A DNA stretch of 64,000 nucleotides, taken from Selenomonas sp. AE3005. Lineage in GTDB: Bacteria; Bacillota; Negativicutes; Selenomonadales; Selenomonadaceae. This document shows positions 1 through 64,000 of this stretch, piece by piece. The stretch lies in contig NZ_KK366040.1 in NCBI RefSeq assembly GCF_000686945.1, positions 1-64,000 on the forward strand, given 5' to 3'. Position numbers and translations under genes: made by a program. The notes beneath the pieces were generated by a model. That model was given only the letters and a program-made list of their open reading frames with translations, did no database searches and was not told the DNA's origin. Each line of letters begins with the position of its first letter. Position 1 is the first letter of the stretch.

Positions 1-88
1 AATAAGAAACTAAAAGTTTCTCAAACATCTGGCTTTAATCATGTTGCATGATTATTTGCATTGTTTAGTTTTCAAAGAACAATCTGTT
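1..88 (-). promoter_or_regulatory. rRNA operon leader with boxA-like antitermination signal (continues off the left edge)
   Basis: Read on the minus strand, this stretch contains TGTTCTTTGAAAACT (68-82 as reverse complement), which matches the boxA-type signal found in leaders and spacers of Firmicutes rRNA operons. It lies just downstream of two strong tandem promoters. The rRNA gene itself, presumably 16S, would begin beyond base 1 and is not visible. The assignment rests on motif plus promoter arrangement. Confidence 0.7.
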
Positions 89-130
89 CAGCACTCTTTC
101 GAAGTGCCTGTCGCTTCAAGCGACTCATTT

Positions 131-159
131 ATCTTATCGCATTCAGCTTAGCTTGTCAA
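131..159 (-). promoter_or_regulatory. rRNA operon promoter P2
   Basis: On the minus strand: -35 TTGACA (159-154), a 17-bp spacer and -10 TAAGAT (136-131). It is the promoter nearer the leader, and the pair of near-consensus promoters in tandem is typical of rRNA operons. Confidence 0.7.
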
Positions 160-264
160 GAACTTTTTTAATTTCTTTTTTCAAGTTTTTCGAACCCTCT
201 CAGTGCCTTGCCAGTCAAGGCTTGCTGCACCGTTTCGCGTCCGTATCTGTCAGCGACTTGTATT

Positions 265-293
265 ATATTACACGAGTCTTGTGCATATGTCAA
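265..293 (-). promoter_or_regulatory. rRNA operon promoter P1
   Basis: On the minus strand: -35 TTGACA (293-288), a 17-bp spacer and -10 TAATAT (270-265). An overlapping TATAAT at 267-262 would give a 20-bp spacer. It lies upstream of P2 and just downstream of the PBP terminator. The 300-bp stretch holds no protein gene. Confidence 0.7.
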
Positions 294-317
294 CACCTTT
301 TTTAAAATAAATTAAAA

Positions 318-352
318 AAAACAGTCAGTACGCAAAAGTACTGACTGTTTTT
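318..352 (-). terminator. Rho-independent terminator of the PBP gene
   Basis: Perfect 12-bp arms AACAGTCAGTAC (320-331) and GTACTGACTGTT (338-349), followed on the minus strand by a run of T. It separates the PBP operon from the rRNA promoters. Confidence 0.85.
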
Positions 353-355
353 CGT

Positions 356-2335
356 CTAACTGGGCTTGAAATAGACGGTTATACTCGTCCCTTTATCTAC
401 CAGGGTATTCATTTCTATACTCTGTCCCACGGCATAGCCAGAACCTTCACTTTGGAAGGACAGGCCTCTGTCCGCAGCCAGGCCGGCAGCCTCGCGCAAG
501 CTCTTGCCGCTGAAGTCCGGCACCAGAATTTTCCCATCAGGGATTTCCCCTGTATAAAGTCTGGCCGGCTTATGCTGTGGCTTTTTCTCCTCAGCCTCCA
601 TACCAGCAAAGGGGTCACTTGACGGTTCTATATGCATATAACGCATCAGCTGGGCAAATATCCGTCCGGCCACCGGTGCGGCAATCTGACCGCCATAAAA
701 GTTCCCCGTACCCGGGTCGTCAATCATCACCAGCACTGTAAGTTTGGGGTCTTCCACCGGCGCAAAACCACAGAAGGACGCTATATAACGGCCGTCCATA
801 TAGCCGCTGCCGTCCTCACGGATTTTTTGTGCCGTACCGGTCTTACCAGCAATACGATAACCACGCACAGCGGCTTTAGAACCGCCGCCGCTGGCTACAA
901 CCTGCTCCAAAAGCCCCATCAGCGTTTTATCCGTAGCAGAATCTATTACCCGGCGCACTTCTTTCTTGCCGCGTTCCTCATACATACTGCCATCGGCATT
1001 ACGAATAGACTTTACAATATGCGGTTTCAACAGTACACCATCGTTGGCAATAGCTGACATAGCTGTCACCAGCTGCAACGGCGTCACAGCGATACTTTGC
1101 CCGATAGCCGAGGTAGCCATATCGGACTCACGCATATCCTCAGGATTGAACAGGATACCGCTTTCCTCCCCCGGCAGGTCAATCCCCGTGGGTTCACCGA
1201 AACCAAAGTTTTTGGCATAACTCATCAGACGGTCTGCACCTAAACGCAGGCCGACCTGGGCAAAACCGGTATTCAGCGACTGTTTTACCACGTCGGTAAA
1301 AGTAACCGTACCAAAACTTTCACCATTCCAGTTTTGAATACGCCGCCCGGACACCATAACATACCCGGGGTCCACAAAAACCTGATTCGGCGTAACCACT
1401 TTTTCCTGCAGGGCCGCGCCGGCTACTACAGACTTAAAGGTCGAACCCGGTTCATAAATAAAGGACACCGCCCGGTTCTTCCAGATTTCCGGGTTGTAAT
1501 CCCAGAAACGGTTGGGGTTATACGACGGCCGCGACGCCATCGCCAGCACTTCCCCCGTCTTGGGGTCCATTACTACACAGGTAACCGCCTTCGGGTTATT
1601 TTCAGCAATTGCCCGGTCAAGCTCCTGCTCCACAATAAACTGTATCGAACTGTCAATTGTCAGCTCAATGGTTTTGCAGGCATCGCCGGCATAGCGCCGC
1701 CGGCTGGAAAAGATAGAATCAAGTATTGGCCGGTCCTGTCTGTCCGTCGTCAGGTAGGTTTCCTTGACCTCGCCCTTCAGCATTTTGTCCAGTGCCTGCT
1801 CCACGCCGTCCAGACCTTTGTCGTCCGTACCCACAAAGCCAATAACATTGGCTGCCAGTACATCATTGGGATAGTAGCGCTTGGCCTCATCCCGGAAATT
1901 AAGGCATGATACATAGTTTTTCTCACGAATTAACTGACGAACTGCCTCATACTCCGCCTGTTCCATACGCCGTTTTACCCAGACAAAGCCGCCGCCCACA
2001 GCAATATCGTCAAGAATCTCCTGTTCGGACTTACCGATAAGCGGCGCGAGGTTAGCAGCTACCTCCTGTGGATTTTCCACATGTGACGGGTCAATGTACA
2101 GGGATTTGGTCATCGTGCTGACCGCCAGTTCGCGGCCATTACGGTCTAAAATAGCCCCACGCGGACTCTGAATCGCATAGTCCTGCCCGACCTGAGCCTT
2201 CATGCGTTCGCCCAGGGAATTCCCCTGTACCAGCTGCAGCCAGCCATAGCGGAATATCAATAGAATTACACAGCCCAGCATGATTGCCGCCAAAAAAGCC
2301 ACGCGCTGCTGAACATTATGCTGCTCCAGTTTCAT
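356..2335 (-). CDS. Class B penicillin-binding protein with PASTA domain (PBP2/SpoVD-FtsI type transpeptidase)
   Basis: A peptidoglycan D,D-transpeptidase that crosslinks stem peptides outside the cytoplasmic membrane. It has one N-terminal membrane anchor (about residues 13-35), a dimerisation domain, and a transpeptidase domain with all three motifs visible: STFK (serine near residue 298), SLN (near 353-355) and KTG (near 498-500). A C-terminal PASTA domain follows from about residue 600, suggesting muropeptide or lipid II sensing. The ATG at 2335 overlaps the telA stop as TGATG and has an upstream GGAG, so I prefer it to a TTG three bases earlier. The 659 aa length suits SpoVD/FtsI-like enzymes. 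It lies outside a division cluster, so a role in septation versus another envelope process cannot be settled here. Confidence 0.9.
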   Translation of the reverse strand: MKLEQHNVQQRVAFLAAIMLGCVILLIFRYGWLQLVQGNSLGERMKAQVGQDYAIQSPRGAILDRNGRELAVSTMTKSLYIDPSHVENPQEVAANLAPLIGKSEQEILDDIAVGGGFVWVKRRMEQAEYEAVRQLIREKNYVSCLNFRDEAKRYYPNDVLAANVIGFVGTDDKGLDGVEQALDKMLKGEVKETYLTTDRQDRPILDSIFSSRRRYAGDACKTIELTIDSSIQFIVEQELDRAIAENNPKAVTCVVMDPKTGEVLAMASRPSYNPNRFWDYNPEIWKNRAVSFIYEPGSTFKSVVAGAALQEKVVTPNQVFVDPGYVMVSGRRIQNWNGESFGTVTFTDVVKQSLNTGFAQVGLRLGADRLMSYAKNFGFGEPTGIDLPGEESGILFNPEDMRESDMATSAIGQSIAVTPLQLVTAMSAIANDGVLLKPHIVKSIRNADGSMYEERGKKEVRRVIDSATDKTLMGLLEQVVASGGGSKAAVRGYRIAGKTGTAQKIREDGSGYMDGRYIASFCGFAPVEDPKLTVLVMIDDPGTGNFYGGQIAAPVAGRIFAQLMRYMHIEPSSDPFAGMEAEEKKPQHKPARLYTGEIPDGKILVPDFSGKSLREAAGLAADRGLSFQSEGSGYAVGQSIEMNTLVDKGTSITVYFKPS

Positions 2336-3495
2336 CAATTAGTCTCCTGTCTGCCGCTGTTTTTCAGCAGGGTATCCCTCAGCTTGCCCTCAATCTGTAC
2401 AAGCTCAGCCTCAGCGGCCTGCCGTTTAGCCCGGCCATTCTGCTGTATTTTTATCGTTTCTTCAATGGTGTTAATCAGCCGTTCATTGACCTCACGCACG
2501 GTTTCAATATCCACAATACTGCGCTCGTTTTCCTCAGCTGTTTCAATGCTGTTCTGCTGGAGCATCTCTGCATTGCGGCGCAGCAGCTCGTTGGTGGTAT
2601 TGCTGACCGCCTGCTGCATACGCAGTACATCCTGCTGTGCCTGCAGCCCCAGGGCGATAACCAGCTGATTTTTCCAGAGGGGAATTGTGCTGTAAATAGC
2701 CGTCTGCACCCGGTCAATAAGGGCCTTGTCATTGTTCTGAATCAGCCGTATCTGCGGTGCCGACTGGATAGCGATGGTTTTACTTATCTTTAAATCATGA
2801 ACCTTCTTTTCAAAACGGTTGACACTGGCCTCAAAGTCAGCCACTACCTGTACCGCCATCGGGTCACCGGATTCGGCCGCCTGTTGGCGCAGCTTGGGCA
2901 AAGTAACTTCGCGCATTTCCGTCAGTTTTTCTTCGCCGGCCTGAATATACAGCTGCAGCTGCTTGAAATAGCTGAGATTTTCCGCATATAGTTTATCAAA
3001 CAGAGCCACGTCCTTCATCATTTTCAGTTTGGCCTGCTCGAGATTTCCCTGAATCCGTTCCACCTGTGTGGACAGCTTTTCATACCCCTGCTTAATATCC
3101 TCGCCTTTTTTCACCAGACTGCCTACCAGGGGGATTTTCTTCAGAAAACTGCTGTTCCCTTCCGGCTCAAACTCCCGTACCTGCGTCACCAGACTGGACA
3201 GCAATTCGCCCACAGGGCCGCTGTCTTTCGTGCGTACCTGCGATAAAACGCTGTCGGAAAACTCCGCGATTTTCTGCTGGGCCGGTGCCCCAAAGCGCAA
3301 AATCGCCGTGGAATCTGTCAAATCTAGTTCATCTTTTATTTTATCCACCTTGCTCCGTTCCTCCGGAGTCAGGTCATTTACCACTTTTTCCACCTGCGCC
3401 GTCATAACTTCCGCCGACGGCAGATTATCAGGTGTAACATCAGCTGTTGCCAGCCCCTGCTTTGCTTTCATCAAATCTTCCAGCTTTACTTCCAT
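2335..3495 (-). CDS. telA: TelA/KlaA-like toxic anion resistance family protein
   Basis: A TelA-family protein of about 386 aa, largely helical and rich in Glu, Lys and Gln, with no signal peptide or membrane segment. Family members are linked to tellurite and envelope-active compound resistance; the biochemical role is not established. I place the start at ATG 3495 because GGAGGG lies at the right distance; an in-frame ATG at 3510 sits on top of that Shine-Dalgarno. It forms an operon with the XpaC-like gene upstream and the PBP gene downstream. The XpaC-TelA pair is a recurrent Firmicutes arrangement. Confidence 0.88.
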   Translation of the reverse strand: MEVKLEDLMKAKQGLATADVTPDNLPSAEVMTAQVEKVVNDLTPEERSKVDKIKDELDLTDSTAILRFGAPAQQKIAEFSDSVLSQVRTKDSGPVGELLSSLVTQVREFEPEGNSSFLKKIPLVGSLVKKGEDIKQGYEKLSTQVERIQGNLEQAKLKMMKDVALFDKLYAENLSYFKQLQLYIQAGEEKLTEMREVTLPKLRQQAAESGDPMAVQVVADFEASVNRFEKKVHDLKISKTIAIQSAPQIRLIQNNDKALIDRVQTAIYSTIPLWKNQLVIALGLQAQQDVLRMQQAVSNTTNELLRRNAEMLQQNSIETAEENERSIVDIETVREVNERLINTIEETIKIQQNGRAKRQAAEAELVQIEGKLRDTLLKNSGRQETN

Positions 3496-3510
3496 TTTCA
3501 GCCCTCCCAT

Positions 3511-4494
3511 TTAGCGATAATACTGCTCGTAAAAATCATCCACCGGCATGAAGAAATAGCGGATACCCTCAACAATGGATATCAGCGTCGGTATCATGGT
3601 CCAACACAAAACAATATAGGCAATACCCCATTTGCTTTTGCCCTGATAAAACTTATGCGCACCAAAAGTCCCCAAGCAAATCGCCAGACCGCTCATAATC
3701 GCTTTTTGCACCAGCACCGCTGACCGCAGATTATCCGGTGTATGTATTTTCTCCTTACGGCGCTTTTTTTCCTGCCCGTTCACTCTGCTGACAGCAGAAA
3801 CACGCGGACGCTTTTTCCGCCCAATACCCGTGGACGCCGGTGTCTGCGCAGCGTTAATCTCTGCCGGCGCACCGTTGCCATTTGCCTGACCGTTGCTGAT
3901 GCCCTCGGCCTCAAAAGACTGCTGCATTACCGTGAGTTCCGCATCCATATCCAGCAGCTGATTGTTGATTATTTTGGTAAATTCCGCTCCATAGGCCTCG
4001 TCAAAACTGAACAGCGTTTCCTTCAACCGGGCTTTTACCTGACGCACCTGGTCCGTTTCCAGCTTGGTTTCCTCGAGCTCACTGTACTGTTCACTGAGGC
4101 TGGCCGCCCGGTCCTGATAATAGTGAATAAAACGTCCGGCCGACGCAATCCGCTCCGGATGTTTCTCCACATAGTCTAAAAGTCTGGCAGCCTCCTGCTG
4201 CATAAGGCCGAGCTGCTGGCTCATCTGGCTGTCCCGGATTTTATGCCGTGCCGCCTCCACACGTTCATAATCAGCCCGGGCCTTTTCCCAATCAGCCAGA
4301 GCTTTATCAGCCTGTTCAGCGGCCAGCTGCCCAATGTCCAGCTTACGGACTTCCGCCTGTGGCAGCTGTCCCCGATAAATGCATATCCCCATCACTGCGA
4401 GCAGCAACAGCCCCACCGCATCATAGTCATGTATTATAAGATAAATGCCGCCGACACCGGCTAACAATGCCAGCAGGCCATACACATTGCGCAT
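3511..4494 (-). CDS. xpaC: XpaC-like protein with C-terminal TM2 domain
   Basis: About 327 aa. Two hydrophobic segments lie near the N-terminus (sequence begins MRNVYGLLALLAG), then a charged coiled-coil region typical of the XpaC (5-bromo-4-chloroindolyl phosphate hydrolysis) family. A basic Ala/Pro-containing linker leads to a TM2 domain in the last 65 residues (GTFGAHKFYQGK and two membrane helices). The name reflects an old phenotype, and the true function is unknown. An upstream ATG at 4527 overlaps the -10 box TATAAT, so it cannot be the start. ATG 4494 follows GGGGG at good spacing. It is co-transcribed with telA. Confidence 0.8.
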   Translation of the reverse strand: MRNVYGLLALLAGVGGIYLIIHDYDAVGLLLLAVMGICIYRGQLPQAEVRKLDIGQLAAEQADKALADWEKARADYERVEAARHKIRDSQMSQQLGLMQQEAARLLDYVEKHPERIASAGRFIHYYQDRAASLSEQYSELEETKLETDQVRQVKARLKETLFSFDEAYGAEFTKIINNQLLDMDAELTVMQQSFEAEGISNGQANGNGAPAEINAAQTPASTGIGRKKRPRVSAVSRVNGQEKKRRKEKIHTPDNLRSAVLVQKAIMSGLAICLGTFGAHKFYQGKSKWGIAYIVLCWTMIPTLISIVEGIRYFFMPVDDFYEQYYR

Positions 4495-4525
4495 TACCAT
4501 CGCCCCCAAGTATAATTTTATTTTC

Positions 4526-4534
4526 ATTATACCA
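4526..4534 (-). promoter_or_regulatory. Extended -10 promoter of xpaC-telA-PBP
   Basis: TGGTATAAT on the minus strand is a perfect extended -10 element. No good -35 is visible 16-18 bp upstream, where the rlmH terminator hairpin sits. Its overlap with the first in-frame ATG supports the downstream start for xpaC. Confidence 0.6.
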
Positions 4535-4535
4535 C

Positions 4536-4562
4536 AAAGCCGTCCCGGTTTGGGACGGCTTT
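4536..4562 (-). terminator. Hairpin terminator after rlmH
   Basis: Perfect 11-bp arms AAAGCCGTCCC and GGGACGGCTTT with a 5-base loop. The T tract on the minus strand is short, so termination may be partial. Confidence 0.5.
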
Positions 4563-4565
4563 AGT

Positions 4566-5045
4566 TTACCAATGATATTTTTCACCACGGTTAATTTTAA
4601 AGGCGCGGTAAATCTGTTCCACCAGCAGAAGTCTTACCATCTGGTGCGTAAATGTCATGCGCGAAAAGCTCAGCAATTCATCGGCCGACCGCCGCACTTC
4701 CGGCGACAAGCCAAAGGCACCGCCAATCAAAAAAGTGATATTGCTGCGCCCTGTCAGCGCCAGTTTATCCAGCGAGGCCGCGAGCTCTTCTGAGGATTTC
4801 TCCTTGCCAAAAACATCCAACACAAAGAGGTAGCTGCCCTCCGGCACGAGCTTTAACAGCTTTTCGCCTTCTTTTATGAGCACCTGTTCCTTCTCGGCAG
4901 CTGACGGTGAGTCCGGCATTTTTTCCTCATGAACTTCCCGTATTTCCACCTGCGCAAAGGGTTTCAAGCGTTTCATAAACTCCGCGATACCTGCCGACAG
5001 ATACTTCTCTTTGATTTTTCCGGCACAAACAATGGTTATCTTCAT
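4566..5045 (-). CDS. rlmH: 23S rRNA pseudouridine-1915 N3-methyltransferase RlmH
   Basis: A SPOUT-fold methyltransferase of the usual length (159 aa) that methylates pseudouridine 1915 in 23S rRNA on the assembled ribosome using S-adenosylmethionine. It shows the knot-region motif FLIGGAFG around residues 100-107 and the characteristic C-terminal tail EQIYRAFKINRGEKYHW. The ATG overlaps the htrA stop as TGATG, so translation is probably coupled. The htrA-rlmH order is common in Firmicutes. Confidence 0.96.
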   Translation of the reverse strand: MKITIVCAGKIKEKYLSAGIAEFMKRLKPFAQVEIREVHEEKMPDSPSAAEKEQVLIKEGEKLLKLVPEGSYLFVLDVFGKEKSSEELAASLDKLALTGRSNITFLIGGAFGLSPEVRRSADELLSFSRMTFTHQMVRLLLVEQIYRAFKINRGEKYHW

Positions 5046-6142
5046 CAGCGGTTATCCTGCGGCATTTCTTCCAACACCACATCAGCATTACGGCTGGCAC
5101 CATTGCGGTCATAGGTAACTTTTACCGTGTCACCGACCTTATAGGACGCCACCTTGGCCCGCAGGTCAGCTACACTATTGACTTCTTCATCATTGACCTT
5201 GAGGATGATATCGCCGCGCTGCAGGCCGGCTTTGCCGCAGGGGCCATTCAGCGTGAGCTGGAATACATACACACCCTTGTCAATGTTCAGCTGATAGCCA
5301 TAACGGCCAGCCGTCTGAGGGTCAAATACCGACACGCCCAGATAAGGACGGGCCACATACCCCTTGTTCATGATTTCATCAATGATATTCTGCACCGTGT
5401 TGATAGGAATAGCAAAGCCCATGCCCTCAACACCATTGGCCGCTACCTTGGCGCTATTGATCCCGATGACCTCGCCATCAGCATTCACCAGCGCGCCGCC
5501 AGAGTTGCCCGGATTGATGGCTGCGTCCGTCTGAATGAGTTTAACCAGCTTGTCGCTGATATCGAGCGTTCTATTTAACGCACTGATAACACCGCTGGTG
5601 ACACTCCCCTGGAATTCCAGTCCCATCGGATTGCCGATGGCAATCGCCGGCTCGCCAACAACGATTTTATCAGAATCACCGAACTTCGCCGTTGGCAAGT
5701 CCTTGGCCTCAACCTTTACCACCGCCAGGTCAGTCAGGGCGTCAGCGCCAATCAGTTTGCCTTTCAGGCTGCGGCCGTCCGGCATGGATACGATAAGTTC
5801 CTTGGCTCCACTCACCACATGATTGTTGGTGACAATATAGCCATCCTCACGGAAGATAACGCCAGAGCCCACGCCCTGCGTTTCCACGGGATTATTGAAC
5901 CAGTCACGCGCCACAGCCTTGTTGGTGATACCCACCACAGCCGGGCCTACCATCTTTGCCGCCCGTACTACCGGTGTATTCCGGGCGTCAGATAATTTTA
6001 TATCGCTGCTTGTCTGCTGCACAGCCTTGCTGCTGACAGCCCCGGCCGAATTATCGCTGGCCGTACCAGCAGAACAGCCGGAAAATGATATTGCTGATAA
6101 CGCCAGCATTGCGGTCATTATAAGAGAAGTTTTCTTTTTCAC
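5045..6142 (-). CDS. htrA: HtrA/DegP-family serine protease, predicted lipoprotein, with PDZ domain
   Basis: Envelope quality-control protease of 365 aa. The N-terminus is a lipoprotein signal peptide with lipobox FSGC (Cys23), so it should be membrane-tethered. The trypsin-like domain has the full catalytic triad: His108 (NNHVV), Asp138 (ALTDLAVV) and Ser214 (PGNSGGAL). One PDZ domain lies at about residues 265-355. The start is a GTG at 6142 preceded by GGAGGG. It sits 16 bp downstream of a WalJ-type hydrolase gene and overlaps rlmH by one base; the walJ-htrA-rlmH order resembles that seen near walKR loci in Firmicutes, though walKR is not present here. Confidence 0.94.
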   Translation of the reverse strand: MKKKTSLIMTAMLALSAISFSGCSAGTASDNSAGAVSSKAVQQTSSDIKLSDARNTPVVRAAKMVGPAVVGITNKAVARDWFNNPVETQGVGSGVIFREDGYIVTNNHVVSGAKELIVSMPDGRSLKGKLIGADALTDLAVVKVEAKDLPTAKFGDSDKIVVGEPAIAIGNPMGLEFQGSVTSGVISALNRTLDISDKLVKLIQTDAAINPGNSGGALVNADGEVIGINSAKVAANGVEGMGFAIPINTVQNIIDEIMNKGYVARPYLGVSVFDPQTAGRYGYQLNIDKGVYVFQLTLNGPCGKAGLQRGDIILKVNDEEVNSVADLRAKVASYKVGDTVKVTYDRNGASRNADVVLEEMPQDNR

Positions 6143-6158
6143 AAAAATCCCTCCAATT

Positions 6159-6920
6159 TTACATAAAGTGACAGCCCACCATTTCAGTTTGGCTGGCCAC
6201 CGTCAAATCAAGATTCAGTCCCTGACCTTCCAAAATACTCTGTACGGTTGTTTCCGCCAGTTCCGGCCGGTTATTCTCCTCAGACAAGTGGGCTAAAAAC
6301 ACTTTCTCCGGACGCTTTTGCATGCGAATCAGCGCCCAGGCAGCGTCGGAATTAGCAAGATGCCCACGATTCGAGAGAATCCGCCTTTTCAACGGCCAGG
6401 GATAAGCTCCCTGTTTTAAAACTTCGGGGTCATGGTTAGATTCCAGAATAAGAACGTCTGCGCCTTCCAAGGCAGCCTGCACGCTGGAAGTCACAAAGCC
6501 CAAATCCGTGGCTATGGTAACATTTTTTCGCCCCCACAGGCGATATCCCACCGGTTCAGCCGCATCATGCGGAATATTAAAGGCCTCCACCTGAAGTCCC
6601 TTTACAGAAAAGCGTTCCCCAATAGGACAAAAACACTCCGCCGGAATCGACGAACGTTCTTTCATGTTTGCAATGGTACCAGGCCGGGTATAAATAGGCA
6701 GGTGATACCACTTGCACAACGTAACCAGGCCGGCTACATGGTCACGATGTTCGTGCGTGATGAGCACGCCGTCCAGGTCTGACGCCTCCACGCCAAAACT
6801 GGCTAGTCCTTTTTTTATTTTCGTGGCACTAATGCCAGCGTCAATCAGCAGTTTCGTGCCATCCATTTCCACAAAAACAGCATTTCCCTTGCTGCCGCTG
6901 GCCAAAATCCTAACCTGCAT
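6159..6920 (-). CDS. walJ: Metallo-beta-lactamase fold hydrolase, YycJ/WalJ family
   Basis: A 253-aa MBL-fold hydrolase with the zinc-binding signature THEHRDH near residues 56-62 and the family N-terminus RILASGSKGN. WalJ/YycJ proteins are thought to act as DNA exonucleases that coordinate replication with cell division, but the substrate is not proven. The chosen ATG has GGAG eight bases upstream; an earlier in-frame ATG at 6938 lacks a site. It leads the walJ-htrA-rlmH group. Confidence 0.88.
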   Translation of the reverse strand: MQVRILASGSKGNAVFVEMDGTKLLIDAGISATKIKKGLASFGVEASDLDGVLITHEHRDHVAGLVTLCKWYHLPIYTRPGTIANMKERSSIPAECFCPIGERFSVKGLQVEAFNIPHDAAEPVGYRLWGRKNVTIATDLGFVTSSVQAALEGADVLILESNHDPEVLKQGAYPWPLKRRILSNRGHLANSDAAWALIRMQKRPEKVFLAHLSEENNRPELAETTVQSILEGQGLNLDLTVASQTEMVGCHFM

Positions 6921-6982
6921 TCCCACGGCTCCTATCATAACACTTGATTCTGTAAACTATCTGCAAAAGCAAGACATACACA

Positions 6983-7019
6983 TTATAACGCCGTTTTTCG
7001 AGTTTTGCCATAGGCAAAA
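6983..7019. repeat. 37-bp dispersed repeat, copy A
   Basis: Starts TTATAACGCCG and ends GCCATAGGCAAAA. Its reverse complement matches 44033-44069 at 35 of 37 positions. It contains the small palindrome TTTTGCC(TA)GGCAAAA-like core. Copy A abuts the pyk terminator hairpin; copy B lies in the tRNA-bounded island. Confidence 0.8.
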
Positions 7020-7092
7020 AGCCCGGCATAACTATTTTCGGAGCGTTTGACGCGTCAGCGTCTCAGCGGAGAAAACAGTTATGCCGGGCTTT
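7018..7092 (-). terminator. Long hairpin terminator downstream of pyk
   Basis: Sixteen-bp perfect arms (7018-7033 with 7077-7092, core AAAGCCCGGCATAACT) extended by five more pairs across one mismatch (7035-7039 with 7071-7075). The 30-base apical region includes the palindrome TGACGCGTCA. On the minus strand the hairpin is followed by TTTTT. It is much longer than the other terminators in the window. Confidence 0.75.
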
Positions 7093-7132
7093 AACAGCCA
7101 CGATGTCTTAACGAATCAAACCGTGGTAAATA

Positions 7133-8545
7133 TTAGATGCTGTACACACGTACGGAGCTGGAGTTGCCCTTACCAGCCTTAACACCGGAAGTGATGATGG
7201 TCATGTCGCCACGCTGTACATAGCCTTCCTTAACAGCAGCAGCCGTAGCGTTGCTGAGCATTTCATCGGCATCGCTCCACATGGAACCGAGTACCGGATA
7301 TACGCCCCAACGGAGGTTCAGCTGACGCAGAGCTTTTTCACTCGGCGTATAAGCTACGATAGCAGCCTTCGGACGATACTTGGATACAACTTTCGTCGTG
7401 TAACCGGATTCAGTCGGCGTAATGATAGCCGGAACGTCGAGTTCATAAGCCATCTGTACCGTAGCATGTGCAATAGCACGCGTACGGGATTTCAAATGCT
7501 GCAGACCGCGTTCTACAAACAGTTCCTTATATTCGAGGGAGCTTTCGATGCGCTGTGCAATGCGGTTCATCGTAGAAACAGCCTCTACCGGATAATCACC
7601 GGATGCCGTTTCGCCGGACAGCATGATTGCATCCGTACCATCGAGGATAGCGTTACCAACGTCGGATACTTCAGCACGCGTCGGACGCGGATTACGTTCC
7701 ATGGAGTCAAGCATCTGCGTAGCAACGATAACCGGTTTGCCGGCAGCATTACACTTACGGATGATTTCCTTCTGGATAAGGGGCACATCTTCTGCCGGAA
7801 CTTCTACGCCCAGGTCACCACGGGCAACCATGATGCCGTCGGAAACTTCGAGAATGGCATCGAAGTTCTTAACACCTTCGAGGTTTTCAATCTTCGGAAT
7901 GATTTCCATGCGGCCATTGTGCTCTTCGATAAGCTTACGGATAGCCAGTACGTCATCCGGACGCTGAATGAAGGATGCGGCTACGAAATCCATATCCTGT
8001 TCGCAGCCAAAGATGATATCCTTAGCATCCTGTTCGGAGATAGGAGGCAGACCAAGGGATACGCCCGGAGCAGCTACACGCTTACGCGTGCTCATCTTGC
8101 CGCTGTTCTGGATAGTCGTAACGATATCCTTGCCCTTGATTTCATCGACTTTGAGTGCTACAAGACCATCGGAAAGGAGCAGCGTGTCGCCCGGCTTTAC
8201 TTCCGTGTAGAGGCCTTTATGGTTTACGGAAACATGAGTTTCGTCACCCGGTACATCATCATAAGTCAAAGTGAACTGGTTGCCCTTTTCCAGCATAACC
8301 TTGCCATCTTTGAACTCGCCCAGACGCATTTCCGGGCCTTTGGTATCGAGGATTAAAGAGATAACCTTGCCAGCCTTCTTGGCAGCTTCACGTACCATGT
8401 TGATACGGCCAAGATGTTCTGCATGGTCACCATGAGAGAAGTTGAAACGTGCGCAGTTCATGCCATTGGCAATCAATTCTTCAATTACGCCCGGTTTCTC
8501 TGTGGACGGACCCTGCGTGCAAACGATTTTCGTCTTTTTTAACAT
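7133..8545 (-). CDS. pyk: Pyruvate kinase
   Basis: Converts phosphoenolpyruvate and ADP to pyruvate and ATP, the last step of glycolysis. It is 470 aa and starts MLKKTKIVCTQGPS. Visible signatures are NFSHG (Arg/Asn substrate region), the active-site strand IPKIEN, MVARGDLGVE, and TDAIMLSGETA. It lacks the extra C-terminal PEP-utiliser domain of Bacillus enzymes, so it is the short form. An open frame extends 40 codons upstream, but that segment is the structured leader. The ATG at 8545 is preceded by GGTGGGG. It is monocistronic and ends in a strong hairpin. Confidence 0.97.
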   Translation of the reverse strand: MLKKTKIVCTQGPSTEKPGVIEELIANGMNCARFNFSHGDHAEHLGRINMVREAAKKAGKVISLILDTKGPEMRLGEFKDGKVMLEKGNQFTLTYDDVPGDETHVSVNHKGLYTEVKPGDTLLLSDGLVALKVDEIKGKDIVTTIQNSGKMSTRKRVAAPGVSLGLPPISEQDAKDIIFGCEQDMDFVAASFIQRPDDVLAIRKLIEEHNGRMEIIPKIENLEGVKNFDAILEVSDGIMVARGDLGVEVPAEDVPLIQKEIIRKCNAAGKPVIVATQMLDSMERNPRPTRAEVSDVGNAILDGTDAIMLSGETASGDYPVEAVSTMNRIAQRIESSLEYKELFVERGLQHLKSRTRAIAHATVQMAYELDVPAIITPTESGYTTKVVSKYRPKAAIVAYTPSEKALRQLNLRWGVYPVLGSMWSDADEMLSNATAAAVKEGYVQRGDMTIITSGVKAGKGNSSSVRVYSI

Positions 8546-8587
8546 GTTGTAAACCCCACCTATTCTTTTACTACATATTATATATTT

Positions 8588-8632
8588 AGACGGACACCTC
8601 CCGTCAGGGAGTCGCTGTATGGCGTCCTGTCT
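8588..8632 (-). promoter_or_regulatory. Structured 5' leader of pyk (class not recognised)
   Basis: On the minus strand AGACAGGAC (632-624) can pair with GTCCGTCT (595-588) around an inner hairpin CTCCC-TGAC-GGGAG. Upstream, GGGG-ATTTT-CCCC near 8650-8665 forms another helix. It matches no riboswitch I recognise. A possible -10 TAGAAT lies at 8679-8674 without a clear -35. The rest of the 8546-8922 gap between the divergent genes holds nothing else I can support. Confidence 0.35.
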
Positions 8633-8922
8633 ACGGCCTGATTTAAAGGGGAAAATCCCCCCCACTAGCTACTATTCTACACTCTTTGTCCCCATAAGTA
8701 AAACATTTTCCACGAAAATCTGCCGAAAAAAATATTTTCTGAAAAGACGTTCATTGCTTGAAATTTATTGCCTTTGTTCAGTGCAATAGCTCAAGGCTAT
8801 CCATATTGATTGAAATTGTTCCCAGCCGCAAAAAAGCCTTATCATTTCCCGAGAAACTGACGATATAACTATAGGGAGAGTCTTGAACTTTTCTACTATC
8901 TTTCGCGAAAGGAGGTTTTATC

Positions 8923-9873
8923 ATGTCTACCATTTCGGCAATGGCCAGAGATACGTACACGATGTACAAGATGGCCCAAGGCGGTACTCAGTCGACAACC
9001 GCAGCCCAAAAAGCGGCCGCTAAGGCAGAAGAAAGCACCAGCACAGCCTCTGCTCAGGACAAAAGCTATGCTGCAGCAGCTGCCAACGTCAGCCGGCTGA
9101 GCAATTTGGTTGGCTCCTTTGATTCAGCTTACACGAACAAGAAAACCAACGCCGCCCAGGATTCCATCAGCAGCCTTTGGTCAGGATACACTAATTCCAG
9201 CTCAACCGGCATCGCTGACTTGTCAGCTCTTTCCGGCGTGTCCAGCAGTGCAGCCGGCCTGGTTAATTCCTACAACGAGGCCAAGTCCACATTCCAGACA
9301 CAGCTCAAGGCTTATATGGGCGATTTGAAAAATTCTGCCCAGACGGTCAGAAACATGAGCTACGAATTCAGTGCCCAAGACATCACCGAGGCGGAAGACG
9401 GCAGCAAGACATACAGCGATGGCCTTAAAAATGCCATCAAGAATGTCAAGCAGCTGGTTTCTGACTACAACGACGCGCTGGACCTCACCAGTGACTACAG
9501 CAGCGTCGGCAAACGAATGGAATCACTCCATAAGTCCTTTGCCGACACCACCTACCGGGCTGACACCTACAAACAGCTCGGCATCTCGGTGGACAGCAAG
9601 ACTGGCAAGATGACTGTCGATGAAGACAAACTTGCCACAGCCCTCACCGAAAACGGCGACCGCGCCAAAACGGCTTTAGGCGCCAACGGCCTCGCAGGCA
9701 AAGCCGAACAGCACCTCACTCAGGCCAACAGCCAAAGTGAACACCTGTTCCCGTCCATGCAAAGCATGTTTGGCGACTCCATCAAAACCGCGTCGGCCTA
9801 CACGAACCCCAAAGTACTGAACGCCTCCGTCCAGTACGGCATGATTGGCAACCTTTTCAGTTCGATGTTTTAA
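8923..9873 (+). CDS. Orphan protein resembling the C-terminal region of flagellar cap protein FliD
   Basis: A 316-aa protein, rich in Ala, Ser, Thr and Lys with no signal peptide, preceded by a strong AAGGAGG. The first 90 residues are low-complexity. Residues about 150-245 resemble the FliD C-terminal domain: a helix with VKQLVSDYNDALD, then LGISVDSKTGKMTVDEDK, the pattern in FliD where a short beta hairpin precedes a helix. No other flagellar gene is nearby. It could be a secreted filament-associated protein or a paralogue that has lost its motility role. I do not recognise an exact family. A bidirectional terminator follows directly. Confidence 0.7.
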   Translation: MSTISAMARDTYTMYKMAQGGTQSTTAAQKAAAKAEESTSTASAQDKSYAAAAANVSRLSNLVGSFDSAYTNKKTNAAQDSISSLWSGYTNSSSTGIADLSALSGVSSSAAGLVNSYNEAKSTFQTQLKAYMGDLKNSAQTVRNMSYEFSAQDITEAEDGSKTYSDGLKNAIKNVKQLVSDYNDALDLTSDYSSVGKRMESLHKSFADTTYRADTYKQLGISVDSKTGKMTVDEDKLATALTENGDRAKTALGANGLAGKAEQHLTQANSQSEHLFPSMQSMFGDSIKTASAYTNPKVLNASVQYGMIGNLFSSMF

Positions 9874-9884
9874 AGAGGGCCAAC

Positions 9885-9933
9885 AAAAAGGGAGACTGTA
9901 CAAGCACTATCACTTGCTACAGTCTCCCTTTTT
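9885..9933. terminator. Bidirectional terminator between the FliD-like gene and the RHH gene
   Basis: Perfect 16-bp arms (AAAAAGGGAGACTGTA at 885-900 of this kilobase and its complement at 9918-9933) with a 17-base loop and T runs on both strands. The stop codon of the converging small gene lies at the edge of the T run. Confidence 0.85.
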
Positions 9934-10102
9934 ATTTTTTCTCTTCCGGTAAATCCCCCAATGCATACTCACAGCACTGCTTCACCAGATTATTGACGGA
10001 AACATTCTTCTCCTTTGCCACCTGCTCGAGCTTGTCCAACAGTTCCTGCGGAAACCGAAACGTTTTATTCACCATATCCTGACTCTGTTTTACGACAAAC
10101 AT
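9932..10102 (-). CDS. Small ribbon-helix-helix (Arc/CopG-like) protein
   Basis: A 56-aa protein beginning MFVVKQSQDMVNKTFRFP. The short strand KTFRFPQEL followed by two helices (EQVAKEKNVSVNNL and VKQCCEYAL) is the ribbon-helix-helix DNA-binding pattern, as in antitoxins and small repressors. GGAGGTGAT lies five bases before the ATG. No toxin gene accompanies it: the upstream DNA is manC/manB debris. It may be a solitary repressor or the surviving half of a toxin-antitoxin pair. Too short for most gene callers. Confidence 0.7.
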   Translation of the reverse strand: MFVVKQSQDMVNKTFRFPQELLDKLEQVAKEKNVSVNNLVKQCCEYALGDLPEEKK

Positions 10103-10218
10103 CTACTATCACCTCCATGAGCAAATTTTATCTATCTTTCATATCTGAAAGCCTAATTTTTCCTATTATCTCATTCGTTTTCTGCTGCATTACCCCCTCA
10201 TCATACCGTGCCTCCACA

Positions 10219-10645
10219 TTAACCCTCAATAAAATTCCCCTGCTCATCAAACATAAAACAGCGGTCAAAGTCACCATCCCAGGCCACACCGGCGTCAGCC
10301 CCAAACTTGCGCACAGCATTAGCCGTAGCCTCACGATTATCCGGCAGTAATGGATTGGGCACACCATTGGGAAAATTCCCATCTGGCTGATGGTGAACCT
10401 TCACCAGTTCAAACGGCAGATACTTCTCCATTACCTGCCGCACCATTGCCAGCATTGACCACAACTTTCAACGGTTTTAATTTTGACATGTCAACCTTAC
10501 GAATCTGCCGGAACACACGCTGCGCCATAGAGATATACTCTCCATCCACCTGCGGAAACAGGGGAATAAACTGTTTCGAACGGATATCATTGGACAGCGG
10601 CCACAAACGCTTACCAAAGCCGCCGGATAATAAAACTATATGCAA
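10219..10645 (-). pseudogene. manC-manB chimera: fused remnants of mannose-1-P guanylyltransferase and phosphomannomutase
   Basis: Reading from TTG 10645 (SD GGGAGGA), the first 47 or so codons are the N-terminus of a ManC nucleotidyltransferase (HIVLLSGGFGKRLWPLSN, then SMAQRVFRQI). The frame then passes into an internal part of a phosphomannomutase ([18 protein letters not shown]) and, after a further frame change, into another part ([17 protein letters not shown] and [16 protein letters not shown], the metal-binding DGDxDR loop). At least two deletions have fused and broken both genes. No functional product is expected. The 10103-10218 stretch upstream of it holds nothing recognisable. Confidence 0.85.
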
Positions 10646-10672
10646 TATTTGTTCCTCCCTGTTGAAATAGTA

Positions 10673-10701
10673 TTGGGGCAAGTTTTATAATATGTTATAA
10701 T
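10673..10701 (+). promoter_or_regulatory. Promoter of the DUF4160-DUF2442 pair
   Basis: TTGGGG (10673-10678), 17-bp spacer, and TATAAT (10696-10701) with an extended TGT immediately upstream. It lies 24 bp before the first gene. Confidence 0.6.
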
Positions 10702-10724
10702 CTAGGTAAGGAGCGTGATACATT

Positions 10725-10979
10725 ATGCCAGAAATAACACGGTTTTACGGTATCATCATCAAAATGTTCTTCAAACCAAAGGAACATGAACCTAGCCATA
10801 TACATGCGCTTTACGGTGAATACGTTGGCGAATTCAATATCCGTAGCTTTGAGATGATAGAGGGGGACTTACCTCCCAAAGCCCAGGAACTTGTAACGGA
10901 ATGGTTACAAATGTACCATAAGGAACTGCAAGAAATGTGGGACACACAACTTATTCGTAAACTACCGCCTTTGAAATAG
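10725..10979 (+). CDS. DUF4160 domain protein (toxin-antitoxin-like pair, first gene)
   Basis: An 84-aa protein with the DUF4160 signature PKEHEPSHIHALYGEY, a region of clustered His and acidic residues. DUF4160 and DUF2442 proteins occur as adjacent small genes in many bacteria and are suspected to form toxin-antitoxin-type modules; no activity is proven to my knowledge. The SD AAGGAG is present. The stop TAG at 10977-10979 overlaps the SD of the next gene. It sits in debris of mannose genes, flanked by two copies of a manC fragment. Confidence 0.85.
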   Translation: MPEITRFYGIIIKMFFKPKEHEPSHIHALYGEYVGEFNIRSFEMIEGDLPPKAQELVTEWLQMYHKELQEMWDTQLIRKLPPLK

Positions 10980-10991
10980 GAGGTGCCTGCT

Positions 10992-11240
10992 ATGATTCCT
11001 CGCATTACAAAAATAGAACCACGTGAAAACTATATCTTATATGTAATTTTCGACGACGGAAAAAAAGTTCTCTATGATGTAAAAGATGATATTCACACCT
11101 TGCCTACATATCGTAATTTAATGACCGAGCCCGGTCTTTTTCAAAACTTTCAAATTGACGAAAGCCGTACTTGCGTATTTTGGAATGACGAAATTGATTT
11201 AGCCAGCGATATTATTTATGAATACGGCCTATCCTGCTAG
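10992..11240 (+). CDS. DUF2442 domain protein (partner of DUF4160)
   Basis: An 82-aa protein of the DUF2442 family (MIPRITKIEPRENYILYV..., ending with WNDEIDLASDIIYEYG). The ATG at 10992 follows AGGAGG by seven bases, so I reject an in-frame GTG at 10983. Family members are small all-beta proteins typically encoded beside DUF4160, with no known catalysis. A perfect palindromic terminator follows 10 bp after the stop, and the same palindrome is found behind vapBC. Confidence 0.85.
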   Translation: MIPRITKIEPRENYILYVIFDDGKKVLYDVKDDIHTLPTYRNLMTEPGLFQNFQIDESRTCVFWNDEIDLASDIIYEYGLSC

Positions 11241-11249
11241 TGTATTTAT

Positions 11250-11279
11250 TGACGAGTCAATTTGACTCGTCATTTTTCT
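11250..11279 (+). terminator. Palindromic terminator behind DUF4160-DUF2442
   Basis: Arms TGACGAGTCAA (11250-11260) and TTGACTCGTCA (11262-11272) separated by one base and followed by TTTTTCTT. The same 11-bp arms recur at 12131-12153. Confidence 0.7.
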
Positions 11280-11318
11280 TACAAAGACATAGGAAACAAT
11301 ATAGTCATACTTATTACT

Positions 11319-11401
11319 GGAATAAACTGTTTCGAGCGGATATCATTGGACAGCGGCCACAAACGCTTACCAAAGCCACCGGATAATAATACGATATGCA
11401 A
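11319..11401 (-). pseudogene. Second manC N-terminal remnant (83 bp)
   Basis: Codes for HIVLLSGGFGKRLWPLSN and the following ten residues of a ManC-type nucleotidyltransferase, then runs into unrelated sequence and a stop. It matches 10563-10645 at 79 of 83 bases. The upstream sequences of the two copies differ (each has its own SD, here AGGAGTGATTAT before TTG), so they look like two truncated paralogues rather than a simple local duplication. Confidence 0.8.
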
Positions 11402-11432
11402 ATAATCACTCCTAAACATTAATATAATTGAT

Positions 11433-11463
11433 TTGACTCGATATATACTTTGATATATACTTT
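11433..11463 (+). promoter_or_regulatory. vapBC promoter with tandem-repeat operator
   Basis: TTGACT (11433-11438), 17-bp spacer, TATACT (11456-11461). Two exact tandem copies of GATATATACTTT (11440-11451 and 11452-11463) cover the spacer and -10, a good candidate operator for VapB autorepression. TTGACTCG at the -35 also matches one arm of the palindrome behind vapBC. Confidence 0.7.
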
Positions 11464-11482
11464 TAAAAAAGGGGTGATGATT

Positions 11483-11719
11483 ATGCTTACAGCAAAAATT
11501 TTCCAAAACGGACGAAGTCAGGCCGTTCGCTTGCCTAAAGAGTATCGTTTCAATGAAAGTGAAGTTCTCACACACAAAGTCGGTGATGTACTTATGATCT
11601 TCCCCAAATCACAGGAAGACAACTGGAATATGTTGCTGACCAGCCTTGATTTGTTCAGTGATGATTTCATGGCTGATGGCCGCGATATCCCACAGGCACA
11701 AGAAAGGGATGCACTATAA
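11483..11719 (+). CDS. vapB: VapB-type antitoxin (AbrB/MazE fold)
   Basis: A 78-aa antitoxin with the swapped-hairpin AbrB-type N-terminus (AKIFQNGRSQAVRLPKEY) for DNA binding and an acidic C-terminal tail that would neutralise the toxin. ATG 11483 lies six bases after GGGGTG, which favours it over ATG 11477. The stop overlaps the start of vapC as TAATG, so the two are translationally coupled. It is likely to autoregulate through the tandem repeats in its promoter. Confidence 0.9.
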   Translation: MLTAKIFQNGRSQAVRLPKEYRFNESEVLTHKVGDVLMIFPKSQEDNWNMLLTSLDLFSDDFMADGRDIPQAQERDAL

Positions 11720-12120
11720 TGTATATGCTTGACACCAATATCTGCATATTCGCTATCAAGAAACGTCCCGATAAGGTCATAGCTCGGTTGCAAACCCACA
11801 AACCCTCAGAAATCTGCATATCTTCTATTACCTACGCCGAACTTTGCCATGGTGTGGAAAAAAGTCAAGCAAAAGCCAGAAACCGGCTGGCACTCACATT
11901 GTTCCTCTCTGCCATAAACATTATGCCTTTTGACGACCTAGCCGCGTATGAATATGGTAAAGTACGAGCCGCCTTAGAATTAAACGGCACGCCTATAGGA
12001 CCGCTTGATACACAGATAGCTGCACATGCAAAAGCATTGAATATGACATTGGTAACCAACAACACCCGCGAATTCAAACGTGTAGAAGGATTAAAAATTG
12101 AAGACTGGGCAAATGAATAA
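11719..12120 (+). CDS. vapC: VapC-type PIN-domain ribonuclease toxin
   Basis: A 133-aa PIN-domain RNase. The conserved acidic residues are visible: Asp in MLDTNICIF (residue 5), Glu in TYAELCHG (near 41), Asp in GPLDTQIAAHA (near 97), followed by TNNTREF at the usual place for the fourth site. VapC toxins cleave tRNA or rRNA and are held inactive by VapB. It appears intact and forms an operon with vapB. Its neighbourhood of gene debris fits a mobile or addiction module. Confidence 0.93.
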   Translation: MYMLDTNICIFAIKKRPDKVIARLQTHKPSEICISSITYAELCHGVEKSQAKARNRLALTLFLSAINIMPFDDLAAYEYGKVRAALELNGTPIGPLDTQIAAHAKALNMTLVTNNTREFKRVEGLKIEDWANE

Positions 12121-12130
12121 CTGTTATGCA

Positions 12131-12160
12131 TGACGAGTCAAATTGACTCGTCATTTTATT
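12131..12160 (+). terminator. Palindromic terminator behind vapBC
   Basis: TGACGAGTCAA (12131-12141) and TTGACTCGTCA (12143-12153), then TTTTATT. It is identical in both arms to the terminator at 11250. From 12161 to 12366 I see no gene, only AT-rich DNA and possibly the outer end of the adjacent IS4 remnant. Confidence 0.7.
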
Positions 12161-12366
12161 ATGCCTTTTGGTATGAACACCCTAAATAATTTCCGAATCT
12201 GTCTATAGATATAATTCATGATTTGTCTCAACTACGACCGCATCCATAGCATTATCAAATCTTTTTTCTAACTTCTTGCATATTTATTATCATCTCAAAC
12301 TTCACACATCCGAAACAAGCCTCCTATCAAGCGTAACATCGGGGGGTGACTGCTAAAACAGCAACT

Positions 12367-13293
12367 TCATGCACACCGTTCTAGGCATCTGTGCCATAAT
12401 TTAGGCAGATTTTCCAAGAAGGAATCCAGCATGGCATTTAGTTCTTTTTCAAGGAAAAGCCATTTTTCCGTTATCATGGATACAAGTTTTTTCAAAACCA
12501 TAATCAGCGCATCCATGTACTGTAAATCCTGCAATTCATCGCACGAGACATAGAATAATTCACCAATACTCCGTTTATCGGTTTTTCTGCGTTGTTCCAG
12601 AGATAATAGCATATATCTGGCCAAGACAATGGACACATGAGCTGTCATTGCATCATAAGACATGGTTCTGCTCTCTTTGCCAAGCTTAAGATACGATTTG
12701 CACATTTTGAAGAAGACTTCTATATTCCAGCGTTTGCCATAGGTTTTAATGATTTCTTCTTCGGACAGATTAACATCCGTAGAAACCAAAATCAGATAAT
12801 CCTGTCGGTTGTTCCTGTTTCTTACAAAGACCAGTTTTACCGGAATGGCTTGTTTTCCTTTTACGACTTCCGCCTCCACGGAAAGAAGATATAGGGAACG
12901 GCCACGGCGCTTCTTTGCTGCTCGGAAAATTGCAGGCGCGCTTTGCATCCGTCCGCTGTAGCGAAAATGAATTTTTTCACTCTTCTTGACCATGCCAATG
13001 ACATCGTAGCCAATATCCTTGACTTGCAGCAATGAAGATGGCGAACAGAACCATGTATCAAAAAGAACATACTTTGCCGGAATCTCAGCGGCTTTTGCAT
13101 CTTTCAGCAAGGTCAGCATCACGCTGGTAGCCTTGGTCTGCGCAGTTTGCCGCCATTGCTTCTGGCATCAATAGATGCGGATGCTTCCTGTAGCCGGTTT
13201 TCACGCTCGGTAGAGGATAGCAGACACTGACTCAATGGCAGGAAAGAATTTCCATCGCTCCAGCCAATAGTCCGCAGCCCCCCCTCGTTTCAA
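12367..13293 (-). pseudogene. IS4-family transposase remnant, 5'-truncated and frameshifted
   Basis: The largest open piece (from 13122) encodes the C-terminal 251 aa of an IS4-type DDE transposase, including KYVLFDTWFCSPSSL (around the second Asp) and the YREK-like region YGKRWNIEVFFKMCKSY. Another frame upstream still encodes GWSDGNSFLPLSQCLLS and STERENRLQEASASIDARSN, the segment normally preceding it, so one frameshift near 13130-13150 separates the two. The first third of the transposase is missing, replaced by the start of a glf gene near 13293. No intact terminal inverted repeats could be assigned. The element cannot transpose by itself. Confidence 0.85.
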
Positions 13294-13368
13294 TTTACCG
13301 GTCTTTTTGGCTTCATGCGCAAATACAGCACCAAACAAGCCACTTCCCACAATTAAATAATCGAACAT
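13294..13368 (-). pseudogene. N-terminal remnant of a second UDP-galactopyranose mutase gene
   Basis: Starts MFDYLIVGSGLFGAVFAHEA followed by KKTGK, the FAD-binding N-terminus of Glf, and then runs directly into IS4-derived sequence. Only about 25 codons remain. It lies immediately downstream of the other glf copy (13393-14536), so two paralogous glf genes once stood in tandem. Confidence 0.8.
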
Positions 13369-13392
13369 CATATTAATCTCCAACCCCATCAA

Positions 13393-14536
13393 TTATTTTT
13401 GCATTTGATCAGCCATAGCCAAAGCACGTTCTAGCGCCTGATCCATATTGTAATACTTAAAGTCAGCCAATCTTCCACAGCAGTAAAAATTACATATCTG
13501 CTTTGCTCTCTCCTGATATCTGCCTGCTAATGCGATACTTTCTTCTGTCAAAACTGGATAATATGTTTCCTGCTTTTCACCTTTTTTATACGGCAAGGAG
13601 TATTCCACCGCATAGCTTGTACCTGTTACATTCTGTACAGGCATTTTTTTATACTCAGTAATTCTAGTGTACCCCTCAGCCTGCGGGTATGCTGTGACGG
13701 GGTACGGCTGCAAACTGTCTATATCCTCATGATGCCATTCAAATTTGAGAGAACGATAGGGCAGCGCCCCTTCATCCATGCCAAAAAGTTCGTCCAACGC
13801 ACCGGTATAGACAATCTTATATGGAGAAACTTCACCATCCAGCAAGATTTTTTGCCATCTGTCGATACAAACAGGTGTTCCAAAACATCTATACCTAACT
13901 TCACTTCAATATTTTCATGCGATAGTAAGTTATGGAAAAAATCGCAATAACTGTGAACAGGCATCACTTGATATTTATCATCGAAGTATCCTTCATCATA
14001 AGAAAATCTTAACGGCACACGCTTCAATACGCTCGGATCAATCTTATCTGGCGATATTCCCCATTGCTTGGCAGTATACAGACTGTAATCCTTGGCAAAC
14101 AGAAATTCACCGTATTTTCGTACAATCTCATTTGCACAAGACAGGACCTCTACCACCGTAGCGGTCGTTCTATCACCAAAAACACTCTTTATCTGCTGTT
14201 TGAGTTCTTCCGCTTCCTGTTCAGTATAAAACGTTTCTATCGTGGAAAAGTTAAACGGTGTTGGGGTAAATTTACCATCGATTTGTGCCCCACATTGCAG
14301 TGCATACGGTTCCCATTTCTCATGCTGAAGCATGAACTCATATAGTTCTTATCATTCGTATGAAATGTATGCGGGCCATATTTATGGACATTTATGCCAT
14401 ACTCATCTTTATAGTCATACATATTGCCGCCGATATGAGAGCGTCTCTCCCATATCGTAACCTTATGACCATTATCTGCTAATTTTCTGGCAATCACCGC
14501 ACCACTAAGACCAGCACCAACTACTAAATATTCCAT
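13393..14536 (-). pseudogene. glf: UDP-galactopyranose mutase, split by two single-base frameshifts
   Basis: Glf converts UDP-galactopyranose to UDP-galactofuranose with reduced FAD. All parts are present in order: the N-terminus MEYLVVGAGLSGAVIARKL with GxGxxG, the middle (TIETFYTEQEAEELKQQI, AKQWGISPDKIDPSVL) and the C-terminus (GRLADFKYYNMDQALERAL). The frame is lost twice: near 14349, where one base is missing from NDKELYEF, and at an A6 tract (T6 at 13848-13853) where A7 would restore the frame. With both repaired the product would be about 381 aa, a normal length. Either the gene decayed recently, it varies by slippage, or the two indels are sequencing errors. Confidence 0.85.
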
Positions 14537-14537
14537 C

Positions 14538-15113
14538 TTAGAAGGCTCCATACTCATCCACATATTCATTGAAGAACGGCAATTGTTTATCTTTGTCTGC
14601 TAGAATCAGATTATCCACACCGCCGATTTTTTCCAATGGCCACTCTACTCCTATTTCCGGGTCATTCCAGCGAATGCCACCATCGAATTCTCCATAGAAC
14701 TTTTCAGCGCATTTGTATGAGACAATAGAATCCTCCAGCACAAGATAACCATGAGCACATCCTGCTGGAACCAAAAGTTCATTATGTTTTTCTCCATACA
14801 AATCAAAGCCTAACCACTTTTTAAAGGTAGGGCTGTCCTTGCGCATATCCACCACTACATCATATACATGCCCCGTGACACAGCGCACTAATTTTGGCTG
14901 CTGTTTTTCTCGCTGAAAATGTAATGCACGTATAACGCCCTTATGGGATGTGGTGTAAAAGACTTCGGCTAATTCATGGTCAATACCATTGTTTTTAAAC
15001 ACTTCCCTGGAGTAATCCTTAGTAAAACAGCCGCGCACGTCCTCTGCGTTGAAAGGAGTAACTTCGATAAGTCCCGGAATTATTGTTTCCTTAAATTCAA
15101 ATTTTGTATTCAT
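14538..15113 (-). CDS. rfbC: RmlC-like nucleotide-sugar 3,5- (or 3-) epimerase
   Basis: A 191-aa cupin enzyme of the dTDP-4-dehydrorhamnose 3,5-epimerase family. Family landmarks are the N-terminal DVRGCFTKDYS, the catalytic His in GVIRALHFQ, the strand KLVRCVTGHVYDVVVDMR, and VPAGCAHGYLV. No dTDP-rhamnose genes (rfbA, B, D) are nearby. Instead it lies with rfbF, rfbG and an SDR gene, so the likely substrate is CDP-4-keto-6-deoxyglucose. The glf start lies one base after its stop. Confidence 0.88.
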   Translation of the reverse strand: MNTKFEFKETIIPGLIEVTPFNAEDVRGCFTKDYSREVFKNNGIDHELAEVFYTTSHKGVIRALHFQREKQQPKLVRCVTGHVYDVVVDMRKDSPTFKKWLGFDLYGEKHNELLVPAGCAHGYLVLEDSIVSYKCAEKFYGEFDGGIRWNDPEIGVEWPLEKIGGVDNLILADKDKQLPFFNEYVDEYGAF

Positions 15114-15138
15114 CTGTCCATCACCTTCGCATAAGCAA

Positions 15139-16062
15139 TCAGTTCATAAATCCAGCCATCCAGTCACGTGTCTTTTTCGCACCTTCTGCAAAACTTATCT
15201 CGGCGTGAAATCCAGTATCCTGCTCAGTATCATGACCATCAAAATAGCTAATAGGCAAGTTGATACCTGTGAACGGCACATCTCCAAAAATGAACTCCCT
15301 GTCAGGAGCGATTGCTGCCTTCATCTCCAGCAAGAACTCTTTCAATGGACGTGCCTGCGAACTGCCAATCATGTATTCACAAAACGGCTTGCCCTTCTCA
15401 CCTATCAAACAAAAAGCCTTTGCCACATCATCAATGTACACAAAATCATAGTTCTGCGTGCCAGCCGTGAAACATGGAGTCTCTCCCTGCAGGATTTTCC
15501 GGATTGTACTGTTGACCAAACGAGGGCTGATTTCCCCCGCACCATAAGCATTAGTAATCATAGGCCAGATAAATTCAATCCCAATATTTGCAGCTACGGA
15601 TTTTGCCATAACATGAGCAATGAGTTTTCCACCGCCATAGATATACCCCATACCGGGCTTATTTTCTCGAGCAAAGGCCGCCGCCACCGTCTCATGTTCC
15701 ATAATACTGCCAGCACCAACGAAACGCTTACAACCTAATTCTTTCGCCAAACGCAACGCATCAACTGTCCATTGCGCATTATCCAACTGCAAGGCTGTGT
15801 CTGCCCGTGCAGCACCTGCCGCACCTTTCCAGGCAAAGTGATAGAATACATCGCAACCAATATCTTCTTTAGTGTGAGATTTTGCAAAATCATTTGTCCG
15901 TTCCAAATCAAACGAACATACCGTCAATAACTCAGACTGCGGCAAATTGTCGCACTTACCATCATGGCAGAGTGCCACCACACGGATTTCCTGCTGAAGT
16001 AACTGACGCACGACATGACTGCCTATAAAGCCATTTGCCCCTGTGACAATAGCACCTTTCAT
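15139..16062 (-). CDS. NAD(P)-dependent nucleotide-sugar epimerase/reductase (extended SDR)
   Basis: A 307-aa extended short-chain dehydrogenase/reductase with GANGFIGSHVV at the N-terminus (Rossmann loop) and a YIYGGGK sequence carrying the catalytic Tyr-xxx-Lys near residue 140. It resembles CDP-abequose/paratose-type synthases and similar 4-ketoreductases. In this operon it would reduce C4 of the CDP-4-keto-6-deoxy sugar after epimerisation. Its promoter region now contains the oppositely oriented higBA module, which splits it from rfbG. Confidence 0.8.
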   Translation of the reverse strand: MKGAIVTGANGFIGSHVVRQLLQQEIRVVALCHDGKCDNLPQSELLTVCSFDLERTNDFAKSHTKEDIGCDVFYHFAWKGAAGAARADTALQLDNAQWTVDALRLAKELGCKRFVGAGSIMEHETVAAAFARENKPGMGYIYGGGKLIAHVMAKSVAANIGIEFIWPMITNAYGAGEISPRLVNSTIRKILQGETPCFTAGTQNYDFVYIDDVAKAFCLIGEKGKPFCEYMIGSSQARPLKEFLLEMKAAIAPDREFIFGDVPFTGINLPISYFDGHDTEQDTGFHAEISFAEGAKKTRDWMAGFMN

Positions 16063-16116
16063 ATACTTAAACCTCTTTCGTATTACAAAAATTCATACAT
16101 CATAAACTTTACCTGC

Positions 16117-16145
16117 TTGTTTTTATGTCGAATAAGACATATAAT
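16117..16145 (+). promoter_or_regulatory. higBA promoter with palindromic operator
   Basis: TTGTTT (16117-16122), 17-bp spacer, TATAAT (16140-16145). The inverted repeat ATGTC-GAATAA-GACAT (16125-16140) fills the spacer and touches the -10, which is a plausible HigA binding site. Confidence 0.7.
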
Positions 16146-16163
16146 AATCACAAGGAGGTAACT

Positions 16164-16514
16164 ATGTACAACATTGAGTTCTACACCACCGAAGATGGCA
16201 AGAAACCCGCTAAAGATTTTATTTTCACGCTAAATGAGAAAATGCAGGCAAAGATGTTACGAAATCTTGACCTTTTGGAAACCAACGGCCCAGCTCTGCG
16301 AATGCCTTATTCTGAAGCACTGGAAGATGGTATCTTCGAATTACGCTCCAAGGAATCCTCTAACATCACACGGGTTTTCTACTTCTTCTATGTCGGCAAG
16401 AAAGCAATTCTCACTAACGGATTTGTGAAAAAGTCACAAAAGACACCCAAAAGAGAATTGGCTCTTGCAAAAAAATACAAAGCAGATTATGAAAGGAGAT
16501 ATCCTCATGAGTGA
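16164..16514 (+). CDS. higB: RelE/HigB-type toxin (Gp49-like family)
   Basis: A 116-aa protein of the phage-derived Gp49-like/HigB superfamily (YNIEFYTTEDGKKPAKDF, then ALEDGIFELRSKESSN and the strand RVFYFFYVGKKAILTNGF). The basic residues around FVKKSQKTPKREL are typical of ribosome-dependent mRNA interferases. ATG 16164 follows AAGGAGG; an earlier in-frame ATG overlaps the promoter. It overlaps higA by eight bases. Toxin-first order is the Hig arrangement. Confidence 0.9.
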   Translation: MYNIEFYTTEDGKKPAKDFIFTLNEKMQAKMLRNLDLLETNGPALRMPYSEALEDGIFELRSKESSNITRVFYFFYVGKKAILTNGFVKKSQKTPKRELALAKKYKADYERRYPHE

Positions 16515-16794
16515 ATACAGCGAATTCAAACAGGAACTGCTGAAAAATCCCGTTGTCAAAGCCGAATATGATGCTCTTGCCCCGGAATACGACATTATTC
16601 AGGCCATGATTGCTGCCCGCAAGGAACAGAATATCACTCAAAAAGAGCTTTCCCTGCGTACAGGCATCACACAGGCAGATATCAGCCGCATCGAAAACGG
16701 CAATCGCAATCCGTCATTGAACATGCTCAAAAAACTGGCCAAAGGTCTTGGTATGACACTTCGGGTCGAATTCGTAGCAGATACCGCACATTAA
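16507..16794 (+). CDS. higA: HigA-type XRE antitoxin
   Basis: A 95-aa helix-turn-helix protein. The HTH is ITQKELSLRTGITQADISRI followed by ENGNRNPSL (residues about 42-70). The N-terminal part (KQELLKNPVVKAEYDAL) is typical of HigA-like antitoxins. ATG 16507 has GGAGATAT upstream, inside the end of higB. It should bind HigB and repress the higBA promoter. The stop lies 10 bp from the convergent end of rfbG. Confidence 0.92.
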   Translation: MSEYSEFKQELLKNPVVKAEYDALAPEYDIIQAMIAARKEQNITQKELSLRTGITQADISRIENGNRNPSLNMLKKLAKGLGMTLRVEFVADTAH

Positions 16795-16803
16795 CATCTA
16801 ACA

Positions 16804-17865
16804 TCAAACTTCCATAAATTTACGGATTTGTTCTTCCATAACCGCAGAAATATCTTTTCCCTGCTGCCATGCTTTCGCCCAAACCACTGTTTCTCTCAGC
16901 GCCTCTTTTATATGCCACCTTGGCTGCCAGCCAAGGTGACTTTTTATTTTAGAACAATCCAGCTTAAGGAAATTAGCCTCATGCGGCCCTTCCACGCTGA
17001 TATTTTTCCACGTAAGCCCTTCGCCCCAATGACGGCAGAAAATATCGGTCAGCTCGCCGGTGGTCACACAGTCGCATTCATCGGGACCAACATTGTACCA
17101 ATCCGCATATTTGCCATCTTCATACTGTGCCTGTGCAATCAACAAGTAAGCATAAAGCGGTTCCAGCACATGCTGGTATGGACGAGTGGAATTCGGATTG
17201 CGTACTTCAATGTTCTGCCCTGCAAAAGCTGCCCTTATGCAATCCGGCACAATGCGGTTCACAGAAAAATCACCACCGCCAATCACATTTCCTGCCCGCG
17301 CCGTGGAAATTGCACAGCGGCCATCAATGAAGAAACTCTTCTTGTAACTATGGGTTACCAACTCCGAACAGCTCTTACTATTGGAATACGGATCATAACC
17401 ATCCAAAGGCTCATTTTCCCGATACCCCCAGGGCCATTCCTTGTTCTCATAGACCTTGTCCGTAGTAACGTTCAGAAATGATTTGACGCTTTCCGCCTGC
17501 CGTACACATTCCAAAATATTGACTGTGCCCATCACATTAGTTTCGTAGGTCAGCACCGGCTCTTTGTAGCTTTCAATGACAATCGGCTGCGCCGCTAGAT
17601 GCAACACAATCTCCGGTTGGACTTCAGCAAAGACCTGCATCAGCTTTTCTCGGTCGCGGATATCGCCAATGACTGAATTTATCCTCGCTTCGATGCCAGC
17701 CTCACGGAAAACCTTGCCACCTTCTTCCGTAGGCGATTCCAAGGAATAGCCCGTAACAGCTGCCCCAAACATCGTAAGCATATTGCATAGCCACATTCCC
17801 TTGAAACCAGTATGTCCTGTGACCAGCACCTTTTTATCCTTATAAAAATCCGGATTTAACTTCAT
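16804..17865 (-). CDS. rfbG: CDP-glucose 4,6-dehydratase
   Basis: A 353-aa SDR-family dehydratase that makes CDP-4-dehydro-6-deoxy-D-glucose from CDP-glucose. It has GHTGFKGMWL at the cofactor loop, TTDKVYENKEWPWGYRE, and YDPYSNSKSCSEL carrying the catalytic Tyr-xxx-Lys near residue 159. It overlaps rfbF by four bases, consistent with coupled translation and sequential chemistry. Its downstream continuation toward the SDR and RmlC-like genes is interrupted by higBA on the other strand. Confidence 0.95.
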   Translation of the reverse strand: MKLNPDFYKDKKVLVTGHTGFKGMWLCNMLTMFGAAVTGYSLESPTEEGGKVFREAGIEARINSVIGDIRDREKLMQVFAEVQPEIVLHLAAQPIVIESYKEPVLTYETNVMGTVNILECVRQAESVKSFLNVTTDKVYENKEWPWGYRENEPLDGYDPYSNSKSCSELVTHSYKKSFFIDGRCAISTARAGNVIGGGDFSVNRIVPDCIRAAFAGQNIEVRNPNSTRPYQHVLEPLYAYLLIAQAQYEDGKYADWYNVGPDECDCVTTGELTDIFCRHWGEGLTWKNISVEGPHEANFLKLDCSKIKSHLGWQPRWHIKEALRETVVWAKAWQQGKDISAVMEEQIRKFMEV

Positions 17866-18644
17866 TTATCCCACACTTTCCATGGTGCCTTGCCTACCAG
17901 CCACATTTCTTCCAATTTCTGCTTATCCCGCAGAGTGTCCATGCACTGCCAGAATCCTTTGTGCTTATAGGCCATAATCTCACCATCATCCGCAAGATGT
18001 TCCATCGGGTCGCATTCAAACATCACATTAGATTGAATATAATCGAAAATTTTCGGTTCCAATACCATATAGCCACCATTGATATAACCGACATCATCCC
18101 GGCTCTTTTCCCGGAACGACTGTACATTATCCCCATTCAAATCCAAGATACCGAAACGGCCTTCTGGCTTTACGGCAGTCAGCGTACAGGCCTTGCCATG
18201 GGATTTATGGAACTCTACCAAAGCTTTCAAATTCACATCACAAACACCATCACCATATGTCATCAGGAATGGTTCATCCCCAACGTAATCCTGAATTTGC
18301 TTAATACGCCAGCCAGTCAAAGAATCCAAACCTGTATCAACCACCGTCACTTTCCACGGCTCAAAATCTGTGGAAATAATCCCACGATGCTCTCGCTCAC
18401 CATCTACACGGAAATCAAAAGAAATATCACTTGCTTGAAGGAAATAATGCGCAAAATAATTCTTTATATACTCCTGCTTGTAACCAGCACAAATGATGAA
18501 TTCATCGAAACCATAATGCAAGTATTCCTTCATGATATGCCAAAGGATTGGCTTGCCACCGATTTCAATCATAGGCTTTGGCTTGAATTGCGATTCTTCA
18601 CTAATTCTGGTACCGAAACCACCGGCTAATAGTACAACCTTCAT
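17862..18644 (-). CDS. rfbF: Glucose-1-phosphate cytidylyltransferase
   Basis: A 260-aa nucleotidyltransferase that forms CDP-glucose from CTP and glucose 1-phosphate. The N-terminal LLAGGFGTRISEESQFKPKP is the signature loop, and TYGDGVCDVNL carries the metal-binding Asp. RfbF commits carbon to CDP-6-deoxy or 3,6-dideoxy sugars. RfbH, needed for 3-deoxygenation, is absent here. Confidence 0.95.
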   Translation of the reverse strand: MKVVLLAGGFGTRISEESQFKPKPMIEIGGKPILWHIMKEYLHYGFDEFIICAGYKQEYIKNYFAHYFLQASDISFDFRVDGEREHRGIISTDFEPWKVTVVDTGLDSLTGWRIKQIQDYVGDEPFLMTYGDGVCDVNLKALVEFHKSHGKACTLTAVKPEGRFGILDLNGDNVQSFREKSRDDVGYINGGYMVLEPKIFDYIQSNVMFECDPMEHLADDGEIMAYKHKGFWQCMDTLRDKQKLEEMWLVGKAPWKVWDK

Positions 18645-19687
18645 TTATAGGCTCCCCCTAGCTTTTTTATCTTTTTAATGATTCGAACCCACAAATATGG
18701 ACGAATAAACTTCAATATGTTTCGGTAAAAAAATACCGATAGTGAGTTCTTATAATTTAAAACATCTTTTATATCACGATAATCAACATCAACATTAAAA
18801 AGTTTACACGAATTCATTCCGTCATGAATAAAAGCATTTTGATGCATATGATAAAAGAGCTTGAACACACGATTTACACGATTTGACACAGCCTTATTTT
18901 GCTCGTAATTATACAGTAAGAACTGACGTAAGGTCTGGGGATTCATGGATTCATTCGCCGCAATCCTATATTGCATCAACGTTTTACCTAACCTATATAC
19001 GTAACCATAACCTGCCTGCAACTTGCACATGAAATTAGCATCTGCTGCAGGATAATAATCTTCATCAAAACCGCCCATAGCCATCGCCTCATTCTTTCTA
19101 AAAGCAAATCCAGCTATCGAAACAGGACAAGTCTTGAAATAAAAATCGATCATGGATAGTTTCTTTACTTTTCCATCATACAAACCAACATCCGTCACTT
19201 CACTCTCAGCATTTATCAATTCATGTTCTACACCGATAGCCACACAATCACTATTTATTTTCGTTACATTTAAGATATTTTCTACATAATCCGGCTTCAT
19301 CTTATCATCATCATGCAAAATAGCAATCCACGGCGAATCCGCCACTTCAATACAACGATTGAAATTTCCAAACATCCCGATATTCTTCTCATTCTTATAA
19401 TACATGACCTTATCTTCTGGATAAGATTTCACTATATCGTAAATATCGTCATTTTCTGCTGTATTATCAACAACGATGATATTATAGACATGCTTCGTAT
19501 TCTGATTCAGCGCACTTTCGATAGCTTCGCGGATAAATTCCACACGCTTATACACTGGTATGACAATCGATATTTCAGCTTTAGCATTTTTCTTTCCATG
19601 CAAAAGGAGAGATTTTACGTTTCGATACTTTGTAAAATGATCATCCCTATTAAAAAAATCATACTTATCATACGTTACAATATCCAT
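18641..19687 (-). CDS. Family 2 glycosyltransferase
   Basis: A 348-aa GT-A fold transferase: SIVIPVYKRVEFIREAIESA near residues 44-63, IVVDNTAEND, and LHDDDKMKPDY, a DxD-like metal motif. Basic, Tyr-rich C-terminus may associate with the membrane. The acceptor and donor are unknown. ATG 19687 follows GGGGGAG; an ATG at 19705 lacks a site. It overlaps rfbF by four bases. The gene is distinctly AT-rich relative to rfbF/rfbG. Confidence 0.85.
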   Translation of the reverse strand: MDIVTYDKYDFFNRDDHFTKYRNVKSLLLHGKKNAKAEISIVIPVYKRVEFIREAIESALNQNTKHVYNIIVVDNTAENDDIYDIVKSYPEDKVMYYKNEKNIGMFGNFNRCIEVADSPWIAILHDDDKMKPDYVENILNVTKINSDCVAIGVEHELINAESEVTDVGLYDGKVKKLSMIDFYFKTCPVSIAGFAFRKNEAMAMGGFDEDYYPAADANFMCKLQAGYGYVYRLGKTLMQYRIAANESMNPQTLRQFLLYNYEQNKAVSNRVNRVFKLFYHMHQNAFIHDGMNSCKLFNVDVDYRDIKDVLNYKNSLSVFFYRNILKFIRPYLWVRIIKKIKKLGGAYK

Positions 19688-19706
19688 ATTTCTCCCCCAA
19701 AACATT

Positions 19707-21098
19707 TTATTGATTAAATTTACTTATTATTGCCAACATTCCCGTGCGAATCATATACCACGGAGATATCTGAAATTCCCGCAGGACAACTAATGGCCAA
19801 TACCAGTTGCTATAAACAAGCTGTGCCAAACACTGTCCGACCAATAATCCCCATAGCTCCATTCCTAATATCTGCACATTAAACAGTGCCAGCAATATTA
19901 CAGCTATCCCAGAATAAATCGAAGCCTTCACAAAAGGAACTTCATTGCGTGTCGTAATGACCGTAGCAAAATTCGAATGATTATACTCCAAGAATAAATA
20001 AAAGAGCATAAACGCTACCATCGACGAGGGCAATAGTAATGTATTACTATGAATCAAGACTAGGATATCATTGCCAAATACTAATATTCCAAACGCACAA
20101 GCAAGAAATATCAAGCCTCCCAGCACAAATGTCATAGACATCAGTCTGACAATCCCCAAATCATCCTTTATCACTCTCATTTCATTCAACATAGGCAGAT
20201 AGGTCGAAAATGGAATTCTTGCCAGTGTCAAAGCAAAATTAATAATCTGTAAAGTAAGCCCATAAGCAGCCACTGTTTTTAAATCAAAAAATATCGAAGT
20301 CAACAGGGTATTAGCTTGTATGATGAGATACGCACCAATAGATGATATCCCCATTTTCTTCGCATTAAACCAGATGATTTGGAGATACTCTTTGGTTTCT
20401 TCTTTGGACATTTCCATATCAGGTATTGACAAATGCTTGTTTAGAAATGATTTGCACATCATGCGAACAATCACACCGTTAAAAAGGAAGGCAATAGCTA
20501 CAGCCATGATTGAGCCACCAAAGAATAAACCAATCACCGCAATAACGATAAAAACTACATTAGATACAATGGCAGCCTGTTGCCCCTGACGGATAAGACC
20601 TACACCATTCAGCAAGAATATCCAATAACTATAAAGGAAATTCAGAAATAAACCTATCGCATATATACACCATGCGATCAGATAATACGTATTATCCGCA
20701 AAAGAACGCGTGATGTAATATATATATCCCGTTCCTAAAAACAAGAGTAAAAATAATGCTAGTAAAGAGATATAGAAATAAACATATTTTGATACATGCT
20801 TGATTTTTGCCAACAGTTCATAGTTGATTTTCTTGCTAAAATTATTTTTTGCCGCCAAACCTTCTTTGGATAACTTCTCAGCGCCAGCATAGGCATAGGA
20901 CACATTCCTGGTAATCGTTGGCGAAAAGCCCATATCCAAAATCTGTGTCATCGAGCCTATCGCTAAGAACACATACCATACGCCCATTTCCTCACTCGAC
21001 AACATTCGCAACATCAGCGGCAGTAACAAAACGCCTGAAAAGAAACGTAAAATATATCCTAAGTAGCTCCATAGAACATCCACTTTCGTTATATGCAT
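19707..21098 (-). CDS. Wzx-type oligosaccharide flippase (polysaccharide biosynthesis transporter)
   Basis: A 463-aa polytopic membrane protein with about 12 hydrophobic segments and the MATE/MOP-like N-terminus VDVLWSYLGYILRFFSGVLL. It is expected to flip undecaprenyl-linked O-units across the inner membrane. Like most Wzx genes it is AT-rich and poorly conserved. A manC C-terminal fragment lies directly upstream, so the locus was rearranged here. Confidence 0.85.
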   Translation of the reverse strand: MHITKVDVLWSYLGYILRFFSGVLLLPLMLRMLSSEEMGVWYVFLAIGSMTQILDMGFSPTITRNVSYAYAGAEKLSKEGLAAKNNFSKKINYELLAKIKHVSKYVYFYISLLALFLLLFLGTGYIYYITRSFADNTYYLIAWCIYAIGLFLNFLYSYWIFLLNGVGLIRQGQQAAIVSNVVFIVIAVIGLFFGGSIMAVAIAFLFNGVIVRMMCKSFLNKHLSIPDMEMSKEETKEYLQIIWFNAKKMGISSIGAYLIIQANTLLTSIFFDLKTVAAYGLTLQIINFALTLARIPFSTYLPMLNEMRVIKDDLGIVRLMSMTFVLGGLIFLACAFGILVFGNDILVLIHSNTLLLPSSMVAFMLFYLFLEYNHSNFATVITTRNEVPFVKASIYSGIAVILLALFNVQILGMELWGLLVGQCLAQLVYSNWYWPLVVLREFQISPWYMIRTGMLAIISKFNQ

Positions 21099-21124
21099 TA
21101 TCCATGAATCCTTCCCTGTCTTAT

Positions 21125-21258
21125 TTATTCGGCAAACCTCACAATATCATCCTCACTGATATAGGCATTATTATGGATTTCGATAAGCTCCAAAGGAATC
21201 TCCCCCGGATTAGTAAATAGGTATTTTACAGTCTGCGGGATAAACACAGATTCTTCCT
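21125..21258 (-). pseudogene. C-terminal remnant of manC (cupin, mannose-6-P isomerase type II domain)
   Basis: Codes for ESVFIPQTVKYLFTNPGEIP and then LELIEIHNNAYISEDDIVRF, the end of the cupin domain of bifunctional ManC/AlgA-type proteins. It is open for about 44 codons to TAA at 21125 and preceded by an in-frame stop. It is the third manC relic in the window and the only C-terminal one. No intact GDP-mannose gene remains here. Confidence 0.8.
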
Positions 21259-21306
21259 GTTACACTTGATAGAATACTTGTTTCGTATGTACGAAGTTTG
21301 AGAATG

Positions 21307-21804
21307 TTATATAATAAAATAATAGGGCATAACTTCACATGTATTTGTATACATAAGATATACTAGATTTATCATGCCAAAAATATAAAAACAAAACTTC
21401 AGCATAATTAATATATTTCTTTGCCTTACCATATCCAATAAATAACAAATAAGCACACATCCATAAATCAAGAATGTATCACTTAATCGACTGAATATAT
21501 TCATCGTAGTGGTCGATGCATAGAACATAACGCATCCAAAAAGAACCATAATATTTAAATATGAGATTTTTCTCCCTACCTCAAAATCATATTTAAACAG
21601 GCTATTAAACAATACTAAAAGGATATATGCTACACACTTCATTAAACCATAATACCCTGATTCTCTTGGCGCATTTAATTCACTATCTGCATTAAAATAG
21701 CCTACATACGTATCCCCTAACACATATGTATTATTCAACAAATAACTATAACTCGCTTGTAATATTACCACTCCTATAGCAAAAGGTATGATTAATCTGA
21801 ACAA
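21307..21804 (-). pseudogene. Truncated EpsG/Wzy-like polysaccharide polymerase (C-terminal part)
   Basis: About 165 aa with four or five membrane segments, resembling the C-terminal third of EpsG-type polymerases. A full-length protein would be about 350-400 aa. The frame begins inside the end of capF at a TTG, so the N-terminal half appears lost by fusion to capF's 3' end. It may be translated by coupling, but function is doubtful. The complete Wzy candidate is at 30043. Confidence 0.6.
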
Positions 21805-23063
21805 ATCACTCTCCCCATTTTTAACTTGTAAACTATTTCCTCGAATGTATCAGGCTGAGTAAAATCAAACACCTCATTAGCCCACATTAATGTTACTAGA
21901 TTTTCAGTCTCACTTAAATTGATAATATTATGCGTATATCCCGGCAGCATATGCACCGCCTGTATTTTATCTCCACTGACTTCAAATTCAATGACTTCAT
22001 CGGTGCCGATTTTCCGTTCTTGTATCAAACCATGTCCAGCAACGACAATGAAGAATTCCCATTTACTATTGTGCCAATGCTGACCTTTGGTAACGCCTAG
22101 TTTGCTGATATTCACCGAAAACTGACCATGATCGGCGGTTTTCAGCAACTCCGTAAAGCTGCCACGTTCATCGCAATTCATCTTTAAATCGAAAGCGACT
22201 TTCTCCTTCGGCAAATAGGACAGATACATACTATATAATTTCTTGGCAAAGCTGCCTTCCGGAATTGCCGGCATGATCAGAGTATGCGGCTGATCATGAA
22301 AGGTATGAAGAAGTTCCACAATCTGTCCTAAGGCAGCCTTATGTGTAACGGGTGCATAGCAATAACGTCCAGATTCAGTTGGTTTTGCCATCAGGCCATC
22401 ATACTCGATACCATCAATCACTTCCCCGGTTTTGGGATACTCGCAACGCATTGCCTTACCTTCGAGCAGGTCATACATTACCTCCAACAGGTCATCAATG
22501 AACAACATTTCGAGTTCTACAGACGGATCATTTACCGTTATCGGCAAATCATGAGCAATGTTATGACAGAATGTCCCTACTGCAGAGTTATAGTTGGGAC
22601 GTACCCATTTGCCAACCAAATTTGGAAACCGATAAACATAGACAGGCGCACCTGTTTCCTCACCATAATGGAGGAACAGTTCCTCTCCATCCCGCTTGCT
22701 CAGGCCGTATTCCGACGCTCCAAAACGTCCGGCCAAGGTTGCCTGCAGGGATGAACTAAGCATTACCGGACATTTGTTATTGTGTTTTTTTAACGTATCG
22801 AGCAGGATACTCGCAAAGCCAAAATTTCCTTCCTCAAATTCCTTAGGGTCTTTTGGCCGGTTTACCCCGGCAAGATTGAAGACAAAATCACAGTCAGCAC
22901 AAAACTGCTCCAAATCCTCTACCGTGTTATGTCGGTCATATTCATAAATCGCTTGAATAGATATATTGGGGCGCGTCCTGTTCTTTCCGTCCCGAATATT
23001 TTTCAAGTTCTCTACAAGATTGCGGCCAACAAAGCCTGCCGCGCCTGTTACCAGTATCTTCAT
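21792..23063 (-). CDS. capF: CapF/FnlB-type bifunctional reductase-epimerase (UDP-L-FucNAc pathway)
   Basis: A 423-aa two-domain enzyme: an N-terminal SDR (KILVTGAAGFVGRNLVENL, SEYGLSKRDGEE with Tyr-xxx-Lys) and a C-terminal cupin with GQHWHNSKWEFFIV, the zinc-binding histidines. CapF epimerises at C3 and reduces C4 of the product of CapE to give UDP-N-acetyl-L-talosamine-type sugar, which CapG converts to UDP-L-FucNAc. The ATG at 23063 overlaps the capG stop as ATGA, so I prefer it to one at 23078. Confidence 0.93.
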   Translation of the reverse strand: MKILVTGAAGFVGRNLVENLKNIRDGKNRTRPNISIQAIYEYDRHNTVEDLEQFCADCDFVFNLAGVNRPKDPKEFEEGNFGFASILLDTLKKHNNKCPVMLSSSLQATLAGRFGASEYGLSKRDGEELFLHYGEETGAPVYVYRFPNLVGKWVRPNYNSAVGTFCHNIAHDLPITVNDPSVELEMLFIDDLLEVMYDLLEGKAMRCEYPKTGEVIDGIEYDGLMAKPTESGRYCYAPVTHKAALGQIVELLHTFHDQPHTLIMPAIPEGSFAKKLYSMYLSYLPKEKVAFDLKMNCDERGSFTELLKTADHGQFSVNISKLGVTKGQHWHNSKWEFFIVVAGHGLIQERKIGTDEVIEFEVSGDKIQAVHMLPGYTHNIINLSETENLVTLMWANEVFDFTQPDTFEEIVYKLKMGRVICSD

Positions 23064-24232
23064 ACGTCTTTTCTCCACACCATCTTATTAACCACACCAA
23101 CATAGGATTGAATGAGTTTTACAACCTTATCCGACACATTGATGTCCGTATAGTCCGGCACAGGCATTGCTCCGCCATTTTTCTCTTCCTTAACCATCTC
23201 TACAGCGGTATCTACAGCCTGGAGCAATCCCTTTTCATCAATTCCGGATAGGATAAAGCAGGCCTTGTCCAAAGCCTCAGGACGCTCTGTCGATGTGCGG
23301 ATACATACTGCTGGAATTGGCTTTCCGATTGAAGTAAAGAAACTGCTTTCCTCTGGCAGTGTGCCGGAATCCGAAACAACTGCAAACGCATGCATCTGCA
23401 GGCAGTTATAATCATGGAATCCCAGCGGTTCATGCTGAATTACACGAGAATCAAGTATGAATCCTGAAGACTCCAACCTTTTCCTGGAGCGTGGGTGACA
23501 GGAATACAGAATCGGCATATCGTATTTTTCGGCCATGCGGTTAATCGCCGTAAAGAGACTCGTAAAATTCTTTTCCGTATCAATATTTTCTTCACGGTGA
23601 GCAGATAAGAGTATGTATTTCCCCTTCTCCAAACCAAGACGGGTGTGTATATCCGATGCCTTGATTGCCTCCAGATTATCGGTCAGAACCTCTGCCATAG
23701 GCGAACCTGTCACATATGTACGTTCCTTTGGCAGGCCGCAGTCAGCTAAATAACGGCGTGCATGCTCGGAATAAGCCAAATTCACATCACTGATGATATC
23801 GACAATGCGCCGATTCGTCTCCTCAGGCAGGCATTCATCCTTGCAGCGGTTGCCAGCCTCCATGTGAAAAATAGGGATATGCATACGCTTGGCACCAATC
23901 ACAGACAAACAGGAATTCGTATCGCCCAGGACCAGAACCGCATCCGGCTGCAGTTCTGCCATAGCCTTATAGGAAGATGCGATAATATTGCCCATCGTTT
24001 CGCCCAGATCATTTCCCACTGCATTCAAATAAAGTTCCGGATCTGCCAGCCCTAAATCTTTAAAAAATACCCCATTAAGGTTATAGTCATAATTCTGTCC
24101 CGTATGTACCAGCACAGTATCAAAATACTTACGGCACTTCTTGATTACAGCAGACGACCGAATGATTTCCGGACGCGTCCCCACAATAATCATCAGTTTC
24201 AATTTGCCATTATCTTTCCAATGGATACTCAT
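23060..24232 (-). CDS. capG: UDP-N-acetyl sugar 2-epimerase, CapG/FnlC type
   Basis: A 390-aa non-hydrolysing 2-epimerase related to WecB, with VGTRPEIIRSSAVIKKC, HTGQNYDYNLNGVFF and HMEAGNRCKDECLPEE. It lies between capE and capF, so the expected reaction is the last step to UDP-N-acetyl-L-fucosamine rather than UDP-ManNAc. The general WecB is encoded separately at 46242. ATG 24232 has a GGGAGAAG site. Confidence 0.92.
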   Translation of the reverse strand: MSIHWKDNGKLKLMIIVGTRPEIIRSSAVIKKCRKYFDTVLVHTGQNYDYNLNGVFFKDLGLADPELYLNAVGNDLGETMGNIIASSYKAMAELQPDAVLVLGDTNSCLSVIGAKRMHIPIFHMEAGNRCKDECLPEETNRRIVDIISDVNLAYSEHARRYLADCGLPKERTYVTGSPMAEVLTDNLEAIKASDIHTRLGLEKGKYILLSAHREENIDTEKNFTSLFTAINRMAEKYDMPILYSCHPRSRKRLESSGFILDSRVIQHEPLGFHDYNCLQMHAFAVVSDSGTLPEESSFFTSIGKPIPAVCIRTSTERPEALDKACFILSGIDEKGLLQAVDTAVEMVKEEKNGGAMPVPDYTDINVSDKVVKLIQSYVGVVNKMVWRKDV

Positions 24233-24246
24233 GAATATCTTCTCCC

Positions 24247-25311
24247 TTAAGCCTCAACTGCATGTGGACGGCCTTCCAATTCTTCCTTCACATAGTCTGT
24301 GGTCATAATTTTTTTCACAACGCCATCCACATCCAGACGATTTGTATTGTGGGAAGTATAGGCCTCGTCACCTTCGGTGACCACATCCCCCTGCACGTAG
24401 AACTTATCATAGTTAAGGCCACGAGCATCAGAACTAATACGGAAATAGTTGCCCATATCCGTAGAACGCAAGCGTTCTTCTCTGGTCATTAACGTTTCGT
24501 AAAGTTTTTCTCCATGACGAGAGCCTATGATTTTCTTCTCCGTCTGTCCAAATACCTTCATTACACCATCTGCCAGGTCACCAATAGTGCTGGCATCAGC
24601 CTTCTGAATGAACAAATCGCCCGGTTCAGCATGCATAAAGGCAAATGACACTAAATCTACAGCTTCATCAAGGTTCATCAAGAAACGCGTCATATTAGGG
24701 TCTGTGATAGTAATAGGCGCTTTTCTCTTAATCTGGTCAATAAACAAAGGAATGACCGATCCACGGCTGCACATTACATTTCCATAACGAGTACAACATA
24801 GCACCGTACCGCTCCTATCAAAAGCAGCCTGCGCTCTGGCCCCCATCACTTTCTCCCCCAGCATCTTAGTTGCACCCATTGTATTGATGGGATACGATGC
24901 TTTATCTGTAGATAAGAACACAACCTTCTTTACTGCATTTTCCACAGCCGCCGTAATAACATTATCTGTACCTATAATGTTCGTCTTAACAGCCTCCATA
25001 GGAAAAAACTCACAGGAAGGTACTTCTTTCAACGCTGCAGCATGAAAAACATAATCTGCTCCATACATGCATTCACGCACAGAAGATAGATTACGCACGT
25101 CTCCTACATAGAACTTTACTTTCGAGGCATATTTAGGATATCTTGCCTGCAACGTGTGCCGCATAGTATCCTGCTTCTTCTCATCGCGGCTGAGAATACG
25201 AATCTCTCCCAGGCCAGAGCAAATGAAATGCTTAAGCACTGTGGAGCCAAAAGACCCAGTACCGCCGGTAATAACCAAAGTCTTATCCATAAATGAGTCC
25301 CTGATGTCCAT
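24247..25311 (-). CDS. capE: CapE/FnlA-type UDP-GlcNAc 4,6-dehydratase/5-epimerase
   Basis: A 354-aa SDR that removes water from UDP-GlcNAc and inverts C5, the first step to UDP-L-FucNAc. It has TGGTGSFGSTVLKHF and the atypical catalytic NTMGATKMLGEKV, where Met replaces the SDR Tyr, as in the CapE/FlaA1/PglF group. ATG 25311 lies ten bases after TGGAGGA. It leads the capE-capG-capF block. Confidence 0.94.
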   Translation of the reverse strand: MDIRDSFMDKTLVITGGTGSFGSTVLKHFICSGLGEIRILSRDEKKQDTMRHTLQARYPKYASKVKFYVGDVRNLSSVRECMYGADYVFHAAALKEVPSCEFFPMEAVKTNIIGTDNVITAAVENAVKKVVFLSTDKASYPINTMGATKMLGEKVMGARAQAAFDRSGTVLCCTRYGNVMCSRGSVIPLFIDQIKRKAPITITDPNMTRFLMNLDEAVDLVSFAFMHAEPGDLFIQKADASTIGDLADGVMKVFGQTEKKIIGSRHGEKLYETLMTREERLRSTDMGNYFRISSDARGLNYDKFYVQGDVVTEGDEAYTSHNTNRLDVDGVVKKIMTTDYVKEELEGRPHAVEA

Positions 25312-25360
25312 ACACTTTATTTCCTCCAAAAGTATCTATTACACATGAAGTTTTATAATT

Positions 25361-26583
25361 TTATATTTTTTTATCCTTGTAACCTGCTATATTTTTGTAT
25401 AATTCAACAAATTCTCTAAATCTTTCTTTTCGATCAAAACACTTAGACCTTGTAAGACATGTTTCTGTACTAATACATTCTCCTTTACAGATGTCTTTAA
25501 TTGCTTTCATGAGACCTTCCAAATCATCTGGTTCAACTGAAAGGCCACTAGATTTATTAATAATCTCGGCACTCCCGCCTGTTCTAAAAGTAACAACTGG
25601 TGTTCCGCACGCAAGTGCTTCTATATTAACTGTAGGAAAATTTTCCTCCCGTGTAGGATTAATAAATACATCAGCTGCTGTATATATTTCTGCCAGCTTA
25701 TGTTTACTACTAGTTCTTTCAATCGCTATAATATCCTGGGGCAGTATAATGTTTTTATCGACACCAACAATTACAATTACGTATTTTGATTTGTCAAGCC
25801 TCTTATTCAAATCAATAAATACATCCAAGCCTTTACGATAAGACCAACCAAATGACACCCCTAAGAGGATTTTTACCCCTTCTTTAATTTTATACCTCTC
25901 ACGAAAGTCACTTTTTTTCGGCTTAAACACATTTAAGTCAATCCCATTATTAATCACTTTTACTTGATACTCATTGAGAAATGATTCCTTTACTAAACTG
26001 GCCAACCATTTAGAAGGAGTAACAATAGTCATGTCCTCCACTCCAGTAAATGTCATTTTTTTTGTTTCCATAACACGTCTGTCCTATCCCAAAAAACAGA
26101 CGGATACTCATTCTTAGGATATGGACAGTCATAACATCCTGTCTTCCACCTATCGCATCCACTAATTTGAAAATGTGGGCATCTCCCCGTAAAAGCCCAG
26201 CAATCATGCAAAGTCCATATCACTTTAATATGATGCTTCTTAATATAATCAAACAGCAATCCAACATGAATATAATTACAATGCAGATTATGAAGATGTA
26301 TGATATCTGGTTTGATTCTGTCGACCTTTTTTAAAAAGGCTAATGTTGAAAAGTATGATGAAAAACCGCGCATTCCGGTAAAGCGAGAATACAACTCATT
26401 TACTCTCCTTATATTATACGAAGAAATAATGATATCTCTTTCGGCTTTAGGTCCATTATTCTTATCTGGTGCATATGCCTGCCAACAAATAAAACCATTA
26501 TCTTCTGCAATTTTTGATATACCACGCATTATATTGCCGGTACTACCGAAGTTCCCCAAATTAATAGATAAAACTTCCCTCAT
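25361..26583 (-). pseudogene. Family 4 glycosyltransferase split at an A8 tract
   Basis: Two open frames together encode one GT-B transferase of about 407 aa. The first (26583-26053) holds the N-terminal acceptor domain (SINLGNFGSTGNIMRGISK, IIHLHNLHCNYIH). The second (to 25361) holds the donor domain with IEALACGTPVVTF and the preceding E-rich ENFPTVNIEA. The break is exactly at eight A on the coding strand (T8 at 26056-26063); nine would give continuous reading WKQKKMTFTG. All else is intact. It is either phase-variable, expressed by slippage, or a sequencing error. Confidence 0.85.
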
Positions 26584-26637
26584 ATTATCACCTTAAAACA
26601 AAATATTATTTATAATAATATTTTTATTAAAATTTTC

Positions 26638-26780
26638 GTAACTATTCACCAGCGATCTGTAGCAGTAGACAATAATCGTTAATGTCCGCGAAGCAAGCTA
26701 CAATATCCACGAATTACACCACAAAACGGTCAACATTGTACGCTGTACAACGGACATTACTGAGGCTGGTGAATAGTTAC
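26638..26780. mobile_element. 143-bp MITE-like element with 16-bp terminal inverted repeats
   Basis: GTAACTATTCACCAGC at 26638-26653 is perfectly inverted as GCTGGTGAATAGTTAC at 26765-26780. Inside, TTAATGTCCG and CGGACATTA form a second inverted pair. No reading frame is present. Flanking 8-mers AAATTTTC and CATTTTTC match at six of eight positions, possibly a degraded target duplication. The GTAA termini recall IS66-family ends, but I cannot confirm the parent. The rest of 26584-26786 is AT-rich spacer. Confidence 0.75.
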
Positions 26781-26786
26781 CATTTT

Positions 26787-27407
26787 TCATAGCTTGCCAA
26801 AAAACAACTTATCTTCTGCCGTACCAATGGACTCATCAAAACGTGTATTTGTGACAAGTTCTTTTTTAAATAACTTGTCGCAAAGCTCCCAATATAGAAG
26901 TTTTGGGACATCGCATGAAAATATTACTTGCAAAATATCATTCCGTGAATAAACAGCACGTTTTTCCTTTTTTAATGTTATATATCCACCATTTTCTTCC
27001 TCACATATATATCCACCGCCTGCAACATCGGCATTATTATTTACTATTTCACGCAACAAATGTTCATAAGTATCTTCATCTACCCAATCATCACCATCTA
27101 CAAAACCAATGTATTCGCCATGAGCAGTGTTCAAACCAACATTTCTTGCATGACTTACACCACAATTATTTGTATGTATAGCTTTTATCCTTTTATCTCG
27201 TTTAGCAAATTCATCAATTATTTCTGCAGTATTATCTTCAGAGCCATCATCAATAACAATAATTTCAAGATTTCTATATGTTCGATTTAATACTGAGTTG
27301 AGGCAGTATTCTAAATAGTCTCCAACATTATAAACCGGAATAATAATACTTATTAAACCATTTAGTATTTTGTCAACCTCCGACATATGTTTAGTAATAT
27401 TATTCAT
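26787..27407 (-). CDS. Family 2 glycosyltransferase, C-terminally truncated
   Basis: 206 aa of a GT-A enzyme: SIIIPVYNVGDYLEYCLNSV, VIDDGSEDNTAEIID and FVDGDDWVDEDTYE with the DGDD metal motif. It ends at AEDKLFFGKL, a point where homologous GT2 proteins continue for another 80-120 residues. The stop TGA is six bases from the MITE-like element, and no continuation lies beyond it. It retains the catalytic domain but probably lost its C-terminal helices. Activity is uncertain. Confidence 0.75.
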   Translation of the reverse strand: MNNITKHMSEVDKILNGLISIIIPVYNVGDYLEYCLNSVLNRTYRNLEIIVIDDGSEDNTAEIIDEFAKRDKRIKAIHTNNCGVSHARNVGLNTAHGEYIGFVDGDDWVDEDTYEHLLREIVNNNADVAGGGYICEEENGGYITLKKEKRAVYSRNDILQVIFSCDVPKLLYWELCDKLFKKELVTNTRFDESIGTAEDKLFFGKL

Positions 27408-27412
27408 TGTTA

Positions 27413-28423
27413 TCAGCTACTCATTTCATAAAATTCTCTATACCAACACGCAAAAAGGTTCAATCCTTTAGTAATAGTGGTATTAGGACGAAAATCAAAA
27501 TCCCGTTCCAAGTCACTAACATCAGCATACGTCTGATACACATCTCCTGGCTGCATAGGTAGATATTCTTTCTCCGCGCTTTTGCCTAAGGCTTTTTCTA
27601 AAGTCTCGATAAAGTCCATTAATTTAACCGGACTGTTATTGCCAATGTTATATACCTTGTACTTATCGCCCTCCTTGTTGGCTTTCGGTGGATTGCAAAG
27701 CATATGCTCGATCCCTGTAACGATATCATCAACATAAGTAAAGTCGCGAAGCATATCACCGTTGTTGTAAATCTTTATCGGTTTACCGTCACGAATCAGA
27801 TTGGCAAATTTGAAGTATGCCATATCGGGACGACCATACGGGCCATAGACCGTAAAGAACCGCAGCCCCGTTGCCGAAATGCCATACAGATGACTGTAAG
27901 TGTAAGCCATCAGCTCATTAGACTTCTTTGTTGCAGCATAGAGACTAATTGGATGGTCAACATTATCTGTGGTACTAAACGGCGTTTTCTCCTGATTGCC
28001 ATACACCGATGAACTGGACGCAAACAGCAGATGCTCCACGGGATTATGACGGCAAGCTTCTAATATATTGAAGAAACCTATGACATTGGAGTCAATATAA
28101 CTACGCGGATGGTCGATACTATACCGCACACCAGCCTGTGCGCCCAAATTCACCACAATATCAGGCTTTGAACACTCAAACAGTGTCTTGACTGCTGACT
28201 CATCAGCCAAATCCCCTTTGAAAAACTCATAATGGGGATACGCCTGCAAAATCGCCAGTCTGCTTTCCTTCAGCGATACATCATAATAATCATTGCAATT
28301 GTCAAATCCGACCACATTTGCCCCCAGCTCCAACAGCCTTTTCGACAGATGAAAGCCGATAAAACCAGCACCGCCAGTAACCAATACCTTTTTCGTATTA
28401 TCAAAGTCCTTGTAATCTGCCAA
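27413..28423 (-). CDS. UDP-glucuronate 4-epimerase-like SDR
   Basis: A 336-aa extended SDR with GGAGFIGFHLSKRLLELG, SSSSVYGNQEKTPF and YAATKKSNELMA (catalytic Tyr-xxx-Lys). The Gly-Gln-rich NLGAQAGVRYSIDHP segment is characteristic of CapI/LpsL UDP-GlcA 4-epimerases making UDP-GalA. The position directly after ugd, which makes UDP-GlcA, supports this. The start is TTG 28423 preceded by GGGGAG. Confidence 0.9.
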   Translation of the reverse strand: MADYKDFDNTKKVLVTGGAGFIGFHLSKRLLELGANVVGFDNCNDYYDVSLKESRLAILQAYPHYEFFKGDLADESAVKTLFECSKPDIVVNLGAQAGVRYSIDHPRSYIDSNVIGFFNILEACRHNPVEHLLFASSSSVYGNQEKTPFSTTDNVDHPISLYAATKKSNELMAYTYSHLYGISATGLRFFTVYGPYGRPDMAYFKFANLIRDGKPIKIYNNGDMLRDFTYVDDIVTGIEHMLCNPPKANKEGDKYKVYNIGNNSPVKLMDFIETLEKALGKSAEKEYLPMQPGDVYQTYADVSDLERDFDFRPNTTITKGLNLFACWYREFYEMSS

Positions 28424-28444
28424 TTTCTTCGCTCCCCTAGCTTA

Positions 28445-29611
28445 TTAATCCCGACTGAAAATGTCTCGCGTAAACACCTTATCCCGCACATCATCCAGCA
28501 CGTCATTCCAACGATTGGCCACAATCACATCGCTTCGTTCCTTGAATGCTTCCAAATCATTAACCACCTCGGAACGGAAGAAATTATCCTCTTTAAGTGT
28601 TGGCTCATAAACAATGCAGGGAATACCTTTCGCCTTAATGCGCTTCATAATGCCCTGAATCGCGCTGGCGCGGAAATTATCGGATGCCGTCTTCATCGTC
28701 AGACGATAAACACCAACAACCTTCGGTTTTTTAGCAATAATCGCATCCGCAATAAAATCCTTGCGCGTGCGGTTGGCCTCCACCACTGCGCCAATAAGAT
28801 TCTGCGGCACATCACGGTAATTAGCCAACAGCTGTTTTGTATCTTTGGGCAGACAGTAACCGCCATAACCAAAAGACGGATTGTTATAAAAATCCCCAAT
28901 ACGCGGATCTAGACTGACACCACGGATAATCTCGCCCGTATCCAGCCCACGGGCTTCTGCATAAGAATCCAACTCATTAAAGTAAGCCACCCGCAAGGCC
29001 AGACAGGTATTGGCAAAGAGCTTGATTGCTTCAGCTTCAGTAGAACCAGTAAACAGCGTAGGAATATCCTTTTTCACTGCACCTTCCGCCAGCAGTCCAG
29101 CAAAGATCTTTGCCCGTTCCGAGCGTTCACCAACGATAATCCGGGAGGGGTAGAGATTGTCATGCAGAGCCTTCCCTTCCCGCAGAAACTCCGGCGAGAA
29201 AAGGATATTGTTGGTCTTGTAACGCTTCTTCATCTGTTCCGTATAACCAACCGGCACCGTAGACTTAATCACCATAACCGCCTGCGAATTGATATCCAAC
29301 ACTTCTTCAATCACCGTCTCCACAGAAGAAGTATCAAAGAAATTCTTGTCCGGATCATAATTCGTGGGCGTAGAGATAATCACAAACTCCGCTCCCTCAA
29401 TCGCCTCCCGTGCCTCCAAGGTAGCCCGGAAGTTCAGTTTCTTATGTGCAAGGAACTCTGAAATATCCCCGTCCACAATCGGTGAAACGCCCTGATTCAA
29501 CATATCCACCTTCTCCGACACAATATCCAGCGCCGCCACCTCATTATGCTGCGCAAGCAAGAGACCATTAGACAAGCCCACATAACCTGTACCCACAATT
29601 GCAATTTTCAA
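28445..29611 (-). CDS. ugd: UDP-glucose 6-dehydrogenase
   Basis: A 388-aa NAD-dependent dehydrogenase that oxidises UDP-glucose to UDP-glucuronate. Landmarks are [48 protein letters not shown] and the catalytic-Cys loop [15 protein letters not shown]. It starts at TTG 29611 with GGGGAG nine bases upstream. A TATAAT lies just upstream without a convincing -35, so this may be an internal promoter for the ugd-epimerase pair. Confidence 0.96.
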
Positions 29612-30042
29612 AATGCACTACTCCCCTTCAAATTTTCATTATATATATAAGCAAAAGAGGTCATCATCATGTATGCTATACAAGAAGAATCCAAAAACGA
29701 ACTTATCCAAGGACGTGAGCTTGCTATAGTTCTACCAGTATCAAACATATCCACATAGAACGGATTTTTTTCGCTATGATTCGATAATTTTTACATGGTA
29801 AAAAAATATCAAGTACTACCCGAGGCAGAAGTTGTCTTTGCTGAATAAAATAAGTCTTTATAATGATTTAGAAATTCAAGTAAAAAAGATATAACCGCCG
29901 TTTATACGACGGTACTTTTATTTAGATAAAACTTATCCATGACATACCTTGTTGCATCCATCTCAACATTCCGCCAATATGTATAGTTCAACATGTGAAA
30001 CACCTTATACATCATCAATACTTACTGCCAAGTATTTAATGT
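29612..30042. other. 430-bp gap without an intact gene
   Basis: AT-rich DNA between wzy and ugd. It contains an imperfect hairpin ACCGCCG/CGACGGT (29894-29913) with T runs on both sides, a plausible terminator for the upstream wzy operon. Two tiny plus-strand frames of 29 and about 17 codons (29670, 29795) look like decayed small genes but cannot be assigned. I see no other signal. Confidence 0.4.
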
Positions 30043-31299
30043 TTATCTTCGGCAAACTGACACCTCCCTACCATTACCACATAATCCTAAAACCATAACA
30101 ATTCCAAAAAAAATTGGATATGCATCCCCTTTATATTCTGCTACAAAAAAGCATATAACCAATGCCATAATCAAATAGCGGCAGACCTTATTTCCACGTA
30201 AATTGTGTAAGGCAAATGCGGTTAAAGCTAGATAAGATCCATATATCAAAAATGCACCTATCACGCCAAAGTAAAGAATTATCCTCATATAGCCAGCATC
30301 TGTATTCATATAATAGCTGCCATCAACATTCTCATACCTGCCATCCCCTAACAAAATAGTACTATCATCTGGCATAAAATACATACCATACACTAATTTA
30401 TCGCCACTGGAGCCAAATGTAATCTGACCATATTGTAATCCTTGGATAAATCCTTCTATTGGTTGCATAAGCCATAATTTCCAAGCATCAAACATCGGAT
30501 TATCAAAAAAACCTAAAACCACATATAAAAAAAAGAACGCAATTACAATTCCTCCAACCTGCCAAGCAATTGTGTTGAACTTCAACGTCTTCATCATCAA
30601 AACAACGATGGCTACAAGGGAAAGAATGATACCTATCCTGCCATAGAATAAATTTCCCAACAAAGATACCAGCAGCAAAGGAAACCCAATATATATTTTT
30701 CGACTTATTAAATAGTATGATAATATTCCAGCAATACTAGCCAATATAGTTTGATTAAATCCTGCAAAGCCCCCTACACTAAAGCGCGTTATATACATTT
30801 CATCTTCCAACAGACTTGGTCGATCCGTTTTATTAAGCAACAAAATATAGTTCTCACGCATATCTGGAAAAAGCAGTGTTAAAACCGTAAAAAAAACACA
30901 AACAGCAATAGCACCACTATAAAAAATACTGAATATCTCTAATATACTTTTATTCCGCAATGTATTCTCAGCTAACAACAACAAAAACATGCTAATATAC
31001 ATCCACCGAAACGCAGTAAATATTTTCATAAAATAGCTATAATCATCAGTATTATTATAAACTATGGCACAAAGCGACCATATTAGAGCAACCACCCAAA
31101 AAGAAAAAGATATCCATAAGTATTTCTTTTTTATTCCATTCAATAAACATTGAACTCTTCTAAAATTACACAAAAGATAAAATAATGGTATACTATTGTA
31201 TATCCCACTATTCAACCATCCCGGAAATGCTCGCAAATACACGGGAACCAACCAATAAACAAAAGCCAGTAATACCATTGCATATTTTATATATTTCAT
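30043..31299 (-). CDS. O-antigen polymerase/ligase-like membrane protein (Wzy candidate)
   Basis: A 418-aa integral membrane protein with about 11 hydrophobic segments and one larger extracytoplasmic loop (residues about 275-325) as in Wzy/WaaL-type proteins. Sequence similarity in this family is weak, so the call rests on topology and position between glycosyltransferases. It begins at an ATG overlapping the stop of the GT4 gene (ATGA). It is strongly AT-rich. Confidence 0.7.
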   Translation of the reverse strand: MKYIKYAMVLLAFVYWLVPVYLRAFPGWLNSGIYNSIPLFYLLCNFRRVQCLLNGIKKKYLWISFSFWVVALIWSLCAIVYNNTDDYSYFMKIFTAFRWMYISMFLLLLAENTLRNKSILEIFSIFYSGAIAVCVFFTVLTLLFPDMRENYILLLNKTDRPSLLEDEMYITRFSVGGFAGFNQTILASIAGILSYYLISRKIYIGFPLLLVSLLGNLFYGRIGIILSLVAIVVLMMKTLKFNTIAWQVGGIVIAFFFLYVVLGFFDNPMFDAWKLWLMQPIEGFIQGLQYGQITFGSSGDKLVYGMYFMPDDSTILLGDGRYENVDGSYYMNTDAGYMRIILYFGVIGAFLIYGSYLALTAFALHNLRGNKVCRYLIMALVICFFVAEYKGDAYPIFFGIVMVLGLCGNGREVSVCRR

Positions 31300-32426
31300 C
31301 GAGCAATCAACTCCTTGAGATGGTCTATCACGTGCATAGTTTCATCTTTTGCCGAATATCCACTGGATATAATCACATCTGCATTATCCAGACGTTTCTT
31401 TTGATTATGGCATATCGACAGTATTTCACCTACCCATTCATCAACATCGTTTAATTCACACCTGGTTGTCTCCTCAACCAATGCAACTTCATGTGGGACA
31501 CCTGTTGAAATTATACAAGGCAATCCTGAAGCCTGTGCTTCCAAAGCAACAAGACCGAACCCTTCACTAATCGATGGTAACAAGAACAAATCCATGGCTT
31601 GATACATTATTTCTACATTTTCAATATTCCCCGTAAATATTACGTCATCATCTAAATGATTCAGTGTTATTTTTTCTTGAATTTTTCTAAGGTAACTATC
31701 ATATGCATCAAGATTTGTATTATCACCTACCAAGAGCAATTTTGCATTTGTACGTTGTCTTTTCACCGCCGCAAATACCTCAATAAGGAATAAATGATTT
31801 TTTACCGGTGAGAACCTGCCAACATGTCCAATAACAAATGTATCATCATTCAATCTATATTTTGACCGTACCCTTTTACGAACAACATCATTATAACGGT
31901 ATTTAGATACATCAATTCCATTATGAACAATAAATGCATCTTCATGTCCAAATAAGAATTTCGATGCTTTTTTACTACAAGCCCAATACTCCGTAACACA
32001 AAATTTAACGATTAAACGATTATATGCAAACATAAATCTACGCAAAAGAGAAATATTATTTTCAAAACCACTTCCATGTGCGTGCATAATCCTATGCTTT
32101 ATACCTATGATTTTCGCCAATAAAAATGGCAAGTCTTGTGAGTAGTCTGAACAATTGCTGACAAAGGCCGAATATTCTTCATTTCTTATTTGCCAAAACA
32201 ATTTCAACATACGCCAATAATATTTCAGAGGATTCTTGGGTCTGCTACCTAAATTATAAACATTTCCTTGATGCAGAATTTCCTCTTCATAAGCAATGGG
32301 TCCATCTGAGCTATTGATGAAATCATATCTGACATCTGCAGGCAGGCATCGAATTTGATTGATTAAATATGTCTCTATGCCACCCTTTGTTTTTTCTGCA
32401 GACATGCCAAATTGTAAAATCTTCAT
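31296..32426 (-). CDS. Family 4 glycosyltransferase
   Basis: A 376-aa GT-B transferase of the EpsF-like type: KILQFGMSAEKTKGGIETYL at the N-terminus, HAHGSGFENN, IGHVGRFSPVKNHLFLIEVF opening the donor domain, and PSISEGFGLVALEAQASGLP with the EX7E motif. ATG 32426 follows AAAGGAAA; an in-frame upstream frame reaches into the preceding gene without a site. The product would add a sugar to the lipid-linked O-unit on the cytoplasmic face. Confidence 0.88.
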   Translation of the reverse strand: MKILQFGMSAEKTKGGIETYLINQIRCLPADVRYDFINSSDGPIAYEEEILHQGNVYNLGSRPKNPLKYYWRMLKLFWQIRNEEYSAFVSNCSDYSQDLPFLLAKIIGIKHRIMHAHGSGFENNISLLRRFMFAYNRLIVKFCVTEYWACSKKASKFLFGHEDAFIVHNGIDVSKYRYNDVVRKRVRSKYRLNDDTFVIGHVGRFSPVKNHLFLIEVFAAVKRQRTNAKLLLVGDNTNLDAYDSYLRKIQEKITLNHLDDDVIFTGNIENVEIMYQAMDLFLLPSISEGFGLVALEAQASGLPCIISTGVPHEVALVEETTRCELNDVDEWVGEILSICHNQKKRLDNADVIISSGYSAKDETMHVIDHLKELIAR

Positions 32427-32427
32427 T

Positions 32428-33480
32428 TTATTTCCTTTGTCCGAGAATAATCTTCGCGAGTCTAATACACAATTCAGCCAACTGAAAATTGCAGGCAAAA
32501 AGTAAAATAAGCATCTTGCGACTAAGCGGCAAGGGCATGCTGCACAAGAATCGCCAGTTATCTCTCAATTGTCTCTGACATATTCCGATTATTTCTTCTG
32601 TCCGTTCCTTTGATTCTGCCGAACCGTAAAAGGCAATCCTTGCCAAAATAGAAAAATATCCTCGTTCATGTTTTGCTTTCGCTAGTTCCCTTATTCTCTC
32701 ATTATATGGACTAGCTAAGCTCTGCATTAATTCAGTAGCTTTGAAGAGATTTAAATCTTTTTCCTTAAACGCCCCTCTCGTAGTACTCATCCCCTTTTGA
32801 TAGTAATAATATTTAATTAAATTACTATTTACCATTCTTTTCACATTAGATAAGGCTGCAAACTTGAACGGTATATCTTCATTTATAATTCCGTTTGGAA
32901 ATCTCACCTTTGACAAAACCGATCTCTTAAACAAGCAACGACAAACACTATGCGAACCTGTGGCCATAGCTTCCAACAAATGTTTCTCCAATATTTCTTG
33001 CCCTGACCAAACATTTATCGTTTCTTTCTGTTTTATTTTTTTAGGAAAATCACTCGTTGTAAATGTGAAAGAAATGCTAGCACAATCAGCGGCGTTATCT
33101 ATTATTAATCCATATAGATATTCATACATATCGCATGCAATATAATCATCACTATCAACGAAACCAACATATTCACCTTGACATTTATCTAGGCCATAAT
33201 TTCTTGCAATTGCCTGTCCTTTGTTTTCTTGATGATAAACACGAATATTGGTATATTTATCAGAAAACATATTGCAAATTTCTCCACTATTATCTTCAGA
33301 TCCATCATTAATAATAACTATCTCTAAATTAGGATATGTTTGTCTCAAAAGAGATTTTATACATCTAGTCAAATACTTATCCGTATTATATACAGGAACT
33401 ATAACCGATATTAGTGGCAAACCATCAGTTATAGTTCCATTTTTACTATGGTTGATAAGCACATTATCCATTAAAATCAC
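32428..33480 (-). CDS. Family 2 glycosyltransferase
   Basis: A 350-aa GT-A enzyme with SVIVPVYNTDKYLTRCIKSL, IINDGSEDNSGEICN and FVDSDDYIACDMYEYL (DSDD metal motif). The C-terminal 100 residues are helical and basic. It starts with GTG 33480, overlapping the preceding stop and six bases after AAAGG; an ATG nine bases later is too far from that site. Substrate unknown. Confidence 0.87.
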   Translation of the reverse strand: MILMDNVLINHSKNGTITDGLPLISVIVPVYNTDKYLTRCIKSLLRQTYPNLEIVIINDGSEDNSGEICNMFSDKYTNIRVYHQENKGQAIARNYGLDKCQGEYVGFVDSDDYIACDMYEYLYGLIIDNAADCASISFTFTTSDFPKKIKQKETINVWSGQEILEKHLLEAMATGSHSVCRCLFKRSVLSKVRFPNGIINEDIPFKFAALSNVKRMVNSNLIKYYYYQKGMSTTRGAFKEKDLNLFKATELMQSLASPYNERIRELAKAKHERGYFSILARIAFYGSAESKERTEEIIGICQRQLRDNWRFLCSMPLPLSRKMLILLFACNFQLAELCIRLAKIILGQRK

Positions 33481-34304
33481 TTGCTACCTTTCAAGAATTT
33501 ATACAACATCTTTTGAAACAGATTGGGTAATACGTGTCTCGCCAACTGTCCTATGCCGATAATCAAAAACTCCCCCAATGTGTTATATCCGCTTTTCCAC
33601 GCCCTATATCTAATTTCGATCAAACTTCCCGTGTTCAACCAATTTTTCCGTCTAGCATATGTTGCCTTATCAAAGCGAAAACGAAACTGATCATCTGGCA
33701 GATTCATGCATACGGAATTATTCCTCAACATCTTAATCCACAGGTCACTGTCTTGATTTTTTCGATAATCGCCATAATTTCCCGACGATAACACCTTAGA
33801 TTTACGAAACATCACCGTAGGATGATTAAACGGGTCACGTAGTTTTGCGAACTTGTATATTGCCTCATTTGTTTCAGGTACCCTGCGTTCACCTACAATG
33901 TTATCCGGACTTCCAGAAAATTCTTTTATAGAGTATCCCACAATATCCAAATGCGGATTTTGAGCAAATGCCTCCAACTGTAACTTACAACGATCGGGCA
34001 AGGAGATATCATCCGAATCCATACGCGCTATCAATTCATTTTTACATTTTTTTACACCAATTTTTAAAGCCGTACCCAAGCCAACATTTTCTTTAAGCTT
34101 TACTTCATTGATTACCTGAGGATATTTAGTGTCAAGTTCATCAATAACCGACTGTAAATATTTCGTTATGGGGCCATCAGTAACGACCACGACCTCATCT
34201 GGCATAACGGATTGAGTCAGCATACTGGACAGACTTTGTCGGAAATATTCAGGGTTATCTTTTTTGTATACGGTAATCAATACGCTGTATGGTTCATACA
34301 CCAT
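33477..34304 (-). CDS. Family 2 glycosyltransferase (AmsE-like)
   Basis: A 275-aa transferase with SVLITVYKKDNPEYFRQSL, VVVTDGPI, and IARMDSDDISLPDRC (DSDD motif). NHPTVMFRKSKVL is typical of AmsE-like exopolysaccharide transferases. It overlaps the preceding sugar transferase gene by 11 bases and the next GT2 by four, so it belongs to a tightly coupled operon. Donor and acceptor cannot be told from sequence. Confidence 0.87.
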   Translation of the reverse strand: MVYEPYSVLITVYKKDNPEYFRQSLSSMLTQSVMPDEVVVVTDGPITKYLQSVIDELDTKYPQVINEVKLKENVGLGTALKIGVKKCKNELIARMDSDDISLPDRCKLQLEAFAQNPHLDIVGYSIKEFSGSPDNIVGERRVPETNEAIYKFAKLRDPFNHPTVMFRKSKVLSSGNYGDYRKNQDSDLWIKMLRNNSVCMNLPDDQFRFRFDKATYARRKNWLNTGSLIEIRYRAWKSGYNTLGEFLIIGIGQLARHVLPNLFQKMLYKFLKGSK

Positions 34305-34992
34305 GAATTTCCTGCCACTCCCTTAGTAGCTCATTAGCTACCTGTTGTTTTTGTTGATAATCAGATTTCGTTACTAATTTTTGCCGTAACAGCCAGTCTC
34401 CATAATCTTCGCTGGTTTCCATACCGTCTGTGGCAATATCTTCCTGCTTGCTGACTTTAAATATTGTCCGCCAGATAATACGCAAGTCTTCTAACAAGTT
34501 TATGTTCTCAATATATTTGAGGTCATAGGCAAAGCGTTCTTTCCAGTCGATATTGTTTCTGCCACTGATTTGGGCAAGGCCAGTAAGTCCCGGTGTTATA
34601 TCCTGGCGGTGCATTTCTTCTTCGGTGAAGAAAACCATATCCCGGACCAGCTGAGGTCTAGGCCCCACCAAGCTCATATCGCCTTTTAGGATATTCCATA
34701 ACTCCGGTAGTTCATCCAAGCTGGTAGCACGGAGTTTTCTTCCAAAATCGATCATGCGCTCGTCATCCGGCAGGAGATTGCCGTCTTGGTCTTTGGCATC
34801 CGTCATGGAACGGAATTTATACAGGCGAAAGAGCTTATTGTTCTTGCCAGGCCTTATTTGTGAAAAGATTACCGGGCTGCCAAGATTTTTCTTTATCTTC
34901 CAGGCCAGCCATAACATCAACGGACTTAACAATATTAAGGCTATGACTGATGCTGCAATATCCAGCAGGCGTTTGCCGTATTTTTGATACAA
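34294..34992 (-). CDS. Initiating sugar-1-phosphate transferase (PglC/WbaP C-terminal type)
   Basis: A 232-aa monotopic phosphoglycosyltransferase: N-terminal membrane hairpin (DIAASVIALILLSPLMLWL), the RLYKFRSMTDAKD motif, LDELPELWNILKGDMSLVGP, RPQL and TPGLTGLAQISGRN. These enzymes transfer a sugar phosphate from UDP-sugar to undecaprenyl phosphate. The neighbouring PglE- and PglF-like genes point to a UDP-bacillosamine-type donor. It starts with TTG 34992 after GAGGTGAAA. The C-terminal extension past residue 195 is longer than in PglC. Confidence 0.9.
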   Translation of the reverse strand: MYQKYGKRLLDIAASVIALILLSPLMLWLAWKIKKNLGSPVIFSQIRPGKNNKLFRLYKFRSMTDAKDQDGNLLPDDERMIDFGRKLRATSLDELPELWNILKGDMSLVGPRPQLVRDMVFFTEEEMHRQDITPGLTGLAQISGRNNIDWKERFAYDLKYIENINLLEDLRIIWRTIFKVSKQEDIATDGMETSEDYGDWLLRQKLVTKSDYQQKQQVANELLREWQEIHGV

Positions 34993-35010
34993 AGATGTTT
35001 CACCTCAAAA

Positions 35011-36222
35011 TCACATAATTTCCTGATATATTTCTTTGAAATTCTGAATAATATAGGCCACATCTTCATCCGTCAGTTTAGTATGAAGTGGCAAAGTCAT
35101 TTCATTCTGATACTGAGCATAAGCATTGGGATAATCTTTAATGTCAAATCCCAGATTTTTATAAGCCGTATGCATAGGCAAAGGCTTATAGTGAACATTA
35201 GTGGCTATCCCCCGTTCGGCCATTTTGGTGATGAAAACATTTCTCGTAGTTTCGTCTTTACCCATCAAGCGCAAGATATAAAGATGCCCGCTGCTCTGGT
35301 GTACGTCCGTATAATGGTTCAACACCTGCACATTTAGACCTTGGAAGGCTTCGTTATATTTGTTGATGATTTCCTTGCGGCGTTTGAGCATTGCCGGATA
35401 GCGTTTCATCTGTACAAGGCCGATGGCCGCCATAATGTCAGTCATGTTGCATTTGTACCATGGCCCTTTGATATCGTATTCCCAGGCGCCGAGCTTGGTC
35501 TTAGCCAATGCATCCTTTGACTGGCCGTGCAGGCTCAAAAGCTGGTACTGATGGTAAAGCGCTTCATTATCCACACCATCCATGTCGTTCCAGACGACCG
35601 CACCGCCTTCAGCCGTGGTGAAGTTCTTTACGGCATGGAAGGAGAAACTGGTGAAATCAGCTACGGAACCAATAGGCTGACCGTTGTATGCGGCACCGAA
35701 GGCATGGGCGGCATCAGCGGTGATGGCCACTCTGCCAATAGCTTTCTGGATTTCATTATTCGGCTGGAACAAGTCTTTCTTGCTCTCCACAATGGCTTTC
35801 AGCTTGGCATAGTCGCAGGGAGCGCCGCCTAAATCCACGGGGATGATGGCCTTGGTCTTTTCCGTGATGGCTTTTTCCAAAGCATCGTAATCCATTTCAA
35901 AGGAATCTTTCGCCGTATCCACGAGGACAATCTTGGCACCTACGTGGTCAATTACGCTGGCCGAAGCGGTATAGGTGTAGGCGCTGGTGATGACTTCATC
36001 GCCTTCGCCGATGCCCAGGACTCGTAAGGTGAGTTCCAAGGCCGCTGTCGCAGAGTTCAGACAGACGGCTTTGCTGGTATGGCAGAATTCGGCAATCTGC
36101 GCCTCCAGCTTTTTCGTGCGGGGGCCGGTGGTAATCCAGCCGGAGCGCAGGGCTGCGGCGACCTCTTCGATTTCAGCCTCCGTGATGTCGGGAGGGGAGA
36201 AACTGATTTGACGGGATTTCAT
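35011..36222 (-). CDS. DegT/DnrJ/EryC1-type sugar aminotransferase (PglE-like)
   Basis: A 403-aa PLP enzyme. Landmarks: GWITTGPRTKKLEAQIAEF, NSATAALELTLRVLGIG, ADAAHAFGA, and SFHAVKNFTTAEGG with the PLP lysine. It would add an amino group at C4 of the UDP-4-keto-6-deoxy-GlcNAc produced by the adjacent PglF-like dehydratase. No PglD-type acetyltransferase gene is nearby, so the amine may stay free or be acetylated by an enzyme encoded elsewhere. Confidence 0.9.
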   Translation of the reverse strand: MKSRQISFSPPDITEAEIEEVAAALRSGWITTGPRTKKLEAQIAEFCHTSKAVCLNSATAALELTLRVLGIGEGDEVITSAYTYTASASVIDHVGAKIVLVDTAKDSFEMDYDALEKAITEKTKAIIPVDLGGAPCDYAKLKAIVESKKDLFQPNNEIQKAIGRVAITADAAHAFGAAYNGQPIGSVADFTSFSFHAVKNFTTAEGGAVVWNDMDGVDNEALYHQYQLLSLHGQSKDALAKTKLGAWEYDIKGPWYKCNMTDIMAAIGLVQMKRYPAMLKRRKEIINKYNEAFQGLNVQVLNHYTDVHQSSGHLYILRLMGKDETTRNVFITKMAERGIATNVHYKPLPMHTAYKNLGFDIKDYPNAYAQYQNEMTLPLHTKLTDEDVAYIIQNFKEIYQEIM

Positions 36223-36260
36223 GATTATATTGCCTTCTTTCTTTGTTGCAGTGGGTTTTA

Positions 36261-36310
36261 CACCTCATCCGAGCGCTTCGCGCCCACCTTCTCCTCAAGG
36301 AGAAGGCTTT
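36261..36310. repeat. Intergenic double-hairpin repeat (CTCATCCG...CCTTCTCC family)
   Basis: CACCTCATCCGAG, a small GCGCTTCGCGC hairpin, then perfect 9-bp arms CCTTCTCCT and AGGAGAAGG separated by two bases. I recall elements of the form CTCATCCG + small hairpin + CACCTTC...GAAGG as dispersed repeats in Firmicutes genomes. Only one copy is in this window. The T run lies on the plus strand, so it is not a terminator for the surrounding operon. Confidence 0.5.
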
Positions 36311-38144
36311 ATTTTGCTTCTTCAAGCTGCTTGCTTTTATAGGTTGGAATCATGTGTTTCAACGTCTTTAAGATTAGCTGTTTGTCGTTTGTATCTTTGA
36401 GTGTCTGCAGGCTTTGCTGCAGATCATCTTCGTTCAAGGGCTGAATCTGTGCCTTGAAGATTTTCTTGTGTTTGGTACTGGTCGTGCCTTCCTCGCTGGT
36501 GAGAAGTTCTTCGTAGAGCTTTTCGCCGGGGCGCAGGCCGGTGTAGACGATTTTTATGTCTTTGTCCGGTGTCAGGCCATGGAGTCTTATAAGGTCTTCG
36601 GCCATGTCCTTGATTTTTACAGGTTTCCCCATGTCAAAGAGGAATACTTCGCCGCCTTCGGCCTGGCTGCCGGCCTGCAGAACTAATTGCACTGCCTCGG
36701 GGATAGTCATAAAGAAACGTGTCATTTCTTTGTCAGTGACAGTTACGGGACCGCCGGCGGCGATCTGCTTTTCAAAGAGAGGTACTACACTGCCGCGGCT
36801 GCCTAAGACATTACCGAATCTTACGGTGACGAATTTGGTATTGCTGCGCTGGTTGATTTCCTGCAGGACAAGTTCCGCGGTACGCTTGGTAGCGCCCATT
36901 ACACTGGTTGGATTTACGGCTTTGTCGGTGGAAATCAAAACGAATATTTCCGCATGGTTTGCGTCTGCCAGTTCAGCTACGTTTTGCGTGCCAAATACGT
37001 TGTTTTTTACTGCTTCGTCCGGCTGAATTTCCATTAAAGGTACATGCTTATGCGCTGCGGCATGGAATACCACCTGGGGGTGGAACAGTTTAAAAACTTT
37101 GGCCATACGCTCTTTGTCAGTAATATTGGCAATGACCGTGTGATAGGCCTGTTCCGGGAATTTACGCTTTAATTCCTGATGGATTTCGTAAATGCTGTTT
37201 TCACCACGGCCCAGGAGGATAATCTCCTTAGCGCCCACCCTGCTGATTTGTCTTGCTAATTCCGAGCCGATGCTGCCTCCGGCACCGGTAATCAGCACAG
37301 TTTTGCCGGAGATGTAATTGGTTATCTTGGCAAAATCCAAATGTATGGGCTCACGGCGCAGCAGGTCTTCAAGACGGATTTCCCGCATTTCGCCCATGCC
37401 AACTTCATTGGAAACCATTTCGTATATGCCAGGCATAATGCGAACTTTCGCCCCGGTCTGACGGCATTTGCCATCTATATGGCGAATGGTGTCACCATCT
37501 GCCGAAGGGATGGCGATGACGATTTCATCAACCTTGTTGGCTTTTACTACCTGCGGCAGTTCGTTAACCGTCCCCAGAATAGGAAAACCTGCTAGTCTGC
37601 CATTTCTTTTCTTTTCATCATCATCGACAAAGCCGATGATATTCGTGGTGGCGGCGGCATTCTGCTCAAGCTCTCGCACCAGCATAGCCCCGGCATCACC
37701 AGCACCGACAATCAGGAGATTATCCTTGTCACCCTTAGATTCCGTTACCATGTCAAAATTTATCTTGAACATCAACCGGCTGACACCAATGGCACCGATG
37801 CCCAGCAGCCAAGAGAGTATTAGCACACTTCGTGGCACGGGTATTTCTGCCAGCATAGTTACAATAAAAATTACAGCCTGCGAAATGGATACAGCACCAA
37901 TAATAGCTATCAAATCCCGTATGCGTGCATAGTGCCAGATGCGATGATATAAACCATAAAAATAAAAAATCCCCAGGTTTATAAGCACCATCCAAGGCAG
38001 GCACGCACGAAATATCGCATATTCTGCATTGGGAATTACACCGTCATAACGCAGGAGCAACGCAATGATAGGTACGACTGCTAAAATCACTGCATCTATT
38101 AAGATAAGTTTCATTTTGTCTCGAATTTGTTGTAAATAACTCAC
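36309..38144 (-). CDS. UDP-GlcNAc 4,6-dehydratase, PglF/CapD family, membrane-bound
   Basis: A 611-aa protein with four N-terminal membrane segments, a first nucleotide-binding domain (NLLIVGAGDAGAMLVREL) and a second SDR catalytic domain (VLITGAGGSIGSELARQIS) with SVMGATKRTAELVLQ, in which Met replaces the SDR Tyr. It produces UDP-4-keto-6-deoxy-GlcNAc, the substrate of the adjacent aminotransferase. It is the first gene of the polysaccharide operon, starting at GTG 38144 with GAGGCG upstream. Full length for the family. Confidence 0.94.
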   Translation of the reverse strand: MSYLQQIRDKMKLILIDAVILAVVPIIALLLRYDGVIPNAEYAIFRACLPWMVLINLGIFYFYGLYHRIWHYARIRDLIAIIGAVSISQAVIFIVTMLAEIPVPRSVLILSWLLGIGAIGVSRLMFKINFDMVTESKGDKDNLLIVGAGDAGAMLVRELEQNAAATTNIIGFVDDDEKKRNGRLAGFPILGTVNELPQVVKANKVDEIVIAIPSADGDTIRHIDGKCRQTGAKVRIMPGIYEMVSNEVGMGEMREIRLEDLLRREPIHLDFAKITNYISGKTVLITGAGGSIGSELARQISRVGAKEIILLGRGENSIYEIHQELKRKFPEQAYHTVIANITDKERMAKVFKLFHPQVVFHAAAHKHVPLMEIQPDEAVKNNVFGTQNVAELADANHAEIFVLISTDKAVNPTSVMGATKRTAELVLQEINQRSNTKFVTVRFGNVLGSRGSVVPLFEKQIAAGGPVTVTDKEMTRFFMTIPEAVQLVLQAGSQAEGGEVFLFDMGKPVKIKDMAEDLIRLHGLTPDKDIKIVYTGLRPGEKLYEELLTSEEGTTSTKHKKIFKAQIQPLNEDDLQQSLQTLKDTNDKQLILKTLKHMIPTYKSKQLEEAK

Positions 38145-38192
38145 ACGCTACGCCTCGCCACACTGATTTAAGTTTTGTTTCATTACAACACA

Positions 38193-38209
38193 CAACAAAT
38201 ATATTGTTG
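38193..38209. promoter_or_regulatory. Palindrome in the leader of the polysaccharide operon (possible operator)
   Basis: CAACAAATATATTGTTG has six-base arms and lies between the -10 and the pglF start. The adjacent GTTGCG-TAG-CGCAAC forms a hairpin in the RNA. The divergent XRE regulator gene makes this a reasonable operator candidate, without direct evidence. Confidence 0.35.
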
Positions 38210-38224
38210 CGCTACGCAACTCCT

Positions 38225-38253
38225 ATTATATGTTTCTTTTTGTTGTTAGTCAA
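38225..38253 (-). promoter_or_regulatory. Main promoter of the O-antigen/capsule operon
   Basis: On the minus strand TTGACT (38253-38248), 17-bp spacer, TATAAT (38230-38225). It is the best promoter upstream of the pglF-like gene, with a leader of about 75 bases. Confidence 0.75.
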
Positions 38254-38334
38254 TAATATATGTTACATTATGACACTCAGTCTGCCATACGTGGCCCGGC
38301 TCTCGTATAATAGATTTGTACGTCCCACAAAGGA

Positions 38335-38718
38335 GTGATTCATATCGAAAACAAACTGCAATTTTTACGAGAGCTGCACGAACTTAAACAGCAGGATGTA
38401 GCCGACACGCTCGGTGTCAGCCGCTCGACTTACGCCAATTACGAGTCCGGACGCCGGGCACCTGATATCGATATGCTGATGCGTTTGGCGGATATATATG
38501 GTATTTCCCTTGATGAATTGACCGGTCACGAAGTAAATCAGTCCCAAGGCATAAAGCTGACCAGTCAAGCCCTGCGCCTGCTTAAGAGCTTTAATCAGCT
38601 TCCCTTGAATTATCAGGAATGGTATATTTCTCATATGGCTGTCGATGCCAAGGGCCGGCAATACTCACTGGATTTAACACCATCCATTGTTGCTGATAAA
38701 ATTGACGAAAAAAAATAG
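38335..38718 (+). CDS. XRE-family transcriptional regulator with unusual start codon
   Basis: A 127-aa protein with an N-terminal HTH (LKQQDVADTLGVSRSTYANY, then ESGRRAPDIDMLMRLADIYG) and a C-terminal segment without recognised domain. It is divergent from the polysaccharide operon, with a TATAAT at 38306-38311, so it may regulate that operon or itself. No ATG fits: the frame opens at GTG 38335, which overlaps the SD AAGGAG; ATT 38338 and ATC 38344 are in frame, and ATC has the best spacing. A perfect bidirectional terminator overlaps its stop. Confidence 0.82.
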   Translation: MIHIENKLQFLRELHELKQQDVADTLGVSRSTYANYESGRRAPDIDMLMRLADIYGISLDELTGHEVNQSQGIKLTSQALRLLKSFNQLPLNYQEWYISHMAVDAKGRQYSLDLTPSIVADKIDEKK

Positions 38719-38755
38719 GCATTTCGATTTCCGATGAATCGAAATGCCTATTTTT
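38711..38755. terminator. Bidirectional terminator between XRE gene and MFS gene
   Basis: Perfect 19-bp arms (AAAAATAGGCATTTCGATT and its complement) with a seven-base loop. The XRE stop codon lies within the left arm, and the convergent MFS gene ends ten bases beyond. Confidence 0.85.
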
Positions 38756-38764
38756 TTTATGTTA

Positions 38765-40105
38765 TTATTCTGTTACCAGCACAGCCTCTTTTTCTTCCGC
38801 GTCCAACTGGGCCATATCTTCTCTTACTTTACCATTCCAATGGTATTTGACAGTAAGCACCAGGGCAGCGGCTGCAAGCATGAAGGCGGCCATGATGTAG
38901 TAGCCTAAGTCAAAGGCACCGGTATTGGTCTTTACCCAGGCCATCATGTTGGGGCCTACCCAGCCGCCGATGTTGCCACAGGAGTTGATAAGGGCCACCG
39001 AGGCGGCAGCGGCCGGGCCGGTGAGGAAGGTAGTCGGTATCGTCCACCATACGCCCATGGCGGCATAAATGCCGATAGCGGAGAGGCAGACAAGGAAGAG
39101 GGCCATGCCCATGCTGTCGACAAGCGGTGAGCAGCCAAGGCCGACAGCGCCTACCAGCAGGGCGCCGGCTACGTGCCAGACTTTATCGCCGGTACGGGTA
39201 GAAGTATAGCCGATGATGACCTGTACCACGAGTGCAGCTACCATCGGAATGGCGATTGCGCCGCCCAGCAGGGACGTTGACCAGCCGGACATACCTTTGA
39301 GCACCGTCGGCATCCAGAAGTTAAAGCCCCAGAAACCAACCACCCAGAGGAAATAGATAAAGCAGAGTTTCAATACTTTAGGTTCACAGAAAGCCTGCCA
39401 TACGGTGTATTTTTTCACACGGTGCATAGCAGCCTGTTCTTCTTCATACACTTTACTGAGATAGGCTTTTTCCGTGTCGGTCAGCCAGCTGGCCTGCTCC
39501 GGACGGTCTTTCACGGCAAAGAAGAAGTAAACGGCAAAGAGCAGCGCCGGCAAAGCCTCCAGAATAAAGAGTTCCTGCCAGCCATGCAGGCCAAACAAGG
39601 ATGTTTCCAGCAGCACACCGGCCAGCGGCGCACCGATAATTGTCGAAATGAGCAGCGAAGTCAGCATGAGCGAAGTCGCCCTGGCCCGCTCCCCGGCGGC
39701 AAACCAGCGCGGAAACAACACCGAGTAAATGACCGGATACAAGCTGGCTTCTGACGCCCCCAGCAAGAACCGGCACATGTAGAATTCTGACGGTGTTTTC
39801 ACGAAAGCCATATACACGCACACCAATCCCCAGGTGAACATGATACGGGCAATCCACTTCGTCGCCGAAAACTTCGCTGCTACCAGCGAGCCCGGCACTT
39901 CAAACAGCAGGTAGCCGATAAAGAAAATCCCGGCACCCATGCCAAAGATTTCCGGTGTCAGCCAGGGCATATCCTCCGTCATGGTGAGTTTGGCATAAGC
40001 CACATTCACGCGGTCAATGCAGGCGATGATAGATACCAGAAATACCGGCAGAATGATGCGCCAGTCACGCTTGCGTTTTAGTCGTTGCAAATCCAGAGTT
40101 TCCAT
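38765..40105 (-). CDS. MFS transporter, anion:cation symporter (ACS)-like family
   Basis: A 446-aa, 12-segment major facilitator. The N-terminus IACIDRVNVAYAKLTMTEDM and the CRFLLGASEASLYPVIYSVL segment are typical of the ACS family, which moves organic anions such as sugar acids and tartrate with a cation. The true substrate is not evident. Expression is under a T-box leader, which implies control by charging of a tRNA, so an amino acid or derived compound is worth considering. The ATG has GGGAGGAATC upstream. Confidence 0.88.
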   Translation of the reverse strand: METLDLQRLKRKRDWRIILPVFLVSIIACIDRVNVAYAKLTMTEDMPWLTPEIFGMGAGIFFIGYLLFEVPGSLVAAKFSATKWIARIMFTWGLVCVYMAFVKTPSEFYMCRFLLGASEASLYPVIYSVLFPRWFAAGERARATSLMLTSLLISTIIGAPLAGVLLETSLFGLHGWQELFILEALPALLFAVYFFFAVKDRPEQASWLTDTEKAYLSKVYEEEQAAMHRVKKYTVWQAFCEPKVLKLCFIYFLWVVGFWGFNFWMPTVLKGMSGWSTSLLGGAIAIPMVAALVVQVIIGYTSTRTGDKVWHVAGALLVGAVGLGCSPLVDSMGMALFLVCLSAIGIYAAMGVWWTIPTTFLTGPAAAASVALINSCGNIGGWVGPNMMAWVKTNTGAFDLGYYIMAAFMLAAAALVLTVKYHWNGKVREDMAQLDAEEKEAVLVTE

Positions 40106-40145
40106 AATGATTCCTCCCTAAAATGATTGCATATAAATAAAATAA

Positions 40146-40407
40146 AAAAGTCCGTCCCTATAAAGGGACGGACTGCTTATCCGTGTTACCACCCAGTTTC
40201 CCTGCCATGACAGCAGAGCACTCTACTACGTACCAACATACGCGGCTGCTGTAACGGGCAGCTCCCGTGGACGCTTACTTTCTTTCTGACAAGGTGTTCA
40301 GCACCATATCTCAAGGATGATTTTCCATTTCCGCTGGACTATCGGCTTACACCATACCCGACTCGCTGCAAATCTGCTAAAAATGTACTCTTTCCTATCA
40401 TCGATTG
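40146..40407 (-). promoter_or_regulatory. T-box riboswitch leader upstream of the MFS gene
   Basis: On the minus strand the leader ends with the T-box GGGTGGTAACACGG (40194-40181) and a perfect 11-bp terminator (AGTCCGTCCCT/AGGGACGGACT, 40149-40174) plus T run. Stem I closes with CGATGAT (40403-40397) pairing to ATCATC (40321-40316), and the AGTA of the specifier loop is at 40389-40386. The 3' specifier strand reads GGAAAATCATCC. ATC (Ile) is my best codon reading; AAT (Asn) or AAA (Lys) cannot be excluded because the closing helix has two registers. Confidence 0.88.
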
Positions 40408-40448
40408 TGTCTTATACGTGGATTTATGTGTTTCAAATCACAGTTAGT

Positions 40449-40477
40449 ATAATAACACTTAGGTGTAACATTGTCAA
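40449..40477 (-). promoter_or_regulatory. Promoter of the T-box/MFS transcript
   Basis: TTGACA (40477-40472), 17-bp spacer, TATTAT (40454-40449) on the minus strand. It lies about 40 bases before stem I and within ten bases of the end of the upstream TPM gene. Confidence 0.75.
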
Positions 40478-40486
40478 CACGTGGTT

Positions 40487-41248
40487 TTAAAATTTTCCGC
40501 CACCGCCGCCGTGGCTGCTGTCACGGGAGGAAGAACTGCTGCTCTTGGACTTTTTACGCCTGGTCACGGTAGTGTAAAGGTATCTGTCCTGGCGCTGGCT
40601 GATATCTACGGTGTCCTTTTTCAGGTAGGCACTGGCCTCCAGCGCCGGAGCGACGTTGCTCATGCCGCAGATGAGGTAATAGGCAAATCCAAAGCCGCCC
40701 ACGGCAGCCACTGCCGCTGCCAGAATAGCCGCGAGCATATTAAACTCATCGGCCGGGTCATACGGCTTGCCCTCCTGCTCGTAATAGGTCAGATATTTAT
40801 CCACCCCATCGACAAAGGCAGTAAAGCTGGTGCTATACTTGCCGGCAGACAGGTCCTCCAGGAAGAGGCCTTTCAAGCCGTTTATACCTTGTTCATCAGT
40901 AATACGGGCACGCATATTGTTGTCGGTGGAAATGTACCAGTCGCGGCTGCCCATGGCTATTACCATAACAATGCTGCCGTTTTCGCCGCCGGCATAGTTC
41001 TTGTCCAAAACATTGTTGGCAAATTTACCGACAGGAACGCCCTGCGGCAGATTTTGCAGGGTACAAATGCCGATTTTGACTTTATGGGCTGTCTCCACCT
41101 GCTTAATTTTGGCCGCCAGCGCCTCACGCTGGCTGTCAGAGAGAAGTCCGGCCTGGTCCGATACAGGAGCTGCCGCCATGGCCAATGACTGACACAGGAG
41201 CAGGACGAGCAGGCAGGCACCTTGCAATGCAGTTAATATTTTTTTCAT
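40487..41248 (-). CDS. TPM-domain membrane protein (YdjH/YgcG-like)
   Basis: A 253-aa protein: signal peptide (residues 1-24, ending AMAAA), an extracytoplasmic TPM phosphatase-type domain (SDSQREALAAKI, IGICTLQNLP, MGSRDWYISTDNNM), one membrane helix near residues 165-190 and a cytoplasmic tail of Lys and Ser ending in HGGGGGKF. The low-complexity Ser/Gly tail is typical of the family. The length is close to B. subtilis YdjH as I recall it. ATG 41248 follows GGAGGTGG. It forms an operon with the zinc-ribbon and SPFH genes. Confidence 0.82.
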   Translation of the reverse strand: MKKILTALQGACLLVLLLCQSLAMAAAPVSDQAGLLSDSQREALAAKIKQVETAHKVKIGICTLQNLPQGVPVGKFANNVLDKNYAGGENGSIVMVIAMGSRDWYISTDNNMRARITDEQGINGLKGLFLEDLSAGKYSTSFTAFVDGVDKYLTYYEQEGKPYDPADEFNMLAAILAAAVAAVGGFGFAYYLICGMSNVAPALEASAYLKKDTVDISQRQDRYLYTTVTRRKKSKSSSSSSRDSSHGGGGGKF

Positions 41249-41261
41249 CACTGCCACCTCC

Positions 41262-42368
41262 TCAATCCGCTAACAGCCATTTGGCCAGATAGTAAACAAG
41301 CGGCAGAAGGACGGCAAAGACCGCCAGGCCATAGGCCACGGCTTTTTTCATGTCGTATGGCAGACTGCCCACCACTTTGCCGGACTGGCCATTCATCATA
41401 AAAGTGTAAGGCTTGTCCTGATAGCGTGTGGTGACAATCCAAACGGGGGCCATGCAATAGGCCACCGCGCCGTCCTGTTTTCTCACGTCTGACTCGGTGC
41501 AGGACACACTGTCATACCCTTCAACGGTATCACGCAGTACATCGATGGCACTCTGCTGTACCCGTTTGTCCGCCCGCGGTACGGAGGCCTCTGCGTCCAC
41601 GTCATACTTATCCGCGAGGAAACCTGTCATATAGGCGTTGCTAAAGGGCACCATCTCACTGTAGTCGAAGGGCTCGATACTCTCCATATAGGTATCGTCC
41701 ATCTTTTGACTCCCGTCCACAGGAATACGCTCAAAAGCCATACTGCCGGAACGCAGGCACTCATAGTGACTGGTTTCGGTGACTTCTTCGTCACTCGTTT
41801 CGTAGATATGCACCTTTTCGGCCCGGAAGTGCGCGTAAGCGTCTACATCAGAGTCAAAGAGCCAGAATGGCACGTAAACTGCCTGAATGGCCTCAATACG
41901 GTTCTGGGATTTAAAGAGACTGGGCAGGAGCCACTTGTCCTCGCAAAATGCTTTGAGCGCAGCCTTAGCGTCCTCCTTGGTCTTTTGGAAGGGAATGATG
42001 TAATCAGGTTTCAGCATACCTTCAAACCTGTGCGGCAGCATGACGGCATGACCGCAGTAACAACATTCTGTCGCCATCGTATTGCCATCAGCCACAATCT
42101 GCGCCCCGCAGGACTCGCAGACATACGCCTTAAAGGCCTCCGCCTCTTCTGCTGTCCACTCGCCGCCAGCCACGGCGGTGTCCCATTTCTTATCTTCCTT
42201 GTCCGCCGCCTCGGCCGCCATGGCCTCTTTGGCCTGAAAGAGTTCTTCTATGGCAGCCGCGTCCAGTTCTGTACCGCAGTAGTCACAGGTTATCTTCTGG
42301 GTGCCGGGCTTGAAATCCAGTGGCGCACTGCAATTCGGGCATTTATATGCCACGGAATTATTGGCCAT
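41262..42368 (-). CDS. Zinc-ribbon membrane protein (YdjG-like, TFIIB-type zinc finger)
   Basis: A 368-aa protein with two Cys4 zinc ribbons: YKCPNCSAPLDF with CDYCGTEL (residues 9-33), and YVCESCGAQIV with CCYCGHAVM (near 82-108). A central region of about 200 aa follows, then a single membrane helix near the C-terminus (VAYGLAVFAVLLPLVYYLAK). In B. subtilis YdjG-YdjH-YdjI act with the SPFH protein YdjI to place PspA at the membrane; gene order and domains here match that set. Confidence 0.8.
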   Translation of the reverse strand: MANNSVAYKCPNCSAPLDFKPGTQKITCDYCGTELDAAAIEELFQAKEAMAAEAADKEDKKWDTAVAGGEWTAEEAEAFKAYVCESCGAQIVADGNTMATECCYCGHAVMLPHRFEGMLKPDYIIPFQKTKEDAKAALKAFCEDKWLLPSLFKSQNRIEAIQAVYVPFWLFDSDVDAYAHFRAEKVHIYETSDEEVTETSHYECLRSGSMAFERIPVDGSQKMDDTYMESIEPFDYSEMVPFSNAYMTGFLADKYDVDAEASVPRADKRVQQSAIDVLRDTVEGYDSVSCTESDVRKQDGAVAYCMAPVWIVTTRYQDKPYTFMMNGQSGKVVGSLPYDMKKAVAYGLAVFAVLLPLVYYLAKWLLAD

Positions 42369-42408
42369 ATTGCCACCTCCTTATACATTTATACTAGTAT
42401 ACTGGTGA

Positions 42409-43701
42409 TTACGGGCGCGGCTTGCCGCACTCCGCACAGAATTTGCCGCTGTTCTTGGCACCACAGTCGCAAATCCAGTCACCGGCCGGACGGGGCTTGC
42501 CACATTCAGAGCAGAACTTGCCCGTGTTTTTCGCACCGCACTCGCAGGTCCAGCCATCATCGGGCTTGGGCTGGCCGCATTCGGAGCAGAATTTGCCCGT
42601 ATTGCCGGCCTTGCCGCAAGCACAGGTCCAGCCGCCAGCTGCCGACTGCTGTACGGCAGCCTGCTGAGCCTGGGCTGCTCTTTGCGCCTGTCCCTGAGCC
42701 ATTAGGTCGCCCACGTTGACGCCGTTGGCACCTGCAGCCATATTCATCCCCATAAAGCCAATCGCCGCCCCGCCTTCATTCTTGGCTGCATCACGCAGGG
42801 CATCAGCCTGTGCAGCGCCGTACATTCCAGCCATCAAGGACGGGTCGCGCCCCAGGACAGCAGCCTCCTGCATCTTCTGAAGTTTTTCCAGTACTGCCTG
42901 GCTTTCTTCAGTAAGGCTGACGCTGGCCACGGCTACGGAAACGACTTCGATACCGCGCAGGTTGCCCCATTTCTGGCTGAGGTTTTCGTTTAATGCGTCA
43001 GCGATATCCGCGGAATGAGCCTCTAACTCATCATAGCCCACGCGCATGGCAGAAATTTTCGCCATGGCCGGTTTCAAGGCCATCATGAGTTCCGATTTCA
43101 GCTGGCTGTCAATTTCTTCCCGGGAGAAGGTGTCACTGACATTGCTGGCAATATTGGTGTAAAAGAGAATCGGATTGGTAATACGATAACTGTACTCACC
43201 AAAGCAACGAATCTGAATCGTCTGTTCGTAGTTCAGGGTATCGTCGCGCACCTTAAAGGCAATAGGTGACGGTGTCCCGAACTTGTTGCCGTAGATTTCC
43301 TTGGTATTCACATAGTATACGCGCTGGTCACGGCCCGTATCGCCGCCAAAGGAGAATCGGCGGCCGATTTCCGAAAATACCTTGGGAATGGTGTCCGAAA
43401 GGTCACCGGCAAACAGCGAGGGCTCAGTTTCCCGGTCATAGGTGTATTCACCCGGTTCGGCACAAATATCCACCACTTCACCATTTTCCACAATGATGAG
43501 ACACTGGCCGTTGTTGACAGCAACCCGCGAGCCCTGCGAGATGATGTTGTCGTCGCCATTGTTGGAGCTGCCCTTGCCCGTCTTGCGGTGTCCCTTGGCC
43601 ATAAGCACATTCGGCGGCAGGCTGTCACAATAGATATATTCCTTCCACTGATCCCCCAAGACGCCGCCTACGGCTCCCATACCTGCTTGTAAAAGTCCCA
43701 T
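42409..43701 (-). CDS. SPFH-domain protein with three C-terminal zinc ribbons (YdjI-like)
   Basis: A 430-aa protein. The N-terminal 290 residues are an SPFH/virion-core-like domain of the YdjI family (GDQWKEYIYCDSLPPNVLMA, GEPGEYTYD-like turn, DALNENLSQKWGNLRGIEV). A Gln/Ala-rich hinge leads to three tandem zinc ribbons of about 25 residues each (WTCACGKAG...FCSECG, WTCECGAKN...FCSECG, WICDCGAKN...FCAECG). ATG 43701 follows GGAGGTAAAG. As first gene of the operon it is the likely scaffold of a membrane stress complex. No pspA-like gene is in the window. Confidence 0.85.
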   Translation of the reverse strand: MGLLQAGMGAVGGVLGDQWKEYIYCDSLPPNVLMAKGHRKTGKGSSNNGDDNIISQGSRVAVNNGQCLIIVENGEVVDICAEPGEYTYDRETEPSLFAGDLSDTIPKVFSEIGRRFSFGGDTGRDQRVYYVNTKEIYGNKFGTPSPIAFKVRDDTLNYEQTIQIRCFGEYSYRITNPILFYTNIASNVSDTFSREEIDSQLKSELMMALKPAMAKISAMRVGYDELEAHSADIADALNENLSQKWGNLRGIEVVSVAVASVSLTEESQAVLEKLQKMQEAAVLGRDPSLMAGMYGAAQADALRDAAKNEGGAAIGFMGMNMAAGANGVNVGDLMAQGQAQRAAQAQQAAVQQSAAGGWTCACGKAGNTGKFCSECGQPKPDDGWTCECGAKNTGKFCSECGKPRPAGDWICDCGAKNSGKFCAECGKPRP

Positions 43702-43765
43702 AATCTTTACCTCCTGTTTCAAAATATTTGGTGTTTACTTCGCCATCACTCCCCCAAATTCCCCC

Positions 43766-43794
43766 TTGCAATGGTATAATAAAAATGCTATACT
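43766..43794 (+). promoter_or_regulatory. tRNA-Gly promoter
   Basis: TTGCAA (43766-43771), 17-bp spacer, TATACT (43789-43794); the mature tRNA starts 13 bases later. Confidence 0.7.
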
Positions 43795-43806
43795 AAAAGA
43801 GTTCTT

Positions 43807-43880
43807 GCGGGCATAGTTCATCGGTAGAATGAAAGCTTCCCAAGCTTTAGAGGTGGGTTCGACTCCCATTGCCCGCTCCA
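43807..43880 (+). tRNA. tRNA-Gly (anticodon CCC)
   Basis: Seventy-four bases including encoded CCA. Acceptor GCGGGCA/TGCCCGC, D stem GTTC/GAAT, anticodon stem AAAGC/GCTTT around TTCCCAA, T stem GTGGG/CCCAT with TTCGACT. Its 3' 44 bases plus six more are duplicated exactly at 45869-45918, so the gene served as an attachment site and remains intact at the left junction. Confidence 0.97.
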
Positions 43881-43885
43881 TAAGA
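43836..43885 (+). repeat. attL-like 50-bp direct repeat in the 3' part of tRNA-Gly
   Basis: Starts CTTCCCAAGC in the anticodon loop and ends CCATAAGA just past CCA. It is identical over 50 bp to 45869-45918. Confidence 0.9.
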
Positions 43886-43891
43886 GATTAC

Positions 43892-43918
43892 AGGAGTTGC
43901 TATAGCAACTCCTTTTTT
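43892..43918 (+). terminator. Terminator after tRNA-Gly (island side)
   Basis: AGGAGTTGC-TATA-GCAACTCCT followed by TTTTTT. A different terminator follows the truncated tRNA copy on the right, so one of the two came with the island. Confidence 0.85.
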
Positions 43919-43928
43919 GATGCTATGA

Positions 43929-44069
43929 TTATAACGAGGCAAGAAAATGTCCCCCACCTCAGCAGGTGGGGGCACGAATACCAAAACAGGCGGCGAGCAT
44001 ATCTCCCGCCTCGTTGAAACGCCAAGAGGAAGTTTTGCCTATGGCAAAACTGGAACAACGGCGTTATAA
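43929..44069. repeat. 141-bp structured element containing dispersed-repeat copy B
   Basis: Begins TTATAACG and ends CGTTATAA. Inside are a perfect 9-bp hairpin CCCCCACCT/AGGTGGGGG (43951-43972), an inverted pair AACGAGGC/GCCTCGTT, and at the right the 37-bp repeat (44033-44069) shared with 6983-7019. No coding potential. Could be a MITE or a structured RNA. Confidence 0.6.
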
Positions 44070-44110
44070 AAAAGCTCATGGCCGAGAGCAAATCTCTCCC
44101 AACCATGAGC
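44068..44110 (-). terminator. Terminator of the Rpn gene group
   Basis: On the minus strand GCTCATGG ... CCATGAGC (44110-44103 with 44081-44074) plus inner GAGAG/CTCTC and a following T6. Confidence 0.75.
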
Positions 44111-44116
44111 TAATCA

Positions 44117-44230
44117 TCATATTGCAAATCCGTTCTGTCTGGCAATATCCAATCCCTTATCCTTGGAAATCTCCAAAGCATCTGCGATGGCCTCAGGAGA
44201 CTTATGCTTCTTTAGCTTAGACAAGACCAT
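44117..44230 (-). pseudogene. C-terminal tail remnant of an Rpn-type protein (37 codons)
   Basis: Open from ATG 44230 to TGA: KLKKHKSPEAIADALEIS followed by KDKGLDIARQNGFAI. The pattern of a short Lys-rich linker plus a helix with SPEAIADAL is that of the tail of Rpn/DUF-type nuclease-like proteins, as in the two upstream genes. No SD or catalytic part remains. Confidence 0.5.
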
Positions 44231-44241
44231 TTAGGTCAACA

Positions 44242-44529
44242 TTACCTTTCTTGCTTTGCCTTAATCTCTTTAACATCCTCAGCCGTTATTTTTCCTAATG
44301 AAAGCAATAGCTTTATCATTTCATCCCGGCCTTCTTCCCGGCCTTCTTCCCGGCCTTCTTCTCGACCTTTTTCTCGGCCTTCCTTGCGCCCCTCATCAAT
44401 CCAAGCGGCCTTGTCAGATTCGTAATCCATGATTGCCATTTCACGGTTCAGATATTTTAATCGTTCATCGCTATTTTGCATAAATATTGCCGTGGCATCC
44501 AATGCAGTCTGAATAGAAACCTCATTCAT
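44242..44529 (-). CDS. Truncated Rpn-family protein: linker and tail only
   Basis: A 95-aa product with no nuclease core. It contains DYESDKAAWIDEGRKEGR, then a Gly-Arg-Glu-Glu repeat encoded by near-identical 12-bp units (44329-44385), and the tail MIKLLLSLGKITAEDVKEIK. Matching tails occur in the intact neighbour. ATG 44529 follows GGAGGA, so translation is possible. It is probably the 3' end of a decayed Rpn-type gene, although independent use as a regulator of the neighbour is conceivable. Confidence 0.6.
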   Translation of the reverse strand: MNEVSIQTALDATAIFMQNSDERLKYLNREMAIMDYESDKAAWIDEGRKEGREKGREEGREEGREEGRDEMIKLLLSLGKITAEDVKEIKAKQER

Positions 44530-44569
44530 GGCTAGTTCCTCCATTTTAAAGGAAATGCAGGCAAAACAC

Positions 44570-45529
44570 TTATTGTTGCAATGACTTAATTTGTGCATCT
44601 GTCATTCCGGTAGCCTGTTTAACCGCTTCTACTGTCACCAATCCAAGTGATAACATTTTTTTGATAGTTTCATCGCGTCCTTCTTCACGGCCAGCTTCAC
44701 GCCCCAGATTTATTCCTTCATTACGAGCATCCGTTACCATATCATCTATTGCCTTGCACACATCAATCCGCTCCTCTCCAATGGGAAAGTTGAAATTTTG
44801 TCCAGAACAAACACTTATTGTCTGTGCCGCTAAACGATCTAATGATTTGTAATCCTGATTATTATTTACCAAATTTGCCAGTTCTTGCTTATCCCTGGAA
44901 TGCTTGATGAACTTCAATACGGCCTTTAGATCTGACCGAAAAACATCCAGTTGTTCATCCGTCATCTGCGCCGGTGAAATCAAATTCACCTTATATTCGT
45001 TTGCGTAATGCAAAATTCTCTCGTCCAGCCCCTCCGGATACATTTCTCGCAGGGTAACAGGCGCCTCCCACTCATCAGCTCCCCAATATATCACCAAGGT
45101 GATAACAGGCAGCAGCTTATCTTCACGGTGAAAGCCCGACAAATATTCTGCACTATCTTTTCCCCTGTTATGTGCCTCCTTATGCGAGTTAGCCGCCGCA
45201 GCCACCTGCTCAGCCAATGTCATGGCGTCGTATAACATATTCCGGACGGGCATAGCCGTATGAATCTTTGATTGATTCTCCACGCCTAAAATACAATACG
45301 CTGCCTTTCCATCAGTCTTTAGTGCCAATTTCAGTACATCTCTGGCCTTCTGCTTAGGCAGTGGTGCTCCGTCTTCTCCATAGGGGAGGACAATGCTGGC
45401 TGTATCCATATCTTTAAGCTCATCCGGATGAAGCTTTTCCTCGCCTCCGAAGCAGAATCCATTGAAAAGGTCTGCAAAACGCTCCGGTTGTTTCATGTAT
45501 TGCTTGGTTATAGAATCTTTATCTCCCAA
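44570..45529 (-). CDS. Rpn-family recombination-promoting nuclease/putative transposase
   Basis: About 319 aa. The N-terminus (GDKDSITKQYMKQPERFADL) and YCILGVENQSKIHTAMPVR are the PD-(D/E)xK nuclease signatures of the Rpn/Transposase_31 family, with Glu-Asn-Gln in place of ExQ. Later YLSGFHREDKLLPVITLVIY and a GREAGREEGRDE linker with the tail ETIKKMLSLGLVTVEAV. Rpn proteins cut DNA and stimulate recA-independent recombination; whether they transpose is unclear. A TTG at 45529 has GAGGTG seven bases upstream; ATG 45544 is an alternative. It is the only intact gene of the island. Confidence 0.8.
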   Translation of the reverse strand: MGDKDSITKQYMKQPERFADLFNGFCFGGEEKLHPDELKDMDTASIVLPYGEDGAPLPKQKARDVLKLALKTDGKAAYCILGVENQSKIHTAMPVRNMLYDAMTLAEQVAAAANSHKEAHNRGKDSAEYLSGFHREDKLLPVITLVIYWGADEWEAPVTLREMYPEGLDERILHYANEYKVNLISPAQMTDEQLDVFRSDLKAVLKFIKHSRDKQELANLVNNNQDYKSLDRLAAQTISVCSGQNFNFPIGEERIDVCKAIDDMVTDARNEGINLGREAGREEGRDETIKKMLSLGLVTVEAVKQATGMTDAQIKSLQQ

Positions 45530-45564
45530 TTGCCAGCACCTCATTTCCTATTTGGTATATCTCA

Positions 45565-45594
45565 ATTATACAGCAGTCTGCGTAAAAGTGTCTA
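45565..45594 (-). promoter_or_regulatory. Promoter of the Rpn gene
   Basis: TAGACA (45594-45589), 18-bp spacer, TATAAT (45570-45565) on the minus strand, directly upstream of the nuclease gene. Confidence 0.65.
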
Positions 45595-45734
45595 TGCTTT
45601 TTCGCCCCTAATCGATTTCATCAAATTGTATTTTCCATTCTGTAATCTTGTTTTATTGAGCCTTCACTCTACAGGCGATAGTCTTCACTATTCGCGTTTT
45701 ACACCTTATTTGCACCTTATCGAGCCTCAAACGA

Positions 45735-45764
45735 CCGCAAATAACTGCAAATATCTGCAAATAT
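45735..45764. repeat. Three tandem 10-bp repeats near the right island junction
   Basis: CCGCAAATAA, CTGCAAATAT, CTGCAAATAT in succession. A related pair CACCTTATT/CACCTTATC lies at 45702-45721. Repeats at this position could be arm-type integrase sites. Nothing else in 45545-45868 looks like a gene; a CCCTT/AAGGG hairpin lies near 45795-45820. Confidence 0.45.
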
Positions 45765-45868
45765 CAATTTCTGCATCGCAAGATAAAAATGCCGCCACCC
45801 CTTGAAAATAAAGGGCTGACGGCCTATAATGAATTTATCGCATTTGATGGGCGGATAATGAGCCTAGA

Positions 45869-45918
45869 CTTCCCAAGCTTTAGAGGTGGGTTCGACTCCC
45901 ATTGCCCGCTCCATAAGA
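45869..45918 (+). repeat. attR-like 50-bp copy of the tRNA-Gly 3' half
   Basis: Identical to 43836-43885 over 50 bp. The bases upstream of it do not resemble the tRNA 5' half, so it cannot fold as a tRNA. Confidence 0.9.
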
Positions 45919-45925
45919 AAAATTA

Positions 45926-45951
45926 AACCTCTGCATAAGCAGAGGTTTTTT
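45926..45951 (+). terminator. Terminator beyond the right island junction
   Basis: AACCTCTGC-ATAA-GCAGAGGTT then T6. Lying immediately after the truncated tRNA copy, it is probably the original tRNA-Gly terminator before integration. Confidence 0.8.
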
Positions 45952-45962
45952 GGTATTTGTAT

Positions 45963-46193
45963 TCAAATAAGTTCATTATGCTTTAATTGCCTGTACAATG
46001 TATAAAAAGCCGCAGGAAAGCCTAGTATAATACCGCCGATTATGCCGGCTTTGCCCAGCTGGAGATAATCCCCCAGCAGGCTGCCAATATAGCCGCAGAT
46101 ACCTACAAACACCACGAGGTATATGCCAACACCGCCGAGAATTGAGAAGGCCTTGACTGCCTGTTTCAGCCCGCTTTCTGTTTTTTTCTGCAT
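45963..46193 (-). CDS. atpZ: AtpZ/AtpI-family membrane protein
   Basis: A 76-aa protein with two membrane helices (GGVGIYLVVFVGICGYIGSL and IIGGIILGFPAAFYTLYRQL) in the AtpZ/AtpI pattern. These small proteins usually precede F-type ATP synthase genes and aid c-ring assembly or Mg handling. Here the next sequence downstream is the tRNA island, with no atp gene visible, so the ATP synthase operon either lies elsewhere or was separated by rearrangement. GGGAG precedes the ATG. Confidence 0.78.
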   Translation of the reverse strand: MQKKTESGLKQAVKAFSILGGVGIYLVVFVGICGYIGSLLGDYLQLGKAGIIGGIILGFPAAFYTLYRQLKHNELI

Positions 46194-46210
46194 GATAGTT
46201 CTCCCTTGTA

Positions 46211-46240
46211 AAAAAGCCTTCCCCTCAGGGAAGGCTTTTA
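46211..46240 (-). terminator. Terminator of wecB
   Basis: AAAGCCTTCCC/GGGAAGGCTTT (46213-46238) with a four-base loop, and T5 on the minus strand. Confidence 0.85.
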
Positions 46241-46241
46241 T

Positions 46242-47405
46242 TTATTTACCGCTGAATACATCAGGACGGCTGTCTGCCAGTCCATAATGATAGAGAATTG
46301 CCTGAATGATACGTGCGGAGGCTTTGCCGTCACCATAGGGGTTGACGGATTCAGCCATACGGCTGTATTCTTCCTTATCCGTAAGCAGAGTTTTAGCCTC
46401 GCTGTAGACGCGTTCGCTGTCCGTACCGATTAACTTCACCGTACCGGCAGCCACGGCCTCGGGGCGTTCGGTGGTATCACGCAGTACCAGGACAGGCTTA
46501 CCCAGCGCCGGAGCCTCTTCCTGCACACCGCCGGAGTCCGTCAGAATCAAATGTGCCTTGTGCATGAGGTTGGCAAAAGGTTCATAATCCAAGGGGTCGA
46601 TAAGGTGAACTTTCTGCAAATCGCCCAGTTCTTCCTTAACCACTTCCCGGACTTTCGGGTTTTTGTGCACGGGGAAAACAACTTCCACGTCGTCAAAGTC
46701 TTCCGTCAGACGGCGCAAAGCCTTGTAGACATGGCGCATGGGCTCGCCCAGATTTTCCCGGCGATGGGTAGTTACCAATATAATGCGCTTATTTTCAAAG
46801 TCGATGTTCCGCAGCATATCATCCGCGAACTGGAAATCTTCACGTACGGTATGGTGCAGGGCGTCAATAACCGTATTGCCCGTTACAAAAATGCTGTCGT
46901 CCTTTACATTTTCTGCCAGCAGATTGCTTTCCGAGGTTTCCGTGGGCGCAAAGTTCAAATCAGCAATGCAGCCCGTCAGCTTACGGTTCATTTCCTCGGG
47001 GAACGGCGAATATTTATTGTGCGTGCGCAGGCCGGCCTCTACATGGCCGACTGTCGTCTGATGGTAGTAAGCAGCCAGAGCACCGGCAAAGGTGGTCGTG
47101 GTATCACCATGTACCAGCACGATGTCCGGCTTTTCCTGTTCCAGCACCTTATCCAGGCCCATCATAGCCTTGGTCGTAATATCAAAGAGGGTTTGTCCCT
47201 GCGCCATGATATCAAGGTCGTAATCCGGCGTGATATTAAACAGTCCCAGTACCTGGTCCAGCATTTCGCGATGCTGTGCCGTAACCGCCACAATGGGCAC
47301 AATCTTGTCGGGGTGCTTTTGCAGCTCCAGCACGATAGGCGCCATTTTAATGGCCTCCGGACGGGTACCAAACACCGTCATAACCTTGATTTTCTTTTGT
47401 TCCAT
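46242..47405 (-). CDS. wecB: UDP-N-acetylglucosamine 2-epimerase (non-hydrolysing)
   Basis: A 387-aa enzyme interconverting UDP-GlcNAc and UDP-ManNAc. Landmarks: TVFGTRPEAIKMAPIVLEL, AGLRTHNKYSPFPEEMNR, VTTHRRENLGEPM and LTDSGGVQEEAPALGKPVL. It follows wecA in the same direction. Unlike CapG at 23060 it is outside the O-antigen locus, so it probably supplies UDP-ManNAc for a common envelope polymer. Confidence 0.96.
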   Translation of the reverse strand: MEQKKIKVMTVFGTRPEAIKMAPIVLELQKHPDKIVPIVAVTAQHREMLDQVLGLFNITPDYDLDIMAQGQTLFDITTKAMMGLDKVLEQEKPDIVLVHGDTTTTFAGALAAYYHQTTVGHVEAGLRTHNKYSPFPEEMNRKLTGCIADLNFAPTETSESNLLAENVKDDSIFVTGNTVIDALHHTVREDFQFADDMLRNIDFENKRIILVTTHRRENLGEPMRHVYKALRRLTEDFDDVEVVFPVHKNPKVREVVKEELGDLQKVHLIDPLDYEPFANLMHKAHLILTDSGGVQEEAPALGKPVLVLRDTTERPEAVAAGTVKLIGTDSERVYSEAKTLLTDKEEYSRMAESVNPYGDGKASARIIQAILYHYGLADSRPDVFSGK

Positions 47406-47455
47406 TACTAGTCCCCTCTCTATAACCAGACCATAATTCGCACTATGGCCTCATA

Positions 47456-47480
47456 AAAAAGGCAGGTCTGCGCCTGCCTT
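47456..47480 (-). terminator. Terminator of wecA
   Basis: AAGGCAGG/CCTGCCTT (47459-47480) with a six-base loop and T run on the minus strand, between wecA and wecB. Confidence 0.75.
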
Positions 47481-47502
47481 GTGGGTTCTGTCGTAAGCAG
47501 CA

Positions 47503-48555
47503 TCAATGCTGATGCGCAGAATCATTCATCCGAAAAATACCGATTTTCTTGGCTCCAAAGAGCACGGCCGCTATAACTACACATACGATGAGAATTGCAA
47601 ACTGATAGCTGACTTCCGTAAGAGCCACCGCGCTAAGGCCCAGCAGCGCACTGATAACATACATCAGGAGCACAGCCTGACGCTGGCTGAAACCTAAGTC
47701 CATCAGGCGATGATGTAAATGACCTTTATCCGGTTTGAAAATAGGCACACCACCACGATAACGGCGCACAATGGCAAAGGTCGTATCAAGAATCGGCAGG
47801 CCCAGTGCCAGAATGGGCACAATCAGGGCAATGGTAGCTGCGCATTTTACGGCACCGATAACGGAAATGCCGGCCAGCATATAGCCCAGGAACATACTGC
47901 CGGAGTCACCCATAAAAATGCGTGCCGGGTTGAAATTGTAGTACAGGAAACCGCAGGCAGCACCAGCCAAAGCAGCTGTGAGTACAGCTACCAGCATGAT
48001 GTTCTGTTGCAGAGCCACCAGGAAGATCGTCACGGAGGCAATGGTAGCCACACCAGCTGCCAGTCCGTCCAGGCCATCAATAAGATTTACCGTATTGGTC
48101 AGGCCCACAATCCAGAAAATCGTCAAGGGAATAGCCAGCCATTCCGTATAGAAGAAATCGCCAAACGGGTCGGTAATAAAGTCAATACGCACATCAAAGG
48201 CAATGACCAATACCGCTGCTGCCAGAATCTGGCCCACCAGTTTCACCTTGGCCGGCAGGTTCTTGTAATCGTCGATAATGCCTACCAGAACGATAAAGGA
48301 ACCGCCTACCAGCAGGCCGGTAACTTCAAAGAGCACCTCCGGCTCCACTTCAATGACTTGCAGAATTCCTAAAATAGCCACCATAAAGGCCGCATAAATG
48401 CCCAGTCCGCCAATACGGGGAATGGGTTTTTTATGTACTTTTCTCGCATCAGGAGCGTCCAATGCCCCTGTCTTGGCCGCCAGGAAAATCACACCGGGCG
48501 TAATGAGCAAAGCCACACCAGCAGCAATGACAAACGCCAACATATATTCTGGCAT
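47503..48555 (-). CDS. wecA: Undecaprenyl-phosphate GlcNAc-1-phosphate transferase (WecA/TagO family)
   Basis: A 350-aa polytopic membrane enzyme (about 11 helices) that transfers GlcNAc-1-P from UDP-GlcNAc to undecaprenyl phosphate. It shows DAPDARKVHKKPIPRIGGLG, GIIDDYKNLPAKVKLVGQ (DD motif), GLTNTVNLIDGLDGLAAG and the cytoplasmic PDKGHLHHRLMDLGFS. ATG 48555 after GAGGTG is preferred to 48579. It offers a second initiation route besides the PglC-like enzyme. Confidence 0.94.
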   Translation of the reverse strand: MPEYMLAFVIAAGVALLITPGVIFLAAKTGALDAPDARKVHKKPIPRIGGLGIYAAFMVAILGILQVIEVEPEVLFEVTGLLVGGSFIVLVGIIDDYKNLPAKVKLVGQILAAAVLVIAFDVRIDFITDPFGDFFYTEWLAIPLTIFWIVGLTNTVNLIDGLDGLAAGVATIASVTIFLVALQQNIMLVAVLTAALAGAACGFLYYNFNPARIFMGDSGSMFLGYMLAGISVIGAVKCAATIALIVPILALGLPILDTTFAIVRRYRGGVPIFKPDKGHLHHRLMDLGFSQRQAVLLMYVISALLGLSAVALTEVSYQFAILIVCVVIAAVLFGAKKIGIFRMNDSAHQH

Positions 48556-48656
48556 ACAAGTAGCACCTCTTTTTCTCAAAAATCATAAACACGTAACAAG
48601 CCTATTTTAGCGCAGGCCACTCATAGTGTCAATGAAAATAAACTGAAAGACAGCTT

Positions 48657-49127
48657 TTAATCGTGAATTTCATCTGGTCGGCAGCTGACAATCGAGCCAT
48701 CCGTTTCGTAGTAAATCACCTGCGCCAGTTTCGCATTGCGGAGCATACGGCGGCACAGCAGGCAGGGCTTGCCGGAGGCCAGGGTGCCATCAGCGTTTAT
48801 CCCTACAATATAAATAGTTGCACCTTCCATCGCAGCCGGGTCGGCATTGATGATGGCGTTCTGTTCGGCATGAACGGCCACACAGAGTTCATAGTTCTGT
48901 CCCTTGGGTACATGCAGGCGTTCCCGTTCGCAAATGCCCGTATCAATACAGTTGGCCTCGCCCCGGGGCGCACCATTGTAACCGGTACTGATGATGATGT
49001 GGTCCTTGACAATGATGGCACCGTAACGGCGGCGCAGGCAGGTGGCCCGCCGTCCCACTGCCCGGGCAATATCCAGAAAATACTCCGTCCATTCCGGACG
49101 CTTTTGTACCTTGCTATTCTGCTCCAT
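48657..49127 (-). CDS. comEB: Deoxycytidylate deaminase (ComEB family)
   Basis: A 156-aa zinc deaminase producing dUMP from dCMP. The active-site signatures HAEQNAI and PCLLCRRML (His, Glu, two Cys) are present, with GAPRGEANC before them. In many Firmicutes the gene is called comEB because of its position with competence genes, though it is not needed for uptake. It overlaps the yqgF-like gene by 14 bases, and has a site AGGAG inside that gene. Confidence 0.92.
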   Translation of the reverse strand: MEQNSKVQKRPEWTEYFLDIARAVGRRATCLRRRYGAIIVKDHIIISTGYNGAPRGEANCIDTGICERERLHVPKGQNYELCVAVHAEQNAIINADPAAMEGATIYIVGINADGTLASGKPCLLCRRMLRNAKLAQVIYYETDGSIVSCRPDEIHD

Positions 49128-49524
49128 GTTCGCTGCTCTCCTTTAAGTAACGGCGGCCTAAAATCACCGCCACAAAATCATCTACCGGCACCGGCGGCAC
49201 CTGCATGGTAACCGGCAGCAAACGCCGCCAGCCCTTGGGGGGATTGGCTTTCCAATACTCGCCCTTGGCCATTTCCGTAGTCCGGTATTCATCACGGATA
49301 AGAATCTCCAGGGCCGGCACTTCGCTCAGCCGCTGCCGGGCCTCCTTGCTGGTGGTGCCGTTGCCCATAATGAGACGGCTAAAGCCGTATGTTGCTTTAG
49401 CCGTAGTTATTTCTGCTATTAAATTATGCGTTTCGATAACCCTCTGGGACAAAACCTTGCCGTCCTCGTCCAGAACGGCAAAGCCGCACTTGTCCCGGCC
49501 GGGGTCTAAGGCTGCAATACTCAT
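49114..49524 (-). CDS. RuvC-like (YqgF-fold) protein
   Basis: A 136-aa RNase H-fold protein with MSIAALDPGRDKCGFAVLD, RLIMGNGTTSKEARQRL and DDFVAVILGRRYL. The catalytic acidic residues of the YqgF/RuvX fold (Asp in ALDPG, later DD) are present, but the sequence is divergent from the canonical pre-16S rRNA nuclease, so the substrate is uncertain. It overlaps DUF3084 by four bases. Confidence 0.75.
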   Translation of the reverse strand: MSIAALDPGRDKCGFAVLDEDGKVLSQRVIETHNLIAEITTAKATYGFSRLIMGNGTTSKEARQRLSEVPALEILIRDEYRTTEMAKGEYWKANPPKGWRRLLPVTMQVPPVPVDDFVAVILGRRYLKESSEHGAE

Positions 49525-50732
49525 GGTGCGCCTTTCTCCACATTTATTTTAAGTCTTAACGGTCCCAGTGCGTCAGTGTTGCCATTAGCATACGCCGACA
49601 GAATCATGGGGCCGCGCTGTCCGCGCAGCTGCGCAACGATTTCGTAGAACTGGGCACCTTCCATCACGCCGACAGTTCCCTGCAAGGGATCCTGCAGGAT
49701 ACCGCGGTTGACCGCCGCAAAATTGACGTCCTTCAGGAAGTTCATCACCGTTTCCTCGGCCTCACTGTCCGAACCGCTCATTATATTGTACGGACGGGCA
49801 ATGATGAATTCCTTATCACGATAGATGACACTATTGGGATAGAGCTCCAATATTGTGCGGACCTCCTCGCCCCGGACAATATTGCTGGCCGCCGTCATGC
49901 GCACGATGATATCCTGCTTGCTCTTGGCGATTGTCTCCACCGCCGCATCCCGTTCCGGCTGATATACCCAGATTTCCTGGTCAGAACGGTCCTGTCCTTC
50001 CCGGGCAGACACGTTGCGGTTAGCCAAAGCCGCCAGGGAATCCAAATCAGCGGCCACTTCCGCCGGACTGCGGTTGCCCTGAATCACCCCGCTGGCGATA
50101 ACCTCGCCAGCGCGGAAGGCAATATCGCCTTCTCTCATGGTAATCAGGCCGTCACGCAGCTGTTCGGCGCGTTTTTCCAGCTTTTTATTATCCTGCTCCA
50201 AGGTGCTGTTAGCCGCGGTCAGTTCCTTATTGCTGTCACTGAGGCTGGCATTTTGACCTGTCAGCTCGTTATTAGCAGCCTGTAAGGCCTCATTCCCAGC
50301 CTGCAGTGCCTCATTGCCGGCTTGCAGCCTTGCAGACTCTGCCTCCAGCTCCTTTTGCTGGGCGCTGAGCTTGGACACTTCATCTTTGGACTGGCGCAGC
50401 GCGGTATCCGTGGCCTCCTGTTCAGACTTGGCCGTAGCCAGCGCCGACTGGGCCACGAGCAGGCTGTCCTTGGTCTCCTGCATGGTTCTATTCAGTTTTT
50501 CCATCCCAAAGAGGGCGGTACGTACATTGTCAGAAACCGCTGCCATGACCCCAAAGGTCAGCGTGGTAATGACAATGCCCGTAAAAATTGTAATTATTAT
50601 TGACGTGTGCCGCGGCCGCAGGCCGAAAATAGACAGGCGTTTCTTGCCGATTTTAGTGCCCAATCGGTCACCAATAAAGGCAATCGCGCCGCCAGTAATT
50701 ACCAGCACGGTAATCAAAAGGACTCCAGACAT
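49521..50732 (-). CDS. DUF3084 domain protein with membrane helices and coiled coil
   Basis: A 403-aa protein: two N-terminal membrane helices (VLLITVLVITGGAIAFIGD; ITIFTGIVITTLTFGVMAAV), a coiled coil at about residues 80-195 with heptad-like repeats LQAGNEALQAGNEALQ, and a C-terminal DUF3084 domain. Function is unknown. Its position directly after an LptF/G-like permease suggests an envelope role, probably as a scaffold spanning the periplasm. Confidence 0.85.
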   Translation of the reverse strand: MSGVLLITVLVITGGAIAFIGDRLGTKIGKKRLSIFGLRPRHTSIIITIFTGIVITTLTFGVMAAVSDNVRTALFGMEKLNRTMQETKDSLLVAQSALATAKSEQEATDTALRQSKDEVSKLSAQQKELEAESARLQAGNEALQAGNEALQAANNELTGQNASLSDSNKELTAANSTLEQDNKKLEKRAEQLRDGLITMREGDIAFRAGEVIASGVIQGNRSPAEVAADLDSLAALANRNVSAREGQDRSDQEIWVYQPERDAAVETIAKSKQDIIVRMTAASNIVRGEEVRTILELYPNSVIYRDKEFIIARPYNIMSGSDSEAEETVMNFLKDVNFAAVNRGILQDPLQGTVGVMEGAQFYEIVAQLRGQRGPMILSAYANGNTDALGPLRLKINVEKGAP

Positions 50733-50755
50733 CCGGCAGCCTCCCTGTAATTTTT

Positions 50756-51856
50756 TTAGCGTGAGGCCTTGCGAATAAGCAAAGCTCCGAAGATAATGCT
50801 GACCACGTTAGGCATCCATACAGCCAGCATCGGCGGCCAGGAGCCGCTGCGTGCCAGGGCATTGCCAATGGTCATTAACGCATAGTACGAGAAAATTATC
50901 ACTACACTGATGGCGAACCCTTTAGCAGATGTACGACGATTTGGCTGCAAGCCTAATGGCACCCCGACCAAAGCGAATACCAGGCTAGCCATCGGTATGG
51001 TCACACGCTGATGGAACTCAGTTTCCAGCTTGCTCGTATCCACATACTGGGTTCTCATGATATCAATCTGCTCACTGAGCTCGCGCATCGTGAGTTCTTC
51101 CAGTTCCTTTTGCTCACTGACCACCTGTTTAGGCGTTACCTCTATAGGCAAAGTCTGAGTTTTAAAACGCACTGTATGTTCACTACTCTTTTCATCGCTG
51201 GCGATATCGTAAATCATACCATTGTGCATTGTCCATACAGAACCGTTCCAATCGGCATATTCCGCGTTCTCTACATGGGAAACCTTACCATCTGCACCAA
51301 ATTCCTGTAAACTGACGCCCTGCAACTGCTGTGTCTCAGCATCATAGCGACGTGCATAGGCCAGACGCTGCATAACACCATTATCCATTTGCTTGAGGAT
51401 GATATGCTCCTGCGATTTCGTGGCAACTGCCCCCTGAATCTCATAGTTCAGGACATTGCGATAAGCTGTGTTGGCCCACGGAACAACATATTCGTTGAAC
51501 CCAATGGCAAAGATACTTACCATACCGCCTAAGACAATGGCCGGAGCCGCAATACGGAAAAAGCTGACGCCACAGGATTTCATCGCCGTGATTTCGCTGT
51601 TGCCTGAAAGGCGTGCATAGGTCAGCAGACTGGACACCAACATGGACATCGGAAAAGTCCAAATAACCACGGCCGGCATACTGAAGATGAATATTTTCAC
51701 CACAGATGCAAAAGATGCCCCGTAATCAGTTATGTATTCGGCTATACGGAACAGAGTGCCTGTGCCGATAAACACAGCCGTAAACGCACATATTCCGAAC
51801 AGGTACGCCAAAGTGACTTCCCGGAATATGTATTTATCTAATATTCGCAAATGCAT
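50756..51856 (-). CDS. LptF/LptG-family LPS export permease
   Basis: A 366-aa YjgP/YjgQ-family permease: three N-terminal helices, a periplasmic beta-jellyroll region (residues about 130-255) and three C-terminal helices. It begins LRILDKYIFREVTLAYLFG. Together with LptB it extracts LPS from the inner membrane and passes it to LptC and LptA. Only one permease gene is in this window, so the partner may lie elsewhere or the protein may act as a homodimer. Confidence 0.92.
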   Translation of the reverse strand: MHLRILDKYIFREVTLAYLFGICAFTAVFIGTGTLFRIAEYITDYGASFASVVKIFIFSMPAVVIWTFPMSMLVSSLLTYARLSGNSEITAMKSCGVSFFRIAAPAIVLGGMVSIFAIGFNEYVVPWANTAYRNVLNYEIQGAVATKSQEHIILKQMDNGVMQRLAYARRYDAETQQLQGVSLQEFGADGKVSHVENAEYADWNGSVWTMHNGMIYDIASDEKSSEHTVRFKTQTLPIEVTPKQVVSEQKELEELTMRELSEQIDIMRTQYVDTSKLETEFHQRVTIPMASLVFALVGVPLGLQPNRRTSAKGFAISVVIIFSYYALMTIGNALARSGSWPPMLAVWMPNVVSIIFGALLIRKASR

Positions 51857-51867
51857 CGTCTTACTCC

Positions 51868-52587
51868 TTAGAGGGTGAATTTCTCACCGAGATAGAATTT
51901 CTTGGCTATGGGGCTTTCAGCAATAGTCTGGCTATCTCCTTCCAGGAGGATTTCCCCCTGATTGAGGATATATGCCCGGTCGACAATCTGCAGGGTTTCC
52001 CGGACATTGTGGTCAGTAATCAGTATGCCCATACCACGCTGGCGCAGATACTGAATGATTTCCTGAATGTCAGCCACCGCCAAGGGATCTACGCCGGCAA
52101 AAGGCTCATCGAGCAGGATAAACTGCGGCTCCAAGGCCAGACAGCGGGCGATTTCCACACGGCGCCGTTCGCCACCGGAAAGGGCTGAACCTTTGCGCTG
52201 GCGCACATGGCCGATATGGAATTCCTCCAGCAGCTCCTCGTATTTTACCCGCTGCTCCGTTTTAGACAGATTGGTCGTTTCCAATATGGCCATAATATTT
52301 TCTTCCACGGTCAGTTTACGGAAAATTGACGACTCCTGCGGCAAATAGCCAATGCCCAGGGTTGCCCGTTCATAAATAGGCATATTGGTAATATTGACAT
52401 CGGACATGTAGACCTCCCCGGAGGTAGGCTTGTCCAGTCCGACAATCATGTAGAAGGACGTGGTTTTTCCTGCACCATTCGGGCCTAAAAGGCCGACAAT
52501 CTCACCTTTTTCCACTCGCAGGGATACACGGTTTACCGCCGTGTGGTCTTTAAATTTTTTTACCAGATTCTTCGCTTCGATATGCAA
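51868..52587 (-). CDS. lptB: LPS export ABC transporter ATP-binding protein LptB
   Basis: A 239-aa ATPase with Walker [16 protein letters not shown]-loop [11 protein letters not shown], signature [17 protein letters not shown] and Walker [16 protein letters not shown] followed by the switch His (ITDHN). This GVDPLAV variant is typical of LptB. I choose TTG 52587, eight bases after GGAGG; an in-frame TTG at 52602 contains the SD itself. It powers LPS transport from the inner membrane. Confidence 0.95.
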
Positions 52588-52619
52588 AGCCTTAACCTCC
52601 AAGAATATTTACACGCATT

Positions 52620-53315
52620 TTACCGAGCCTGAGCCGTACCGTCGTTTGCTAAATACAACGTCAGCTTTTTACTCCGCATGCGATTGTTCTCCTTCGTCGC
52701 CCAGGCATTTCCTGACAGAACAACCTGTCCATTCTGTTTACCCTGATAATCGGCATTATCGCCGCCAGCTTCCATCATGCGGACAGGACTGCTGATATAG
52801 ACGTTGCCGCGACCGATGTAATGCTCATCATCCAGCCAGCCTTCCATATAGTCTGCTTTAAATGTGCCGTCCTTATTGGTGACCGTGCCGCCCAGCGGAA
52901 TCTTGACATACTTGTTCTGATTGGGGTAATAATCCACCTGTTCGCCGGTAAATTCTTTATCAGCATGCGTACCATGCACATTGCCGGTAGCCGTCATGCG
53001 CCCCTGGCCGTCAGTGACCACCTTGGCACAGGTTACACGCAAATCGTCGCGGATAGCAATGACATTGCCCTCGACAGAGCCTTCCTGCGTCTTAGCATTA
53101 TAGGTGGCCTTGGCGCCTGAGAGCTTAGCCGTCCCCTGTTTAAACAGCACATCACCCGTGGCCGTAACCAATCCGGTAGAGGCATCGTATTCCACCACAT
53201 CAGCGTCCAGTTCTGCTGGCTCATTATTGGCTGCCGACATCTGCCCCAGAGGCAAAGCCAGCGTCAGGCATACGGTCAGCATCAAATGTTTCATGTATTT
53301 CTTTCTGCGTATCAT
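52620..53315 (-). CDS. lptA: LptA/OstA-type periplasmic LPS transport protein
   Basis: A 231-aa secreted protein: signal peptide (residues about 8-28), then an OstA-like beta-jellyroll repeat region (ATGDVLFKQGTAKLSGAKAT, VTCAKVVTDGQGRMTATGNV). It bridges LPS from LptC to the outer membrane. The ATG overlaps the lptC stop as ATGA, with GGAGGAAAA upstream. Length is somewhat larger than E. coli LptA (185 aa). Confidence 0.9.
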   Translation of the reverse strand: MIRRKKYMKHLMLTVCLTLALPLGQMSAANNEPAELDADVVEYDASTGLVTATGDVLFKQGTAKLSGAKATYNAKTQEGSVEGNVIAIRDDLRVTCAKVVTDGQGRMTATGNVHGTHADKEFTGEQVDYYPNQNKYVKIPLGGTVTNKDGTFKADYMEGWLDDEHYIGRGNVYISSPVRMMEAGGDNADYQGKQNGQVVLSGNAWATKENNRMRSKKLTLYLANDGTAQAR

Positions 53316-53860
53316 TCGCTTTTTCCTCCCTTAACCAGATGGGCCTTGCCACTGATTTTTATCTTATTGAAGCCATCGCGGCTCTCTATCTTGTCACCCT
53401 CAGCCAGCATATCATCTTTGCTTATACGAGCCTCGCCCTTAGCTGTCAGCACTTCCTCTTTAGCCTGCCAGACCAGCTCCTTACTGGTCAGCTTAGCGCC
53501 ATCACTGTTAGAAATGGTGACATTGCCAGAAACAACTACATCACGGGTCTTTTCATCGTACCGGCCTTCATCAGCCGTGACCTCCGTAATGCGTCCATCT
53601 TCTGCATAAAAATGACCTTTCAGTTTTGTCATTTTGGTTGTTTGCTTGTCAATATCTACGTCTATATGTTCAGCCGTCAAATCCCATATCTTACGGCCGT
53701 TTTTTTCCTCGCTCAGTTCGTTGCCGTCATAGCTGATGACCCGCCCACGGTCAGGTTCCTCGATTTTCCGCTGTTCCGGTACCGTGACGACAGCCCAGAC
53801 GATAATCGCGATTACAGCTGCAGCAACGACTCCCATTAGGGGCTTTTGGTATTTTTCCAT
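53312..53860 (-). CDS. lptC: LPS export protein LptC
   Basis: A 182-aa bitopic protein with one membrane helix (VVAAAVIAIIVWAVVTV, residues about 10-27) and a periplasmic jellyroll domain. VDIDKQTTKMTKLKGHFYAE and GNVTISNSDGAKLTSKELVW match the LptC pattern. ATG 53860 overlaps the stop of the acyltransferase gene as TGATG. Lies between lpxL and lptA in one operon. Confidence 0.88.
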   Translation of the reverse strand: MEKYQKPLMGVVAAAVIAIIVWAVVTVPEQRKIEEPDRGRVISYDGNELSEEKNGRKIWDLTAEHIDVDIDKQTTKMTKLKGHFYAEDGRITEVTADEGRYDEKTRDVVVSGNVTISNSDGAKLTSKELVWQAKEEVLTAKGEARISKDDMLAEGDKIESRDGFNKIKISGKAHLVKGGKSE

Positions 53861-54771
53861 CAAGCATCCTCCTGTGATTTAACGATGTGGTGTGTGCCCG
53901 TTTTTTGTTGTTCCAGAGAGGTATTCCAGCGCTTTTGGAACCACAGCCATTGGGTGGGATTCTCCCGAATGACCTTTTCCATAATCGCTGTCATTTTCGC
54001 GGTAAAGTTGAACAAGTCCTTATCCGTGTCCCCGGTATCCTCGTAGCGCATAACCTCACCGATTACCACTTTGTGCCTGCCGTTCGGCTGGCGCAGGATA
54101 AAGGCCGGCAGCACCGGAGCATTGAACTTGCAGGCAAAAACAGCCGGCCCCATCGGCGTGGACGCCATTTTCCCCAAAAAGGGCAGGAAGGCGCCCTTCG
54201 GGCCTGCGTCCTGGTCAGCCAGGAAACCAAGGATTTTCCCCTTTTTCAGGGCCTTAGCCGCCGCCAGCAGCTCGCTGGTACCACGGGAGAATATCTCGAC
54301 ATTGATGGTCTTGCGCAGGTCGTTCAAGGCATTGGTGTACTGCATATTGGGCTGGTTTTTGGCAATCGCCGTCACCGGCAGGCCATTCATGGTGAAGGCC
54401 GCCGACAGCCATTCCCAGGTACCGATATGGCCCGTGAGGACGACCACGCCATTGCCTTCAGCCAGGGCGTCGGTCATCCGCTCCAAATGGTCAATCTCGA
54501 TGTACTTGTGGAAGTTTTGTTCGTTTAATTTGGGCATGTAGAGAATTTCCAGTACATTACGTGCTAAATTCACAAAGGATGCCCTGATTAAACGCCGGGC
54601 CTCCGGCTCTGTCAGTCCTAAAGCCGGCATTACCTGTGCCACAGCCCGCTCCCGTTGTTTTTTTATCAGGAGATAATACAGCTGTCCAAGTACCCAGCCG
54701 GCACCCATTACCAGCTTGTACGGCGTATGGCAGACAAGCCAGCTCATGAACATCACGAATTTATACTGCAT
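53860..54771 (-). CDS. lpxL: Lipid A biosynthesis late acyltransferase (LpxL/HtrB family)
   Basis: A 303-aa inner-membrane acyltransferase that adds a secondary acyl chain to Kdo2-lipid IVA or its local equivalent. The catalytic HX4E motif is visible as GHIGTWEWLSAAF, with FLADQDAG and MGPAVFACKFNAPVLP later. One N-terminal membrane helix. Only one late acyltransferase gene is in the window. Confidence 0.92.
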   Translation of the reverse strand: MQYKFVMFMSWLVCHTPYKLVMGAGWVLGQLYYLLIKKQRERAVAQVMPALGLTEPEARRLIRASFVNLARNVLEILYMPKLNEQNFHKYIEIDHLERMTDALAEGNGVVVLTGHIGTWEWLSAAFTMNGLPVTAIAKNQPNMQYTNALNDLRKTINVEIFSRGTSELLAAAKALKKGKILGFLADQDAGPKGAFLPFLGKMASTPMGPAVFACKFNAPVLPAFILRQPNGRHKVVIGEVMRYEDTGDTDKDLFNFTAKMTAIMEKVIRENPTQWLWFQKRWNTSLEQQKTGTHHIVKSQEDA

Positions 54772-54805
54772 GAATCTCGTTCCCCCAAAACATCACTAAA
54801 CAGCC

Positions 54806-55366
54806 CTATTGGGCAAGATTGGTATTATCCTGCGGCGTTATAAAATCCGCCATTATCTGTTCCCAGCGTCCCTGCGCTTTGAAGATAAACTCCAGTAATT
54901 CCCGGACAGCGCCGCGGCCGCCGGCAAAGCCGGATACCACCAGGGCACGGCTGCGCACTTCTGCCACGGCATCAGCTACCGCCATGGGCAGGCCTACCTG
55001 CAGCATAATGGGCAGGTCAATCAGGTCATCGCCAATATAGGCAATCTCCTCATCCTGCAGGCCGGTAAGTTTTTTTAATTCCTGATAGGCCCCCCGTTTG
55101 TCCGAGTTGCCTTGAAAAACATGGCTTATCTTTAATTCCTGCGCCCGGAACTCCACCTGCGCCGACTTACGGCCGGTGATGATAGCGGTCTGCAGCCCCT
55201 GCTTATGGGCCAGCGTTATAGCCAGCCCGTCACGGCAGTAAAAGGGCTTAAATAACTCGCCGTTTGCGCCGATGTAAATGCCGCCATCAGTGAGCACGCC
55301 ATCCACATCGAAGATAATCAGTTTTATCTTTTCGGCCGCCCGTAAGGCCCGGCTGTTAATCTCCAT
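54806..55366 (-). CDS. kdsC: Kdo-8-phosphate phosphatase KdsC
   Basis: A 186-aa C0-type HAD phosphatase that dephosphorylates Kdo-8-P. Motif I is IIFDVDGVLTDGGIYIG, motif II region ITGRKS, and motif III/IV YIGDDLIDLPIM. The ATG overlaps the kdsD stop as TAATG. It is a short protein without cap, acting as a tetramer in the family. Confidence 0.95.
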   Translation of the reverse strand: MEINSRALRAAEKIKLIIFDVDGVLTDGGIYIGANGELFKPFYCRDGLAITLAHKQGLQTAIITGRKSAQVEFRAQELKISHVFQGNSDKRGAYQELKKLTGLQDEEIAYIGDDLIDLPIMLQVGLPMAVADAVAEVRSRALVVSGFAGGRGAVRELLEFIFKAQGRWEQIMADFITPQDNTNLAQ

Positions 55367-56343
55367 TATACCACTCCTTGACGCAAAAGGTCCGTCAAAT
55401 GAATAATACCTACAGGAATTTTATTTTCATCAATAACCGGCAGCACCGTAACAGGGCGCGGTTTGTGTTTTTCCATAACAGACAGTGCCGAGGAGGCCAT
55501 AGCCTCCTGCGTGATGGTCAGCGGCGTGCCAAACATGATATTGCCCACGGCCTCGTCCAGGAATTTGTAATCCTTGGCCAGGGCCCGGCGAATTATACCA
55601 TCGGTGATAATGCCCACCAGCTTGCCGCTGTCGTCGACCACCGAGGCCGCGCCCAGCCCTTTATCCGTCATGGTAAAGAGCGCGTCTTTCGCCGTCTTAT
55701 CCTTATGCACAATGGGATTTTCGTCCCCGGTGTGCATGACATTTTTCACCGTCAGCAAAAGTTTTCGGCCCAATGCCCCACCGGGATGGAACAGGGCAAA
55801 GTCCTGACTCGTGAAATCGCGTACCGACATGAGCGCGATGGCCAGAGCGTCGCCCATGGCCAGCGTGGCCGTGGTGCTGGCTGTAGGTGCCAGTCCCAGC
55901 GGGCAGGCCTCTCTTTCCACCCCGATATCCACGAAGTGGTCAGCTGCCTTGCCCAACTGTGAGTCACGGCGTCCACACATCGCGATGATTTTAGCCCCGA
56001 TACGGTGGATAATGGGCAGGATATTTACCACTTCCGTGGATTCACCACTGTTGGAAATGGCAATGACCACGTCATTTTCCGTTACCATGCCCAGGTCCCC
56101 GTGGAAAGCCTCACCGGGGTGCATAAAGAAGGCCGGTGTTCCTGTACTGGCAAAAGTTGCAGCCATTTTACGGCCAATGTGGCCGGACTTGCCCATACCA
56201 GTAACCACTACACGGGCCTTACAGTCCAGAATACACTGCACTGCCGCTACGAATTCATCATCCACACGGCTCTTGAGTTTTTCCACTGCAGCAACCTCAA
56301 TGGAAAGTGTCTCTAAAGCAGCCTCTTTTATCTTCGCTATCAC
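55366..56343 (-). CDS. kdsD: Arabinose-5-phosphate isomerase KdsD
   Basis: A 325-aa isomerase converting ribulose 5-P to arabinose 5-P, the entry to Kdo synthesis. A SIS domain (VVTGMGKSGHIGRKMAATFA, MHPGEAFHGDLGM, AISNSGESTEVVN) is followed by two CBS domains (FTMTDKGLGAASVVDDSGKL; PVTVLPVIDENKIPVGIIHL). I choose GTG 56343 because GGGGGG lies six bases upstream; the in-frame ATG at 56361 has no site. Confidence 0.94.
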   Translation of the reverse strand: MIAKIKEAALETLSIEVAAVEKLKSRVDDEFVAAVQCILDCKARVVVTGMGKSGHIGRKMAATFASTGTPAFFMHPGEAFHGDLGMVTENDVVIAISNSGESTEVVNILPIIHRIGAKIIAMCGRRDSQLGKAADHFVDIGVEREACPLGLAPTASTTATLAMGDALAIALMSVRDFTSQDFALFHPGGALGRKLLLTVKNVMHTGDENPIVHKDKTAKDALFTMTDKGLGAASVVDDSGKLVGIITDGIIRRALAKDYKFLDEAVGNIMFGTPLTITQEAMASSALSVMEKHKPRPVTVLPVIDENKIPVGIIHLTDLLRQGVV

Positions 56344-56370
56344 GCTTATCCCCCCGGTCATCAGTTTTGC

Positions 56371-57198
56371 TTATTTTACTTTGTGGCGTACGATTTCATG
56401 AATGGCCACGGCATCTTTTAACAGGTCTTCCAGTTTGTCCAAATATACCATGTTGGCACCATCAGACAGTGCCTCTTCCGGATTGTCATGGACTTCCAGG
56501 AACAGGGCATCCACACCAGCGCCCACTGCAGCCCGTACGAGGTATTCCACATACTCACGGTTGCCGGCAGAGGTCGTGCCATTGCCGCCGGGCAGCTGCA
56601 CACTGTGCGTGCCGTCCATAACCACCGGATAGCCGAAGGAGCGCATGATGGGCAGGGAACGCATATCTACCACCAGGTTGTGGTACCCAAAGGAGGCGCC
56701 GCGCTCCGTCAGCATAATCTGGTCGCAGCCGCTTTCATGGAGCTTGTCCACGACATTGCGCATATCCTCAGGTGCCAGGAACTGGCCTTTTTTTACATTG
56801 ACTACCCGGCCCGTCTGCGCCGCTGCATGGAGCAAATCCGTCTGGCGGCAGAGGAATGCCGGAATCTGCAGGATATCAGCCACCTGTGCCACGGGCTCAG
56901 CCTGGCTGGTCTCATGGATATCCGTTACCACCGGTACCTGCAGTTCGTCTTTTATCTTCTGGAGCATTTTAATGCCTTCCTTCATGCCCGGGCCACGGAA
57001 ACTATGGAAGGAAGAACGGTTCGCCTTGTCAAAGGAGGCTTTGAATACGTAGTTAATGTCCAAACGCTGGCAGATTTCCTTAATCGTACGGCCAATCAGC
57101 AGACATCTGTCCAAGCCCTCCAGCACGCAGGGGCCGGCCAGCAGTGTCAGTTTCTCCCCACCGCCAATGGTGTAATTACCAACTTTAACCTGATTCAT
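56371..57198 (-). CDS. kdsA: 3-deoxy-8-phosphooctulonate synthase KdsA
   Basis: A 275-aa enzyme condensing PEP with arabinose 5-P to give Kdo-8-P. Landmarks are [38 protein letters not shown], and [14 protein letters not shown]. The Cys in AGPCV and the pattern [12 protein letters not shown] are compatible with either metal-dependent or independent types; I do not decide. ATG 57198 follows AAAGGAG within the end of kdsB. Confidence 0.96.
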
Positions 57199-57200
57199 TG

Positions 57201-57932
57201 TCAAGCTCCTTTCGTTTTATATATCTCATTTACTTTGGCCAAATCTTCGGCGGTATCTACGCCGACAAATTTAGCTGCAGTTTCTACCACTTTGATGCGA
57301 TAGCCATTTTCCAAGGCCCTGAGCTGTTCCAGGGATTCCGCACGTTCCAAAGGCGTGGAGGCCATCTTGGCATAGTTCAGCAGGAAATCACGCTTGTAGG
57401 CGTAGATTCCGATATGCTTGTATACCGGGCAGCCGGTATTCCGGGGATAAGGCATTACCGAACGCGAGAAGTACAGGGCGTAGCCTGCCTTATCGGTAAC
57501 CACCTTGACATTATTCGGATTGGCGATTTCCGCCTCGTCTTCCATCCGTGTCTTGACCGTAGCCATCTGCAAGTCGGCGTCTTCCTCAAAGGAAACCACC
57601 AGTTCATCAATCAGGCTGGGCTCAATCAGCGGTTCATCCCCCTGCACATTGACTATTAAGTCCACGTCCGGGAAGGCCGCCGCCACTTCTGCCAGGCGGT
57701 CCGTCCCCGTGGGATGGTCGGCTCTGGTCATGACGGCGCGGCCGCCATGCTCTGACACGGCTTTCATTATCCGCTCGTCATCAGTGGCCACCACTGTATC
57801 AGCTACTTTTTTCGCCTGCACAGCCCGGTCATAAACCCGGCAAATCATCGGCTTGCCGGCTATATCCTTCAGGGGTTTTCCCGGCAGCCGCGTGGATGCA
57901 TACCGCGCAGGAATGACGCACAACACCTTCAT
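57201..57932 (-). CDS. kdsB: CMP-Kdo synthetase KdsB
   Basis: A 243-aa cytidylyltransferase activating Kdo with CTP. It shows [50 protein letters not shown] and [15 protein letters not shown]. It sits between the waaA-lpxK fusion and kdsA, so four Kdo-synthesis genes are contiguous. Its stop lies inside the SD region of kdsA. Confidence 0.96.
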
Positions 57933-57955
57933 AATGTATCCCTCTTATCTTCTTG

Positions 57956-60451
57956 TCATTTTTGCGGCTGTCCCAGCTTTTCGGCCAGGCGCTCCGCCAA
58001 TAATGCTTTAAATTCATCTTTGCCGGCCTGGAAATTGACCTCTACGCAGATAACATATACCGGTACGGTACTGCCTGCATGTACAACTTCCATGGGAATC
58101 TTCACGGCATCTTTTTCCGTAATGACAATGGCCTCTGCTCCCATATTTTCGGCCTGACGCAGAATATCGGACATTTCCAGCATGCTGTAATCATGATGGT
58201 CCGGATAGCGGAGGCTTTCAATGATGATAACCCCCAGGTCAGACAAGGTCTGTTCAAATGAGGCCGGGTTGCCGATGGCGGACACGGCCATGATTTTCCT
58301 GCCGCGCATCTGATTGACGTCGACGCCCTCACCGGCAATATCCACATACCAGTCAGCCAATGGAATGAACCGGCGCGGCTCATGGATACTCTCCACAATC
58401 TGGGCACCGTCATTGTAGCGGTGCACGGTATCGCGGATGTATTCCCGGGAACCTTCGGCGGCCTGGTCAACCTTGGTCAGCAGGCAGACATCGGCACGGC
58501 TGATATGCGAGATGGGCTCACGCAGGGTGCCGCGCGGCAGCATATAGCCATTGCCAAAGACGTTAACGGCATCTACCAGCAAAATGTCCATATCGCGTTC
58601 CAGCTGCCAATGCTGGAAACCATCGTCCAAAATAGCCACTTCTGCGCCGAAGTTTTCGATGGCATATTGACCGGTGACCGAACGGTCAGCACCAATCAAG
58701 ACCGGTACTTTCGGCAGGTGCTTGGCCAGCATGAACGCCTCGTCCCCGGCGTCAGCCGCAGTCATATGCAGCCGCTGGCCGTCGGAAACAATGCCAACCT
58801 TGCCGTGCCATTTGGCCCGGTAACCGCGGTTAAGGATAACCACCTTGTAGCCCATATCGCGGATATCGCTGGCCAGACGCTGCGCGGTCGGTGTCTTGCC
58901 GGTACCGCCCACAGTTACATTGCCCAGACTGATGACAAAGCAGTCCAGCTTTTTGCGGCTGAAGATGCCTTGACGGTATCCCCACAGCTTAATATCTACC
59001 AACAGGGCATAGATTTTGGAGAACACGTACAGAATTGCCGTCAGTGTGTTTTCAGCAATACCATCGACCTCTTTGTTATGCACGAGGTCGATAAAGTAAG
59101 TCTGGAAATTATTTATCTTCTGGGTGGAACGGGCACGCTGCCGGTTTTCCGGACGGCTTTCGTATTCCTCCAGAGTTTCCCGGAGGATGATGGCTGATTT
59201 GCGGGACGCGCCCTTGTTTTCCCCGACAATAGCCAGCGTTTCCTTCTCCAGACGCTGGCGGTAAGCCTCATCATCAAACAGGTTCACGACCTCATTGGCC
59301 AATTCCTGGGCATTGTTTACCGTAATGCAGGCCTCACGTTTTTTGAACAGGGCGTGCGTATCCTTGAAGTTGAACATGTAGTGGCCCACGATAATAGCCT
59401 TGCCATGGGCTGCCGGTTCCAAAATGTTGTGGCCGCCGTGGGTAATCAGGCTGCCGCCCACATAGACTACATCACCAACACTGTACACCTTGCCCAGCTC
59501 GCCGATGGTGTCCAAAATGACGATATCAGCGTCCTGCGGCCCCTTTTCCTGCTGTTTGGTCCGCGTCGTGACCGTAAAACCGGCCCGCTTGCACAGGTGA
59601 ATGACTTCCTGCGTGCGCAAAAGTTCACGGGGGGCAATGACCAGTTTGGCCTTGTCATGCTTTTCCCGTAAGGCCTTGAAGGCTTTCAGCACAAAGTCCT
59701 CTTCGCCGCGGTGCGTAGAACCAGCCAGCAGTATGCCTTCGGCGTTTTCCAGGCCCATCTCATGAATGATGGCCGTCTTTTCCTCAGGGCTTACATCGGT
59801 ATAGGTCTGGTCAAATTTCGTGTTGCCGGTCACCGTCACCAATTCCGGCGGTGCGCCCAGACGCATGATATAATCAGCATCGATATCCGACTGCATGGCA
59901 AACTTGGTCACCGTGCCAATCATATCCGTCAACAGGCTGTTCAGGTACTTGTACTGCTTGACGCTGCGGTCACTGATACGGCCGTTTACCATCATGACGG
60001 GAATATGCATCTGCCGGGCCGTCTTGAGGAAGTTCGGCCATAATTCCGTTTCCACCGGCAGGAACACCCGGGGGTGAATCCGCCGCAGAACGCGGCCGGC
60101 TAAAAACGGCAGGTCCAGGGGGAAGTAGATAATGGCATCAGCATCTTTTATAATGCGGTTAGCCATCTCATAGCCGCTCGTGGTAACCACGGAAACCAGA
60201 ATCGGCGTCTGCGGAAATTCCTTATGAAATTCTTTGATCAGCGGACTGGTGGCCACGATTTCACCAACCGAGGCTGCATGTACCCAGATACAATGTTTTT
60301 TTGCTACCTTGTCCAGTGCGTGCTCCGGGAAAATGCCCAGGCTCTGGCGAATACGCTCCACAAAGCCTTTTTCCCGGACAGAACGAATCATAAACACCGG
60401 AATAATCAGGATGACAACCAGTATCGCCGCTATGTTATAAAGAAATTGCAT
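57956..60451 (-). CDS. waaA-lpxK: Fused Kdo transferase (WaaA) and tetraacyldisaccharide 4'-kinase (LpxK)
   Basis: One 831-aa frame. Residues 1 to about 430 are a GT-B Kdo transferase with an N-terminal membrane anchor (AAILVVILIIPVFM), ASVGEIVATSPLI, and LPVETELWPNFL, and donor-domain EPAAHGKAIIVGHYMFNF. After a basic linker (ENRQRARSTQKIN), residues about 470-831 are an LpxK kinase with P-loop GNVTVGGTGKTPTAQ, NRGYRAK, DDGFQHWQLERDMDILL and LTKVDQ. LpxK makes lipid IVA and WaaA then adds Kdo, so the fusion joins consecutive steps. No frameshift or stop separates the halves. Confidence 0.95.
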   Translation of the reverse strand: MQFLYNIAAILVVILIIPVFMIRSVREKGFVERIRQSLGIFPEHALDKVAKKHCIWVHAASVGEIVATSPLIKEFHKEFPQTPILVSVVTTSGYEMANRIIKDADAIIYFPLDLPFLAGRVLRRIHPRVFLPVETELWPNFLKTARQMHIPVMMVNGRISDRSVKQYKYLNSLLTDMIGTVTKFAMQSDIDADYIMRLGAPPELVTVTGNTKFDQTYTDVSPEEKTAIIHEMGLENAEGILLAGSTHRGEEDFVLKAFKALREKHDKAKLVIAPRELLRTQEVIHLCKRAGFTVTTRTKQQEKGPQDADIVILDTIGELGKVYSVGDVVYVGGSLITHGGHNILEPAAHGKAIIVGHYMFNFKDTHALFKKREACITVNNAQELANEVVNLFDDEAYRQRLEKETLAIVGENKGASRKSAIILRETLEEYESRPENRQRARSTQKINNFQTYFIDLVHNKEVDGIAENTLTAILYVFSKIYALLVDIKLWGYRQGIFSRKKLDCFVISLGNVTVGGTGKTPTAQRLASDIRDMGYKVVILNRGYRAKWHGKVGIVSDGQRLHMTAADAGDEAFMLAKHLPKVPVLIGADRSVTGQYAIENFGAEVAILDDGFQHWQLERDMDILLVDAVNVFGNGYMLPRGTLREPISHISRADVCLLTKVDQAAEGSREYIRDTVHRYNDGAQIVESIHEPRRFIPLADWYVDIAGEGVDVNQMRGRKIMAVSAIGNPASFEQTLSDLGVIIIESLRYPDHHDYSMLEMSDILRQAENMGAEAIVITEKDAVKIPMEVVHAGSTVPVYVICVEVNFQAGKDEFKALLAERLAEKLGQPQK

Positions 60452-60455
60452 TTAT

Positions 60456-62198
60456 CTATGCCCCTTCTGATACATTTCCGTTTTTGAACTGAATATTGTA
60501 AAGGTGGCTGTAAAGGCCGCCATTAGCCAACAGTTCCTCATGGGTGCCATGTTCCCGTATCTTACCATCATCAATAACATAAATCTGGTCTGCATTGAAA
60601 ATGGTAGACAGGCGGTGGGCGATAACAAAGGAGGTACGCCCTACCATCAGTTTATCCAGTGCCGCCTGCACAATCTTTTCACTTTCCGTATCCAGTGCAG
60701 AGGTGGCCTCGTCGAGAATCAGTATCCGGGGATTCTTCAAAATGGCCCGGGCAATGGACATACGCTGCCGCTGGCCGCCGGACAGGTTAAGGCCGCGTTC
60801 ACCAATCGGCGTATCATAGCCCTGCGGCAGTTCGCGGATAAAGCTGTCAGCATTAGCCGCCTTGGCCGCCTCAATAACCTCTTCGTCTGTAGCATCCAGG
60901 CGTCCATAACGGATGTTTTCCATCACCGTGGTGGAGAACAGCATGGTTTCCTGCGGCACAATGCCAATCTGGTCACGCAGGGACGCCACAGTTACGTCAC
61001 GGATATCATGCCCGTCAATGGAAATGGCACCACTGTTTATTTCATAGAAACGTGGGATCAGGTTGGCAATGGTTGACTTGCCGGCACCGCTGGGGCCGAC
61101 AAAGGCAATCATCTGTCCCGGTTTTACTTCCAAAGAAACATTTTCCAGGGCATTGACGCCTTCTTTATAACCGAAGGTTACGTCCTTAACCACCACATGG
61201 CCCTGAATCTGCGGCAGGGGTTTAGCCCCTTCCTTATCGCCAATGGGTTCCGGCAGGTCGATTACGGCAAAAACACGGTCAACAGCCGCCATTGCCCGCT
61301 GCAGGGTACCATAGACACGCGCCAGGCGCTTTACAGGATTAGCCAGGTTGACAGCGTAGGTCAGGAAGGCTACCAGCGCACCGGCCGTCATCTGGCCGTT
61401 GACCACTTCATAGCCGCCGAACCCCACAATAAAGGTTACGGAAACCGCTGCCAAAAATTCCACCGTCGGCGTCAGCAGGCTCGTCAGCTGCACATTCTTC
61501 ATGGCCGCCTGGAAGTTCAGGACATTCTGGTTGATAAATCGCTTGATTTCGTAATCCTCACGCACGAAGGACTTTACCACCCTGATGGAGGAAATGCTCT
61601 CCTGCAGCAGAGAAGTGATATCAGCCGCGCGTTCCTGAATAACCGTACCATTGCGTTTCAGCTTGCGGCCAAAAATCTTCATGGCCTGTCCCACCAGTGG
61701 AATGACCACCAAGGTCAACAGCGACAGTTTCCAGTCCAGATATACCATCATGGCAATGGAACCAATCAGAATGGAACCTTCCGTCACCATCTCAATGAGC
61801 TGGTCAACCAGTGCGGACTGAATAGCGGCCACGTCGTTGGTGATATAGCTCATGGTTTCACCGGTCTGATGCCGGTCAAAATAAGCCATCGGCATCCGCT
61901 GGAACTTGCGGAACATTACCTCGCGGACATCGATAACGACTTTTTGTCCGATATACGATACGAGATATGACTGGCCATAGTAAAATATGCCGCGGATCAG
62001 GAATACCACCACGATACTCACACAGATAACGTAGAGCATCACCATATCCTTTTCCGCCAGTACCTTATCCACCATATCCTTGATAATCCAGGGCAGATAG
62101 AGGTTACAAGCCGCTGCAATTACAATGCAGACAATGGCCAGCCCCAGGCGTTTCAGGTAAGGCCTGATATATTGCAGAAGGCGCTTATAATTCTTCAT
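60456..62198 (-). CDS. msbA: Lipid A export ABC transporter MsbA
   Basis: A 580-aa half-transporter: six membrane helices (residues about 15-305) and an ATPase domain with Walker A FVGPSGAGKSTIANL, signature LNLSGGQRQRMSIARA, Walker B ILILDEATSALD and switch His in VIAHRLSTI. It flips lipid A-core across the inner membrane as a homodimer. Location between lpxB and waaA-lpxK supports MsbA over a drug exporter. Confidence 0.93.
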   Translation of the reverse strand: MKNYKRLLQYIRPYLKRLGLAIVCIVIAAACNLYLPWIIKDMVDKVLAEKDMVMLYVICVSIVVVFLIRGIFYYGQSYLVSYIGQKVVIDVREVMFRKFQRMPMAYFDRHQTGETMSYITNDVAAIQSALVDQLIEMVTEGSILIGSIAMMVYLDWKLSLLTLVVIPLVGQAMKIFGRKLKRNGTVIQERAADITSLLQESISSIRVVKSFVREDYEIKRFINQNVLNFQAAMKNVQLTSLLTPTVEFLAAVSVTFIVGFGGYEVVNGQMTAGALVAFLTYAVNLANPVKRLARVYGTLQRAMAAVDRVFAVIDLPEPIGDKEGAKPLPQIQGHVVVKDVTFGYKEGVNALENVSLEVKPGQMIAFVGPSGAGKSTIANLIPRFYEINSGAISIDGHDIRDVTVASLRDQIGIVPQETMLFSTTVMENIRYGRLDATDEEVIEAAKAANADSFIRELPQGYDTPIGERGLNLSGGQRQRMSIARAILKNPRILILDEATSALDTESEKIVQAALDKLMVGRTSFVIAHRLSTIFNADQIYVIDDGKIREHGTHEELLANGGLYSHLYNIQFKNGNVSEGA

Positions 62199-62215
62199 GT
62201 ATTTCCCTCACTAAT

Positions 62216-63358
62216 TTATTTGGCAGCAAATTCCCGGGCCGCCGCCAGTATCCGCTGAGCCACGCGCCCGGATGCCCCCGGCGGCCCCAGCTGTTCACAG
62301 GCGGCCTGCAGTTTGGCCAGCACTTCCCGGCGATGTTCCTCGCCAGGATATAATTTCTTCAGCTCTGCCGCAATATTTTCCGCCGTGACCTCATCCTGCA
62401 AAAGTTCTCTTTGAAAACTTTCGTTTAAGAGTATATTTGGCAGGCTGAAATTATCGACATGCACCAACAGTTTGCCAATGGCATAGGATACGGCTGACAG
62501 GCGGTAGAGCACTACACATGGCAGCCCTAAAAGCGCGGCCTCCATCACCACAGTTCCGGAGGTGGCCATCGCCGCGTCAGCGGCCGCCATCAGACTGTAA
62601 CGCTTTTCCGTGACCAGCGTTACCGGCACACCGGCAGCTGCGATCATTTCCTCAATGCGTTCCCGGCTGACGGTATCAGCCACCGGCAGGTAAAATACCG
62701 TAGCCGGCTTTTCCGCCAGCAGTTTTTTTGCCCCGTCCAGCATATAGGGCAGCAGCAGTTCTATCTCCTGCTTGCGGCTGCCGGGGATCATCAGCACCAC
62801 TGTTTTATCCGCCGGCATCTTAAAGTATTGCCGGGCCTCGTCCCTGGGCATTTCTGCCTGTACGGCGTCAACCAGCGGATTGCCCACAAAGGAAATCTTG
62901 GCTCCGGCGGCCTGATAAACCGGCAGCTCATGCGGAAATATCGCGATAAACTCATCAGCGATCCGGGCACAGCTTTGCGCCCGGCCTTTGCGCCAGGCCC
63001 AGGCTGATGGCGGTATATAGGAAAACACCGGGATTCCCAAAGATTTGGCTTTCCTGGCCAGCCGCCAGTTAAAATCAGGATAATCAATCAGCACCAGCAT
63101 ATCCGGCTTTTCCTCACGCATAAAATCCGTAAGGCCGGACAACAATTTATACAGACGCCGCAGGTTTACGAGTACCTCCCAAACGCCCATAACACTGTAT
63201 TCAGCAAAATTTTTATACAGGCGGACGCCGGCTGTTTCCATTCTGCTGCCGCCAAAGCCGACAAGCTCCACGGCCGGGTCTAAAGCCTTAATGGCCCGGG
63301 CAATATTCTCGCCATGTACATCGCCTGATGCTTCCCCTGCTGAAAACATTATTTTCAT
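62216..63358 (-). CDS. lpxB: Lipid-A-disaccharide synthase LpxB
   Basis: A 380-aa GT19 glycosyltransferase joining UDP-2,3-diacylglucosamine and lipid X. It starts KIMFSAGEASGDVHGENIAR, then LVLIDYPDFNWRLARKAK, YIPPSAWAWRKGRA and LMIPGSRKQEIELLLPYM; MATSGTVVMEAALLGLPCVV lies in the donor domain. It receives lipid X from the LpxI reaction encoded upstream. Confidence 0.96.
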   Translation of the reverse strand: MKIMFSAGEASGDVHGENIARAIKALDPAVELVGFGGSRMETAGVRLYKNFAEYSVMGVWEVLVNLRRLYKLLSGLTDFMREEKPDMLVLIDYPDFNWRLARKAKSLGIPVFSYIPPSAWAWRKGRAQSCARIADEFIAIFPHELPVYQAAGAKISFVGNPLVDAVQAEMPRDEARQYFKMPADKTVVLMIPGSRKQEIELLLPYMLDGAKKLLAEKPATVFYLPVADTVSRERIEEMIAAAGVPVTLVTEKRYSLMAAADAAMATSGTVVMEAALLGLPCVVLYRLSAVSYAIGKLLVHVDNFSLPNILLNESFQRELLQDEVTAENIAAELKKLYPGEEHRREVLAKLQAACEQLGPPGASGRVAQRILAAAREFAAK

Positions 63359-63410
63359 GGGCTGACCTCCTGTAAGTGTAAATACTAAACCATCCTATAT
63401 TTTAACACAA

Positions 63411-63453
63411 AAAAAGATACCGGGCATCCTTTTTTTACATCCCCGGCATCTTT
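63411..63453 (-). terminator. Terminator between lpxI and lpxB
   Basis: AAAGAT-A-CCGGG (413-424 of this kilobase) pairs with CCCGG-C-ATCTTT (63442-63453) across one mismatch, followed by a T run on the minus strand. It may reduce read-through from lpxI. Confidence 0.65.
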
Positions 63454-63461
63454 CTTCCAAA

Positions 63462-64000
63462 TCACATCGCCATAATCGTAATATCGTTAGCCTCGGCTAA
63501 GGCGATGACCTCTTCACTTTCCACGAGCAAGGTGGCCCCAGCCTCAATAACCAATGCCCTGGCCTTGGTTTCCACCATCATCTGCAGGGTTTTCAGCCCC
63601 ACGGTCGGTACATCAAAGCGGTTATCCTGTTCAGGCTTGGCGACTTTGGCCACCACAGCACCACCGCCGGCCAGCTTGCCGCCCCGCAAAATGCAGGCGT
63701 CAGTCCCTTCGATGGCCTCCAAAGCCATGACCGCCATGTCTTTTACCACTACGGTCTGGCCAACATCCATCCGGCCGATTTCCTTGGCCATCTTAAAGCC
63801 GAATTCCATATCCTTCAGCTCATCAGCCGTCGGCTGCCGCTTGGTCAGCACGCCCTTGGCGGGCATTAACTGACGAATCAGTGCCGTCTGGTCAAAAACC
63901 TCTACATCGATTTTTTTCAGCTCGTCCACAATCGCCAGCATAATCGTATCATCCTTGCGGTTGGGCAGTTTCATCAAAATCTGCATGGCTTTCAAATCCG
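63462..64000 (-). CDS. lpxI: UDP-2,3-diacylglucosamine pyrophosphatase LpxI (C-terminal part; 5' end outside the window)
   Basis: The visible 179 codons encode the LpxI catalytic C-terminal domain: LPNRKDDTIMLAIVDELKK, MDVGQTVVVKDMAVMALEAI, EGTDACILRGGKL, VAKVAKPEQDNRFDVPTVGL. LpxI hydrolyses UDP-2,3-diacylglucosamine to lipid X and UMP, replacing LpxH in organisms of this kind. The frame is open to the right edge, where about 90 N-terminal residues would follow. A TTG near 63995 is internal, not the start. Confidence 0.93.
   Translation of the reverse strand, partial: DLKAMQILMKLPNRKDDTIMLAIVDELKKIDVEVFDQTALIRQLMPAKGVLTKRQPTADELKDMEFGFKMAKEIGRMDVGQTVVVKDMAVMALEAIEGTDACILRGGKLAGGGAVVAKVAKPEQDNRFDVPTVGLKTLQMMVETKARALVIEAGATLLVESEEVIALAEANDITIMAM

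Follow-up and report, generated by a model that had tools for sequence, protein, structure and literature searches.

A 2-kb island in tRNA-Gly(CCC) of Selenomonas sp. AE3005, very probably the relic of an integrative mobilizable element, and its tRNA-rebuilding and tRNA-replacing relatives

The 2-kb island in the tRNA-Gly(CCC) gene of Selenomonas sp. AE3005 is very probably the relic of an integrative mobilizable element that had a tyrosine integrase. The comparison with its relatives also makes it fairly likely that a single integrase lineage of mobilizable elements in Negativicutes, with the same core and arm repeats, either rebuilds tRNA-Gly(CCC) or replaces it (takes it over), and that rpn genes tend to stay in the decaying islands. 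The window referred to below is the whole stretch of DNA analysed, the first 64,000 nucleotides of contig NZ_KK366040.1 (assembly GCF_000686945.1); the genomes compared with it are designated by G numbers.

The island and its insertion site

The analysis of the window by ARAGORN indicated a single tRNA, tRNA-Gly(CCC), and the Rfam search over positions 43001–47000 gave nothing besides this tRNA at the gathering score. An earlier note, made from the sequence alone, had described an exact 50-bp copy of the tRNA 3' half downstream of the gene, with a terminator of its own behind each copy. Both observations were reproduced. The features of the two ends of the island are listed below by their positions in the window.

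43807–43880, plus strand: intact tRNA-Gly(CCC) (ARAGORN; Rfam tRNA, 62.9 bits)
43836–43885, plus strand: left repeat copy (attL), by sequence identity; this tRNA 3' half would be supplied by the element in the best reading
43892–43913, plus strand: terminator A, a predicted stem-loop; part of the left arm in the best reading
43931–44067, no strand assigned: dispersed repeat of 137 bp with the ends ATAACG and CGTTAT (genome copies compared)
45702–45720, plus strand: arm-type double repeat CACCTTAT-TTG-CACCTTAT of the right end (motif search)
45739–45762, plus strand: 10-bp tandem repeats pointed out in the earlier note, unconserved in the related right ends read
45869–45918, plus strand: right repeat copy (attR), the displaced native 3' half of the tRNA (identity and empty sites)
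45925–45948, plus strand: terminator B, the native terminator of the tRNA (terminator prediction and relatives)

The two copies are 100% identical over exactly 50 bp, starting with CTTCCCAAG in the anticodon loop, and are spaced by 2,033 bp; an exact repeat of this length is far beyond chance. With its tRNA gene and a displaced 3' fragment lying downstream in the same direction at a distance within the range of 2–200 kb, the island has the layout of Islander tRNA islands. The window belongs to a rumen bacterium of the Selenomonas ruminantium group, as its wecB product shares 88–93% identity with S. ruminantium entries. In the own genome (2,823,367 bases in 25 contigs), the tRNA 3' half was present twice, each time at the island locus. 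When up to three mismatches were allowed, one copy was found in 12 of the 21 other genomes of the genus and none in nine. A diverged tRNA-Gly(CCC) was present in eight of these nine genomes, and no tRNA-Gly(CCC) was seen in G010 (68% complete). Terminator-like hairpins were found at seven sites of the region (2.3 ± 1.8 expected). Since terminator A is similar to the terminator of G002 and G006, where no element is visible at the tRNA, it can be assigned to the element only conditionally; we also considered that it is simply native, an origin with which this likeness agrees.

To the left, the tRNA adjoins an SPFH/Band 7 gene, and an AtpZ-like gene of 76 aa and the gene of UDP-GlcNAc 2-epimerase (wecB) follow on the right. 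The neighbourhood was tallied in all 21 other genomes of the genus, many of the G genomes being drafts. In three of them (G004, G005 and G015), the SPFH gene, tRNA-Gly, terminator, atpZ-like gene and wecB followed each other uninterrupted. These are the empty sites proposed earlier as a check on an insertion into tRNA-Gly(CCC), and they show that relatives do not always carry both pieces of the tRNA. An element was inserted at tRNA-Gly(CCC) in G013. The tRNA adjoined other genes in G002, G006 and G007 and lay in different neighbourhoods in ten genomes (G001, G003, G008, G009 and G016–G021); the tRNA and atpZ were on separate contigs in G011, and the atpZ side alone was visible in G010. G012 and G014 had a different insert of ~1.2 kb between the tRNA and atpZ, containing in G012 one 212-aa ORF without a Pfam match. 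These inserts have no tRNA repeat and were set aside as relatives of the island.

The arm-type repeat and the related elements

The 19-bp double repeat at 45702–45720, CACCTTATTTGCACCTTAT, was used as a search pattern together with a reversed control. In the 22 genomes of the genus at up to two mismatches, CACCTTATTTGCACCTTAT was found at two places, in the window and in G013, both exact, and the control pattern gave three hits (G009, G010 and G016). In 189 genomes of the family at up to one mismatch, it was found at seven places in five genomes (the window, G013, two in G053, G150 and two in G188) and the control pattern at none. All five genomes have the motif at tRNA-Gly(CCC). Six of the seven places are at this tRNA or a half of it; the seventh, with one mismatch, lies ~2.4 kb inside the element of G188, without an adjacent tRNA half. 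Exact copies of the 19-mer were also present in an IMG/VR contig, at a distance of 77 bp from a tRNA-Arg, and in G247, from another family, 49 bp behind tRNA-Arg(CCT), where a 43%-identical integrase with one internal stop lies ~1 kb beyond the motif. As the motif occurs at tRNA genes, with an integrase in G247, CACCTTATTTGCACCTTAT looks like a putative arm-type repeat of an integrase.

A complete relative was found in G270, whose genome is a single contig and which belongs to a different family of the same class. Here, 20,675 bp separate tRNA-Gly(CCC) from an identical 44-nt 3' fragment, the tRNA repeat amounts to 53 bp including bases beyond CCA, and the exact motif is present at both ends of the element. 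The element encodes a tyrosine integrase 55–56% identical to that of G188 with a small helix-turn-helix protein adjoining it, a MobA/VirD2-type relaxase, RadC, DUF932 and ERF, as well as the arsenic genes for ArsA and an ArsP-type permease together with a low-molecular-weight phosphatase-family protein. The tested parts of the G188 and G053 elements share the integrase, RadC, DUF932, ERF or the relaxase with G270, not each of them in both; both ends of the element are known in G270 and, on two contigs, in G053 alone. Integrases of the G188 type (E ≤ 1e-70) were found in 13 of 380 genomes of the class.

The right end of the island corresponds to those of these relatives. The core CTTCCCAAG lies in the anticodon loop, and the motif precedes the right core by 149 bp in the window, 159 bp in G053 and 160 bp in G270. 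The right tRNA half of the window is preceded by ACACCTTATTTGCACCTTATCGAGC, to be compared with GCACCTTATTTGCACCTTATGGAGC in G013. The 10-bp tandem repeats that the earlier note had taken for arm sites do exist at 45739–45762, but they were not seen in the related right ends, and the conserved repeat is the one at 45702–45720.

Meanwhile, the left arm is incomplete. The gap from the core to the left motif is 88 bp in G013, 90 bp in G053, 87 bp in G188 (exact motif start at 6413), 88 bp in G150, 88 bp in G179 (a motif with three mismatches) and 90 bp in G270; a start at 6402 in G188, given by a lax search, was false. The left motif of the window would thus be expected to start at 43932–43935, but it is absent from the window, and the island lacks the left arm found at 87–90 bp in the relatives. 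In G270 and G247, the order of the left arm is tRNA 3' half, terminator, motif. In the window, this order is preserved as far as 43930, with the tRNA 3' half followed by terminator A, and the dispersed repeat starts 1–4 bp before the expected start of the motif. This repeat has at least 41 other matches in the own genome, three of them shorter than 65 bp (40 of 68 candidates scored). Ten copies were compared and have the ends ATAACG and CGTTAT in common, and the repeat folds better than all of its 200 shuffled versions (z −6.35).

A different form of integration was seen in G013. The 5' half of the native tRNA ends directly after CTTCCCAAG, where element DNA containing GCACCTTATTTGCACCTTATGGAGC begins. 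Behind it lie a full tRNA-Gly(CCC) whose sequence differs from the native one, a hairpin resembling a terminator and the gene of a tyrosine integrase, which is cut off by the contig end. In five genomes of five genera (G013, G053, G150, G179 and G188), the anticodon loop is where the host tRNA remains split, and the replacement, an entire tRNA-Gly(CCC) in the same orientation, lies 163–177 bp downstream, measured from core to core. G053 has a common core of 12 bp; in the others it is 9–12 bp, as judged from one end. In G053, contig 56 contains the 5' half of the tRNA and contig 81 the 3' half; assuming that both ends belong to one element, the joined halves give a normal tRNA-Gly(CCC) in ARAGORN. 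The native and replacement tRNAs agree at 64 of 74 positions. The host tRNA half of G150 is already decayed, lying beyond the 3-mismatch pattern. As no integrases of the clade were found in G150 and G179 at E ≤ 1e-60, they are linked to the family by the split tRNA and by the motif only (one and three mismatches, respectively). The window does not follow this pattern: its core is 50 bp and its tRNA is intact, so the relic has the canonical long-core form.

Several candidate relatives were also inspected. At up to four mismatches, the motif was absent from five stretches with distant integrases, namely G069, G142 (a 3.4-kb contig), G299, G243 and the second one of G270. G069, in which an integrase of 45% identity adjoins an intact tRNA-Gly(CCC), was rejected, as was G299, since a second tRNA fragment was absent in the 28 kb read of the former, and any tRNA in the 20 kb read of the latter. 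The integrases of G243 and the second one of G270 lie ~0.2 kb from tRNA-Arg(TCT) and were rejected as well. Two 5' halves of tRNA-Gly in G041 are located at contig ends and look like a single split locus; G072 likewise has two such halves.

The rpn unit and the missing element genes

The interior of the island is mostly occupied by an rpn gene and the features associated with it.

44073–44111, minus strand: terminator of the rpn unit (16 pairs)
about 44100–44230, minus strand: short Rpn-like C-terminal tail (translation, assigned by eye)
44242–44529, minus strand: RpnS candidate, a 95-aa ORF of the Rpn C-terminus only (translation; 44242–44598 in the first-stage ORF list)
44570–45544, minus strand: rpn gene, 324 aa (PF04754)
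45565–45594, minus strand: promoter-like site of rpn (11 of 12 matches)

The product of 44570–45544 matched PF04754 (E 3.6e-7; 30.4 bits, with the cut-off at 21), in agreement with the Rpn-type gene described earlier; its match to TIGR01784 was below the cut-off, and the best match among PDB sequences had an E of 0.92. In the statistics of the region, terminator-like sites were above chance and promoter-like ones at chance level. The earlier note had also proposed two decayed relatives of this gene. One of them is indeed a short tail. The other, ORF 44242–44598, is not plainly decayed: with an ATG at 44529 and a Shine–Dalgarno-like ggagg 8 bases upstream, it looks like a standalone RpnS candidate. 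According to the available parts of PMC10327210, RpnL is a toxic nuclease blocked by a separately made C-terminal RpnS, and standalone downstream RpnS genes have been reported. The unit in the window is similar in that an Rpn of full length precedes a C-terminal ORF which is separate and has 4-residue repeats; it differs in being predicted from sequence, and PADLOC gave no hits for either Rpn ORF.

Related rpn genes were read at seven places in six genomes of the genus. In three of these, rpn lies between tRNA-Arg(TCT) and its own 3' fragment, in islands of ~1.0 kb in G002 (fragment of 45 nt, 95.6% identity), ~1.8 kb in G004 (18 nt, 100%) and ~4.1 kb in G015 (47 nt, 95.7%). The rpn gene is truncated at its start in the G002 and G004 islands, and the G015 island retains 101 aa of the C-terminus of a tyrosine integrase, 75% identical to an integrase of G005. 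Judged by eye, these islands have different repeats beside their cores and do not share the ends of the window island. In G007, rpn is in the same neighbourhood, with no tRNA found; G017 (13-kb contig) and the second place of G002 (30-kb contig) were without a tRNA in the part read; in G010, rpn adjoins chromosomal genes, and the tRNA-Arg called there sits in a protein ORF. The three tRNA-Arg islands and the window indicate that rpn is recurrent in tRNA islands that have decayed, with two different tRNA genes as their sites. This suggests that rpn is a durable passenger, perhaps retained through its toxin.

The island had been described as integrase-less, and a panel of 25 integrases found no pieces of such a gene in it. 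Likewise, none of 43 ORFs translated from the stretches of G270, G188 and G053 matched the island at E 1e-3; three of these ORFs lie outside the G270 element. Raising the limit to E 1 gave 15 short matches (best E 0.018), and one of the 43 ORFs matched the window elsewhere, at 61 kb. No element genes (integrase, relaxase) were thus recognisable in the island, and because it lacks the integrase on which Islander relies, we regard it as a relic and not as a functional member of this class of islands. The own genome encodes ten PF00589 proteins. None was related to the G188 integrase at E ≤ 1e-60 (9 of 12 candidates scored), and the only tRNA in the integrase loci read was tRNA-Ser; the integrase tied to another tRNA-Gly for which the earlier note had advised a search was thus not found among them. 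Viral contigs contained no exact matches to the tRNA 3' half and no relatives of the G188 integrase.

Origin of the island and comparison with known systems

We propose that the element entered tRNA-Gly(CCC) through recombination by its tyrosine integrase at CTTCCCAAG, in the anticodon loop. The element would have brought a tRNA 3' half and a terminator, by which the tRNA was rebuilt on the left, while the native 3' half and the native terminator were shifted to the right. The element genes and the left arm motif would have been deleted, and the dispersed repeat now starts at that place. The rpn unit (promoter-like site, rpn, RpnS candidate and terminator) is probably a passenger filling most of the remainder, left there perhaps because toxin–antitoxin pairs are not easily deleted. 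Homologous recombination between the 50-bp copies could remove the relic; we do not expect it to be excised site-specifically. The earlier note had offered the deletion of an integrase gene as one option, and this option fits the complete relatives, which carry a tyrosine integrase where the island has none.

The left end could also be read as a secondary restoration, in which the ancestor was a short-core element with a replacement tRNA, and a host-type tRNA with terminator A came later from a strain like G002 or G006 by a recombination that also removed the left arm and the integrase. The nearest motif-bearing relative, G013, belongs to the same genus, terminator A is similar to those of G002 and G006, and the left tRNA is fully host-type, unlike the replacement tRNAs. 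We nevertheless consider this course of events unlikely, since the repeat ends a few bases past CCA, as in the long-core G270, and the left end retains the order of tRNA half and terminator to just before the position of the motif. The chances are slimmer still for the small satellite suggested in the earlier note, a CIME-like element that would be mobilised in trans by the integrase of another locus. The island still has both tRNA cores and one of the arm repeats, and the genome has ten tyrosine recombinases, but the left arm site of a working satellite is gone, and neither a close cognate integrase nor a tRNA-Gly at the integrase loci was found.

An active part of the Rpn protein in insertion at tRNA genes, also raised earlier, is highly improbable. 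The tRNA-Arg(TCT) islands at three of the seven rpn places, with the same neighbourhood in G007, speak for it. However, complete relatives have a tyrosine integrase, and the G015 island still holds the remains of one; the tRNA-Arg islands have different core-side repeats and do not share the right end of the window; three of the seven places (G010, G017 and the second of G002) are without a credible tRNA; and rpn genes are called hitchhikers, not autonomously mobile, in the available parts of PMC10327210. We give equally little credit to the idea that the tRNA 3' half was duplicated locally, named earlier as the finding that would overturn an insertion. It accounts for the identity of the copies across 50 bp, but it leaves unexplained that the arm repeat is common to the relatives at a matching distance from the core and that the tRNA repeat starts exactly at the core used by them.

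As the relic of an integrated element, the locus is a fossil of a known kind, but it led to a family that combines canonical and tRNA-replacing integration, both modes going together with one integrase type, core and arm repeat. If this is true, both states of the tRNA can be compared inside one family. The 19-bp double repeat near a tRNA can also reveal gutted islands that are rejected by integrase-based searches.

The island resembles the Islander tRNA islands, as far as described in the available parts of PMC4383910, in its tRNA gene, the same-direction 3' fragment downstream, the crossover in the anticodon loop and the rebuilt target; it differs in having no integrase gene, so that the integrase filter of Islander would reject it. 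Its short-core relatives are similar to the actinobacteriophages with tRNA-dependent lysogeny (available parts of PMC10865867) in their short core, the host tRNA that is not rebuilt and the cognate tRNA that is brought along. Unlike these phages, they are elements of Negativicutes, relaxase-bearing in G053, with the replacement tRNA, on which they may depend, inside the left arm, 163–177 bp from the broken one. A limited check of the literature gave no report of the tRNA-replacing mode in mobilizable elements or in Negativicutes. In the same parts of PMC10865867, the relation between the canonical and tRNA-replacing modes is called unclear, and two phages that share one attB are described, one with a long core of 43 bp and the other with a short core of 10 bp, a pair paralleled here by G270 and the window, with their long cores, and the short-core relatives.

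Rpn islands in tRNA-Arg(TCT) and further arm motifs

Islands carrying an rpn gene were also located in tRNA-Arg(TCT) of three genomes of the same genus:

L186:4134-8276, rpn island of G015
L276:8581-9647, rpn island of G002
L277:8137-10047, rpn island of G004

The integrase is absent or truncated in these islands, and repeats of the actagagcaaaaactagagcaac type, as judged by eye, adjoin their cores.

The arm motif, a 19-bp double repeat and putative arm-type integrase site, was found with one mismatch at an additional position in the element of G188 (L196:8860-8878), approximately 2.4 kb inside the element. This internal copy is flanked by two radC genes and has no tRNA half beside it; it is possibly the trace of an older element. 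The same motif occurs in an IMG/VR contig (L190:9858-9876), 77 bp from tRNA-Arg(CCG), indicating that it is not confined to Selenomonadaceae.

Other sequences adjoining tRNA genes

Three large proteins are encoded next to tRNA ends:

L198:3549-5909, 786 aa
L269:2393-4525, 710 aa
L245:11307-13190, 627 aa

None of them had a match in Pfam. The 786-aa and 710-aa proteins are distant relatives (25% over 198 aa, E 1.4e-11).

A different insert of ~1.2 kb lies between tRNA-Gly and atpZ in G012 (L124) and G014 (L125); the 212-aa ORF within it cannot be assigned to any known family.

Surroundings of tRNA-Gly(CCC)

Genomes of the S. ruminantium group vary on the far side of tRNA-Gly(CCC) (L121, L122, and L123 versus L034 and L020), an HAD gene or other cluster replacing atpZ-wecB in some of them; thus, synteny breaks off at the 3' end of the tRNA. 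A terminator resembling terminator A, the stem-loop following the intact tRNA in the window, is present in G002 and G006.

The left end of the island holds a dispersed repeat:

43931-44067, 137 bp, ends ATAACG/CGTTAT

It has at least 41 further matches in its own genome, with near-identical copies, and many genomes of the genus contain diverged ones. Strong hairpins are predicted in its sequence, and the repeat is MITE- or REP-like.
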